A stretch of 45,167 bases of DNA, taken from contig JAHEFR010000021.1 in NCBI GenBank assembly GCA_024640085.1, positions 1 to 45,167 on the forward strand. The letters run 5' to 3'. How positions within the stretch are numbered: the first letter of the stretch is position 1; each line of letters opens with the position of its first letter. A program made the translations under genes and the position numbers. Positions 1 to 45,167 of the stretch are shown here, piece by piece. The notes under the pieces are model-generated. The model was not told the DNA's origin. It saw only the letters and a list, made by a program, of their open reading frames with translations, and searched no databases. This DNA comes from Gammaproteobacteria bacterium. Lineage in GTDB: Bacteria > Pseudomonadota > Gammaproteobacteria > Steroidobacterales > XN24.

Positions 1-102
1 AACCTGGTTGGCCTGGTCCTTCTGAGCGGCGTCGCGGCTGCGGAGACACGCAGGTACCTGGATGCGCAGGCGATGAGGCCGGTCGCCCGGGTCCCCGACT
101 GA
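1..102 (+). CDS. 3' end of an unidentified CDS (partial)
   Basis: Frame 1 is open from the window edge to a TGA at 100-102. It gives a 33-residue tail that starts hydrophobic (NLVGLVLLSGVAAAE) and then becomes polar and arginine-rich. The stop lies directly against the stop codon of the convergent ppc gene, with no bases between them; similarly tight convergent junctions occur elsewhere in this window. No family can be recognised from this length. It could also be a chance open frame in GC-rich DNA. Confidence 0.35.
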   Translation, partial: NLVGLVLLSGVAAAETRRYLDAQAMRPVARVPD

Positions 103-2808
103 TTAACCCGTGTTCTGCAGGCCGTGGGCGATGCCGTTGACGGTCAGCAGCAGGTTGTTGAACAGGCGGTCGTCCTCTCGCCCTCCTGCCCGCCAGCGCC
201 TCAGCAGATCGACCTGGAGCAGGCTCATGGGGTCCACATAGGGGTTACGGAGACGGATGGCCCGCTGCAGGACAGGATCCTGCTCCAGCAGCGCCGTCGC
301 ACCCTTGAAACGAAGCACCAACTCCACGGTGCGTTCGAAGCTGTCGCGGATTCTGTGGTGGACTGGTTGCAGCGACGTATCCGCGAGAGAAGCATATTGA
401 TCGGCGATGGACATATCGGCCTTGGCCAGCACCATCTCGATGTCCTCGAGGAGCGCGCGCATGAACAGCCAGTCCGAGAACATTTCCGTGAGCAGGGTCT
501 CGCCGTGGCTGCCGAGCGCTGCTTCCAGGCCCTCGGCGAAACCGAACCAGCCGGGCAGGACGGCGCGATTCTGGGACCAGGCAAAGACCCAGGGGATGGC
601 TCGGAGATCCTGAACTCCCTGCCCGCCGCGGCGGCTGGCCGGGCGTGATCCTATCTTCATCCTCTCGATGACGTCGATCGGCGTGGCCTGGCGGAAATAG
701 CCATAGAAGGATGGATTGGCATAGACCATCTTCCTGTAGGCAGCCGCGCTGGCGCCGGCGATCTCCTCCATGGCGAGCTCCCAGCGAGGTTCCGGTGGCG
801 GCCGGTCCTGCCGATAGGTTGCGAGCGCCACGGATCCTGCCGCCTGTTCGAGTGTGCGCAGGGCGATCCCTCGCAGACCGTACTTGGCGTTGATGATCTC
901 GCCCTGTTCGGTGACCCGGAGTACACCTCGGATCGCTCCCCGGGGGGCGGCCATGACCGCCACGTGGGTCTTGCCCCCGCCGCGGCTCACCGTGCCGCCG
1001 CGGCCGTGGAACAGTATGAGGTCGATGTCATGGCGGTGGGCGCAGGCGGCCAGGGCAGATTCGGCCTTGTGCAGAGCCCAGCGGGCTGCGCCGATGCCCA
1101 CGTCCTTGTTGCTGTCCGAATAGCCGATCATCACGATCTGACGACCGCCGCGGCGGCCGAGGTGCTCGGCGTATACGGGGTCGTCCAGGAGCGCGTCCAG
1201 CACTGCGGCGCCGGCCTCCAGATCTTCCAGCGTCTCGAACAGTGGGGCAACGTCCATGGGCACATGGCCCGCGTCGTCGGCCAGGCCGCTCCAGCGGGCC
1301 AGCGCAAGGACCGAAAGTACGTCATCGGCGTCCCGCGCCATACTGACGATGTAGGGACCGATGGCGGCGCCGCCGTATCGGCGCCTGGCCTCCCCGACGC
1401 TGTCGAATACGTCCAGGACCCTCGCGCCGTCCTGATCGATTTCCCCGACCGGCCGCACCGGGCCTGACAATATTTCCCGCAAGCGGGCGGCCCTGGCCGC
1501 CGGCGCCAGCTCCTGCCAGCCCGGCTCGTCCAGGATCCGGCCAACGGTCTTTCGGTGGAGCAGAGAATCCTGCCGGAGGTCCAGAGTAGCCAGGTGGAAC
1601 CCGAAGGTCCGTGCTCTCCAGATGAGACGGCGGACGCCGAACAGGCCCGCATGTGTGCCCCGATGGCGGCTCAGGCTGTCGGCGATGAGCTCCAGATCCT
1701 CCACGAAGCTGTCTGCGTTGGGATAGACCCCCGCCCGGTCGTCTGCCGTGGACTTCAGCCGGGCCGCCATCAGCCTGCAGAGGATCCGGTAGGGCATGTT
1801 TCGGTGGCGCGGCGGGATAGCCTGGGCGATCTCCGGGAATGCCTTGCCGTAATCGGCGCAGCGCTCAAGGATCTGGTCATCCACTGCCACGCGGGCGGGG
1901 CACTGGGTGAGCACGTCCGCCAGGCGATACAGCTCGCGTCGGTAGCAATCGAGGATGGCCTGTCTCTGGGCCGCCAGCGTGGACCTGACCGTGGCGGCCG
2001 ACGCGTTGGGATTGCCGTCCATGTCCCCGCCTACCCAGGAACCGAATCTCAGGAGCACCGGGATCCGGACACCATCCGCCAGTTCTCCGAACACCTTCCG
2101 GATAGCTCTCTCCAGAACCTCGTAAAACACCGGCACGACCCGATAGATGACATCGGTCAGGAAGAACAGCACGTGCTCGAATTCGTCCCGAACCGTCATC
2201 CGTTCCCCTGGGTGCTCCTCGGTCTGCCAGGTGGAAGTCAGGTCCTCCCGGATCCTCTCCCAGGCCGTCGATGTTTCGTCGGGCGTCATCGACGGATCCA
2301 TCAATTCCACAAGACGGCGGGCGATCCGCTGTTGTTTCCTGAGGATTGTCCTGCGGGTGGGCTCGGTCGGATGAGCGGTGAACACCGGTTCCACCCTGAT
2401 GCCGTCCAGCAGTTGCTGGAGATCCCGGGGGGTGCGGACATTGTCTCGGAGTTGCGCCAGGGCGTCCTCGAGGCTGCCCGGCTGGGGCCCGTCGGCCTCC
2501 CTGAGCCACTCACGGCGCCGGCGGATCCGATGGACCCGCTCGGCCAGGTTGACCGCCTGGAAGTAGCTGGAGAAGGCCCTGATCAGCTCCGGCTCCAGCG
2601 TGGGGTCGACGGTGGTGGGGATCTCGCCCAGGCTCTCCCCGCTGTCCTCACGGCTGTGGATGGACGCGAGCCTAACCTTCTCGACTAGCTCGAAAAGGCG
2701 TTCGCCGCACTGCTCACGGATCAGACCTCCGAGCATCACGCCGAGACGGCCGACGTCCTGGCGCAGCGCTTCGTCTTTCGCTTCGAAAATCAGCGACTGT
2801 CTGAGCAT
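103..2808 (-). CDS. ppc: phosphoenolpyruvate carboxylase
   Basis: Cytosolic anaplerotic enzyme that carboxylates phosphoenolpyruvate with bicarbonate to give oxaloacetate. At 901 aa it has the usual bacterial length and is complete. Visible signatures are VFTAHPTE at residues 142-149 (with the catalytic His146), GSWVGGDMDGNPN at about 257-269, GYSDSNKD at 562-569, the glycine-rich FHGRGGTVSRGGG loop at 600-612, and the conserved C-terminal QNTG. The ATG start has no strong Shine-Dalgarno sequence. The gene stands alone, convergent with the partial gene at the left edge and divergent from the SLC13 permease. Identity is secure; the allosteric properties cannot be read from the sequence. Confidence 0.97.
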   Translation of the reverse strand: MLRQSLIFEAKDEALRQDVGRLGVMLGGLIREQCGERLFELVEKVRLASIHSREDSGESLGEIPTTVDPTLEPELIRAFSSYFQAVNLAERVHRIRRRREWLREADGPQPGSLEDALAQLRDNVRTPRDLQQLLDGIRVEPVFTAHPTEPTRRTILRKQQRIARRLVELMDPSMTPDETSTAWERIREDLTSTWQTEEHPGERMTVRDEFEHVLFFLTDVIYRVVPVFYEVLERAIRKVFGELADGVRIPVLLRFGSWVGGDMDGNPNASAATVRSTLAAQRQAILDCYRRELYRLADVLTQCPARVAVDDQILERCADYGKAFPEIAQAIPPRHRNMPYRILCRLMAARLKSTADDRAGVYPNADSFVEDLELIADSLSRHRGTHAGLFGVRRLIWRARTFGFHLATLDLRQDSLLHRKTVGRILDEPGWQELAPAARAARLREILSGPVRPVGEIDQDGARVLDVFDSVGEARRRYGGAAIGPYIVSMARDADDVLSVLALARWSGLADDAGHVPMDVAPLFETLEDLEAGAAVLDALLDDPVYAEHLGRRGGRQIVMIGYSDSNKDVGIGAARWALHKAESALAACAHRHDIDLILFHGRGGTVSRGGGKTHVAVMAAPRGAIRGVLRVTEQGEIINAKYGLRGIALRTLEQAAGSVALATYRQDRPPPEPRWELAMEEIAGASAAAYRKMVYANPSFYGYFRQATPIDVIERMKIGSRPASRRGGQGVQDLRAIPWVFAWSQNRAVLPGWFGFAEGLEAALGSHGETLLTEMFSDWLFMRALLEDIEMVLAKADMSIADQYASLADTSLQPVHHRIRDSFERTVELVLRFKGATALLEQDPVLQRAIRLRNPYVDPMSLLQVDLLRRWRAGGREDDRLFNNLLLTVNGIAHGLQNTG

Positions 2809-3124
2809 GGTTGGCGGTGTTTGGGGGTGCCAGGGCCCGCAGGCCTCCTGGCCTCATCATCCCGATCCATGGGCGTCGCCGCAACGAAATGCTGCCAACG
2901 CCGTGAATTTCGGGGCTGGATCGGCCGAATTCCCCCGTCTAGTCTGGATCCGGCTCGTCGCATGGCGAGTGGGTCGGGTCGGGCGCAGCGCGTCGCCAGG
3001 GACGGTGGCGGGCGTCCGACCGGCCTTCCTTCCGTTGCAGTCCCCGCGTCTGCCATGCTATAGGAATCGGTCCGGCTACCGGCTAGGATGCCGGCCCATT
3101 TCCGGAGTAGCTCGAGGAGAGACT
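2809..3124. other. divergent intergenic region between ppc and the SLC13 permease
   Basis: This stretch of 316 bases separates two divergent genes and must hold both promoters. Only one weak plus-strand promoter candidate (3035-3064) was found. No convincing small gene, repeat or RNA was seen. Open frames crossing it on both strands are GC-driven and lack family signatures. Confidence 0.5.
3035..3064 (+). promoter_or_regulatory. possible sigma-70 promoter of the SLC13 permease
   Basis: TTGCAG (3035-3040) is followed after 18 bases by TATAGG (3059-3064), about 60 bases upstream of the proposed TTG start. Both boxes match the consensus only partly, so this is a weak call. Confidence 0.3.
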
Positions 3125-4960
3125 TTGCCTATCGCCCTCCCCGACGCCCACGGCATCGCCGTGCTGGGGCTCACCGTGCTGGCCCTGATCCTTTTCTCCA
3201 GGGACCGGATTCCGATGGAGACGTCGTGTCTCGTCATCCTGTCCCTGCTGGTCGTCGGCTTCCAGTTGTTCCCCTATACCCGGACCGGGGTCGAGATCAC
3301 GCCAAAGGATTTTTTCACCGGCTTCGGCCACGAGGCACTGGTCACGATCGTTTGCCTCATGGTCGCGGGCAAGGGTCTCGAAACTACAGGGGCGCTGCAG
3401 CCGCTGGCCATTATCATCGCCCGCGCCTGGGCGGCCAGGCCCAAACTCGCCCTCCTGGCCACGCTGATAGTCTGCGCCGTGTTGAGCGGGTTCCTGAACA
3501 ACACCCCCATCGTGATCATGCTGCTCCCGATCCTGATAACCGTCTCCCTGCGCAGCAGGATCTCGTCATCGGGGATCCTGCTTCCTATGGGATTGGCCAC
3601 GCTCATCGGCGGGATGGGGACAGCGATCGGGACATCCACCAATCTGCTGGTCGTGGCGGTTGCCGCCGATCTCGGAATGCGGCGCTTCGAGATGTTCGAT
3701 TTCACCCTCCCCGCCGTTATTGTCGGGTCAATGGGGGTCCTGTTTCTGTGGCTGATCGCGCCCCGGCTGTTGCCGGATCGCGAGCCCCCGATGGCCGACA
3801 CCTCGCCGCGGATTTTCAAGGCCATGTTCTACGTGAACAATGACAGCTTTGCATGCGGCAAGACCCTGGCGGAGGTCCGGGAGCGCACCGAGAAGCGGAT
3901 GACCATCGACCGCATCCAGAGAGCCGACGGCCTCTACGTGGCCAAGCTGCCCTCCATGATGTTCCAGGAGGGTGACCGGATGCTGGTCGCCGATACCCGG
4001 GAAAGGTTGAAGGAATTTGAGCGCCTGCTCGGCGTAACAATGCACGACGCCAGCGAACTCGAGGCCGGGGATGGAGAATTCCTGCCGTCGACGGGGGCAG
4101 ATCAGCAGCTCGCAGAAGTGGTGGTGACCACGGGGTCCCCTCTTCACCAGCGGACCCTGAACGCGACCCAGTTCCGGGCGCGGCACAAGTTGCTGCCCCT
4201 GGCTATCCACCGGGCACGCAGCGCGCCGGGGGAAGTCACCGGTGATTTCGAAGATGTCCTGCTCCGGGCCGGAGACGTGATTCTGGTCCAGGGCCCCCGG
4301 AACCAGATCACCGAACTCAAGCGCAGTGGCAACATGTTGGTGCTCGACGGCACCATGGATCTTCCGCACACGAGCCGCGCACCCCTGGCCCTGGGGATCA
4401 TGGGGACAGTGGTGGTGCTGGCGGGCACCGGAACCATCCCGATTTTCTCCGGGGCCGTCCTGGGCGCGACGGCCATGCTGCTCACTCGTTGCCTGAAATG
4501 GCGCGACGCGCTCTCCGCCATCACCCCATCCGTGGTTCTGATCATCGTCACCAGCCTTGCGTTGGGCCACGGGGTCATGAGCACCGGACTCGACGGCTTC
4601 CTGGCCTCGTTGTTCGTCCTGGCGACGACCGGGCTGTCGCCGACCTACATCATCAGCGCCCTGCTCATGACCTTCGCCATCATGACCAATGTGGTGTCGA
4701 ACAACGCAGCGGCAGTCATCGGCACGCCGGTGGCGATCAGTATCGCCCAGCAGCTGGGGCTCCCGCCGGAACCCCTGGTGCTGGCCGTACTGTTCGGGGC
4801 CAATATGAGTTACGCCACGCCCATCGGCTACCAGACCAACCTGCTGATCTTCAGCGCGGGCGGCTACAAGTTCTCCGATTTCCTGCGGGTAGGCATCCCC
4901 CTGACATTGCTCATGTGGGTCGGATTCACTTTTGTGCTGTCGGCCATCTACAACCTCTGA
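3125..4960 (+). CDS. SLC13-family (CitT/DASS-type) permease with two RCK_C domains
   Basis: Inner-membrane permease of the SLC13/divalent anion:Na+ symporter superfamily; the substrate (dicarboxylate, sulfate or another anion) cannot be told. The frame is open much further upstream, but a TTG at 3125 preceded by GAGGAGA (3114-3120) gives a normal N-terminus and 611 aa. N-terminal helices carry the first SNT-like motif (FLNNTPIVIMLLP at about 123, and GTAIGTSTNLLVV at about 165). Two soluble RCK_C/TrkA-C-like domains follow at about 214-290 and 312-400. The C-terminal half carries the second motif set (TNVVSNNAAAVIGTP at 511-525, and SYATPIGYQTNLLIF at 552-566). This layout is typical of bacterial SLC13 members with an RCK insert. 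It stands alone, divergent from ppc and upstream of the trp promoter. Confidence 0.88.
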   Translation: MPIALPDAHGIAVLGLTVLALILFSRDRIPMETSCLVILSLLVVGFQLFPYTRTGVEITPKDFFTGFGHEALVTIVCLMVAGKGLETTGALQPLAIIIARAWAARPKLALLATLIVCAVLSGFLNNTPIVIMLLPILITVSLRSRISSSGILLPMGLATLIGGMGTAIGTSTNLLVVAVAADLGMRRFEMFDFTLPAVIVGSMGVLFLWLIAPRLLPDREPPMADTSPRIFKAMFYVNNDSFACGKTLAEVRERTEKRMTIDRIQRADGLYVAKLPSMMFQEGDRMLVADTRERLKEFERLLGVTMHDASELEAGDGEFLPSTGADQQLAEVVVTTGSPLHQRTLNATQFRARHKLLPLAIHRARSAPGEVTGDFEDVLLRAGDVILVQGPRNQITELKRSGNMLVLDGTMDLPHTSRAPLALGIMGTVVVLAGTGTIPIFSGAVLGATAMLLTRCLKWRDALSAITPSVVLIIVTSLALGHGVMSTGLDGFLASLFVLATTGLSPTYIISALLMTFAIMTNVVSNNAAAVIGTPVAISIAQQLGLPPEPLVLAVLFGANMSYATPIGYQTNLLIFSAGGYKFSDFLRVGIPLTLLMWVGFTFVLSAIYNL

Positions 4961-5064
4961 GAATGGGGCTGGGCGACGTGGCCACGGGACCGAGGGCCTC
5001 TGCGCTGTGCGAGAGCCCGGGCCATGTTCACCGGTGAGACCGGGCGGCGGGTGCTGTTTCGGGG

Positions 5065-5092
5065 TTGACGGGTCGGGACCCGTGGATAAACT
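5065..5092 (+). promoter_or_regulatory. sigma-70-type promoter of the trp operon
   Basis: TTGACG (5065-5070) and TAAACT (5087-5092) are separated by 16 bases. Transcription would start around 5099-5101, which is essentially at the first base of the trpL start codon. A perfect inverted repeat occupies the spacer and is listed separately. The position fits the attenuator downstream. Confidence 0.65.
5068..5083. promoter_or_regulatory. candidate operator: perfect 7-bp inverted repeat inside the trp promoter
   Basis: ACGGGTC-GG-GACCCGT is a perfect dyad covering the last bases of the -35 hexamer and most of the spacer. A repressor bound here would block RNA polymerase. The sequence does not resemble the enterobacterial TrpR operator, so the binding protein is unknown. 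It is too far upstream to be part of the leader RNA if transcription starts near 5100. Confidence 0.45.
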
Positions 5093-5100
5093 TGCACCCG

Positions 5101-5181
5101 ATGATGAGATCCGACGACAGATTGCTTCGCCGCTGGCTGTGGTGGCCCGCCCTCCAGGAGAGGGTGCGGGCTCGCGGTTGA
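5101..5181 (+). CDS. trpL: trp leader peptide (attenuation control)
   Basis: A 26-codon ORF starts ATG ATG and carries three Trp codons in the run W-L-W-W at codons 12-15 (TGG at 5134, 5140 and 5143), followed by a TGA at 5179-5181. Competing RNA structures can be drawn. Segment 5145-5154 pairs with 5160-5171 (pause hairpin 1:2). Segment 5167-5174 can pair with 5205-5212 (7 of 8 bases, antiterminator 2:3). Segment 5207-5217 pairs with 5227-5237 (terminator 3:4). Ribosome stalling at the Trp codons would free segment 2 and allow trpE transcription. There is no Shine-Dalgarno sequence, and the predicted transcription start almost coincides with the ATG, so translation may be leaderless, as is known for rhizobial trpL. 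Confidence 0.82.
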   Translation: MMRSDDRLLRRWLWWPALQERVRARG

Positions 5182-5206
5182 TCGTCCGATCCAGCTGACA
5201 CGCACG

Positions 5207-5241
5207 AACCCGTCTCCACCGGCCCCGGGGACGGGTTTTTT
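5207..5241 (+). terminator. trp attenuator (Rho-independent terminator)
   Basis: AACCCGTC (5207-5214) pairs with GACGGGTT (5230-5237), extended inward by TCC/GGG to about 11 bp with a 9-base loop. A run of six T residues follows (5236-5241). It lies between the trpL stop codon and trpE and is the 3:4 terminator of the attenuator. Confidence 0.85.
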
Positions 5242-5283
5242 GATGGACCGCCCCCAGCCGGCCGAGGCTTAGGGAGGACGGAC

Positions 5284-6666
5284 ATGGAACCACCCTTCGA
5301 TATCGCCGCGGACCTGGATACTCCGGTCTCCGCCTGGCTCAAGCTGGCGTCCTTCCGCCCCCGCTTCCTGCTGGAGAGCGTCGAGGGCGGCGAGAGGCTG
5401 GCCCGCTATTCCTTCCTCGGTTTCGGGGACGCCCTGGAGATCCGGCTCGACGAGAAGGGCTTCCGGCTGGGCGCCGAGACTCTCCCGGTGCCGACGGATC
5501 AGGAGGAATTGCTGGCGGCGATGCGCCGGGCCCTGGAATCGTCCCCCGAACTGACCCCCGTATCGGACGCGCTGCCATTTCGCGGTGGCATGGTGGGTGC
5601 GGCTGCCTATGACATCGTGCGGCACTTCGAGCGTCTTCCGGGCGGGCCGGCCATCGAAGTGAGCACTCCACAGGCGGCGTGGGTGGCGCCGTCAAGCGTG
5701 CTGGTGTTCGATCATCTGACCCGACGCGCGGCTCTGCTGCACGCGGGCAGCGAAGCCGAGAGACAGGCGGTGAGGAGGGATGTGGTCCGTGCTCTCCAGG
5801 CAGGAATACCGGCCCGGCCGCGGGGCGGATTCTCGGAGCCTGTCACAAGTATGAGCCGGGAGCAGTACATGGAAGCGGTCCGGGCCGCGAAGGACCATAT
5901 CCGGGCTGGAGACGTCTATCAGCTGGTGCTTTCGACCTGTTTCTCGGGCACCTTCGGCCTCGCGCCCTTCGAAGCCTACCGGGCGCTCAGGCTGCTGAAC
6001 CCCTCCCCCTACATGTATTTCCTGCAGTTCGGCGATACGGCCATCGCGGGCTCGTCCCCCGAGGCCCTGGTCCGTCTCCATGGACGATCGGCCGCCCTCC
6101 GGCCCATCGCCGGCACGCGTCCCCGGGGCGCCACGCCTGACGAGGACCTGGCCCATGAGGCGGCGCTGCTGGCTGACCCAAAGGAAGCCGCCGAGCACGT
6201 AATGCTGGTGGATCTTGCCCGCAACGATCTGGGCCGGGTCGGGGTGCCGGGGAGCATACGCGTGGACCCGAGCCGTGCGATCGAGCGTTACAGTCACGTG
6301 ATGCATCTGGTCAGCGGCGTAATGGGCGAACTCGAGGCCGGCAGGGACGCCTTCGACCTGTTTGCGGCGACCTTTCCGGCAGGTACGCTGGTCGGCGCTC
6401 CAAAGGTCAAGGCCATGGAGCTGATCGATACTTACGAACCCACGCGGCGTGGATTCTATGCAGGCACCGTAGGGTATTTCGACAGGTCCGGTGGCATGGA
6501 TCAGGCTATCGCTATCCGGACCCTGGTGTTCGAGGGCGACCGGTACAGCTACCAGGCGGGGGCGGGAATCGTCGCTGACAGCATCCCCGAGAACGAACAC
6601 GCCGAAGTGATCGCCAAGAGCGCCATCCTAAGGAGAGCGCTGGAGATCGCCCGGGAGGGACTATGA
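5284..6666 (+). CDS. trpE: anthranilate synthase component I
   Basis: Chorismate-binding subunit of anthranilate synthase, using ammonia supplied by TrpG; first committed step of tryptophan synthesis. The 460 residues make it somewhat shorter than enterobacterial TrpE. The feedback-inhibition element is present near the N-terminus: LLES at 29-32 and RYSFLG at 41-46. The C-terminal chorismate domain has SSPEALVRLHG, PIAGTRPRGATPDED, MLVDLARNDLGRVG and FPAGTLVGAPKVKAMELID. Motifs and the coupled trpG favour TrpE over the paralogue PabB. A strong GGGAGGA ribosome-binding site precedes the ATG. It is the first structural gene after the attenuator and overlaps trpG by 4 bp. Confidence 0.95.
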   Translation: MEPPFDIAADLDTPVSAWLKLASFRPRFLLESVEGGERLARYSFLGFGDALEIRLDEKGFRLGAETLPVPTDQEELLAAMRRALESSPELTPVSDALPFRGGMVGAAAYDIVRHFERLPGGPAIEVSTPQAAWVAPSSVLVFDHLTRRAALLHAGSEAERQAVRRDVVRALQAGIPARPRGGFSEPVTSMSREQYMEAVRAAKDHIRAGDVYQLVLSTCFSGTFGLAPFEAYRALRLLNPSPYMYFLQFGDTAIAGSSPEALVRLHGRSAALRPIAGTRPRGATPDEDLAHEAALLADPKEAAEHVMLVDLARNDLGRVGVPGSIRVDPSRAIERYSHVMHLVSGVMGELEAGRDAFDLFAATFPAGTLVGAPKVKAMELIDTYEPTRRGFYAGTVGYFDRSGGMDQAIAIRTLVFEGDRYSYQAGAGIVADSIPENEHAEVIAKSAILRRALEIAREGL

Positions 6667-7280
6667 GCGCCCGGATCCTGCTGATCGACAATTACGACTC
6701 GTTTACTTTCAACCTGGTCCAGGGGTTCAGGATGCTCGGCGCCGACGTTCTCGTGTACCGGAATGACCGGATCAACGTGGGCGAGGCCGGGACCCTCGAG
6801 GCCACACACCTGGTCATTTCTCCAGGCCCGGGCAATCCGGGGGACGCGGGGGTGTCGGTCGAGGCCATCCGCGCGTTCGCAGACCGGATCCCGGTGCTGG
6901 GCGTCTGCCTTGGCCATCAGTCGATCGTCGCGGCCTTCGGCGGGACCATCGTGCCCGCCAGGCAGCTGATGCACGGCAAGACCTCCCTCATCCACCATGA
7001 CGCGAAGGGGGTGTTCGCCGGCCTCCCGGACCCACTGGAGGTCGGCCGGTATCACTCGCTGGCGGCGCGGCGGGAGGATCTTCCCGGGTGCCTGGCGGTT
7101 TCTGCCGAGACCGACGATGGAGAGATCATGGGCGTGCGCCATCGCCAGGCCAGGGTCGAAGGCGTCCAGTTCCATCCTGAAAGCGTGCTGACGCCGGCAG
7201 GGCAGTCGCTGCTCGGCAATTTCCTGCGCAGCGGGGCTGCTGTCGCGGAGACGGGGGGCGCCGATGCCATCTCTGCTTAA
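6663..7280 (+). CDS. trpG: anthranilate synthase component II (glutamine amidotransferase)
   Basis: Class I glutamine amidotransferase that hydrolyses glutamine and passes ammonia to TrpE. The 205-aa protein shows DNYDSFTFNLVQ at the N-terminus, the nucleophile Cys82 in GVCLGHQSI, and the His171/Glu173 pair in FHPES. It overlaps trpE by 4 bp and trpD by 17 bp, suggesting translational coupling and stoichiometric synthesis of the two subunits. In many bacteria such a protein also serves PabB; no pabB is present in this window. Confidence 0.94.
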   Translation: MSARILLIDNYDSFTFNLVQGFRMLGADVLVYRNDRINVGEAGTLEATHLVISPGPGNPGDAGVSVEAIRAFADRIPVLGVCLGHQSIVAAFGGTIVPARQLMHGKTSLIHHDAKGVFAGLPDPLEVGRYHSLAARREDLPGCLAVSAETDDGEIMGVRHRQARVEGVQFHPESVLTPAGQSLLGNFLRSGAAVAETGGADAISA

Positions 7281-8301
7281 CGACGTGCTGGAGATGCTGC
7301 TGTCCGGCGCTGACCTGGACGAGGGCCTGGCCGCCTCGACCCTGGATGCCCTGGCCGCGCCGGATTGTCCCCCGGCACTGGCCGGAGCCGTCCTGGCGGC
7401 TCTGCGCATGAAGGGCGAATCAGCCCCCGAAATCCGGGGGTTCGCCGGAGCGATGCGCGCCCTGGCGAGACGGCCGGATGATCCCGGCGTGCAGGGGGCG
7501 GCGGACATCGTCGGCACCGGAGGGGACGGCTCCGGCAGCCTCAACCTGTCCACCGGCGCCGCGCTGCTCGCGGCAGCTTGCGGGGTGCCCGTCATGAAGC
7601 ATGGAAATCGGTCGGTATCCAGTCGTAGCGGGAGCGCTGACGTGCTGGAGTGCCTCGGCATGCGGTTGCCCCTGGACGAGGGGGCCGCAGCCCGATGCCT
7701 CGTCGACACCGGCTTTTCGTTTCTGTTCGCGCCTTACTATCATCCAGCGATGAAATCGCTGGCCGCGGTCCGCGGCGCCATGGGAGTGAGGACCGTTTTC
7801 AACATTCTCGGCCCGCTCACCAACCCCGCGGCTCCGCCATTCGGGCTGATCGGCGCCTTCTCGCCGGAGATGGCCGAGTTGATGGCGGAATCACTGGCCG
7901 GTACGGACATCGAGCGGGCGTTCGTGGTCCACGGGGACCCGGGCTGGGACGAGGCCACCCCCGTGGGACCCTTCCTGCTGTTCGACGTCACGGCCGGAAG
8001 GGTCGAACGCACGGTCCGCGATCCCCTGGAGTGGGGCCTTCCCAGATGCGATCCGGAGACCCTGGCGGGTGGGGATTGCGAACACAACGCCGGGCGCATC
8101 AGGGCTGTTTTCGAGGGTCGCGAGGCGGGACCTCACCGCGACGCCCTGGTACTCGGAGCGGCCCTGGTGCTGGAATTGACGGGTCGTGTAAACAGTCCCA
8201 CGGACTCCGCAATAATGGCGGCCACGGCGCTGGACGACGGTGCCGCCGCCGGCGTGCTGGACCGAATCCGGGATTTCGGCGAATCGGAGGAATCCGGTTG
8301 A
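7264..8301 (+). CDS. trpD: anthranilate phosphoribosyltransferase
   Basis: Transfers phosphoribosyl from PRPP to anthranilate, the second step of the pathway. The 345-aa length is normal. The PRPP-binding signature GTGGDGSGSLNLST lies at residues 84-97, followed by KHGNRSVSSRSGSADVLE at 112-129. The start overlaps the end of trpG by 17 bp, and the TGA stop overlaps the TTG start of trpC. It is not fused to trpG, unlike in enteric bacteria. Confidence 0.95.
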   Translation: MPSLLNDVLEMLLSGADLDEGLAASTLDALAAPDCPPALAGAVLAALRMKGESAPEIRGFAGAMRALARRPDDPGVQGAADIVGTGGDGSGSLNLSTGAALLAAACGVPVMKHGNRSVSSRSGSADVLECLGMRLPLDEGAAARCLVDTGFSFLFAPYYHPAMKSLAAVRGAMGVRTVFNILGPLTNPAAPPFGLIGAFSPEMAELMAESLAGTDIERAFVVHGDPGWDEATPVGPFLLFDVTAGRVERTVRDPLEWGLPRCDPETLAGGDCEHNAGRIRAVFEGREAGPHRDALVLGAALVLELTGRVNSPTDSAIMAATALDDGAAAGVLDRIRDFGESEESG

Positions 8302-9137
8302 GGCTGGCGGACGACTTCCTCGCCGGCATGGCCCGCGCATCGGAGACGCGGGCGCAGGCATTGGTCGCCGGCGCCGGGGAACTCGAACACAGAGCCCGGA
8401 CGGCTCCTGCGCCTCCCCGCCTCCGTCTGGCGGATGGGGGCTTCGACGTCATCGCGGAGATCAAGATGAGTTCCCCGTCGGCCGGGACCTTGTCTGCCGA
8501 CGATACTGCCATCGAGGCGCGGGCCAGGGACTACGCGGGCGCAGGCGCCTGCGCGGTCTCGGTGCTGACGGAGCCGGAGCGCTTCGGCGGCGACATCGAG
8601 CACTTGCGGCGGGTCGCCAGCGCCCTGGAGCCGCTTGACGTTCCGGCCATGGCCAAGGACTTTCTGGTCGCGCCCGAACAGCTGTTCGCGGCCCGGATCG
8701 CCGGCGCTGGAGGCGCGTTGCTGATCGTCCGGATGCTGGACGACCCCCGCCTCGACGAGATGCTGGATGCCGCCCTGGGTCTCGGCCTGTTCGTGCTGCT
8801 GGAAGCCTTCGATGCCGAGGACCTGGATCGGGCGGCGAGCATCGTCGGCCACCGGGCGGACGCTCCGGCCCAGGTGCTGCTGGGCCTGAACTGTCGTGAC
8901 CTCAGGACCCTGAGAGTGGACCCGTCCCGTTTCGGCATCCTTTCGGGCCACTTCATGACCGGCCTGCCCAGCGTCGCTGAAAGCGGCATCGAGAGCCCCC
9001 GCGACGCCGCGCACGTATCTTCCCTAGGCTATTCCGTGGCCCTGGTCGGCACGGCGCTGATGAAGACCCCTGACCCCGGCGCCCTGCTTGCCCGGATGAT
9101 CGCCCAAGGCCGGGAGGCCAGACAGACCGGATCATGA
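8298..9137 (+). CDS. trpC: indole-3-glycerol phosphate synthase
   Basis: Ring-closing decarboxylation of CdRP to indole-3-glycerol phosphate on a TIM barrel. The frame is open much further upstream, through trpD in another frame. The start is placed at TTG 8298, which overlaps the trpD stop (TTGA) and is preceded by GGAGGA at 8286-8291; this gives 279 aa. Signatures are IAEIKMSSPSAG (Lys56), AKDFLV (Lys120), LNCRDLRTLRVD and VAESGI. The protein is monofunctional, with trpF as a separate gene downstream (4-bp overlap). The rare start codon may lower its translation relative to its neighbours. Confidence 0.93.
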   Translation: MRLADDFLAGMARASETRAQALVAGAGELEHRARTAPAPPRLRLADGGFDVIAEIKMSSPSAGTLSADDTAIEARARDYAGAGACAVSVLTEPERFGGDIEHLRRVASALEPLDVPAMAKDFLVAPEQLFAARIAGAGGALLIVRMLDDPRLDEMLDAALGLGLFVLLEAFDAEDLDRAASIVGHRADAPAQVLLGLNCRDLRTLRVDPSRFGILSGHFMTGLPSVAESGIESPRDAAHVSSLGYSVALVGTALMKTPDPGALLARMIAQGREARQTGS

Positions 9138-9751
9138 GCACGCTGATCAAGATATGCGGACTGACGTCGTCTGACGCCGTGGAGGCGGCCGTGGAGGCCG
9201 GCGCGGATGCCATCGGGTTCGTTTTCGCCGAATCGGCCCGACGGGTCAGCCCGGCCACGGCCGGGCGCCTGGCGGCCGGCGTGCCACCGGGCACGGTTAA
9301 GATCGCGGTCATGCGGCATCCATCCCAGGACGACGTGGACCGGGTGATGGACCATCTGGAGCCGGAGTTTCTGCAGACCGACGCCGAGGATTACGATCAG
9401 ATCACGCTGGTCGGCACATGCCGTCCATTGCCGGTGTATCGGGCCGGACGTTCCCTGCCCGACCGGTTGCCCCGCCTGATGCTCTTCGAAGGCCCGCTGA
9501 GCGGGAGCGGCGAGGTGGCCGACTGGGAGGAAGCCCGCAAGCTTGCCCTGGAGACCCGCGTCGTCCTGGCCGGCGGTCTCAAGCCCGAAAACGTCGAGGC
9601 GGCCATGCGAACGGTCCGACCCTATGGCGTCGATGTGAGTTCGGGCGTGGAGAGCGCGCCGGGAGTGAAGTCCGCCAGACTGATCCGGAGCTTTATCGAG
9701 GCCGTGCACCAGGCGGACAGCAGGCTGGATTCCATTGGAGATGATTCATGA
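9134..9751 (+). CDS. trpF: phosphoribosylanthranilate isomerase
   Basis: Amadori rearrangement of PRA to CdRP. The 205-aa TIM barrel starts with IKICGLTSSDAVEAA, containing the catalytic Cys8. Near the C-terminus it has GVDVSSGVESAPGVKS, where a phosphate-binding loop and the catalytic Asp are expected. It overlaps trpC and trpB by 4 bp each. Free-standing TrpF between trpC and trpB is common outside the enteric bacteria. Confidence 0.93.
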   Translation: MSTLIKICGLTSSDAVEAAVEAGADAIGFVFAESARRVSPATAGRLAAGVPPGTVKIAVMRHPSQDDVDRVMDHLEPEFLQTDAEDYDQITLVGTCRPLPVYRAGRSLPDRLPRLMLFEGPLSGSGEVADWEEARKLALETRVVLAGGLKPENVEAAMRTVRPYGVDVSSGVESAPGVKSARLIRSFIEAVHQADSRLDSIGDDS

Positions 9752-10998
9752 CGACGCCCGCGATGCCTACCGAGAGCCCCGACGAACTCCTGCGGGCGCT
9801 GATAGACGGACGATTGCCGGATACTCGGGGACGCTTCGGTCCTTTCGGCGGGCGCTACGTGCCCGAGACCCTGGTTCCTGCTCTGGACCGACTGCAGGCG
9901 GGGATCGAGGCCCATCTCCACGAGCCAGGCTTCCAGGCTTGTCTCGGGGCCGAACTGCGCGACTGGGCAGGCAGGCCGACGGCGCTGACGCCGGCGCCGG
10001 CCCTGGGGCGGGCATGGGGGGGCGAGGTCTGGCTCAAGCGCGAAGACCTGGCCCACACGGGAGCCCACAAGATCAACAACGCTCTCGGCCAGGCGATGCT
10101 GGCGCGCCTGATCGGGGCCCGGCGCATCGTGGCGGAGACCGGAGCGGGTCAGCACGGAGTAGCGTCCGCGGCGGCCTGCGCGCGGGTCGGACTGCCCTGC
10201 GTGGTCTACATGGGCTCCGTCGACATCGAGCGACAGGCGCCCAACGTGGACAGGATGAAGCGACTGGGGGCCGAGGTGGTGCCGGTGACCTCGGGCGACA
10301 AGACGCTCCGGGCTGCCATCGACGAGGCATTGCGAGACTGGGTTTCCGACCCCGTGAACACCTACTACCTCCTCGGTTCGGCGGTAGGGCCCCACCCATA
10401 CCCTTATCTGGTGCGCGAGTTTCAGTCTGTCATCGGACGGGAGGCCCGCAGCCAGATCCTTGAGCGGACCGGCGTCCTGCCCGACGCTATCGTTGCGTGC
10501 GTCGGCGGCGGCTCGAATTCCATCGGGCTGTTCCACGAGTTCCTCGCCGACCAGGAGGTGGAGATTATCGGCATCGAGGCGGGCGGCAAAGGCACGGGGC
10601 TTGGTGACAATTCAGCGACCCTGAGCTCTGGCAGGCCCGGAGTGCTCCACGGCAGCTATTCCATGCTGCTCCACGACCGGGACGGCCAGGTGCAGGAGAC
10701 CCATTCGATCTCCGCCGGTCTGGATTATCCTGGCGTCGGGCCGGAGCATTCGTTGCTGGCCTCAATCGGCCGGGTGAGTTACCGGACGGCTTCCGATGAC
10801 GAGGCCCTGGAGGCACTGGACGAGTGTGCCGCCCTGGAAGGCATCCTCCCCGCGCTGGAGACGGCCCACGCATTCGCCGGGGCCCGGCACTGGACGCGGG
10901 ATAACCCGGGCGGACGCGTATTGATCGGGTTGTCCGGTCGCGGCGACAAGGACATGCCGACGCTCTCCCGGCACCCCCCGCGGGGGACGGGGACATGA
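9748..10998 (+). CDS. trpB: tryptophan synthase beta chain
   Basis: PLP-dependent condensation of indole with serine, in the alpha2beta2 complex with TrpA. The 416-aa protein has FGPFGGRYVPETL near the N-terminus, the PLP lysine K108 in HTGAHKINNALGQAM, ETGAGQHGVASA, and the PLP-phosphate loop CVGGGSNSIGLFHEF. It is a TrpB1-type enzyme coupled to trpA by a 4-bp overlap. The N-terminus carries roughly 20 more residues than the shortest family members; no downstream start looked better. Confidence 0.96.
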   Translation: MTTPAMPTESPDELLRALIDGRLPDTRGRFGPFGGRYVPETLVPALDRLQAGIEAHLHEPGFQACLGAELRDWAGRPTALTPAPALGRAWGGEVWLKREDLAHTGAHKINNALGQAMLARLIGARRIVAETGAGQHGVASAAACARVGLPCVVYMGSVDIERQAPNVDRMKRLGAEVVPVTSGDKTLRAAIDEALRDWVSDPVNTYYLLGSAVGPHPYPYLVREFQSVIGREARSQILERTGVLPDAIVACVGGGSNSIGLFHEFLADQEVEIIGIEAGGKGTGLGDNSATLSSGRPGVLHGSYSMLLHDRDGQVQETHSISAGLDYPGVGPEHSLLASIGRVSYRTASDDEALEALDECAALEGILPALETAHAFAGARHWTRDNPGGRVLIGLSGRGDKDMPTLSRHPPRGTGT

Positions 10999-11774
10999 AT
11001 GGCGGGGACCGGATAGAGGCGGCCATCAGGGCCGCTCGCCGCGAGGGTCGAACGGCCCTGGTCGCATACATCACCGCTGGTTACCCGGAGAAGGAAGCGT
11101 TCCGCAAGGACCTGGCGCGGGTGGCCTCCGCCGCCGACGTGGTCGAGGTCGGCGTCCCGTTCACCGACCCTATGGCTGACGGTCTGACCATCCAGCGCGC
11201 CTCCCATGCGGCCATCCAGGCCGGCGTTACCCTGCGATGGATATTGCGGGAGATCGAGTCCATGGATCCGCCGATTACAGCGCCAGTGGTGCTCATGAGT
11301 TACTTGAATCCGCTGCTGGCCCTCGGCTACGACGAATTGGCGGGAAGATCGGAGGCCGCCGGGGTGGCCGGATTCATCGTCCCCGACCTGCCCCTGGACG
11401 AGAGTGCGGGGCTTGACGAGGCGCTGGCGGACAGGGGCCTGGCGCTGGTGCAACTGGTTTCGCCGGTAACCTCGGAGGAACGCCTGGCGGCGGCCGGCAA
11501 GGCCAGCCGCGGGTTCCTCTATGCGGTCACGGTCACCGGGATCACCGGCGGCGACGCGGACAGGGGCGGCGACATCGCCGGATACCTGCAGCGGGTTGTG
11601 GCGCATTCGAAAGTGCCCGTCTGTGCCGGGTTCGGCGTCCGCACCCGGGAGCAGGTGACAAACATCGGCGCTCATGTCCCCGGGGTCGTGGTGGGCTCCG
11701 CGCTCGTGGAGACCCTGGAACGCGGAGAGGATCCGGTGGCGTTCCTGAATTCCCTGTCAGGCAGGACGGCGTGA
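10995..11774 (+). CDS. trpA: tryptophan synthase alpha chain
   Basis: Cleaves indole-3-glycerol phosphate and channels indole to TrpB. The 259 residues carry the active-site pair Glu51 and Asp62, spaced exactly as in the E. coli enzyme, within DVVEVGVPFTDPMADG. After the signature the sequence reads LTIQRASHAAIQ, where PVIQ is more usual. It is the last gene of the seven-gene trp run. No clear Rho-independent terminator follows before mscL. Confidence 0.94.
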   Translation: MNGGDRIEAAIRAARREGRTALVAYITAGYPEKEAFRKDLARVASAADVVEVGVPFTDPMADGLTIQRASHAAIQAGVTLRWILREIESMDPPITAPVVLMSYLNPLLALGYDELAGRSEAAGVAGFIVPDLPLDESAGLDEALADRGLALVQLVSPVTSEERLAAAGKASRGFLYAVTVTGITGGDADRGGDIAGYLQRVVAHSKVPVCAGFGVRTREQVTNIGAHVPGVVVGSALVETLERGEDPVAFLNSLSGRTA

Positions 11775-11915
11775 CAAGACACCAGAGGGAATTGCATTTA
11801 TCTTTGTCGTAGAGCCGGGCCGACATCTGCCTGGGAATGGGCAACAAGCGATGGGGCAGGGCTGCGAGAACAATGGCCCTCGAAAAAACCGGGGCACAAG
11901 GGAGGGAGACAAGCA

Positions 11916-12320
11916 ATGGGAATGATGCAGGAATTCAAATCCTTCGCCATGCGTGGGAACGTGATCGACATGGCGGTCGGTATCATCATCGGCGGCGCGT
12001 TCGGCAAAATCGTCTCGTCGTTCGTCAACGACGTCATCATGCCGCCGATTGGCCTGATCGTCGGCGGCGTGGATTTCGCCGACCTGGCAGTCACGCTCAA
12101 GGACGCGACCGGAGACGCGCCCGCCGTCATGTTGAAGTACGGCGCCTTCATCCAGACGGCCGTGGACTTCACCATCATCGCCTTCGCGATCTTCATCGCG
12201 ATCAAGGGCGTGAATTCGTTGAAGAAGAAGGAGGAGGCAAAGCCGGCCGCGCCACCGGCGCCGTCCAAGGAAGAAGTGCTGTTGACCGAGATCCGGGATC
12301 TCCTCAAAGAGCGCAGGTGA
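11916..12320 (+). CDS. mscL: large-conductance mechanosensitive channel MscL
   Basis: Homopentameric inner-membrane channel that opens under extreme membrane tension and protects against hypo-osmotic lysis. At 134 aa it has the normal length. It has the N-terminal amphipathic helix ([12 protein letters not shown]), the pore-lining TM1 ([20 protein letters not shown]), a periplasmic loop, TM2 ([17 protein letters not shown]), and a charged C-terminal bundle helix ([14 protein letters not shown]). A strong GGGAGG ribosome-binding site precedes the ATG. The 141-base gap after trpA suggests its own promoter, but none was clear. Confidence 0.95.
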
Positions 12321-12333
12321 TCGCGAGCCGGCC

Positions 12334-12367
12334 CCGTCACGAAGGCCCCCTGGGCCGTAGGTGACGG
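12334..12367 (+). other. hairpin over the ribosome-binding region of the GNAT gene
   Basis: CCGTCAC (12334-12340) pairs with GTGACGG (12361-12367), and inside it GGCCC (12344-12348) pairs with GGGCC (12352-12356). The right arm covers the only Shine-Dalgarno-like bases (AGGTGA, 12359-12364) just before the ATG at 12369. It lacks a T-run. It could limit GNAT translation or stabilise the mscL transcript end. Confidence 0.45.
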
Positions 12368-12368
12368 T

Positions 12369-12857
12369 ATGGCATCGCCGCCCGCGGGCCTTTCGGTACA
12401 CCGGGCGCGACCGGAAGACGCCGGCGCACTAGCGCCCATGTTCGACGCCTATCGCCAGTTCTACGGCCGGGCTTCCGATCCCGTGCTGGCTCGCCGTTTC
12501 CTTTCTGACCGTCTCGAGCGGGACGAATCCTCGGTCTTCCTGGCGTGCCGCGATGGGGAGCCCGTCGGTTTTGTGCAGCTGTATTCCAGCTTCGACTCCG
12601 TCGAGGCTCGCCCGGTATTGATCCTCCACGACCTGTTCGTCTGTCCCGGCGCCCGCGGCGCCGGCGCCGGGCGGGCGTTGATGGACGCGGCGAGGCAGCT
12701 TGCCGAGGACAGCGGCGCATGTGGTCTGAGCCTGGCGACAGCGGTGGACAACTCCGTTGCCCAGCACCTGTACGAGAGCCTCGGCTACCAGCGTGATCAT
12801 CGTTTTCTTCACTATTTTCTCGTCGTGGATCCCCGGGCGGATACGCCGCCGAAGTGA
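12369..12857 (+). CDS. GNAT-family N-acetyltransferase
   Basis: Cytosolic acetyl-CoA-dependent acetyltransferase of unknown substrate, 162 aa, single GNAT fold. The N-terminus reads VHRARPEDAGALAPMFDAY. The acetyl-CoA pyrophosphate loop (motif A) is visible as RGAGAGRALMDAA at about 97-109, and the C-terminal part shows NSVAQHLYESLGYQRD, a typical motif B/C region. It is 48 bases downstream of mscL and could be read through from it. No neighbour indicates the acetyl acceptor. Confidence 0.85.
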   Translation: MASPPAGLSVHRARPEDAGALAPMFDAYRQFYGRASDPVLARRFLSDRLERDESSVFLACRDGEPVGFVQLYSSFDSVEARPVLILHDLFVCPGARGAGAGRALMDAARQLAEDSGACGLSLATAVDNSVAQHLYESLGYQRDHRFLHYFLVVDPRADTPPK

Positions 12858-13033
12858 ACCGGCCGACTGCCAGGGAAGACCTCCCCGGACACGGCCGACG
12901 GGAGGCGTTCAGGGTGGCCGCCGAAAATTGTGGGCGCCCTTTCAAACCGTTCCCCCGGCGCCTATATAAATGGTATGAGTGTCCTTTCCCGGCGAGCCGC
13001 CGGCCCGCCGGGCGGGGTCTTGCGAGGTGGATC

Positions 13034-13300
13034 ATGAGTGCGCAGACAGAGAAATTCGAGACGACACTGGAGAGGCTGCGGACGGAGCGGGACGAGTTGC
13101 GCGTAAAAGCGCATCTGGCCAGGGCCGAGGCGGCGGAGGAATGGGACAAGCTCGAGGACAAGTGGCGGGAGCTGGAGTCACGTGCGAAAGCGGCGGGCCG
13201 GGAAGCGAAGGACGCCTCCAGGGATGTCGGATCGGCCTTCGAGACGCTGGCCGGCGAACTCTCGCGAGCGTATCGCCGCATCCGCAACCGGCTGCATTGA
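13034..13300 (+). CDS. small helical hypothetical protein
   Basis: 88 residues, highly charged (Glu, Lys, Arg, Ala) and predicted almost wholly helical, probably coiled coil. It has no signal peptide and no cysteine. The frame opens further upstream, but the ATG at 13034 preceded by GAGGTGG (13024-13030) is the best start. The sequence DKLEDKWRELESRAKAAG and the later segment GSAFETLAGELSRAYRRI resemble small stress- or envelope-associated helical proteins in general composition only. Family not recognised. TTTCAA (12940-12945) and TATATA (12963-12968), 17 bases apart, are a weak promoter candidate. Confidence 0.65.
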   Translation: MSAQTEKFETTLERLRTERDELRVKAHLARAEAAEEWDKLEDKWRELESRAKAAGREAKDASRDVGSAFETLAGELSRAYRRIRNRLH

Positions 13301-13323
13301 GGGCGCGCGACGCGGGGCCGGTC

Positions 13324-13329
13324 TATACT
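13324..13329 (+). promoter_or_regulatory. possible -10 element before the cytochrome lipoprotein gene
   Basis: TATACT lies 43 bases upstream of the ATG at 13372. The only TTGA-like -35 (13297-13302) is 21 bases away, longer than ideal. Low-confidence call. Confidence 0.25.
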
Positions 13330-13371
13330 GGGGCCCGTGCAGCATTAACGGCCCCTGGGAGGGGGAAGAAC

Positions 13372-13752
13372 ATGATCAAGACTGCCCGTGTCGCGCTGGG
13401 GGTGCTGTTGGCCGGCCTTGTAGCCGGGTGCGGCCGGTCCGAGCCTCCTGTCAGCTTCAGTCAGGATGTCAAGCCCGTCCTAGATCGGCGCTGCGGCGAG
13501 TGCCACACCCCGGGCCAGCCCGGATACGAGGCGAGCCAGCTCAGTTTCGCCAGCTATGACGATCTCATGACCGGGACGCGTTTCGGGGCCGTGGTGGTGC
13601 CGGGGGACAGCCTGGGCAGCACGCTGGTCGTGCTGGTGGAGGGTCGCGCCGACCCATCTATCTCGATGCCCCACGGTGACGCCGAACCGTTGCGTCAGGG
13701 TGAGATCGACGTCATCAAGACGTGGATCGAGCAGGGCGCTCCCAACAACTGA
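13372..13752 (+). CDS. c-type cytochrome lipoprotein
   Basis: 126-residue exported protein. It has a lipoprotein signal peptide (MIKTARVALGVLLAG) with lipobox LVAGC, giving lipidated Cys20. One haem c motif, CGECH, lies at residues 41-45. Near the C-terminus, ISMPHGDAEPLRQGEIDVIKTWI supplies a candidate axial Met and resembles the closing segment of PSCyt1-type cytochrome domains. It is therefore probably a periplasmic membrane-anchored monohaem electron carrier; partner unknown. The start is set by ATG 13372 after a GGGAGGGGGAAG ribosome-binding site, although the frame is open upstream. It lies 88 bases before a HemN/HemW-like gene. Confidence 0.85.
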   Translation: MIKTARVALGVLLAGLVAGCGRSEPPVSFSQDVKPVLDRRCGECHTPGQPGYEASQLSFASYDDLMTGTRFGAVVVPGDSLGSTLVVLVEGRADPSISMPHGDAEPLRQGEIDVIKTWIEQGAPNN

Positions 13753-13840
13753 ACAGAGACTGCCGGGGCAGGCAGAATCCCCCGGCGCTCCAGCTCCCGG
13801 TCCGCGTCGCCGTGCGGGCCGGCCCCGCCGGATTGGATCC

Positions 13841-15172
13841 ATGTTTACCGAGAGACTTCTGACCCTGTTGCTGCGCCGGGAATCCGCCCGGCGCGCCCGG
13901 CTCGAGAATCTGGAACAGCTCATCTCGGTTCCGCAGGCCGCGCCGGCGCGGACCTACATGCTCTATCTCCACGTGCCCTTCTGTCAGGTGCTTTGCCCGT
14001 TCTGTTCGTTCCATCGTGTGGAGTACCGCCAGTCCAAGGCGCGGCGCTACTTCGAAGCCCTGCGGCAGGAGATTCGACTGGCTAACGAGGCGGGGTACCG
14101 TTTCGATGAAGTGTACATTGGCGGAGGGACGCCAACCGTCAACACCGAGGAGCTGCTGCAGACGCTGGATCTGTTGCGGCGCCTCAACCCGCTGCGGACA
14201 GTCTCCGTGGAGTCGAATCCCGACGACCTTCAGGGCGAGAAGCTGGCCGCACTGCGGGATGCAGGCGTCGACCGGTTGTCAGTGGGTGTTCAGAGTCTCG
14301 AAGATCGCCTGCTCACGGAGATGGAGCGCTACCAAAAGTACGGCAGCGGGGCTCAGATCCTCCAGCGTCTGCAGGAAGCCAAAGGCGTCTTCAGGACGCT
14401 GAACGTGGACATGATTTTCAATCTGCCCCATCAGACCCTGGATTCGCTGATGAGCGACGTGGACCGTCTGACCCGGGATGTGGGAGTGGACCAGATATCG
14501 TTCTACCCGCTGATGGGAGCGACCAGCACCCGCTTCGCGATGCGCAAGACCATGGGCCGGGTCACCTACGCCCGGGAACGGCGATTCTACGAGGCCATCC
14601 TCGACCGGATGCCCACGGACTACCGGCCCAGCAGCGCCTGGTGCTTTTCCCGAGGCGACGGTGTGATCGACGAGTACGTGGCGGACAGGGATGATTACGT
14701 GGGTCTCGGCAGTGGCGCAATGAGTTATCTCGACGGGACTCTTTACGCTGCGTCCTTCTCCATCAACCGCTACATAAGGCTCGTGAAATCGGGCCACTCG
14801 GGCATCACCCGGCAGCACCGTTTCGGACTGCGGGACCAGATGCGTTACTACTTCCTGATGAGACTGTTCGGTCTGGAGCTGGACAAGGACGTGGCGGAAG
14901 CGCACTGGGATGGCAGGTTCCATCGAGTACTGTGGAAAGATTTCGCCTTCTTCCGGGCTCTCGGCGCCATCCAGGATACCGGCCGCTCGTGGAGACTCAC
15001 CCGCAAGGGGATGTATGTCTGGGTGCTGATGATGCGGGAATTCTTCATCGCTGTGTCCAACTTCCGGGACCTGATGCGGCTGGGGATAAGGAGCGAACTG
15101 GACCCTGAGGATCTGCCCGCCGTCATGGCGAGGATGGATGGCGGTGATCAGCCGCGGGCACGACGCGGCTGA
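13841..15172 (+). CDS. radical SAM protein of the coproporphyrinogen III oxidase (HemN/HemW) family
   Basis: 443-aa radical SAM enzyme. The [4Fe-4S]/SAM motif is CQVLCPFC (Cys48, Cys52, Cys55), followed by YIGGGTPT at 92-99, the SAM-binding SVESNPDDL, and DRLSVGVQSLED. These match the HemN/HemW superfamily. The C-terminal half (VGLGSGAMSYLDG, then a winged-helix-like region) also fits. Whether it is a true oxygen-independent coproporphyrinogen oxidase, a HemW-type haem chaperone or a HutW-like haem-degrading enzyme cannot be decided by eye. The ATG at 13841 is chosen because the protein begins to look family-like there. It is convergent with ubiB, 27 bases away. Confidence 0.82.
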   Translation: MFTERLLTLLLRRESARRARLENLEQLISVPQAAPARTYMLYLHVPFCQVLCPFCSFHRVEYRQSKARRYFEALRQEIRLANEAGYRFDEVYIGGGTPTVNTEELLQTLDLLRRLNPLRTVSVESNPDDLQGEKLAALRDAGVDRLSVGVQSLEDRLLTEMERYQKYGSGAQILQRLQEAKGVFRTLNVDMIFNLPHQTLDSLMSDVDRLTRDVGVDQISFYPLMGATSTRFAMRKTMGRVTYARERRFYEAILDRMPTDYRPSSAWCFSRGDGVIDEYVADRDDYVGLGSGAMSYLDGTLYAASFSINRYIRLVKSGHSGITRQHRFGLRDQMRYYFLMRLFGLELDKDVAEAHWDGRFHRVLWKDFAFFRALGAIQDTGRSWRLTRKGMYVWVLMMREFFIAVSNFRDLMRLGIRSELDPEDLPAVMARMDGGDQPRARRG

Positions 15173-15199
15173 GGAGCCGGTCAGCGGTGTCCCGCCGGC

Positions 15200-16837
15200 T
15201 CAGCTTCTGGCCTTGAGCAGCAGCCAGACCCCTGTTCCGCCGGCGGCCCAGCCCAGCCATACCGGATTCGCATCCAGGCCGATGAGGACGGCGGCTGCGA
15301 TCAGGATCGCCGCCCCGGCCATCGCGACATTACGGCGTCTCGCCAGCTCCCGGTTTTCCTCGCGTAACTCGTCTATGCCGGATGTCCTTACGCGGATCTC
15401 CAGCTGTCCTTCCGAGGCCTGCTGGAGGAGGCCGTGGATCACCTGGGGGAACTCCTGCAGCGATTCCCCGACGGTCGGCAATTGCTCACGCAGCCTGTTT
15501 ATGATCGCCCGGCCGCTGACGCGCTCGTCCATCCATTCCTCCAGAATGGGGTGAGCCGTCTTCCACAGATCAAGGTCCGGGTAGAGCTCCCGGCCAAGTC
15601 CTTCAATGTTGAGAAGGGTCTTCTGCAGCAGGATCAGCTGGGGCTGGACCTCCATGCCGAAGCGTCTGGCGACGGTGAACAGCCTGACCAGAAACTGGCC
15701 GAACGAGATCTGGCTCAGGGGCCGGTTGAAGATCGGCTCGCAGACCGTGCGAAATGCGGACTCCACCTCGTCAAGCCGGGTGTCCCGGGGGACCCAGCCG
15801 GAATTGACATGCAGCCTGGCGACTCTCTGGTAGTCCCGCTGGAAGAAGGCCAGGAAGTTCTCGGCCAGGTATTGCTGATCCCTCGGATCAAGGCTGCCGA
15901 CGATACCGAAGTCGACGGCGATGTAGCTGGGGCTCTCGGGTGTCCCGGCGTCAACGAAGATGTTTCCGGGGTGCATGTCTGCGTGGAAGAAATTGTGCCT
16001 GAACACCTGGGTGAAAAAGATCTCCACGCCCCTGGCGGCCAGGATCGCCATGTCCACGCCTCGAGCGTTCAAAGCATCGATGTCGCCGATGGGGATCCCG
16101 TGGATCCGTTCCGTCACCAGGACGCCGGGACGGCAGTAATCCCAGTGCACCTCCGGTATGTAGAGAAGCTCCGAGCCGTCGAAATTTCTCCTCAATTGGG
16201 AGGCAGCGGCCGCCTCCCGCATGAGGTCGAGTTCGTCGAGGATCACTTTCTCGTATTCGGCGACCACCTCTACCGGCCGCAGCTGCCGGTAGTCCGGCCA
16301 AAGCCTCAGGACCAGCCGCGCCATCGCGTACATGAGGTCCAGGTCGCGACGGATCTGTTTCCTCACCCCCGGGCGGAGGATCTTGAGAACGACCTCCCTG
16401 CCATCGGCGAGCCTCGCGCCGTGGCACTGCGCGATCGATGCCGCCGCCATGGGCTCGCTGTCGAAACGATCGAATACCTGCTCGACCGGACGGCCGTAGA
16501 AGCCGGCAAGGGCTTCCCGGGCCGCGGATGATGCGAACGGCGGCACGTCGTCCTGGAGTTTAGCCAGCTCGTCCGCCACGTCCCGCGGAAGCAGGTCGCG
16601 ACGGGTGGAGAGTGTCTGGCCGAACTTGACGAAAATGGGGCCGAGTTCCTGCAGAGACTCACGGACCCGCTGCCCTCTCGGTATGCTGCGCCCGGATGAC
16701 GGGCGGATCAGCAGCAGCGACCGTAGCAGCCGCAGGGGGCGATAGACCCGCGTGCCTTCCACGAATTCGTCCACGCCGTGCCGCAGCAGGACGCGGATGA
16801 TATGCCCGAGTCGCAGCAACTGGGCCGGCCTGATCAC
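15200..16837 (-). CDS. ubiB: ubiquinone biosynthesis atypical kinase/ATPase UbiB
   Basis: Membrane-anchored ADCK/ABC1-family ATPase needed for coenzyme Q synthesis. A GTG at 16837 overlaps the ubiJ stop (GTGA) and gives 545 aa, matching the family length. Visible are the KxGQ signature (KFGQ at 71-74), the Ala-rich loop AAASIAQCHGA at 131-141, the ATP lysine in VVLKILRP (Lys152), the HADMHPGNIFV loop at 285-295 and VDFG at 308-311. Two C-terminal membrane helices follow. The ubiE-ubiJ-ubiB order is the conserved gammaproteobacterial Q cluster. Confidence 0.95.
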   Translation of the reverse strand: MIRPAQLLRLGHIIRVLLRHGVDEFVEGTRVYRPLRLLRSLLLIRPSSGRSIPRGQRVRESLQELGPIFVKFGQTLSTRRDLLPRDVADELAKLQDDVPPFASSAAREALAGFYGRPVEQVFDRFDSEPMAAASIAQCHGARLADGREVVLKILRPGVRKQIRRDLDLMYAMARLVLRLWPDYRQLRPVEVVAEYEKVILDELDLMREAAAASQLRRNFDGSELLYIPEVHWDYCRPGVLVTERIHGIPIGDIDALNARGVDMAILAARGVEIFFTQVFRHNFFHADMHPGNIFVDAGTPESPSYIAVDFGIVGSLDPRDQQYLAENFLAFFQRDYQRVARLHVNSGWVPRDTRLDEVESAFRTVCEPIFNRPLSQISFGQFLVRLFTVARRFGMEVQPQLILLQKTLLNIEGLGRELYPDLDLWKTAHPILEEWMDERVSGRAIINRLREQLPTVGESLQEFPQVIHGLLQQASEGQLEIRVRTSGIDELREENRELARRRNVAMAGAAILIAAAVLIGLDANPVWLGWAAGGTGVWLLLKARS

Positions 16838-17457
16838 GGATTCGACCTCCGCCGTCTCGCTGCGATCCTTTCGATCCGGGCCTTGCATCGCTCCACGTCG
16901 TCACGCAGCCGGTCGACGTCCTCCAGGAACTCCTCCATTTCGAACCGCGTGGGTAATTGTCGACTCTCCTCGCTGAGGAACTCGGCGGTTCCACGGGCAA
17001 GCGATTCCGCGGCCTTCCGGCCCCAGTCCGCCAGACTCCTCCCCGCGTTGCCAAGTTGTCGGGCCAGGACGTCCCCGACGATCCTGGAAAGCTCCTCTTC
17101 CCAGTCCGGCTTGGCCAGGTCGAGCAGCCGCAGGAAGTCCTGGGCCACGACCGGGTCGCCGGAGACCTCGGCCATGCCCTGCCCGAGGGATTCCCGGACC
17201 CCTCCCATCCCTGCCCTGGCCAGCGCGATCGGCAGCCCGCGGACGGAGCAGTCCGCCTCGCCCTCCGGGCCGATGGCCAGGCTCAGGCAGTCGTCTCCTG
17301 CAACCACGATCACCGCTCCCGGGAGTCCCGTAGGGTCGATCTGCAACCGCCGGCCGGAAAGACGGCGGCATAGCGCCGTCGCTTCTGACGAGGCGCCGAT
17401 ACCACGATTGAGAAGATCCTCCAGGGGCTTGAGAAGCGGATTCTCCACGGCCGCCAC
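16834..17457 (-). CDS. ubiJ: ubiquinone biosynthesis accessory factor UbiJ (SCP2 domain)
   Basis: 207-aa lipid-binding accessory protein of the soluble Ubi complex; it is thought to hold the hydrophobic ubiquinone intermediates together with UbiK. The N-terminal half is an SCP2-like sterol-carrier domain (LQIDPTGLPGAVIVVAGDDCLSL), and the C-terminal part is charged and helical (EMEEFLEDVDRLRDDVERCKARI), a likely coiled coil for partner binding. The assignment rests largely on its place between ubiE (6-base gap) and ubiB (4-bp overlap), supported by the domain. ubiK is in the same window at 38979. Confidence 0.88.
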   Translation of the reverse strand: MAAVENPLLKPLEDLLNRGIGASSEATALCRRLSGRRLQIDPTGLPGAVIVVAGDDCLSLAIGPEGEADCSVRGLPIALARAGMGGVRESLGQGMAEVSGDPVVAQDFLRLLDLAKPDWEEELSRIVGDVLARQLGNAGRSLADWGRKAAESLARGTAEFLSEESRQLPTRFEMEEFLEDVDRLRDDVERCKARIERIAARRRRSNP

Positions 17458-17463
17458 TCCGGC

Positions 17464-18216
17464 TCAGAGCCGGGACCCGTAGTGCAGGGCGACGATGCCA
17501 CCGCTGAGGTTGTGGTAGCCGGTCTGCTCCAGGCCGGCTTCCACCATCATTGTCCGGAGAGCTTCCTGATCCGGATGCCTGCGTATGGATTCGGCAAGAT
17601 AGCGATAGCTTTCCGCGTCGCCGGCGACGAGCCGGCCCAGGGACGGGAGAACCCGGAACGAGTAGGCGTCGTATAGAGTCGACAGGCCGGGCAGCACCGG
17701 CCTGGAGAACTCGAGCACGAGGAGCTGACCGCCGGGTTTGAGCACGCGGCGCATGGCGCGTAGGGCGACCGCCTTGTCAGTGACGTTACGAAGCCCGAAG
17801 CCGATGGTCACGCAGTCGAAGCTGGCGTCGGCGAACGGCAGTGTCTGGGCGTCGGCGACACAGAAACAGATCTCCGCCGACACGCCGGCGTCGAGTACCC
17901 GGTCCCGCCCCCGCGCCAACATGTTCGGGTTGATGTCGCTGAGCACGACCGTCCCGTCGCCGCGCAGCTTTTTCGCCAGCCCGAGGGCCAGGTCTCCGGT
18001 GCCTCCGGCCACATCGAGAGCCGCATCGCCGGGCCGCAGCCTGGCCCGACTGACGGCGAAACGCTTCCACGCCCGATGGACGCCGAATGACATGAGATCG
18101 TTCATCACGTCATAGCGGTCGGCCACAGAATCGAAGACCTCCCGGACCCGGCCGGCCTTCTGATCCCAGGGGACATCCTGGAACCCGAAGTCCGTTGAAC
18201 GCCTGTCGTCAGTCAC
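17464..18216 (-). CDS. ubiE: ubiquinone/menaquinone C-methyltransferase
   Basis: SAM-dependent C-methyltransferase of the benzoquinol ring in ubiquinone synthesis (and of demethylmenaquinone where that is made). 250 aa. Signatures are YDVMNDLMSFGVHRAWK near residues 35-51, the SAM motif I ALDVAGGTGDLA at 66-77, and DCVTIGFGLRNVTDK. The C-terminal YHNLSGGIVALHYG is typical of the family. It overlaps the upstream DUF971 gene by 4 bp. Confidence 0.96.
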   Translation of the reverse strand: MTDDRRSTDFGFQDVPWDQKAGRVREVFDSVADRYDVMNDLMSFGVHRAWKRFAVSRARLRPGDAALDVAGGTGDLALGLAKKLRGDGTVVLSDINPNMLARGRDRVLDAGVSAEICFCVADAQTLPFADASFDCVTIGFGLRNVTDKAVALRAMRRVLKPGGQLLVLEFSRPVLPGLSTLYDAYSFRVLPSLGRLVAGDAESYRYLAESIRRHPDQEALRTMMVEAGLEQTGYHNLSGGIVALHYGSRL

Positions 18217-18599
18217 GATTCCGCCCTGTCTCCGCCGGCGTCGCGCCGCTTGTATCCCGCTTCCCGCAGCCGATCGAGATAGGACTGCCAGTTCTCATCC
18301 ATTTTCAGCGCCAGCTCGTTAAGGTACTCCCATGTGTACAGCCCGGAGTCATGTCCATCGTCGAACCGGAGCCTGAGAGCGTAGTGCCCGACCGGTTCCA
18401 CCGCCGCGATCCCGACCTTCTCCTTGCCGACGAGCAGTATTTCCTGGCCGGGGCCGTGGCCGCGGACCTCCGCCGACGGGGAATAGACGCGCAGGTATTC
18501 GCAGGGTAGTCGGAAATTCCCGCCGTCGCCGTAAGACAACTCCAGAATGCGGGACTTGCGGTGAAGCCGGATTTCGGTCGGGACCGGGGCCTTGGGCAT
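18213..18599 (-). CDS. DUF971 (GBBH-like N-terminal domain) protein
   Basis: Stand-alone 128-residue DUF971 protein. This small beta-rich domain is also the N-terminal zinc-binding region of gamma-butyrobetaine hydroxylase. The usual family features IRLHRKSRILELSYGDG and EYLRVYSPSAEVRGHG are visible. The family's metal-binding cysteines are not obvious: the only Cys seen is in LPCEY. Its 4-bp overlap with ubiE fits the common gammaproteobacterial hslVU-DUF971-ubiE order. Function unknown; a link to quinone or iron-sulfur metabolism is inferred from context only. Confidence 0.85.
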   Translation of the reverse strand: MPKAPVPTEIRLHRKSRILELSYGDGGNFRLPCEYLRVYSPSAEVRGHGPGQEILLVGKEKVGIAAVEPVGHYALRLRFDDGHDSGLYTWEYLNELALKMDENWQSYLDRLREAGYKRRDAGGDRAES

Positions 18600-18702
18600 G
18601 GCTCGCGCTCGATATCTGATGCCCGGGCGGGCGGAACCGGCATTCTACCAAGGGACGAAGCTATCTCCCGTAATTCCCGCCGGCCGATAGGGTTGACGGC
18701 CC

Positions 18703-20034
18703 CTAGAGGATGTATCGGGTCAGGTCTTCGTCCTTGATCAGTTCGCCCAGGTGCGCCTCCACATATGCGTCGTCCACCGTGACCGACTGCCCGCCCCGGT
18801 CGGCGGCGTCGTAGGACACCGTCTCCAGCAGGCGTTCGAGGACCGTGTGGAGTCGCCGGGCGCCGATGTTCTCGGAGCGCTCGTTCACGTGGAAAGCGAT
18901 CTCGGCGATGCGGCGTACGCCACTATCTGCGAACGCCAGCTCCACGCCCTCCGTGCGCATCAGGGCCGCATACTGCTCGGTCAGGCAACAGTCAGGTTCC
19001 TTCAGGATGCGGACGAATTCCTCAGTAGTCAGGGCATCGAGTTCGACCCGTATGGGGAAGCGGCCCTGCAGCTCCGGAATCAGGTCCGAGGGCTTGGAGA
19101 AATGGAACGCCCCGGAGGCGATGAAGAGGATGTGGTCGGTGCGCACCATGCCATACTTGGTGGTCACCGTGCAGCCTTCGACCAGGGGCAGGAGATCGCG
19201 CTGTACGCCCTCCCGGGAGACGTCGGCCCCGTGGGTTTCCGCCCGACGGGCGACCTTGTCCAGCTCATCGATGAAGACGATGCCGTTCTGCTCCACGTTC
19301 CTGACCGCCTCCAGTTTGAGTTGCTCCTCGTTGATGAGCTTGGCGGCTTCCTCGTCCACAAGCACCTTGAAGGCGTCCTTGACCTTCAGCTTGCGGTTGC
19401 GGGTCCGCCCGCCGCCGAGATTCTGAAAAAGCCCCTGCAGCTGGCTGGTCATCTCCTCCATACCGGGAGGCGCCATGATCTCGACTCCCATGGGTACCGC
19501 GCGGGTCTGGACTTCGATCTCCCGGTCGTCCAGGCGGCCCTCGCGCAGCAACTTGCGCAGCTTCTGCCGGGTATCGGCCCCGGGTGCCGCGTCATCTTCC
19601 CAGCCGGACCGGTCGGATGCGCCGGGCAGGAGCGCGTCCAGGATCCGTTCTTCTGCTGCATCCTGGGCCCTGTCACGCATCTTCTCCAAGGCCGATTCAC
19701 GGGTCATCTTGACCGCCTCGTCGACCAGATCGCGCACAATGCTGTCCACCTCCCGGCCGACATAGCCGACTTCAGTGAACTTCGTCGCTTCGACCTTGAT
19801 GAACGGCGCCTTGGCGAGTCTCGCCAGACGCCGCGCGATCTCGGTTTTCCCCACTCCGGTGGGTCCGATCATAAGAATGTTCTTCGGTGTGATTTCCCCA
19901 CGCAGCGGCTCGTGCACCTGCATCCTGCGCCAGCGGTTCCTGAGGGCGATGGCGACGGCGCGCTTGGCGTCGTCCTGGCCGATGATGTGCTTGTCCAGTT
20001 CCTCGACGATCTCGCGCGGCGTCATCTGGGTCAT
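18703..20034 (-). CDS. hslU: ATP-dependent protease ATPase subunit HslU
   Basis: AAA+ unfoldase that feeds substrates to HslV; 443 aa. Walker A is GPTGVGKTE at 57-65, the pore loop GYVG is at 90-93, Walker B FIDELD is at 254-259, and the C-terminal tail EDLTRYIL docks into HslV. The intermediate I-domain (about 110-240) is present and ends in the acidic/basic helices normal for the family. It overlaps hslV by 4 bp. Heat-shock regulation is expected, but no sigma-32 promoter was identified. Confidence 0.97.
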
Positions 20035-20591
20035 GCTTTCGCCCCCTCGTCCCCGGCGAAATCCAGGGTCTCTATGACCAGGTTCCGATTCGTGTAAATG
20101 CAGACATCTGCCGCGATCTCCAGGGATTTCTGCACGATCGTGCGGGCATCTAGCTCAGAATTCTCCATCAAGGCCCGCGCCGCCGCGCGGGCATAGGCGC
20201 CGCCTGAGCCAATGGCCATCAGGTTGTTCTCCGGCTCAATGACGTCTCCGTTGCCGGAGATTGTCAGCGACTTGTCCTTGTCGGCCACGCACAGAAGCGC
20301 CTCCAGTCGCCTCAGGATGCGGTCAGTGCGCCAGTCCTTGGCCAGTTCGATGGCGGCGCGGGTGAGGTTCCCGTACTGCTCCAGTTTGGCCTCGAATCGC
20401 TCGAACAGGGTGAAGGCATCGGCAGTGCCGCCCGCGAAACCGGCAAGGACCTTGTCGCCGTAGAGGCGACGGACCTTGCATGCGTTGCCCTTCATGATGG
20501 TGTCACCTAGCGTGACCTGGCCGTCGCCGCCGATGGCGACCGTGCCGTCGCGGCGGACAGACAGGATGGTGGTTCCGCGGTACTGGTCCAT
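20031..20591 (-). CDS. hslV: ATP-dependent protease peptidase subunit HslV
   Basis: Proteasome-beta-like threonine peptidase, 186 aa. The encoded N-terminus MDQYRG precedes the [10 protein letters not shown] motif, so the mature protein should begin at catalytic Thr7 after removal of six residues, longer than the single Met removed in E. coli. [22 protein letters not shown] and [17 protein letters not shown] are characteristic. A GAGGA ribosome-binding site sits 7 bases before the ATG. It lies 47 bases after xerC, in the conserved xerC-hslV-hslU order. Confidence 0.97.
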
Positions 20592-20638
20592 GGGAGATCC
20601 TCGGCGTGAGTGGCGGGCGCGACCCGCGGGCCGGAGGT

Positions 20639-21553
20639 TCAGTCCGGATCCCGCTGCTTCTTCCGAGCCCGAGGGTGCGACTTATCGTAGATGCGGGCGA
20701 GGTGCTGAAAATCAAGGTGCGTGTATATCTGGGTCGTGCTGATGTCCGCGTGCCCGAGCAGTTCCTGCACGCTGCGCAGGTCGCCGCTGGATTCCAGCAG
20801 GTGGGTAGCGAAGGAGTGGCGCAACAAGTGAGGATTCACCCCGGTGGAGAGTCCGAGCTTGCGGGACCACGCCCGGAGCCGAGCCTGAACGGAACGCGGG
20901 CTCAAGGGTGTTCCGCGGCGACTCAGGAAAAGCGCCGGGCCGTCATGGCCGGCCATCCCCGCCCGGACGCGTAGCCACGCGGCGATGGCCTCCCGGGCTT
21001 TCCGGCCTACCGGCAGGATCCGGCTCTTGTTTCCCTTGCCCAACACCTGGACCGTGCCCTCCGCAAGGTCCAGGTCGGTCACACTGAGTTGGGTTAACTC
21101 CGCCAGACGCAGGCCCGAGGAGTAGAAAAGCTCCATGACGGCGCGATCCCTGACCGCCAGCGGAGTGTCCCCGTCGATTTCCAGCAACCGGGCGATCTGA
21201 TCCACGTCCAGGGTCCTGGGAAGTCGCTTGGCCGTCTTTGGCGAGGACACGTCGGCGGCGGGATTCGAATCCACCAGGCCTTCTCGCAGCAGATAGCGGA
21301 AGAACCCGCGCAACGCGGACAGCCGACGCTGAATACTCCGCGGCGCCAGTCCGCGACGGTGGCACCACGACGCGAAGGCCCGTATGTGATAGCTGTCGAT
21401 CTGCCCCCAGCCGCTGAGCTGCTCCCGTTCGAGGAATTCGCAAAGGGCCTCGATGTCACGGTAATAGTTGCGTTCGGTGTTGGGGGACATCCGCCTCTCG
21501 TAGCGGAGGTGCCGCAGATAGCCGTGTACCGGTTCCCGGTCCAGGTCGGCCAC
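20639..21553 (-). CDS. xerC: tyrosine recombinase XerC
   Basis: Site-specific recombinase that, with XerD, resolves chromosome dimers at dif. 304 aa. The N-terminal SAM-like core-binding domain is followed by the catalytic domain with Arg149 (SSGLRLAEL), Lys173 in the beta-hairpin GKGNKSR, His242 and Arg245 (HLLRHSF), His268 (LLGHAD) and the nucleophile Tyr277 (IYTH). Context (DUF484 upstream, as in E. coli dapF-yigA-xerC) distinguishes XerC from XerD. Ten bases separate it from DUF484. Confidence 0.95.
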
Positions 21554-21563
21554 GAGTCCCCCG

Positions 21564-22277
21564 TTACCTTCCTCTGGAGGACATCGCCAGGCCCACCAGC
21601 TCTCCGATCCGCTCCAGGAAATCGGTGCTCATGCCCGGATGGAAGCGGTCCGCGTCGCGACTGCCGATGGCCAGCATGCCCACCTCGGCCCTGTCCCCCA
21701 GCGGTATGAGCGCGACAGAACCGATCTCGACAGAGTGTTCGGGGAACAGGAACTCCAGCTGGGCGTCTCTGGCCCTCCCGCAGCGGGGCTTGGCCCGCTC
21801 CAGGAAAGTGGCGAAGGGCTTCAGATCCGCGGCCCGCCTTTCCATCCTGCGCAGGAAGCGGGTGTCTTCCGTCTGGACGATGTCCGAGGCGCTGTGGAAT
21901 ACGACGACCACCGTGTCGCTGGCTCCGAAATCTTCCCTCAGCACCGCTTCCAGCGCCTCTATCACCGCACTGGTGTCGTCGGCCTTGATCAGGGTCAGTG
22001 CCAGCCGGTGGACGCGGTCGGACAGTGCGTGATTGGTCCGGGCGACGGAGATGAGCTCCTTGAGCTGGGATTCGAGCTTTCGGTTCTGGTCCCTGAGGAC
22101 GGCAAGCTGTCTCTCCACCAGGGAGACTGAACCCTGTCCCGCCTCGTGGGGGAGGTGCAGGTTCGCCAGGAGCCCCGGATTCCGCTGAAAGAAGTCCGGA
22201 TCCGAGGTCAGGAAGCGGACAACATCCGCATCACTTGGCGCTACTTCCCCGATGGCACTGGTCTGCTGGCTGCTCAT
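21564..22277 (-). CDS. DUF484 family protein
   Basis: 237 aa. The family has a GAF-like fold and its role is undefined. The first part (DADVVRFLTSDPDFFQRNPGLLANLHLPH) is the usual N-terminal signature. It is followed by a coiled-coil segment (ERQLAVLRDQNRKLESQL) and then the GAF-like domain (IPLGDRAEVGMLAIGSRDADRFHPGM). The ATG at 22277 overlaps the dapF stop (ATGA); an upstream in-frame start inside dapF is less likely. It sits between dapF and xerC, as in enterics and pseudomonads. Confidence 0.88.
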   Translation of the reverse strand: MSSQQTSAIGEVAPSDADVVRFLTSDPDFFQRNPGLLANLHLPHEAGQGSVSLVERQLAVLRDQNRKLESQLKELISVARTNHALSDRVHRLALTLIKADDTSAVIEALEAVLREDFGASDTVVVVFHSASDIVQTEDTRFLRRMERRAADLKPFATFLERAKPRCGRARDAQLEFLFPEHSVEIGSVALIPLGDRAEVGMLAIGSRDADRFHPGMSTDFLERIGELVGLAMSSRGR

Positions 22278-23140
22278 AAGCTGATGATCCCCTCGAATAC
22301 TCTGACTGCGGGACCCGTCATCCACAAATGATGCCCCGGGCCTTCCCACGCTATCTCAAGTTCGCCGCCGGGCAACGCAACCGTCACCTCCGGCTCCGTC
22401 TGCCCCCAATGCCTGGCGACCGCAGCGGCGGCGCTGGCGCCGGTACCGCAGGCGCGTGTCTCTCCCACGCCGCGCTCGTGCACTCGCAGGACGATCCTGT
22501 GCGGATCGGCGACCTGCATGAATCCTACATTGGTTCGCCGCGGGAATGCGGGATGACGCTCGAGTGTGGGCCCGACGGCGCCGACCGGCGCGCTCCGGAC
22601 GTCCTCGACCGGAACGACGACATGGGGGTTACCCATGGATACCGCGCCGAAGCGCACCTGTTCGTCCTCGACTGGCAGCACATAGGATTCCGCGGGAGCC
22701 ACCCCGGTGAACGGGAGAGATTCGGGCGCGAAGTCCGGCTCGCCCATGTCAACCGCGACATTGCCATCGTCGAGGACACGCGCAGAGATCAGGCCGGCCG
22801 GGCTCTCCAGGCGCAGATCGCGCCGCCGCCGGGCGCTGGATTCAAAAAACAGCCTGGCGACGCAGCGGAGTCCGTTGCCGCATTGCTCGGCCGGTTCTCC
22901 GTCCGCATTGAAAATGCCGAATCCCACATCGCCCTCCCCGGTCGGCGCATCCAGGACCAGCAGCTGGTCGAAACCCACGCCCGTGTGGCGATCGGCCATG
23001 TGCCGGATGTCCTCGGGCTGTGGGGAGAACGTCTGCTGACGCCTGTCCACGACGACGAAGTCGTTGCCCAGGCCATGCATCTTGACGAATCGGATGCCGG
23101 ACCTGGCCAGAGAGGCGCCGGAACTCGTTGTCACGGCCAC
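22274..23140 (-). CDS. dapF: diaminopimelate epimerase
   Basis: PLP-independent epimerase converting LL-DAP to meso-DAP for lysine and peptidoglycan. 288 aa from a GTG. The two catalytic cysteines are visible: Cys87 in EQCGNGLRCVA and Cys231 in ACGTGASAAAA. KMHGLGNDFVVVD marks the start of the fold. The annotated start is GTG 23140. A second in-frame GTG at 23134 is better spaced from GGGAG (reverse strand of 23144-23148) and is equally possible. It is the first gene of the dapF-DUF484-xerC block and divergent from ubiD. Confidence 0.95.
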   Translation of the reverse strand: MAVTTSSGASLARSGIRFVKMHGLGNDFVVVDRRQQTFSPQPEDIRHMADRHTGVGFDQLLVLDAPTGEGDVGFGIFNADGEPAEQCGNGLRCVARLFFESSARRRRDLRLESPAGLISARVLDDGNVAVDMGEPDFAPESLPFTGVAPAESYVLPVEDEQVRFGAVSMGNPHVVVPVEDVRSAPVGAVGPTLERHPAFPRRTNVGFMQVADPHRIVLRVHERGVGETRACGTGASAAAAVARHWGQTEPEVTVALPGGELEIAWEGPGHHLWMTGPAVRVFEGIISL

Positions 23141-23217
23141 AGACTCCCGTCCCGCGCGGACAGGAAGGGCCCGATCCGTCGGCGACGCGGGATGATGGCC
23201 CGATGCATTTGTCGTGC

Positions 23218-23246
23218 TTTCAACATGGACTGCCGGTGATTATAGT
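23218..23246 (+). promoter_or_regulatory. sigma-70-type promoter of ubiD
   Basis: TTTCAA (23218-23223), a 17-base spacer and TATAGT (23241-23246) lie 28 bases upstream of the ubiD ATG. The -10 box is good and the -35 box is weak. Confidence 0.45.
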
Positions 23247-23273
23247 GTCGGCGGCAGCTTCCAGACAGAGACT

Positions 23274-24740
23274 ATGAAATATCGGGATTTACGGGATTTT
23301 CTCGCCCAGCTCGAAGACCGCGGCCAACTGCGCAGGATCGCAACGCCGGTCAGCCCGCGGCTGGAGATGACGGAAATCTGCGATCGCACGCTGCGCAAGG
23401 GCGGCCCGGCCCTGATGTTCGAGAATCCGAAAGGCTTCGACATGCCCGTGCTCGGCAACCTGTTCGGAACTCCCGAGCGGGTAGCCCTCGGCATGGGCCG
23501 GGAGTCAACCGGATCCCTGAGAGAGGTCGGCGAACTGCTCGCATTCCTGCGTCAGCCAGAGCCACCAGCGGGGATGCGGGATGCGTGGGACAAGCTCCCG
23601 ATCTTCCGCCAGATCCTCAGCATGGCCCCCCGGGAGGTCAAAACTGGTGCGTGCCAGACCCATGTTGTCGAAGGCCCGGACGTGGATCTGGGAGTCCTGC
23701 CGGTGCAGACCTGCTGGCCGGAGGACGCGGGGCCGCTGATCACCTGGGGGCTGGTCATCACCCGGGGCCCGCACAAACGCCGCCAGAATCTCGGCATCTA
23801 CCGCCAGCAGGTCATCGGCCGTAACCGCGTGATCATGCGCTGGTTATCCCACCGCGGCGGCGCCCTGGATTTCCGCGAGTGGCAGCAGGCCCGGCCCGGC
23901 GAACCGTTCCCCGTGGCCGTAGCCCTGGGCGCGGATCCGGCCACCATTCTCGGCGCGGTGACGCCGGTGCCGGACAACATTTCCGAATATGCCTTCGCCG
24001 GCCTGCTGCGCGGCTCAAAAACAGAGCTGACACGCTGTATCGGTAACGACCTGGACGTCCCGGCCACCGCCGAGATCGTGCTGGAAGGTCATATCGCACC
24101 GGGAGACACGGCGCCGGAAGGCCCGTTCGGAGACCACACGGGCTATTACAACGAGGTCGAGTCCTTCCCGGTATTCACTGTCGACCGGATCACGATGAGG
24201 GATGCGCCTGTCTATCACAGCACCTACACTGGTCGCCCGCCGGACGAACCGGCCGTGCTCGGCGCCGCGCTGAACGAGGTCTTCATCCCGATCCTGCAGC
24301 GCCAATATCCGGAGATCGTCGATTTCTACCTGCCGCCCGAGGGCTGTTCCTACCGTATGGCCATCGTCAGCATACGCAAGCAGTATCCGGGGCACGCGAG
24401 CCGGATCATGATGGGGGTCTGGTCGTTCCTCCGGCAATTCATGTACACGAAATTCGTCGTGGTCACGGACGAGGACGTCGACATACGCTCCTGGAAGGAC
24501 GTGATCTGGGCCATGACCACGCGCATGGATCCGGCCCGGGATACGACCATTATCGAAAACACACCCATCGACTATCTGGATTTCGCGTCTCCGGTGTCCG
24601 GACTGGGCTCGAAGATGGGCCTTGACGCCACAGGGAAATGGCCGGGAGAGACCCTCAGGGAGTGGGGCCGCCCCATCAGCATGGACGAGGAAACTCGTCG
24701 CAGGATCGACGAGATCTGGCCCATGCTCGGGATCGATTGA
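23274..24740 (+). CDS. ubiD: 4-hydroxy-3-polyprenylbenzoate decarboxylase UbiD
   Basis: prFMN-dependent decarboxylase acting on 4-hydroxy-3-polyprenylbenzoate in ubiquinone synthesis. The ATG at 23274 gives 488 aa, the family length. [18 protein letters not shown] is the typical N-terminus. The prFMN/metal-binding segment [19 protein letters not shown] is at about 162-180, and the acidic active-site region [12 protein letters not shown] is at 271-282. No ubiX is present in the window, so the cofactor is supplied from elsewhere. A flavin/ferredoxin-type reductase lies nearby at 26325. Confidence 0.95.
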
Positions 24741-24773
24741 GGCACTCGCAGGGAGCCACGGCGGAGGAGGATC

Positions 24774-25412
24774 ATGCGCCATATCATCGTCATGAATGCA
24801 AAGGGCGGTTGCGGGAAGAGCACGCTGGCCACCAACCTGGCGAGTTACTACGCTGCCAGGGGCCAGCAGGTCACGCTGGCGGATTTTGATCCCCAGCGGT
24901 CCAGTCTGGACTGGGTGGAGACCCGGCCCGGGGACCGGCCTACGGTTGTCGGGCTGGCGGCCTACGAGGACGGCCTGAAGCATCTGCCGAGATCTACGGA
25001 CTATCTTGTCATCGATGCCCCGGCGCGTTCCCACGGGCGGGAACTGACGGAACTGGTCAAACGGGCGGAGACCATCATCGTGCCCGTCCTGCCTTCCGGC
25101 ATAGACATGCGCGCCAGCCGCGCATTCATCGAGGAATTGACCTCGGTGGGGAAGGTCGAGCGGAGGAAGGCCAAGGTCGCCGTGGTGGCCAACCGTATCC
25201 GTGAGAATACCGTGATATTCGACGAACTCGACGCCTTCCTGCGGGGCGCCGGCGTTCCATATGTGGCCACGCTGCGCGAAGCCCAGAACTATATCCGAGC
25301 TTACTCGAGAGGCCTCGGGGTCTTCGAGCTTCCTGAGTACCTGGCCTGGCCGGACTGGGAGCAATGGGGACCGCTGGTGGATTGGCTGAACAGCAGCGCC
25401 TCAACGCCCTGA
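24774..25412 (+). CDS. orphan ParA/MinD-type ATPase
   Basis: 212-aa ParA-superfamily P-loop ATPase with the deviant Walker A KGGCGKST at residues 10-17 (signature lysine K10). [11 protein letters not shown] and [12 protein letters not shown] are also visible. There is no ParB partner, no N-terminal DNA-binding domain and no obvious cargo gene nearby, so this is not a classical plasmid partition locus. It starts 33 bases after ubiD with a strong GGAGGAGG ribosome-binding site and is probably co-transcribed with it. Related orphan ParA proteins position chemoreceptors, carboxysomes or other complexes; the cargo here is unknown. The 3' end overlaps the convergent epimerase gene by 12 bp. Confidence 0.9.
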
Positions 25413-26285
25413 TTGCCGGGTCTCGCCCAGGCTTGCGGCAATCCCGGCGTCGAGGTCCGCGAAGCGTGGAACAAAACCGAGTTCGCTCCCCATGAGAGAC
25501 ACATCAACCCGTCTGGACTCGGTGAGAAAGCCTCGCATCGCGGGCGACACGCGCTCCAGCAATTCCGATAGCGGCAGCTGCGGGGGCACCGGAAGACCGG
25601 CGATGCTGGCGACCCGCAGGAAATATTCGCCCATGGGGGCGTGATTGCCATCGCCGACATTGAAGACCTCTTGCGGTCCCTCGTACCGGAGCGCAGCAAG
25701 ACATACCCCGACGAGATCATCAACGTGGATGCGGTTCCCGGGCCCCGTCTCTCCGGGGGCCGGGATGGGCTGTCCTGTGGCGATGCGGTCGATGGGGAGA
25801 CGCCCGGGGCCGTAGATTCCGGGGACCCTGAGGATACGTATCGAAGCGCCCGATTCCGCGCCAAACCCACGCAGGCTGCTTTCGGCGTCAAGACGCCGCT
25901 GTCCCCGGGCGCTGGATGGCATGGTTTCAGAAGCCTCGGAGACGACAGCCCCCCCGCGATCGCCGTATACCGCTGTCGTGCTGAGATAGACGATCCGGCG
26001 CGGGACGGAGGTCAGCGAGCCCAGCCAGGCCCCCAGGCGGGGATCCGTGTCACCTGTCGGAGGTGGCGGTACCATATAGACGAATTGGCCACCGCTGCCT
26101 GAACGGGGGCCGGGCGGGTCGTCAAGATCCGCGCGAACGACGGGGATGCGTTCCGCCCGGAGCAAGCGGAGAGACGCGTCGCTACGGACCTCGGCGGAGA
26201 CGTTTCGGCCTTCCCGTTGCAGACGTTTCGCCAGCCGCAGGCCAACATAACCGCAGCCGACGATGGTGACGGATTCCCCTGACAC
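25401..26285 (-). CDS. NAD(P)-dependent epimerase/dehydratase-like (atypical SDR) protein
   Basis: 294-aa Rossmann-fold protein of the extended/atypical short-chain dehydrogenase group, close in style to E. coli Yee[19 protein letters not shown] at the N-terminus is the dinucleotide-binding GxGxx[18 protein letters not shown] and [13 protein letters not shown] match the extended SDR pattern. The reaction is unknown. It begins with GTG, is divergent from the ferredoxin-reductase gene (39 bases between starts) and overlaps parA tail to tail. Confidence 0.87.
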
Positions 26286-26324
26286 TCGCTGATACCCGTA
26301 TTGCTGTCCGAACCCCGATTATCC

Positions 26325-27356
26325 ATGACTCACAACATCACGCTGAAGCCATCGGGCCAGAATTTCGCTGCCAGCGAGGAAGAGTCCATCCTCGCCGCGG
26401 CGCTCCGCCATGGCATCAACCTGCCCCATAGCTGCCGTGGCGGCAGTTGCCTGTCCTGTCGCGCCAGGGTCGTTGGTGGCGAGATTCGCTACCGGGACGG
26501 GCTGCCGCCGGCGTTGACCGCGGAGGAGGCAGCTGACGGGTGGGCGCTCCTGTGCCAGGCGAGGGCAGCCAGTGATGTGGCGGTGGAGGCCGCGGCCCTG
26601 GAGACTCCAGGGAACATCCGAATTCGCCGTCTTCCCTGCCGCGTGCATAAGATGCAGCGGCTGAGCGAGGACGTGATGGCTCTGTTCCTCAAGTTACCTG
26701 GCTTCGAGCCTTTCGAATTCCTGGCGGGCCAGTATGCTGACATCCTGCTCGCTGACGGAAGGCGACGCAGTTTTTCCATGGCAAACCCGCCTCACGATGC
26801 CCAGATCCTCGAGTTGCACGTAAGACGCGTGGAAGGCGGCGCGTTTACCTCCCACGTCTTCGGCCACATGAAGGAGCGGGACCTGCTGCGGATCGAGGGG
26901 CCGTTGGGTCAGTTCTACTGGCGCGATGAGTCGGGACGTCCGGCCATCATGGTGGCCGGAGGGACAGGCTACGCGCCCATCAAGTCCATGCTGCGCCACG
27001 TATACGAGGACCGGCAACCCCATCCTGTCCATTTTTATTGGGGCGCCAGGGACCTGGCGGGTCTTTACGACAAGGACGTCGGGGCTCGACACGACTGGAG
27101 CGGATTTGCCTTCACGCCCGTTCTGTCCGAACCGGCTCCCGGCGATGGGTGGCGGGGCCGGACCGGGATGGTGCACAGGGCGGTTTTCGAGGACAAGCCC
27201 GATCTCTCACCTTTCGACGTCTACATGGCGGGACCGCCTGGCATGATCGAGGCTGCAAGGAAGGATTTCGTCGCAGCGGGCCTGGCCCCCGATCGTCTCT
27301 TCTTCGATTCCTTCGATTACGCTGCGGACGGCCGCGAGGATCCGTCGGACCGCTGA
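26325..27356 (+). CDS. 2Fe-2S ferredoxin / FAD / NAD(P)H oxidoreductase
   Basis: 343-aa single-chain reductase. The N-terminal plant-type ferredoxin has Cys37, Cys42, Cys45 and Cys77 (CRGGSCLSC ... LCQ). An FAD-binding domain follows with RRSFSMANPP, then an NAD(P)-binding domain with VAGGTGYAPIKSM and YMAGPPGM. This architecture is shared by oxygenase reductases and by proteins annotated as CDP-6-deoxy-3,4-glucoseen reductases. In many gammaproteobacteria such a gene accompanies ubiD, and in E. coli the flavin reductase fre adjoins ubiD. A role in supplying electrons or reduced flavin to quinone synthesis is therefore inferred. ATG 26325 is chosen because the ferredoxin domain begins there. 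It ends one base before the convergent hemY stop. Confidence 0.88.
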   Translation: MTHNITLKPSGQNFAASEEESILAAALRHGINLPHSCRGGSCLSCRARVVGGEIRYRDGLPPALTAEEAADGWALLCQARAASDVAVEAAALETPGNIRIRRLPCRVHKMQRLSEDVMALFLKLPGFEPFEFLAGQYADILLADGRRRSFSMANPPHDAQILELHVRRVEGGAFTSHVFGHMKERDLLRIEGPLGQFYWRDESGRPAIMVAGGTGYAPIKSMLRHVYEDRQPHPVHFYWGARDLAGLYDKDVGARHDWSGFAFTPVLSEPAPGDGWRGRTGMVHRAVFEDKPDLSPFDVYMAGPPGMIEAARKDFVAAGLAPDRLFFDSFDYAADGREDPSDR

Positions 27357-27357
27357 T

Positions 27358-28575
27358 TCACGATCGCCGGACCCTTTCCGGCGCGACGAGTGCAGGCATG
27401 GAAGCCCTCGCCGTGGCCGTCTCGAGGCCGAGCCGGAATGCCTCCGCCGCCCCTTCCTCTTCTCCCATCGTCTGGAGCAACTGGCCGTAAAGGCGGTAGC
27501 CAATCGGGTCCGGACGTATTCCGAGGCTGGTTTCCAGGTAGCTCCTGGCTTTGCCCCAGAGCTGGTTTTGCATGCAGAGGCGGGCAGCGGTCAGCAGCAG
27601 GGCCGGGTCCTCGCCGCGGCGGGTCAGCCAGGCTTCCGCATGAGCCAGGTGGGCCGCAGGGTTGCCGGTTTCTATCTGGCCATATATCTCGACGAGTGCC
27701 GGATTCCATGCCGTCTTCAGAGACTTGCGGATGGTTTTCTCCAGCTGATCATGGTTTCCGCACAGCGCCGATGCCCGGGCGTGGTCTGCCACCAGGGAAG
27801 GGTGCGACCGGAGCGTCTTCGGCAATTGCTGCCAGATCTTTTCGACCTGCTCGGCCTGCCCGTTGGCGGCCGCGTTGGCGAGCAGGGCGGAAGCCGTCTC
27901 CTCCCGCAGCGCGGACACCTTGTCCGCCGGCATGGTCTTCACTTTTGCCAGCCTTGGCAGCAGAGCTTCCAGGTCCTGCCAGCGCTGCAGCCTCCGATAG
28001 ACCTCCGCCAACAGAGCCAGACCCCGGGAATGGTCCGGCGACCGGGCCCGGAGGCGTTCGAGAGTTGCGAGGGCCTCCTCCATCTGCCCCCGTTCCATCT
28101 GGAGTTCCGCCTGGGTGACGAGGATCGCGGGAGCCGCGTCAGGTTCGCGCTCGAAAGCCAGCTTTAGCCAGTTGTCCCGCCTGTCTTCCGCTCCCTGCTG
28201 CTGGGCAGCCCGGGCCGCGGTGAGGTAATTGAGCAGCGGCGCCTGGCTGCGGCCGGCGCCACGGGCCAGCATACGCTCGCCTCTTGCCGAATCGCCCTCC
28301 GCGATGGCCATCAATCCGCGAGTCAGCCTGTCCCGGGCCCTGTTGTCGCGAAAGCGCGCGGTCGCCTGTCCCAGCCGCCTTGGCGCCCTCCACAGGCGCA
28401 CCAGTACCCTGACGGCAACGTAAAGGAGCACGACAGCGAGGATCAGGCCGGGGACCGACATCTCCACCGCGTAACCGCGCATGTCGATCAGTACGTAGCC
28501 GCTGTCCTCCAGTAGCGAGTGGGCCGCGAATGCCCCGAGCACGAGCGCCAGAATCAGCAGTAGCCCGATCCTCAT
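27358..28575 (-). CDS. hemY: HemY-type TPR membrane protein (haem biosynthesis cluster)
   Basis: 405 aa. Two N-terminal membrane helices (IGLLLILALVLGAFAAHSL, and MSVPGLILAVVLLYVAVRV) flank the HemY_N domain. The rest is a long run of TPR-like helical repeats facing the cytoplasm. The proteobacterial hemY of this type is not protoporphyrinogen oxidase (the Bacillus HemY); its exact role in haem metabolism is unsettled. It is the last gene of the hemCDXY run and overlaps hemX by 4 bp. Confidence 0.9.
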   Translation of the reverse strand: MRIGLLLILALVLGAFAAHSLLEDSGYVLIDMRGYAVEMSVPGLILAVVLLYVAVRVLVRLWRAPRRLGQATARFRDNRARDRLTRGLMAIAEGDSARGERMLARGAGRSQAPLLNYLTAARAAQQQGAEDRRDNWLKLAFEREPDAAPAILVTQAELQMERGQMEEALATLERLRARSPDHSRGLALLAEVYRRLQRWQDLEALLPRLAKVKTMPADKVSALREETASALLANAAANGQAEQVEKIWQQLPKTLRSHPSLVADHARASALCGNHDQLEKTIRKSLKTAWNPALVEIYGQIETGNPAAHLAHAEAWLTRRGEDPALLLTAARLCMQNQLWGKARSYLETSLGIRPDPIGYRLYGQLLQTMGEEEGAAEAFRLGLETATARASMPALVAPERVRRS

Positions 28576-29759
28576 TGGATCCTGTCCGCCTCTGTCGCCA
28601 ACAACGTCTTCAGGGAGCCGGATATGTCAGGAATTTCGATCTCGATCCGCCGGCTCTCCAGTTCGCCCAGGGCTGTGATGAAGGCCTGCACCCCCGGATC
28701 GTCCGTCTGGAAGTACTCCTCCGTCCAGCGGCGGCCCGAATTCAGGCTGGCGCGGTAAACGGATGCATCCGCCTCCAGGAGTGCGAGCCTGGCCGTTTGC
28801 AGCTCGAGTTCGAGGTTCCGGCGGAGGAAGAAGGATTCTTCCGGCGAAAGTAGCGGCTCTTCGCTGCCCTCGGTTCGCCGGACCCTGAATATGCTGCCGA
28901 AGAAATCCGCGATCTTCGCGCTGAGCCGTGCCAGTCCGCCGGCCGCTTCATCAGCCGACGGCGGCCGGACATCGCCTCTGTGCTGGCCGGCCAGGGGCAG
29001 AGCGTCCACACGTCTCGCAAGGCTACCCAGCCGCAGGGCGATCCCCTCTACGTCAGGCCGGGGTACGGATTGAAGGCTGAGGATATCGTCAGCTATCTGT
29101 GTTCGCACCTGCTGGACAGAAGGGTCGGACATCCGGTTGAGCAGGCTGTCAGCGGCCACCAGCGCCGCCAGTGCCGTGTTCGGATCACGAGCCAGGGTCG
29201 CCTGCTGATTGGCGATCCTCAGCAGGGACTCGACCTCTGCCAGCCGCCAGTCGATCGCTGTCGGCCCGTTCTCGCGCTGCGCCAGCCGGGCCGTCCGGCT
29301 CTCCAGGTCCGCCAGTCGTCTGGCTGTGCCGTCCCCGGCGGTGCGGAGTTCCTCCAGTTGGGAATCGAGGGTCAGCTTATCCGTCTGGATGGCCCGGATC
29401 TGATCCTCCAGTGTCGATGTCTTTCGAGCCACCGCCGAGATGTCGCCGGAAACGTCGGCACGCACGTTGTCCGCTTGCTTCGAGGCAAGCTGGGTGATCC
29501 AGAAGACGTAGGCGGAGCCCGCCCCTGCGGCCAGCGCGATCAGCAACGCCAGCGCCGCGACCGCGCGACCGCCACGCGGGGTGGGCACCGGTGGTGCGTC
29601 ACTGACCGGCGACCGATCCGGCGTGTCCGCTTCCGCGGGCCGGTCCACGGGCGACTCCGGAGAGTGGTCTGCCGGCGCGGGTTCCGGAGTCGTCGCCTCG
29701 GTCGCATCAGCAGCCTCGGTCGAGGCTGAGGGATCGTCAGGGGGAGTCGATTGGTTCAT
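28572..29759 (-). CDS. hemX: HemX-family membrane protein (uroporphyrin-III C-methyltransferase-like name)
   Basis: 395 aa. A Pro/Glu/Ser/Thr-rich, disordered cytoplasmic N-terminus (1-60) is followed by one membrane helix at about 66-88 (AVAALALLIALAAGAGSAYV). A coiled coil follows (VARKTSTLEDQIRAIQTDKL) and then an all-helical domain (WRLAEVESLLRIANQQATLARD) characteristic of HemX. No SAM-methyltransferase motif is present, so the old enzymatic name is not supported. It overlaps hemD and hemY by 4 bp each. Confidence 0.92.
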   Translation of the reverse strand: MNQSTPPDDPSASTEAADATEATTPEPAPADHSPESPVDRPAEADTPDRSPVSDAPPVPTPRGGRAVAALALLIALAAGAGSAYVFWITQLASKQADNVRADVSGDISAVARKTSTLEDQIRAIQTDKLTLDSQLEELRTAGDGTARRLADLESRTARLAQRENGPTAIDWRLAEVESLLRIANQQATLARDPNTALAALVAADSLLNRMSDPSVQQVRTQIADDILSLQSVPRPDVEGIALRLGSLARRVDALPLAGQHRGDVRPPSADEAAGGLARLSAKIADFFGSIFRVRRTEGSEEPLLSPEESFFLRRNLELELQTARLALLEADASVYRASLNSGRRWTEEYFQTDDPGVQAFITALGELESRRIEIEIPDISGSLKTLLATEADRIQ

Positions 29760-30562
29760 CTTCCTTCTTCCTGGCGGACAGCGGGGCCCTTGAGCCGTCC
29801 GGACCAGGATGCGATTGCTTCGACCAGCGAACGATCATCCGGTCCCGGCGCGAGAATGCGCTCGGCTCGGTGCTGCAATGCTTCCGATCTTTGTACCACA
29901 CGACGACTCGCGGTCACCAGCGGTGTCGCCGACAGTAGCGATGAGAATTCGGCGCCGAGATCCGCATGGAGAGCCTCGAGGATCTCCACGCTGGTTGCGG
30001 TGTATACGTCGATTCCGCCGCTGGACCATCGATCGAGCAGCCCCGCGCGTTCTTCGCGGGTGGATGATCTCCGGCGTCGCCGGTAAACCTCGAGATAAGT
30101 GACCCGCGCGCCTCGCGCGATCAGCTGTTCGCCCAGCAATTCTCGGCCACCCACGCCGCGGAAGATGATTGCCTGTCGCCCGGACAGGCGGTCCAGATCA
30201 GGATGCGATAGCAGGGCCTCACTGTCGAAGCCCGCGGATTTCACGTCAGGAACCAGACCGGCCTCTCTGAGGGCACGCTCGGTGGACGGACCAATGGCCG
30301 CAATCCTGGGCGTTGAACGGCCGGTCAGCAGCGGGACGCCATTTATGACTGCGTTTCGGCTCACGAAGATGGCGAGATCCGAAGCGCTTGCGCCCCCAAG
30401 GGCCTCCAGGGCATCGAGGTCGGGCTCGTGGGCGTCGATTTCGATGGCGGGCCAGGGCATTCCGTTCCCGCCGCTGTCGTCGACCAGCCGGCACAGGGAC
30501 CGGCACTGCTGGAGGGGACGCGTCACCAGGACTCCGAGCCGGCCCGTTTTCGTTGCCATCAT
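29756..30562 (-). CDS. hemD: uroporphyrinogen-III synthase
   Basis: 268-aa HemD fold that cyclises hydroxymethylbilane with inversion of ring D. The sequence is poorly conserved across the family, but VLVTRPLQQCRSLCRLVDDSGG, FVSRNAVINGV, AIGPSTERALREAG and the late ATSVEILEAL are recognisable. Its position directly after hemC (4-bp overlap) makes the call secure. Confidence 0.93.
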   Translation of the reverse strand: MMATKTGRLGVLVTRPLQQCRSLCRLVDDSGGNGMPWPAIEIDAHEPDLDALEALGGASASDLAIFVSRNAVINGVPLLTGRSTPRIAAIGPSTERALREAGLVPDVKSAGFDSEALLSHPDLDRLSGRQAIIFRGVGGRELLGEQLIARGARVTYLEVYRRRRRSSTREERAGLLDRWSSGGIDVYTATSVEILEALHADLGAEFSSLLSATPLVTASRRVVQRSEALQHRAERILAPGPDDRSLVEAIASWSGRLKGPAVRQEEGR

Positions 30563-31491
30563 GATCCCGCGCGCGAGGCCTCCAGCAGCTCGTCAGCACC
30601 CTGGGCGCGTAGATCCATAGCCAGTTCCCGCCCCAGCTCGCGACCGTCGCTGGCGCTGCCGCGGACCATGGCCCGAATCACCCGGGACCCGTCGGGCATC
30701 GCCACGACGCCACGCAGAAACAACTCGCCCTCCCGGAGCTCGCCGAAGGCGGCGATCGGAGATTCGCAGCTCGCACCCAGCTCCCGGGCCAGGCTCCGTT
30801 CGCCGTTGATACAGCGGCGGGTGCCCGCATGTTCGACGGCCTGCAGGGCCTCCAGGATGGACTGGTCCTCCGCGCGGCACTCGATACCGATTATCCCCTG
30901 GCCTACGGCCGGAAGGCATTCCTCCATGGTGAGGCGTCCGGAGATCCGCTCCCCGAGTCCCAGGCGTTTGAGCCCGGCAGCGGCAAGGATGACGGCGTCG
31001 AAAGCGCCCTCGTCGAGTTTGCGAAGCCGGGTTTCCACATTGCCGCGGACCGGCCCGATCCGCAGATCGGGCCGCGCGTTCTGGATCTGGGCCTGGCGTC
31101 TGAGACTGGAGGTGCCCACGCGGGCGCCCTCCGGAAGCGCCGACAGGGACTCGCCGTTCTTCGCAGCCGCGATGGCGTCTCCGGGGTCAGCCCGTTGCAG
31201 AACGGCGCCGATAGTCATGCCCCCGGGCAGGTCCCAGGGGACGTCCTTCATGGAATGGACCGCCACGTCGGCCCTGTCCTCGAGCATCGCCGTCTCCAGT
31301 TCTTTGATGAACAGCCCCTTGCCGCCGACCTTGGCCAGGGATCGGTCCAGGATCTGGTCCCCCCTGGTGGTCATGGGGATGATCTCGATGTCGATACCGG
31401 GATGGGCCCGACGGAGCGTGTCCGCGACGTACTCGGTCTGCCACAGGGCGAGCCGGCTCTGCCGAGTGGCGATGCGGATTTCCTTAATCAT
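30559..31491 (-). CDS. hemC: porphobilinogen deaminase (hydroxymethylbilane synthase)
   Basis: Polymerises four porphobilinogens on a dipyrromethane cofactor. The ATG at 31491 gives 310 aa; a longer open frame overlapping algR is not the real start. RIATRQSRLALWQTEYVAD, the catalytic-Asp region ADVAVHSMKDVP, and RRQAQIQNARPDL are visible. The cofactor cysteine is Cys242 in GASCESPIAAFG, the same number as in E. coli. The ATG overlaps the algR stop (ATGA), so haem synthesis is coupled to the AlgZR regulators. Confidence 0.95.
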   Translation of the reverse strand: MIKEIRIATRQSRLALWQTEYVADTLRRAHPGIDIEIIPMTTRGDQILDRSLAKVGGKGLFIKELETAMLEDRADVAVHSMKDVPWDLPGGMTIGAVLQRADPGDAIAAAKNGESLSALPEGARVGTSSLRRQAQIQNARPDLRIGPVRGNVETRLRKLDEGAFDAVILAAAGLKRLGLGERISGRLTMEECLPAVGQGIIGIECRAEDQSILEALQAVEHAGTRRCINGERSLARELGASCESPIAAFGELREGELFLRGVVAMPDGSRVIRAMVRGSASDGRELGRELAMDLRAQGADELLEASRAGS

Positions 31492-32222
31492 AATTCCTGA
31501 ATTCTGCGACGAAAATCTGATGCGTGACGCCTGCTGACCGGAAGCGTTTCTTCGCAGCCACGGATGCGCACCTGCAGGCGGCCCTCCCGGTCCTTCTCCA
31601 TGGATTCTACGTGGCGGAGGGCGACCAGCGCACTTCGGTGGATACGGCCGAACTCCGATTCGAATTCTTCGGCCAGCTCTTTGAGCGACTCGTCGATCAG
31701 GTCGGTGCCATGGCTGTGGCGGACACTGACATATTTCTGATCGGCGCGGAAGTAATACACGTCCTCGACAGGAATCAGCTTCATCCGGTCTCCGAGCCGG
31801 GCACAAATGTTGCGCCGTGCCGCCCGGCCCCCCCCGTCACGCAGGACGGCAAGCTGGGCCCTGGTCGGGCGAGTCGCTCGTCGCAGGGCCCTTTCGAGGC
31901 GCTCCTTGCGCACCGGTTTCAGGATGTAGCCCGTGGCGGCGGCGTCGAACGCCTCGAGCGTGTACTCGTCGTAGGCGGTGGTGAAGATCACTGCGGGCGG
32001 TTCTTCCATCGCCGTGAGATGCCGGGCCGCCTCCACCCCGTCGATCCCGGGCATGCGGATGTCCATCAGGACGATATCCGGCGCAAAGCGGTCCACTTTT
32101 TCCAACGCCTCTCGGCCGTCTGCTGCCTCGCCGACCAGTTCGAAACCGTCCAGCCCGGACACCAGGTGGGCCAGCCGCTCCCGGGCGGGAGCCTCGTCGT
32201 CCACTACGAGGACACGCATCAT
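31488..32222 (-). CDS. algR: AlgR-type LytTR response regulator
   Basis: 244 aa. The N-terminal receiver has the phospho-acceptor Asp54 (VLMD at 51-54), VVDDE for metal binding and the Lys switch in ILKPVRKERL. The C-terminal LytTR DNA-binding domain follows (EDVYYFRADQKYVSVRHSHG ends near the first strand pair). In pseudomonads AlgR controls alginate, twitching motility and haem-related genes. The algZ-algR-hemC order is conserved there, which supports the name; the targets in this organism are unknown. Confidence 0.9.
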   Translation of the reverse strand: MMRVLVVDDEAPARERLAHLVSGLDGFELVGEAADGREALEKVDRFAPDIVLMDIRMPGIDGVEAARHLTAMEEPPAVIFTTAYDEYTLEAFDAAATGYILKPVRKERLERALRRATRPTRAQLAVLRDGGGRAARRNICARLGDRMKLIPVEDVYYFRADQKYVSVRHSHGTDLIDESLKELAEEFESEFGRIHRSALVALRHVESMEKDREGRLQVRIRGCEETLPVSRRHASDFRRRIQEL

Positions 32223-33310
32223 CCGTTCCCTGTCCTCGGGAACTCGAGCACCACCTCGTAGGACTGTCCGGACGGGCCATGGTCAACTCGCGCGCGGTTG
32301 CCGTAAGCCATCCGGAATCGTTCGCTGATGTTGTTCAATGCCATGCGATTGCCCTCCCGGCGGCTGCTTCTGCCCTGATCCGGCATGGGGTTGCTGATCC
32401 TGATCTGAATCCGATCGTCAGCGATCATCCTGCCCTCGATGCGTACCGTGCCTCCTTTGGCCAGGGGCTCGATGCCGTGGTAGATAGCATTTTCTAAAAG
32501 CGGCTGAAGCGAAAGCCCCGGAATCTCCGCCCGCATGGGTAGCGAGTCCACGTCCCAATCCACGCCGAGGCGCGCGCCGAGTCGATGCTGCTCGATCCTC
32601 TGGTACAGACGGGCGATCTCTAGATCCTCTTTCAAGGACATGCGCGCCGAAGAATCACGCAGGGAGGCCCGGAAGAGATCGGCCAGATCCTCGATGGCTT
32701 CCTCTGCCAACCCCGCATCACGGCGGGTCAGCGCGGCGATGGTGTTCAGGCTATTGAACAGGAAATGAGGGCGGATCCTCGCCTGCAGGGCGTTGACTCG
32801 AGAGGCCGCCTCCAGTTCCACATTCCTTCGCCACTGGTGGGAGACATAGAAATAACGGAGGGTGAGTGCGCTGACGATCAGGGCGATGGCAATGTTCCCC
32901 AGCACGAACTTCACGTGTTCCGATGCCGCCAGGGGGCGGGCGGTCGGGGCACCGATAAACGCCCAGTATCCGGCCAGCCACCAGCCGGCCTCCGAAATGA
33001 GCCCGGTGACGCCTGCGAGCAGGACCAGCGCCGCCCCGGTCGCCTGAGTTACGGATCGCCTTGCCAGCAGCGGCCGCGTATAACAGAGCACCGCTGCGCC
33101 CGCCAAGCCAATCCACAGCAGGAACAGGGACGTATTTGCCATGGTCCCCCAGAAATCGGCGTCCGGAATCCCGCGCGGCCGGCCGAGCGTCAAAACCAGC
33201 GCCACGAGCTCGCTGATCAGCACGAGGCCCAGCACCACACCGGGGCGGCAGAAATCGGGCAGATACTCGGCTCGCTCCGAGTTCCGTGGGAGTCGTGCCG
33301 CGCTGGGCAT
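32219..33310 (-). CDS. algZ: AlgZ/FimS-type sensor histidine kinase
   Basis: 363-aa LytS-like kinase. Several N-terminal membrane helices (about 24-165) are followed by the His_kinase domain with His182 in RPHFLFNSLNT and an HATPase-like domain (LQPLLENAIYHGIEPLAKGG, then VLEFPRTGNG at the end). It lacks the usual HisKA dimerisation helix, as does Pseudomonas AlgZ. It overlaps algR by 4 bp and lies 6 bases after the upstream oxidoreductase gene. Confidence 0.9.
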   Translation of the reverse strand: MPSAARLPRNSERAEYLPDFCRPGVVLGLVLISELVALVLTLGRPRGIPDADFWGTMANTSLFLLWIGLAGAAVLCYTRPLLARRSVTQATGAALVLLAGVTGLISEAGWWLAGYWAFIGAPTARPLAASEHVKFVLGNIAIALIVSALTLRYFYVSHQWRRNVELEAASRVNALQARIRPHFLFNSLNTIAALTRRDAGLAEEAIEDLADLFRASLRDSSARMSLKEDLEIARLYQRIEQHRLGARLGVDWDVDSLPMRAEIPGLSLQPLLENAIYHGIEPLAKGGTVRIEGRMIADDRIQIRISNPMPDQGRSSRREGNRMALNNISERFRMAYGNRARVDHGPSGQSYEVVLEFPRTGNG

Positions 33311-33316
33311 GGCTCG

Positions 33317-34195
33317 TTATCCCCCGGCTTCCCGGAACATCTCTTGCTTGAGGACGAACAGCGCAGAAATGTCCTTTTCTGCCAGCCCTTTGTCTATCAG
33401 GTGCTGGTAATGAATCCGGGTCATCTCCACCAGTGGCAGGCCGACGCCGCTGGACGCCGCCATCTCCGAGCATATGCCGAGATCCTTCTGGTGCAGCACG
33501 ACCTTGAACCCCAGCGGGAACTTTCCCCGGACCATCGTGGGGCCCCGGTGACTGAGGAACCAGTTCCCGGCGGCGCCCCGGGAGAGCGCTTCGATAAGTG
33601 CCTCCATCGGCAGTCCCTGGGCTTCGCCGAACGCGAGGGCCTCCGTGACCGCCTGGTTGATGCCCGCCACCATGATCTGATTGGTGGCCTTGGCGGCCTG
33701 CCCGGCTCCGGCCGGGCCCAGGTGGACGATGGTCTTGCCCATGGCCTCCAGCACCGGGCGCGCCCGTCGCAGGTGATCCTCCTCGCCGCCGACCATGATC
33801 GAGAGGCTGCCCTGGCGGGCGCCCTCGGTGCCTCCGCTGACCGGGCAGTCGAGGAAGCCGACATCGTCGCGGGCCAGCAGGGAAGAGGCCCGCCGCGCCG
33901 TGGACGCATCGACCGTGGAACAGTCGATGATGATGTCGCCCGCCGACATCGCCGGCGCCAGGGTCTCCACCAGATTGCGCACGTCACTATCCGCCGAAAC
34001 GCAGAGCACGATAATGTCGCACAGCGCAGCGAGTTCCACCGGGCTGGCGCATCGTCTGCAGCCGGTCTCCCGGGCGAGTCTCTCCGCCTTGGCCCCGGTC
34101 CGGTTCCACACGGCGGCCAGCAGGCCGGCCCCATGGAGGTTGGCGGCCATCGGCGCCCCCATGGCACCCAGCCCGATGAATCCGGCTTTCAGCAT
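33317..34195 (-). CDS. NAD(P)-dependent beta-hydroxyacid dehydrogenase family protein
   Basis: 292 aa from ATG 34195, the family length. GFIGLGAMGAPMAANL gives the GxGxxG at 8-13. DCPVSGGTEGARQGSLSIMV is the substrate-binding signature, and GAGQAAKATNQIMVAGINQA carries the catalytic Lys region. The family includes tartronate semialdehyde reductase, 3-hydroxyisobutyrate dehydrogenase and glyoxylate/succinic-semialdehyde reductases. The last would fit the polyamine context of speA 7 bases upstream, but this is only suggestive. It occupies the place of argH in the P. aeruginosa algZ neighbourhood. Confidence 0.88.
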   Translation of the reverse strand: MLKAGFIGLGAMGAPMAANLHGAGLLAAVWNRTGAKAERLARETGCRRCASPVELAALCDIIVLCVSADSDVRNLVETLAPAMSAGDIIIDCSTVDASTARRASSLLARDDVGFLDCPVSGGTEGARQGSLSIMVGGEEDHLRRARPVLEAMGKTIVHLGPAGAGQAAKATNQIMVAGINQAVTEALAFGEAQGLPMEALIEALSRGAAGNWFLSHRGPTMVRGKFPLGFKVVLHQKDLGICSEMAASSGVGLPLVEMTRIHYQHLIDKGLAEKDISALFVLKQEMFREAGG

Positions 34196-34202
34196 CGTTG
34201 CA

Positions 34203-36068
34203 TCACTCCAGATACGTGTATCCGTCAAGGCCCTCGGACAACAGCCTGAGGAAGGCAGAGCGCCGTGCCCTGGGCAGGCTGGAGCTGGAAATCTTGTTGG
34301 CATAGCTTGCCCTGAGCTCGCCAGGCGCGAACTTGACGTAGGCCAGGAGCTCGGCGGCTGTATCGCCCTTGTGCGGAGGTCCGAGCAAGATCCGACCGTC
34401 TTCCGACAACTCAACGTCGACCGAGTCCGTATCGCCGAAAAGATTGTGAAGATCGCCCAGGATTTCCTGATAGGCCCCGACCATGAAGAAGCCCAGCAGA
34501 TATTCGCGCTCGTCCATCGCATGGACCGGCAGGCTATGCTCGACGCCCTCGCCGTCGATATAGCGGTCGATGCGGCCGTCGGAATCGCAGGTCAGGTCCT
34601 GCAGGATGGCGCGTCGGGAGGGGCACTCGTCCAGCCGCTGCACCGGGATGATGGGGAACAACTGATCGATAGCCCAGATGTCCGGCAGCGACTGGAATAT
34701 GGACAAGTTGATAAACACCTTGTCCGCGGTGACCGCCTCCAGTTCGTCGACGACATCCCGCGCGCGCCCGGAAGACTGTAGCCGTTGCCTGGCCTCGACC
34801 ATTACCGCTCGCCCGATGCTTTCGGCCAGCGCCCGGTCGGCCAAGGTAACCCGGCCGGCGGCGAAGGCATCCTGCACTTCCTGCAGTCGTTGCTGGGTTT
34901 CCCTGTACACCTCGTCAGCGGCCCGGTGTGCGAATTCGTCCATCTGCGCCAGCAACGCCTCGAGTTCCGGAACCGCCGTCCGATGGCCAACTTCTCCGAG
35001 CCTGGCATCGAAGGCGTCCACGCCGATGACGTTGGTGACCAGTACCGCATGCTGTGCAGTGAGGGCCCGCCCCGATTCGGACAACAGTGATGGCGGTTCC
35101 TCCCCGACCTCCCGGCACAGGCTTGCGAGGGTGGCGACGATAGCGTCAGCGTACTCCTCGACGGTGTAATTGACCGAGCAGGTGCTCCGCGACCGGGTCC
35201 CTTCGTAATCGACGCCGAGGCCGCCGCCCACGTCAGCCAGGTCCAGCGGGAGCCCGGCCTTGCGCAGGCCTACCAGGACTCTGCCCGCCTCGGAAATGCC
35301 GGCCCGGATGTCGCGGAGGTTGGTCACCTGGGATCCAAGGTGGATGTGGAGCAGTCGGGCTCTCTCGGCCCGACCTCTTTCGACCAGCGTGTGGGCCGCC
35401 TCCAGCAATTGACCGGCGGTCAGGCCGAACTTTGATTTTTCTCCGCCACTGTCCCGCCACTTGCCCGTGCCAAGGCTGGCCAGCCTGAGACGAAGGCCGA
35501 TGCGAGGCTCGACGCCCATCTCATCGGCCAGGTCAAGGACCCGCTCCAGTTCCGAGGGCTTCTCGATGACAACATAGACCTCGTGCCCCAACGCCTCCGC
35601 AGCGAGAGCCAGCCTCAGGTACTCGCTGTCCTTGTATCCGTTGCACACGATCAGGCCACCGCGGGGCGAGACGCCCAGCACGGCCATCAGTTCGGGCTTG
35701 CTGCCCGCTTCCAGACCTATCCTGTTGCCGCCGTGTTCAACCAGGGTCTCGATCACGCTCCGTTGCTGGTTGACCTTGATCGGATACACCAGCCGGTAAC
35801 CGCGGGGGTAATCATGGGTAGTGGCAGCGGCGGCAAAGGCGGAGCAGATCCGGTCGAGCCGATGGCGCAATATCCCCTTGAACCGGAACAGGATCGGAAG
35901 TGTCATGCCCGCTTCCCGGGCCAGGCTCACGAGGCGGGGCAATGCCACCGAAGGCCCGCATCCCGGCCGCACCTCGGCGTCGCCTGCGGCGTCGATATCG
36001 AAGTAGGAATCACCCCAGCGGTCGACGCCGTAGAGGCGGCGCGCGTCGTGTGAGCGGTCCTCTGACAT
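34203..36068 (-). CDS. speA: biosynthetic arginine decarboxylase
   Basis: PLP enzyme of fold type III that converts arginine to agmatine for putrescine/spermidine synthesis. At 621 aa it has the usual SpeA size. The PLP lysine is K98 in VYPIKVNQQRSVIETL. SLGTGKWRDSGGEKSKFGL, DVGGGLGVDYEGTRS and NLSIFQSLPDIWAIDQLFPI are family hallmarks. It is the first gene of a closely spaced run leading into algZR-hemCDXY, with a 66-base gap to the DUF4124 gene upstream. Confidence 0.96.
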   Translation of the reverse strand: MSEDRSHDARRLYGVDRWGDSYFDIDAAGDAEVRPGCGPSVALPRLVSLAREAGMTLPILFRFKGILRHRLDRICSAFAAAATTHDYPRGYRLVYPIKVNQQRSVIETLVEHGGNRIGLEAGSKPELMAVLGVSPRGGLIVCNGYKDSEYLRLALAAEALGHEVYVVIEKPSELERVLDLADEMGVEPRIGLRLRLASLGTGKWRDSGGEKSKFGLTAGQLLEAAHTLVERGRAERARLLHIHLGSQVTNLRDIRAGISEAGRVLVGLRKAGLPLDLADVGGGLGVDYEGTRSRSTCSVNYTVEEYADAIVATLASLCREVGEEPPSLLSESGRALTAQHAVLVTNVIGVDAFDARLGEVGHRTAVPELEALLAQMDEFAHRAADEVYRETQQRLQEVQDAFAAGRVTLADRALAESIGRAVMVEARQRLQSSGRARDVVDELEAVTADKVFINLSIFQSLPDIWAIDQLFPIIPVQRLDECPSRRAILQDLTCDSDGRIDRYIDGEGVEHSLPVHAMDEREYLLGFFMVGAYQEILGDLHNLFGDTDSVDVELSEDGRILLGPPHKGDTAAELLAYVKFAPGELRASYANKISSSSLPRARRSAFLRLLSEGLDGYTYLE

Positions 36069-36134
36069 ATAACGGGAGATTCCGGGCAGAGGACGACAGT
36101 CAGCCGGCCGGCATGGCCGGAGGAGTCTCCCGGG

Positions 36135-36608
36135 TCAGTTGCACCACTGCTCGATGTCCGCCTTGGCCTGCTCTCTTGCGGCGGTCAGTTCATCGTCTGT
36201 GAGGTAGCGCCGTTCGCCGCCGGGCAGGGTCTCGTAGAGTCTCGGCGCTGTCGTGTAGACGTTGAAGCGCTCCCTCGCGGCATTGCACTGGAGATCCCGC
36301 GTCCTGGCTTCCTCGGCGAGTCGCGTCGCTTCCTCTGCGGCGGTCTCCGACTGTTCTGCAGCCACGGCCGCAGCCTGGTTCTCTTCGTATTCCTCCCGCA
36401 TCAGCTCCCGGGTGACTCTCTGGGGGTCGGTCGGTTCGTAGAATACGCCCATGGGCTGGGCGCTGGGATCCAGGGGCCTGTCGCTGAAATAGATGACGCC
36501 ATTCTCATCGACCCAGCGGAAAACTTCCTGCTCGGCCCTTGCGATGCCTGTGACCGACAGCAGGACGGCGAGAAGTGCGAATACGTAAATGGAAGATCTG
36601 TGTTTCAA
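36135..36608 (-). CDS. DUF4124 domain-containing exported protein
   Basis: 157 aa from a TTG at 36608. This start follows GAGGAG with 6-base spacing and begins right at a signal peptide (MKHRSSIYVFALLAVLLSVT, cut after about ARA). The ATG further upstream (36635) would add a poor leader. The mature N-terminus EVFRWVDENGVIYFSDRP is the DUF4124 signature. A central Glu/Ala-rich coiled-coil stretch (EEYEENQAAAVAAEQSE) follows. It is a periplasmic protein of unknown function with a single Cys pair (QCNAAR, QWCN). It follows glnK by 23 bases and may be co-transcribed with it. Confidence 0.85.
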   Translation of the reverse strand: MKHRSSIYVFALLAVLLSVTGIARAEQEVFRWVDENGVIYFSDRPLDPSAQPMGVFYEPTDPQRVTRELMREEYEENQAAAVAAEQSETAAEEATRLAEEARTRDLQCNAARERFNVYTTAPRLYETLPGGERRYLTDDELTAAREQAKADIEQWCN

Positions 36609-36631
36609 GGATTTCTCCTCGGCTGATGCCT

Positions 36632-38328
<1,697 letters not shown>

Positions 38329-38349
38329 AGTTCTGTCTCCCTCCCGCGC

Positions 38350-38775
<426 letters not shown>

Positions 38776-38777
38776 CT

Positions 38778-38793
38778 AGCAGAATGCGTGCCA
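38778..38793 (-). promoter_or_regulatory. sigma-54 (RpoN) promoter of glnK-amtB
   Basis: On the minus strand TGGCACGCATTCTGCT matches the consensus TGGCACG-N4-TTGCW at all but one fixed base, with the invariant GG (-24) and GC (-12) ten bases apart. Transcription should start near 38767, giving a leader of about 79 bases before the glnK ATG. Confidence 0.9.
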
Positions 38794-38857
38794 TGTCGCG
38801 GATCACCCGTGATACGGGGCTTCCAGGGACCGGAATCAGGCCGGGGGGCAGGCGGCC

Positions 38858-38872
38858 GCACCCGGATGGTGC
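38858..38872. promoter_or_regulatory. NtrC-type enhancer site
   Basis: GCACC-CGGAT-GGTGC is a perfect 5-bp-arm palindrome matching the NtrC-site pattern GCACC-N5-GGTGC. It is centred about 98 bases upstream of the predicted sigma-54 start site, the usual enhancer distance. A GGTGC half-site lies further upstream at 38888-38892. Confidence 0.75.
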
Positions 38873-38978
38873 GAGGCCGGGCGTTGCGGTGCGCCAATTC
38901 AGGGCGACTGAGGGATAATTAGGCGGAAGCAGCGGTTTCGGGGGATGGGCTCCGACGCCGGAAACTGGAGAATGCCTC

Positions 38979-39242
38979 GTGGTGGACCCGAAGATCATCG
39001 ATGACCTCGCCAGACGGCTGGCCGATTCGGTCCCTGACAGTCTGCGAGCCCTGCAGCTGGACCTGGACCAGAACTTCAAGGCGGCGCTGCAAGTGGGCCT
39101 CGGCAAACTGGACCTGGTGACACGGGAGGAATTCGACGTGCAGCAGGGCGTGTTGCGTCGGACCCGGGAGCGCCTGGAAGCCCTCGAGACCAGACTGGCC
39201 GCTCTGGAGGGCGCCGGAGAAGCAGACGACGGCGGAGGCTGA
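38979..39242 (+). CDS. ubiK: ubiquinone biosynthesis accessory factor UbiK (BMFP family)
   Basis: 87-aa helical, membrane-associated protein that partners UbiJ in aerobic ubiquinone synthesis. IIDDLARRLADSVPDSLRAL and the amphipathic part QNFKAALQVGLGKLDLVTREEFDVQ are typical. The second half (LRRTRERLEALETRLAALE) is the trimerisation coiled coil. It starts with GTG at 38979 (or the adjacent GTG at 38982) after GGAG at 38967-38970. A GATAAT hexamer at 38914 could be its -10 box. It is divergent from glnK across a 290-base control region. Confidence 0.92.
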   Translation: MVDPKIIDDLARRLADSVPDSLRALQLDLDQNFKAALQVGLGKLDLVTREEFDVQQGVLRRTRERLEALETRLAALEGAGEADDGGG

Positions 39243-39280
39243 ACAACGACCGGAATACCGGCAACGCCAGGGAGGGCTGA

Positions 39281-40813
39281 ATGGGATTGGCGACGGTCGC
39301 GAGCCGGGCCCGCCTCGGACTCGAGGCCCCTGCTGTCTCGGTTGAGGTGGATCTGGCCGGCGGCCTTCCGGCGCTTTCCATCGTCGGATTGCCGGAGACG
39401 ACCGTCCGCGAGAGCAAAGACCGGGTCCGGGCGGCTTTGCGAAACTGCGGATTCCGCTTTCCTCCCCGGCGGATCACGGTCAACCTGGCACCGGCGGACC
39501 TGCCGAAGAGCGGCGGGCGATTCGACCTGCCCATCGCCCTCGGTGTGCTGGCAGCGTCCGGTCAACTGCCCTCGCAGGCCCTGCGCGGAATCGAGTTCAT
39601 CGGGGAATTGTCGCTGGACGGGCAGCTCAGGGCCGTGGATGGATGCCTGAGCGCCGCCGCCGCGGCAGCCCTCGACGACGCCACGCTTGTCGTGCCCGAG
39701 GGCAACCTGGCGGAGGCGGCGCTGGTGCGGGGGGCCCGGGTGATACCCGCGGATCACCTCATGGGCGTCTGGCGGCACCTGGCGGGCGACGAGCCCAGGG
39801 AGATCGTCGTCCGGGACGCACCCCGGTCCGTCACCGCACCCGGCGCGGACCTGGCCGATGTCCGTGGACAGCCCGCTGCCCGGCGCGCCCTGGAGATCGC
39901 GGCGGCGGGTGGGCACGATATCCTGATGGTTGGCCCGCCCGGAACCGGAAAGTCCATGCTTGCCAAGCGGTTGCCGGGGCTTTTGCCTGCCTTGCCCGGT
40001 CATGAGGCCCTCGACGTGGCGCTGGTGGTCGCGGCCCGCGACGGCAGGTTCCGCGTGGCCGACTGGGGCCGGCGGCCGTTCCGGCAGCCCCACCACACCG
40101 CTACGACCGCTGCGCTCATCGGCGGCGGATCCGTGCCCCGGCCCGGGGAAGTGTCTCTGGCGCACCGGGGCGTCCTGTTCCTGGACGAACTGCCGGAATT
40201 CCCGCGGGCAGTGCTGGACGCACTGCGACAACCTCTGGAAGACAGGGAGGTCACCGTGTGCCGTGCCGCCGGCAGGATGACTTTCCCCGCTGACTTCCAG
40301 CTGGTGGCCGCGATGAACCCCTGTCCCTGCGGCTACTTCGGCGATGAAACCGAGAGCTGCCGTTGTCCGCCAGAAACCGTGAGGCGTTACCAGGCCCGCA
40401 TCTCGGGACCGTTCATGGATCGGCTGGACGTACGGATCGAGGTCATCAGGCCACGGCCCGTCGCTCTGCTGGAGTGCGGTGCCGGGGACGAAGATAGTCG
40501 AACCGTCGCGGTCCGTGTCCGCGAGGGTCGCGCCCGCCAGGTTGCGCGCGGGTGTCTCAACGCCCGAATCCCGCCGGACAGGCTGATGGAGCAGGGTCGT
40601 CCGACCGGGCCGGCCCTGGACCTGCTGAGACGGTGCGCCGACAGATTCAGGTTGTCGGCGAGGGCCTGCCACCGGATCCTGCGTGTTGCCAGGACCATCG
40701 CCGATCTCAGGGACAGTGTAGAAACCGGTCCCGAGGACGTTTCCGAGGCAGTCTCGCTGCGGCCGACAGCGCCCTGGAGCGCGCCGGCGAGCGGCGGACA
40801 CCCCCGGGGTTAA
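39281..40813 (+). CDS. comM: ComM/YifB-type Mg-chelatase-like AAA+ ATPase
   Basis: 510 aa. The N-terminal ChlI-like domain (VASRARLGLEAPAVSVEVDL) is followed by the AAA+ core: Walker A GPPGTGKSM at about residue 218, QPHHTATTAALIGGG, and the Walker B-like GVLFLDELPEF. A cysteine-containing insert follows (NPCPCGYFGDE, then CRCPPETVRRYQ), and then the C-terminal domain. ComM is a hexameric helicase promoting branch migration during natural transformation in Vibrio and Haemophilus, but it is widespread. It starts 38 bases after ubiK with an AGGGAGGG ribosome-binding site. Confidence 0.94.
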   Translation: MGLATVASRARLGLEAPAVSVEVDLAGGLPALSIVGLPETTVRESKDRVRAALRNCGFRFPPRRITVNLAPADLPKSGGRFDLPIALGVLAASGQLPSQALRGIEFIGELSLDGQLRAVDGCLSAAAAAALDDATLVVPEGNLAEAALVRGARVIPADHLMGVWRHLAGDEPREIVVRDAPRSVTAPGADLADVRGQPAARRALEIAAAGGHDILMVGPPGTGKSMLAKRLPGLLPALPGHEALDVALVVAARDGRFRVADWGRRPFRQPHHTATTAALIGGGSVPRPGEVSLAHRGVLFLDELPEFPRAVLDALRQPLEDREVTVCRAAGRMTFPADFQLVAAMNPCPCGYFGDETESCRCPPETVRRYQARISGPFMDRLDVRIEVIRPRPVALLECGAGDEDSRTVAVRVREGRARQVARGCLNARIPPDRLMEQGRPTGPALDLLRRCADRFRLSARACHRILRVARTIADLRDSVETGPEDVSEAVSLRPTAPWSAPASGGHPRG

Positions 40814-40825
40814 TTCCGGTATAGT
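40795..40825 (+). promoter_or_regulatory. possible promoter of rep
   Basis: CGGACA (40795-40800) and TATAGT (40820-40825) lie 19 bases apart, upstream of the rep ATG at 40868. The -10 box is good; the -35 box and spacing are mediocre. Confidence 0.35.
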
Positions 40826-40867
40826 CCGCGCCCTCCCATCCCTGGCAGGTGCCGAACCCTCCGAGCG

Positions 40868-42874
40868 ATGCTCAATTCCGATCAGCAGAGAGCCGTTGAT
40901 TTCGTATCGGGGCCGCTTCTCGTGCTGGCGGGCGCCGGCAGCGGCAAGACCCGGGTAATCACGCACAAGATCGCGAGTCTCGCAAGCCGCCACGGCGTGC
41001 CGGCGTCCCGGATCGTGGCCGTGACCTTTACCAATAAGGCCGCACGGGAGATGAGAGACAGGGCGGCCAAGTTGATGGGCCGCAAGACGGCGGAGGAAGT
41101 CAGAATCTCCACCTTCCACCGTTTTGGCCTGGAGATACTCCGCCGGGAGTACGCTCACGCGGGATTGCGGCGGAACTTCTCGATCCTCGATTCGGCCGAC
41201 AGCCGGGCCCTGCTAAGAGACGCGCTTGCACAGGATGCGGCCGTCCCGGATTCCCTGATCGAGTCGTGTCGATCATCAATTTCCGCGTGGAAAAACGAGC
41301 TGGTGGACCCGGAGGAGGCCGGACGCCGAGCTGGAGATGATCTCGAAGCCGCGCGGGCCCGGCAGTACGAGGCCTACCAGGCGGCGCTCAAAAGTTACAA
41401 CGCCGTGGATTTTGACGATCTCCTGGTCTTGCCGACACGGGTGCTGGGGGCCCACGACAGCGCGCTGCAGCGCTGGCGGGACTTGACGGGATACCTGCTG
41501 GTGGACGAGTACCAGGACACCAATCACGTCCAGTACCAACTGGTGCGCCAACTGGTCGGCGATCGCGGCTTTCTGACGGTAGTCGGCGACGACGACCAGT
41601 CTATCTATGCCTGGCGTGGGGCCAGGCCCGAGAATCTCGCGATCCTGGCGACCGACTTCCCCGCACTGGAGGTGATCAAGCTGGAGCAGAACTACCGTTC
41701 CACGAGGCGGATACTGAACTCCGCCAACGCCCTGATTGCCGGTAATCCCCACCTGTTCGAGAAACGGCTGTGGAGCCAGCACGGTGACGGGGACCCGGTG
41801 CGGATACTCCGGGCGCGTGATGCCCGCGACGAAGCCGAACGGGTGGCCATGGAGATCCAGCGCCTGGCTATTGCCCGCCGTGCATCCTGGAGCGATATCG
41901 GTGTGCTGTATCGGAGCAACCATCAGGCCCGTCCATTGGAGCAGGCGCTCCGCAGCCGTGGCATCCCCGCCCGGGTGACGGGCGGGCCGTCGTTCTTCGA
42001 GCGGCCGGAGGTCCGTGATGTGATGGCCTATCTGCGCGTGATCGCCAATCCGGACGATGACGTCGCGTTCCTGCGGATCGTCAACGTGCCGCGGCGCGAG
42101 ATCGGGCCGACTACGATCGGGCGACTGGCCGAGTACGCATCCGCCAGGGGCCAGTCATTGCTGGAGGCCTGCTTCTCGACCGGGCTGCACGGGGCGGTCC
42201 AGGAAAAGGCCGTAGTCAGGCTCGAGCGATTCGCTCGTCGCATCGTCGAATGGCAGGACGCGGCGGAGCGGGGCGGCTCCGCCCGGGAACTGGCGTCAGA
42301 CGTCATCGAGGCGACCGGCTACCGGGACTGGCTGGGTGAATCCTCCCGGGACCGGCGCCAGGTGGAGCGCTGTCTGGAGAACCTCGACGAACTGCTGGAC
42401 TGGCTGCGCAGGCTTTCCGAGGATGCCACGGACGGGCGTTTGACCGAGGTGCTGGGCCGGCTCTCGCTGATGGACATGCTTGACCGCCAGGAGGGCGACT
42501 CCCAGGCCGACGCGGTCAGTCTCATGACGCTGCACGCAGCCAAGGGGCTCGAATTCCCACATGCTTTCCTTGTGGGCGTGGAAGAAGGGCTGCTGCCTCA
42601 CCATGCCAGCATCGAGGCGGAGACGGTCGAGGAGGAGCGTCGCCTGGCCTACGTGGGCATGACCCGGGCGATGCGGACGCTGACCATCACTCACGCGTCA
42701 CGACGGGCCCGCCACGGTGAAACCGTGGAATGCGAGCCCAGCCGCTTCCTGTACGAATTGCCAGCGGACCTCGTGGAGTGGGAGGGTCGCGAGCCCGAGC
42801 GGACGCCCGAGGAACGGCGAGAGCGCGATCAGGCGGCCATCGCCGACCTCCGGCAGATGCTGTCGGGTCCCTGA
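40868..42874 (+). CDS. rep: ATP-dependent DNA helicase Rep (UvrD/PcrA superfamily 1A)
   Basis: 3'-5' DNA helicase that clears replication-blocking proteins. 668 aa. Motif I AGAGSGKTR lies at 21-29, motif Ia TFTNKAAREM follows, motif II DEYQDTN is near residue 214, motif III is VGDDDQSIYAWRGA, motif IV EQNYRSTRRIL, motif V VSLMTLHAAKGLEF and motif VI EERRLAYVGMTRA. The length and the VGDDDQSIY form favour Rep over UvrD (usually about 720 aa). A terminator follows immediately. Confidence 0.94.
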   Translation: MLNSDQQRAVDFVSGPLLVLAGAGSGKTRVITHKIASLASRHGVPASRIVAVTFTNKAAREMRDRAAKLMGRKTAEEVRISTFHRFGLEILRREYAHAGLRRNFSILDSADSRALLRDALAQDAAVPDSLIESCRSSISAWKNELVDPEEAGRRAGDDLEAARARQYEAYQAALKSYNAVDFDDLLVLPTRVLGAHDSALQRWRDLTGYLLVDEYQDTNHVQYQLVRQLVGDRGFLTVVGDDDQSIYAWRGARPENLAILATDFPALEVIKLEQNYRSTRRILNSANALIAGNPHLFEKRLWSQHGDGDPVRILRARDARDEAERVAMEIQRLAIARRASWSDIGVLYRSNHQARPLEQALRSRGIPARVTGGPSFFERPEVRDVMAYLRVIANPDDDVAFLRIVNVPRREIGPTTIGRLAEYASARGQSLLEACFSTGLHGAVQEKAVVRLERFARRIVEWQDAAERGGSARELASDVIEATGYRDWLGESSRDRRQVERCLENLDELLDWLRRLSEDATDGRLTEVLGRLSLMDMLDRQEGDSQADAVSLMTLHAAKGLEFPHAFLVGVEEGLLPHHASIEAETVEEERRLAYVGMTRAMRTLTITHASRRARHGETVECEPSRFLYELPADLVEWEGREPERTPEERRERDQAAIADLRQMLSGP

Positions 42875-42889
42875 GCCTCGGTAAACGAG

Positions 42890-42916
42890 AAAGGCCGGCG
42901 CACGACCGGCCTTTTT
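42890..42916. terminator. Rho-independent terminator, probably bidirectional
   Basis: AAAGGCCGG (42890-42898) pairs with CCGGCCTTT (42906-42914) around a 7-base loop, with TTTTT at 42912-42916. It lies between the convergent rep and cytochrome c5 genes. The plus-strand T-run is better than the minus-strand one. Confidence 0.88.
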
Positions 42917-42937
42917 CGCAACTGGCGGGCTACGAGG

Positions 42938-43519
42938 CTACTTGCTGTTGTCGACCATGTATTGCACGGCAGCCTTGACGGAATCGTCGCTGAGATCCGC
43001 CCGGCCGCCCTTCGGCGGCATGTAACCGGCCGATCCCTGGAACCCGTTGATGGCGTGTTCGGCCAGGGTGTCCATGCCCTTGGAGACCCGGTCGGCCCAG
43101 GCAGCCGCATCCCCAAGTTTCGGCGCCCCGGCGACACCTGCCCCGTGACAGGCGGCACAAGCTGTGTTGTAGACATCCTCTCCGGACATCGCCGCCGCGA
43201 CTTGTACCGGGGCCGGCTGCTGAGGCGTGGCGGCCGGTGCGGCCAGATGACTGTTATCGGCGCCGGCGACGGCGACCTGCCCCACCGGCGCGATGCGCGC
43301 GGCGATCTGGGCCTGAACCATGGCATCTTCCTTGATGTACTCCTCCTGGGTGCGGGCCTGAACGACCTGCGCCAGGGCGTATATGCCCACGGCCACGGCG
43401 ACAAGACTGCCGAGCACTACCATGAAGATGTCGAAAAACTTGCGATCCTGCTCCGCACTCACGGTGATGTCCTCGTTGAAATATTGACCCGGATCGGGGT
43501 CGGAAATTGTAGCCTCCAT
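42938..43519 (-). CDS. membrane-anchored cytochrome c5 family protein
   Basis: 193 aa. An N-terminal soluble stretch is followed by an uncleaved membrane helix (about 29-50, FDIFMVVLGSLVAVAVGIYA), a linker rich in Ala, Pro and Gln, and a cytochrome c domain with CAACH (121-125). The axial Met is probably Met167 in YMPPKGG, typical of cytochrome c5. It should face the periplasm and shuttle electrons from the bc1 complex to terminal oxidases or other acceptors. It is a single gene, divergent from the tRNA and convergent with rep. Confidence 0.93.
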   Translation of the reverse strand: MEATISDPDPGQYFNEDITVSAEQDRKFFDIFMVVLGSLVAVAVGIYALAQVVQARTQEEYIKEDAMVQAQIAARIAPVGQVAVAGADNSHLAAPAATPQQPAPVQVAAAMSGEDVYNTACAACHGAGVAGAPKLGDAAAWADRVSKGMDTLAEHAINGFQGSAGYMPPKGGRADLSDDSVKAAVQYMVDNSK

Positions 43520-43555
43520 GGTGCCGTCACGCCACCCGGCGGTCGAAGCACACCG

Positions 43556-43585
43556 TTGGACGCGCCCTGGGCTTGCGGGTATTAT
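43556..43585 (+). promoter_or_regulatory. promoter of tRNA-Arg
   Basis: TTGGAC (43556-43561), 18-base spacer and TATTAT (43580-43585), followed by a GC-rich discriminator (GCGCCCC) of the kind found at stringently controlled stable-RNA promoters. The tRNA begins 20 bases after the -10 box. Confidence 0.6.
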
Positions 43586-43604
43586 TGCGCCCCTTTTCCG
43601 TGCG

Positions 43605-43678
<74 letters not shown>

Positions 43679-43691
<13 letters not shown>

Positions 43692-43717
43692 CTCCCTAGC
43701 GGAGGGTTTATTGTTGG
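43679..43717 (+). terminator. long perfect inverted repeat after tRNA-Arg
   Basis: A perfect 17-bp stem (43679-43695 with 43701-43717) and a 5-base loop (CTAGC) begin at the tRNA CCA end. It probably ends or processes the tRNA transcript, although no T-run follows. The left arm overlaps the 28-base direct repeat. Confidence 0.65.
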
Positions 43718-43923
43718 CTTGTCGGGGCTGGAGGAGGGCCTCAGCGGCCGGAGTTGCGAAGAGTTCAAGGAGCGCGACAGCTGTAGGGTTGCGATGGTGT
43801 GAATGGCTGCCTGGGCCCCGTTGCGCGGGTTCGATCGCGAAGCGGCCGCAGGCCGCGAAGCAAACGGCGAAGGGGAAGCGACGCCGGCTCCGGAGGGGTG
43901 AGCCTGGCGGAGCCAGGTGAGTC
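43692..43923. other. 232-base insert between the two tRNA-end repeats
   Basis: GC-rich DNA with no credible gene. It contains the right arm of the hairpin after the tRNA, a GCGGCC-GCA-GGCCGC palindrome (about 43849-43863) and a CCTGGC-GGA-GCCAGG hairpin near its right end (about 43903-43917). No integrase or other phage gene is present, so if it was a mobile element only a remnant or a very small non-autonomous unit remains. Open frames crossing it on the minus strand are tRNA-antisense artefacts. Confidence 0.5.
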
Positions 43924-43951
43924 ATCCTCTCGGGCGCGCCAACAATAAACC
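43924..43951 (+). repeat. direct repeat copy 2 (attR-like)
   Basis: Exact 28-base copy of 43664-43691, carrying only the 3' end of tRNA-Arg and 10 following bases. It lacks the rest of the tRNA and the right arm of the hairpin. Confidence 0.85.
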
Positions 43952-43956
43952 GGTGT

Positions 43957-44003
43957 ATTCCGGTCATATGGTTTACACCTTATTCCGGAGACATGGTTAA
44001 CAC
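43957..44003 (-). mobile_element. tandem terminal repeats resembling an IS21/IS481-type insertion-sequence end (remnant)
   Basis: Two 22-base units (43957-43978 and 43982-44003) share 18 positions, beginning ATTCCGG and ending in a TTWACAC-like end. On the minus strand they read TGTTAACCATGTCTCCGG and TGTAAACCATATGACCGG in tandem. This pattern recalls the repeated transposase-binding sites at ends of IS21- or IS481-type elements; that family link is from memory, not a search. No transposase frame accompanies it. Confidence 0.45.
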
Positions 44004-44220
44004 TTTCTCCGGCACGAACGGATTAGGGGCTGGTTCCACCCGGTCGCGGCCCTTAGCCTGGGTTGCGGTATTCGACGGCGCCAGGTTGATGTTGTGACGA
44101 ACCGATGTAGGCCGACGATCATTGTCGAACGCTTTTCAGTTCTTTGGCGCCGGCGTCCTGATTCATATTATTGTTAGCACCCCTGCCAACTGAAAACTAT
44201 TCCACATCGGGGAAATACAT
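44004..44220. other. intergenic DNA before the secreted-protein gene
   Basis: Somewhat lower in GC than the rest of the window in its right half. On the minus strand a short open stretch ends at the IS-like repeats, but it is interrupted by a stop near 44140 and matches no family recognised. No clear promoter was identified. A GGGGA ribosome-binding site for the next gene lies near 44208. Confidence 0.4.
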
Positions 44221-44889
44221 ATGACTGCAGACATTCAGCTCGTTTGCCTGGCCACAATGAAAGGCGGGCTGCTTGTCATCATGGCCGCGGGATTGCTGGC
44301 TGGCCCCTTGCCGGCGAATGCAGAACAGGTGGCCTGGGAGTTCACGGGCACCGTCGATGAAGTCTCGGGATCGGCGGGCATATCTCAAGGGGAAGCGTTC
44401 CGTGTCGTGGTCGTCTTCGACACTGAGGCGGCACTATCCGGAACAAGAACGGGTCTCCATGCAAACGGACTGGATTACAGCCCAGGGACCCGGTACGACT
44501 ACGACCCCAGCGGCGTATCCCTCCTTCTGAACCTGGGGAATCTCCCTGATCAAGTCATCCTGCCCGGTGGCGCAGATTTTCTGATATTGAGAGACGACAC
44601 CGGAGATCTCACCGACAATGACGGTTTCGGTCCGTCTGACGGGCTCACTTTTGGTCTTACTGATGACGAGACATATTTCGTCGCTTTGATCCTTCGTGGG
44701 GATACAACAGGGATATTCGACAGCGGTCAGTTACCGGCCAGACCTGACCCTCGCCTCCTGGATTTCCAGATCAGCAGCTTCGAATGGGGAACAAGGGACG
44801 ACCAGGGCCGCGAAAGTGGTGCCACGGGCAAGATACGGTCAATAAATTCGGTCGCCATCCCTGCCGTCGCTCAAAAACTGGCGCAATGA
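44221..44889 (+). CDS. secreted protein of unknown function (resembles the mature part of PEP-CTERM-type proteins)
   Basis: 222 aa. The ATG at 44221 has a Shine-Dalgarno sequence; an internal ATG at 44257 gives a tidier signal peptide (MKGGLLVIMAAGLLAG, cleavage near ANA) but has no ribosome-binding site. The mature protein is Gly/Asp/Thr-rich and beta-like. WEFTGTVDEVSG, FRVVVVFDTEAA and the ending FEWGTRDDQGR follow the pattern of exported PEP-CTERM proteins. The expected C-terminal PEP motif, membrane helix and basic tail are missing; the protein stops at SVAIPAVAQKLAQ. Codon use is less GC-biased than its neighbours. Function unknown. Confidence 0.7.
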   Translation: MTADIQLVCLATMKGGLLVIMAAGLLAGPLPANAEQVAWEFTGTVDEVSGSAGISQGEAFRVVVVFDTEAALSGTRTGLHANGLDYSPGTRYDYDPSGVSLLLNLGNLPDQVILPGGADFLILRDDTGDLTDNDGFGPSDGLTFGLTDDETYFVALILRGDTTGIFDSGQLPARPDPRLLDFQISSFEWGTRDDQGRESGATGKIRSINSVAIPAVAQKLAQ

Positions 44890-45167
44890 CGCTTCTTCAA
44901 CGCGCCCGCGGCGCGTTCTGCCTTAGCAATCACATCCACTCGCTGTGTCCAGACGGCGTGTACCTTCCGGCTGGCTGGCGCCCGTTTATGGACAACATCG
45001 CGGGACTGATGCCTGTCCGGGTCAGCCGGCCGGAACGGCAATCCTGACGGGGTCGTAAATTTGGCGGAAGCCGCCCCAGGGGCCCAGGGCAAGCTCGGGC
45101 GGTTCATCCCTCCGGGCCCTCGCCTGACCGACGGAAACGGTCGTCCCACCGCGAAATCCGGCGTCCT
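44890..45167. other. right-edge DNA with no supported gene
   Basis: Short open frames exist on both strands (up to about 90 codons), but none has a ribosome-binding site with a recognisable protein. No terminator with a T-run was seen after the secreted-protein gene. Confidence 0.4.

Follow-up and report, generated by a model that had tools for sequence, protein, structure and literature searches.

The tryptophan operon in the window, a 45,167-nucleotide stretch of gammaproteobacterial DNA that is contig 7 of a 3.19-Mb assembly (95.8% complete), is very probably governed by a ribosome-mediated transcription attenuator placed before trpEGDCFBA, with its leader peptide read from a predicted leaderless mRNA (Table 1). 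Leaderlessness of trpL is strongly predicted from promoter spacing, with positive and negative controls. Judged from genome sequences, the layout is the rule in the order to which this genome belongs and not a peculiarity of one genome; because it recurs throughout the order, it was probably inherited and did not arise as an accident of a single genome.

The trp promoter is sigma-70-like, with a 16-nt spacer between TTGACG and TAAACT, and its −35-to-ATG distance is 36 nt. The preliminary description had placed the end of the −10 box at 5092 and the trpL ATG at 5101 with no Shine-Dalgarno sequence between them, and had read Trp-Leu-Trp-Trp at codons 12-15. These coordinates were confirmed on the window sequence, where no Shine-Dalgarno-like run was found from the −10 box to the ATG, and translation confirmed the motif: the peptide is MMRSDDRLLRRWLWWPALQERVRARG, with Trp at codons 12, 14 and 15 and a TGA stop at 5179-5181. 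A start well upstream had been named as the finding that would count against leaderlessness; the stretch 4800-5500 holds a single promoter-like site (1 found vs 0.1 in shuffles), and no other TTGAC offset recurs more than three times in the relatives' regions. Over 5020-12000 there are three promoter-like sites (vs 0.6 in shuffles), the other two inside the operon. Two in-frame ATGs stand in tandem at the predicted 5′ end (5101-5106, the second at 5104), and trpL also starts with Met-Met in relatives G001, G035, G029, G102, G037 and G028.

The full seven-gene operon claimed in the preliminary description is present after trpL, with trpEGDCFBA at 5284-11774. Overlaps of four bases join trpE/G, trpC/F, trpF/B, trpB/A and, with the presumed trpC start, trpD/C; the trpG/D overlap is 17 bases. 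That trpC start is a TTG overlapping the trpD stop, and the ORF list has a longer frame from 7650. Relatives found with TrpE that carry names include gammaproteobacterial MAGs, Thioalkalivibrio sp. XN8 and a Woeseiaceae MAG (Woeseiaceae belong to the Gammaproteobacteria in NCBI taxonomy), and some other labels are doubtful. Elsewhere in the window, a tRNA gene lies at 43605-43678 (Rfam RF00005, 71 bits).

Table 1. Features of the trp leader and operon in the window
Feature	Position	Strand	Basis
−35 hexamer TTGACG of trp promoter	5065..5070	+	TTGAC conserved in the order at 35-39 nt from trpL start
−10 hexamer TAAACT	5087..5092	+	ends 8 nt before ATG
Predicted transcription start, at the A of ATG or 0-2 nt before	5099..5101	+	−10 spacing
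trpL, 26-codon leader peptide ORF, probably leaderless	5101..5181	+	ORF reading and frame test in relatives
Control codons Trp-Leu-Trp-Trp (codons 12-15)	5134..5145	+	trpL translation
Segment 1 (protector arm)	5145..5154	+	MFE; weakly supported across relatives
Segment 2; GGAGAGGGU at 5157-5165 is the antiterminator arm	5157..5171	+	duplex energy and covariation
Segment 3, GAACCCGUCUCC, common to antiterminator and terminator	5206..5217	+	MFE, duplex, covariation
Segment 4, 3′ arm of terminator	5227..5238	+	MFE and covariation
T-tract of intrinsic terminator, T6	5236..5241	+	sequence reading
Shine-Dalgarno-like AGGGAGG of trpE	5271..5277	+	sequence reading
trpE	5284..6666	+	best match TIGR00564, 466.9 bits, below curated cut-off 517.7
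trpG	6663..7280	+	TIGR00566 above cut-off
trpD	7264..8301	+	TIGR01245 above cut-off
trpC	8298..9137	+	best matches below their cut-offs
trpF	9134..9751	+	best matches below their cut-offs
trpB	9748..10998	+	TIGR00263 above cut-off
trpA	10995..11774	+	TIGR00262 above cut-off

Among 147 genomes of the order searched with TrpE, 135 matched, and the region upstream of trpE was read in 130 (G024, G057, G060 and G134, partial or at a contig edge, and G075 were omitted); families f8 and f14 gave no TrpE match. A rule blind to the promoter found an ORF with a Trp cluster in 116 of the 130 regions. The 14 outside the rule are eight members of family f12 (L203-L206, L208-L211), in which no trpL was found upstream and TrpE is different (47-48% identity), G011, in which no leader was seen upstream of trpE, four genomes with a reduced Trp cluster (G005, G094, G115, G142) and G133, in which trpL is present on re-reading. 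The counted set of 114 is the 116 minus two genomes with mis-picked starts (G117 and G021, both of which give 36 nt by manual reading), and four starts in it were re-picked by promoter distance.

With starts picked without promoter information, TTGAC stood 35-39 nt upstream in 105/116; in the counted set it did so in 109/114, a count that overstates the number of independent events, the relatives sharing ancestry. This spacing occurs in every counted genome of 12 families and in 16 of 21 in f11, where the remaining five have TTGTAT at 35-37 nt. The remaining ATG and GTG codons of these regions served as a control: 7 of 1519 have TTGAC at 35-39 nt, and two of those seven come from the dropped genomes. 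The distance from the −10 box to the start is 6-10 nt with a mode of 7 (101/130 passing a consensus filter), and mostly 10 nt in family f13. The base before the trpL start codon is C or T in 95/114, which fits a +1 at the A of the ATG, and Shine-Dalgarno-like 4-mers occur upstream of trpL in 9/114 vs 47/114 upstream of trpE. Leaderless-type trpL is thus spread over 13 families (f1-f7, f9-f11, f13, f15, f16). A genome-wide search for further leaderless promoters of the order's consensus (TTGAC, ATACT, ATG) gave no match in the window genome, whose own −10 box is TAAACT, so that this search is uninformative. GTG starts also occur at the leaderless distance, in f16 (L126, L144, L178 and L145, at 36, 36, 35 and 36 nt) and in f15 (L168 at 36 nt); L151 (G142, also f15) has a GTG start in a frame read by eye. 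Such 5′-GUG leaderless starts are described as inefficient in E. coli in passages of PMC9031893.

The promoter distance could be compared with leaders of both kinds. The leadered trpL of E. coli K-12, a negative control, has a −35-to-ATG distance of 62 nt. As a positive control, TTG lies 36-37 nt before trpL in 13/13 fused trpE(G) loci, which a TIGR01815 search of 200 genomes of the phylum had identified; this control is weaker than the main count, with TTGA in three only and ambiguous starts chosen by eye. The known leaderless trpL of Sinorhizobium meliloti is of this fused-gene kind, and the gene fusion and the peptide suggest that the 13 are akin to it.

Translation of trpL is indicated by its reading frame. 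In a frame test, the ATG was fixed by its distance from TTGAC alone and from four codons onward the first occurrence of TGGTGG or TGGnnnTGG was taken; one or other element was absent in 16 of the 122 regions outside f12. All 106 regions that could be tested have the Trp cluster in the frame of the promoter-defined ATG, although the first Trp codon falls at 11 different positions from codon 8 to codon 19. Unless that ATG is used for translation, an in-frame cluster of this kind would be difficult to account for. The Trp codons and reading frame are therefore kept among relatives (106/106 in frame), which the preliminary description had made a touchstone of its proposal. The trpL of the 114 counted relatives, a set chosen for its Trp cluster, has two to four Trp; across relatives the peptide is 14-30 codons long and its sequence is variable outside the Trp codons.

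The preliminary description had held that 1:2, 2:3 and 3:4 RNA pairings can all be drawn in the leader; compensatory change in relatives upholds 3:4 and 2:3, and 1:2 weakly. The whole leader folds at −65.4 kcal/mol (z −2.2; 3/200 shuffles equally good). The terminator hairpin (5206-5217/5227-5238) is GC-rich and is followed by six Ts. In alignment A1 (104 leaders out of 108 with a T-run, G117, G092, G066 and G135 being excluded), 95.2% of terminator cells are paired, two-sided change occurs at 8/11 pairs, and two-sided cells number 63 vs 13.3 in shuffles; the 3:4 pairing is in this comparative sense shown. The best duplex of the stretch from the Trp codons to the terminator with segment 3 has −17.2 kcal/mol and includes the 2:3 pairing, 5157-5165 with 5208-5217 and G5212 bulged. 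In A1, 86.5% of antiterminator cells are paired, with 48 two-sided cells vs 20.8 in shuffles; the number of 2:3 pairs with two-sided change is not above shuffles (5 vs 4.4; 228/500). In an alignment-free comparison, pairing between segments 2 and 3 of the same leader exceeds the mean for other families in 82/104 and beats single-base shuffles in 103/104. An antiterminator that would exclude the terminator through the common segment 3 is thus well supported. The 1:2 protector, which in the MFE pairs 5145-5154 with 5160-5163 and 5166-5171, is plausible; across relatives it is slightly better than shuffles (mean z −0.78; 43/104 below −1).

A T-run with hairpin occurs in 108/116 leaders of relatives, the other eight having no run of four Ts. 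Four of these eight belong to the window's own family, the T-tract being interrupted in G002 and G003 and absent from G004 and G006, so close relatives of the window genome may have weak attenuation or have lost it. Within genus g4, attenuators appear to have decayed by different routes: L006, the same place as L011 of Thioalkalivibrio sp. XN8, and L007 are without a T-tract, and L008 keeps the terminator with one Trp codon left. By eye, L186 and L189 (f6) and L151 (f15) likewise have one remaining Trp codon in trpL, with promoter and terminator kept. The window leader had no Rfam match at gathering score, and relaxing the threshold to E 10 over 4961-5300 gave none either; this includes Trp_leader, the family with the same function.

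The regulatory behaviour of the leader can be proposed by analogy with E. coli trp attenuation. RNA polymerase would begin transcription at the trpL AUG or no more than about two bases from it, and the nascent RNA would be bound by a ribosome at its 5′-terminal AUG, with no Shine-Dalgarno sequence involved. When charged tRNA-Trp is scarce, the ribosome would stall at codons 12-15 and cover segment 1, leaving segment 2 to pair with segment 3, so that the terminator would be blocked and trpE-A transcribed. When Trp is plentiful, the ribosome would continue to the stop codon at 5179, which lies 14 nt beyond the antiterminator arm, and mask segment 2, and the 3:4 terminator would end transcription after about 141 nt. 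The geometry, with a ribosome stalled at codons 14-15 covering segment 1 and one at the stop covering segment 2, is likewise what the sequence and the E. coli precedent suggest.

A conventional trpL, with RNA starting tens of bases upstream at another promoter and carrying an unrecognised ribosome-binding site, is very unlikely. A single genome could not exclude it, and consensus matches are not proof of function, but the spacing is fixed at 35-39 nt in 109/114 leaders and matches the fused trpE(G) leaders (36-37), not E. coli (62); a second promoter-like site was not found in 4800-5500, and the rarity of Shine-Dalgarno-like 4-mers (9/114) speaks the same way. Harder to set aside is a 5′ end 2-5 nt upstream of the AUG, or initiation at the second AUG (5104), in which case initiation would not be strictly 5′-terminal. 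The window's −10 box matches the consensus at only 4/6 positions, its 8 nt to the ATG permit a leader of 1-2 nt, the distance is 10 nt in most of f13, and several leaders begin with two Met codons. However, the mode of 7 nt from −10 box to start and the pyrimidine before the start in 95/114 favour +1 at the A. We judge a start a few bases upstream, or at the second AUG, unlikely though by no means negligible; it overlaps our preferred explanation and would leave the attenuator reading intact. In E. coli, leaderless translation is generally less efficient than Shine-Dalgarno-led translation.

It is also scarcely probable that the attenuator mainly yields a small trans-acting RNA or peptide, like rnTrpL and peTrpL of S. 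meliloti, with cis control secondary. The architecture is the same as that of rnTrpL, which starts with the trpL AUG according to passages of PMC7298713 and PMC10117765; yet peptide length (14-30 codons) and the non-Trp sequence vary among relatives, which argues against a conserved peptide function. The reading that we prefer remains a cis-acting, ribosome-mediated attenuator with a leaderless trpL.

Other control of the promoter was also considered. The single TrpR-family protein in the window genome (G000:C55:15300-15548, L319) is of the YerC/YecD type by NCBIfam (73.5 bits, cut-off 42.2), and its identity as TrpR was rejected (25.4 bits vs cut-off 67.25). Pfam Trp_repressor matches 47/59 genomes of the order, the NCBIfam typing covering the window genome's match only. 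By eye, no conserved operator was seen in the promoter spacer of the order's leaders. Since no TrpR equivalog was found, and since rhizobial trpLE(G) is not under transcription repression according to passages of PMC7298713, attenuation may be the sole Trp-specific control at the trp promoter of the window genome.

Leaders outside the order were surveyed in three ways. A covariance model of the leader, run against 369 genomes of the class, matched 61 at E 0.001 or better, five of them in the order; 25 of the 30 loci listed lie outside it, and 18 were inspected, their genes being named by eye. Two of the 18 are Trp leaders, L297, with no TTGA within 75 nt, and L298, which is leaderless-type. 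Eleven look like chance terminators or coding ends. The inspection also turned up, by eye, Val-rich leader peptides and terminators before acetolactate-synthase-like genes (L294, L296, L303, L307) and an Ile/Val-containing ORF before a KARI-like gene (L302). L298 is in the same genome as L329 (G784), from another order of the class; its trpL, MKTQFINQTWWWQ..., has TTGACT 37 nt upstream and precedes an enteric-type TrpE, and its leaderless layout is apparently of separate origin. A survey of 67 of the 164 matching class genomes, with seven from other classes, gave a Trp ORF with terminator in 3/74 upstream regions, none with TTGA at 35-39 nt. In L239 a −10 box stands 6 nt before a Trp ORF, so that this locus may be leaderless, but a terminator was not found there; in L217 and L235 the −10 box lies 26-27 nt before the Trp ORF. 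Among eleven enteric-type TrpE loci (eight above the family cut-off), one, L329, is leaderless-type; L323 and L324 have Trp leaders without TTGA at 35-39 nt, L324 having one at 29, and at the others a Trp leader with terminator was not found. Outside the order these surveys thus gave one clear further leaderless-type case, G784, with L239 possible.

Like the window, E. coli has a leader ORF with Trp codons and an intrinsic terminator before trpE, and its attenuator works through competing antiterminator and terminator hairpins, as predicted for the window leader. The trpL of E. coli, by contrast, follows a 5′ leader (−35 to ATG 62 nt vs 36 nt in the window), and E. coli also has TrpR, where only a YerC-type relative was found in the window genome. 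The leaderless trpL of S. meliloti is also a Trp attenuator, and the 13 fused-trpE(G) genomes share the −35-to-AUG distance (36-37 nt). That species is an alphaproteobacterium with fused trpE(G), a 14-codon peptide and trpDC on a separate transcript, whereas the window has a separate trpE in a seven-gene operon, belongs to another class and encodes 26 codons. The AUG of S. meliloti trpL/rnTrpL was placed at the RNA 5′ end by experiment, as passages of PMC7298713 and PMC10117765 report. Passages of PMC8079986 describe Streptomyces lividans LeuL, MetL and ThrL as short leaderless ORFs for which sensing of an amino acid has been proposed or demonstrated, and mycobacterial poly-Cys ORFs, also leaderless, are cited for amino-acid sensing in PMC9031893. 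These actinobacterial leaders differ from the window in amino acid and phylum, and several are without a clear intrinsic terminator in the passages of both papers.

A gammaproteobacterial leaderless trp leader was not reported in the best-matching open-access literature, among which the rhizobial and actinobacterial cases were found. Passages of a Salmonella transcriptome study give 33 leaderless genes and do not name trpL (PMC3293720), and those on Campylobacter TrpL do not state leaderlessness (PMC3847290). Attenuation and the rhizobial leaderless trpL are thus known, and what is new is this lineage, with a full operon. A leaderless trp attenuator may moreover be a common regulatory design in nature, because the relatives include a Woeseiaceae MAG and Woeseiales contribute 1-22% of the 16S sequences retrieved from marine sediments, according to the abstract of PMC7082342.

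It is possible, and we put it forward tentatively, that in this order the attenuator includes leaderless initiation as a selected feature, kept since the common ancestor of the 13 sampled families, independent of the rhizobia and working even with 5′-GUG (f16 and two f15 genomes). If so, ribosomes would bind the 5′ AUG once it is out of RNA polymerase, with no Shine-Dalgarno-dependent lag; the RNA released, about 141 nt long, could also have a trans function like that in S. meliloti. The textbook trp attenuator, that of E. coli, is gammaproteobacterial and leadered, so that an order of the same class with a predicted leaderless version throughout offers a natural comparison, bearing on the timing of 5′-terminal AUG initiation relative to RNA polymerase and on why attenuators have repeatedly adopted leaderless leaders, in rhizobia, in actinobacteria and in this order.
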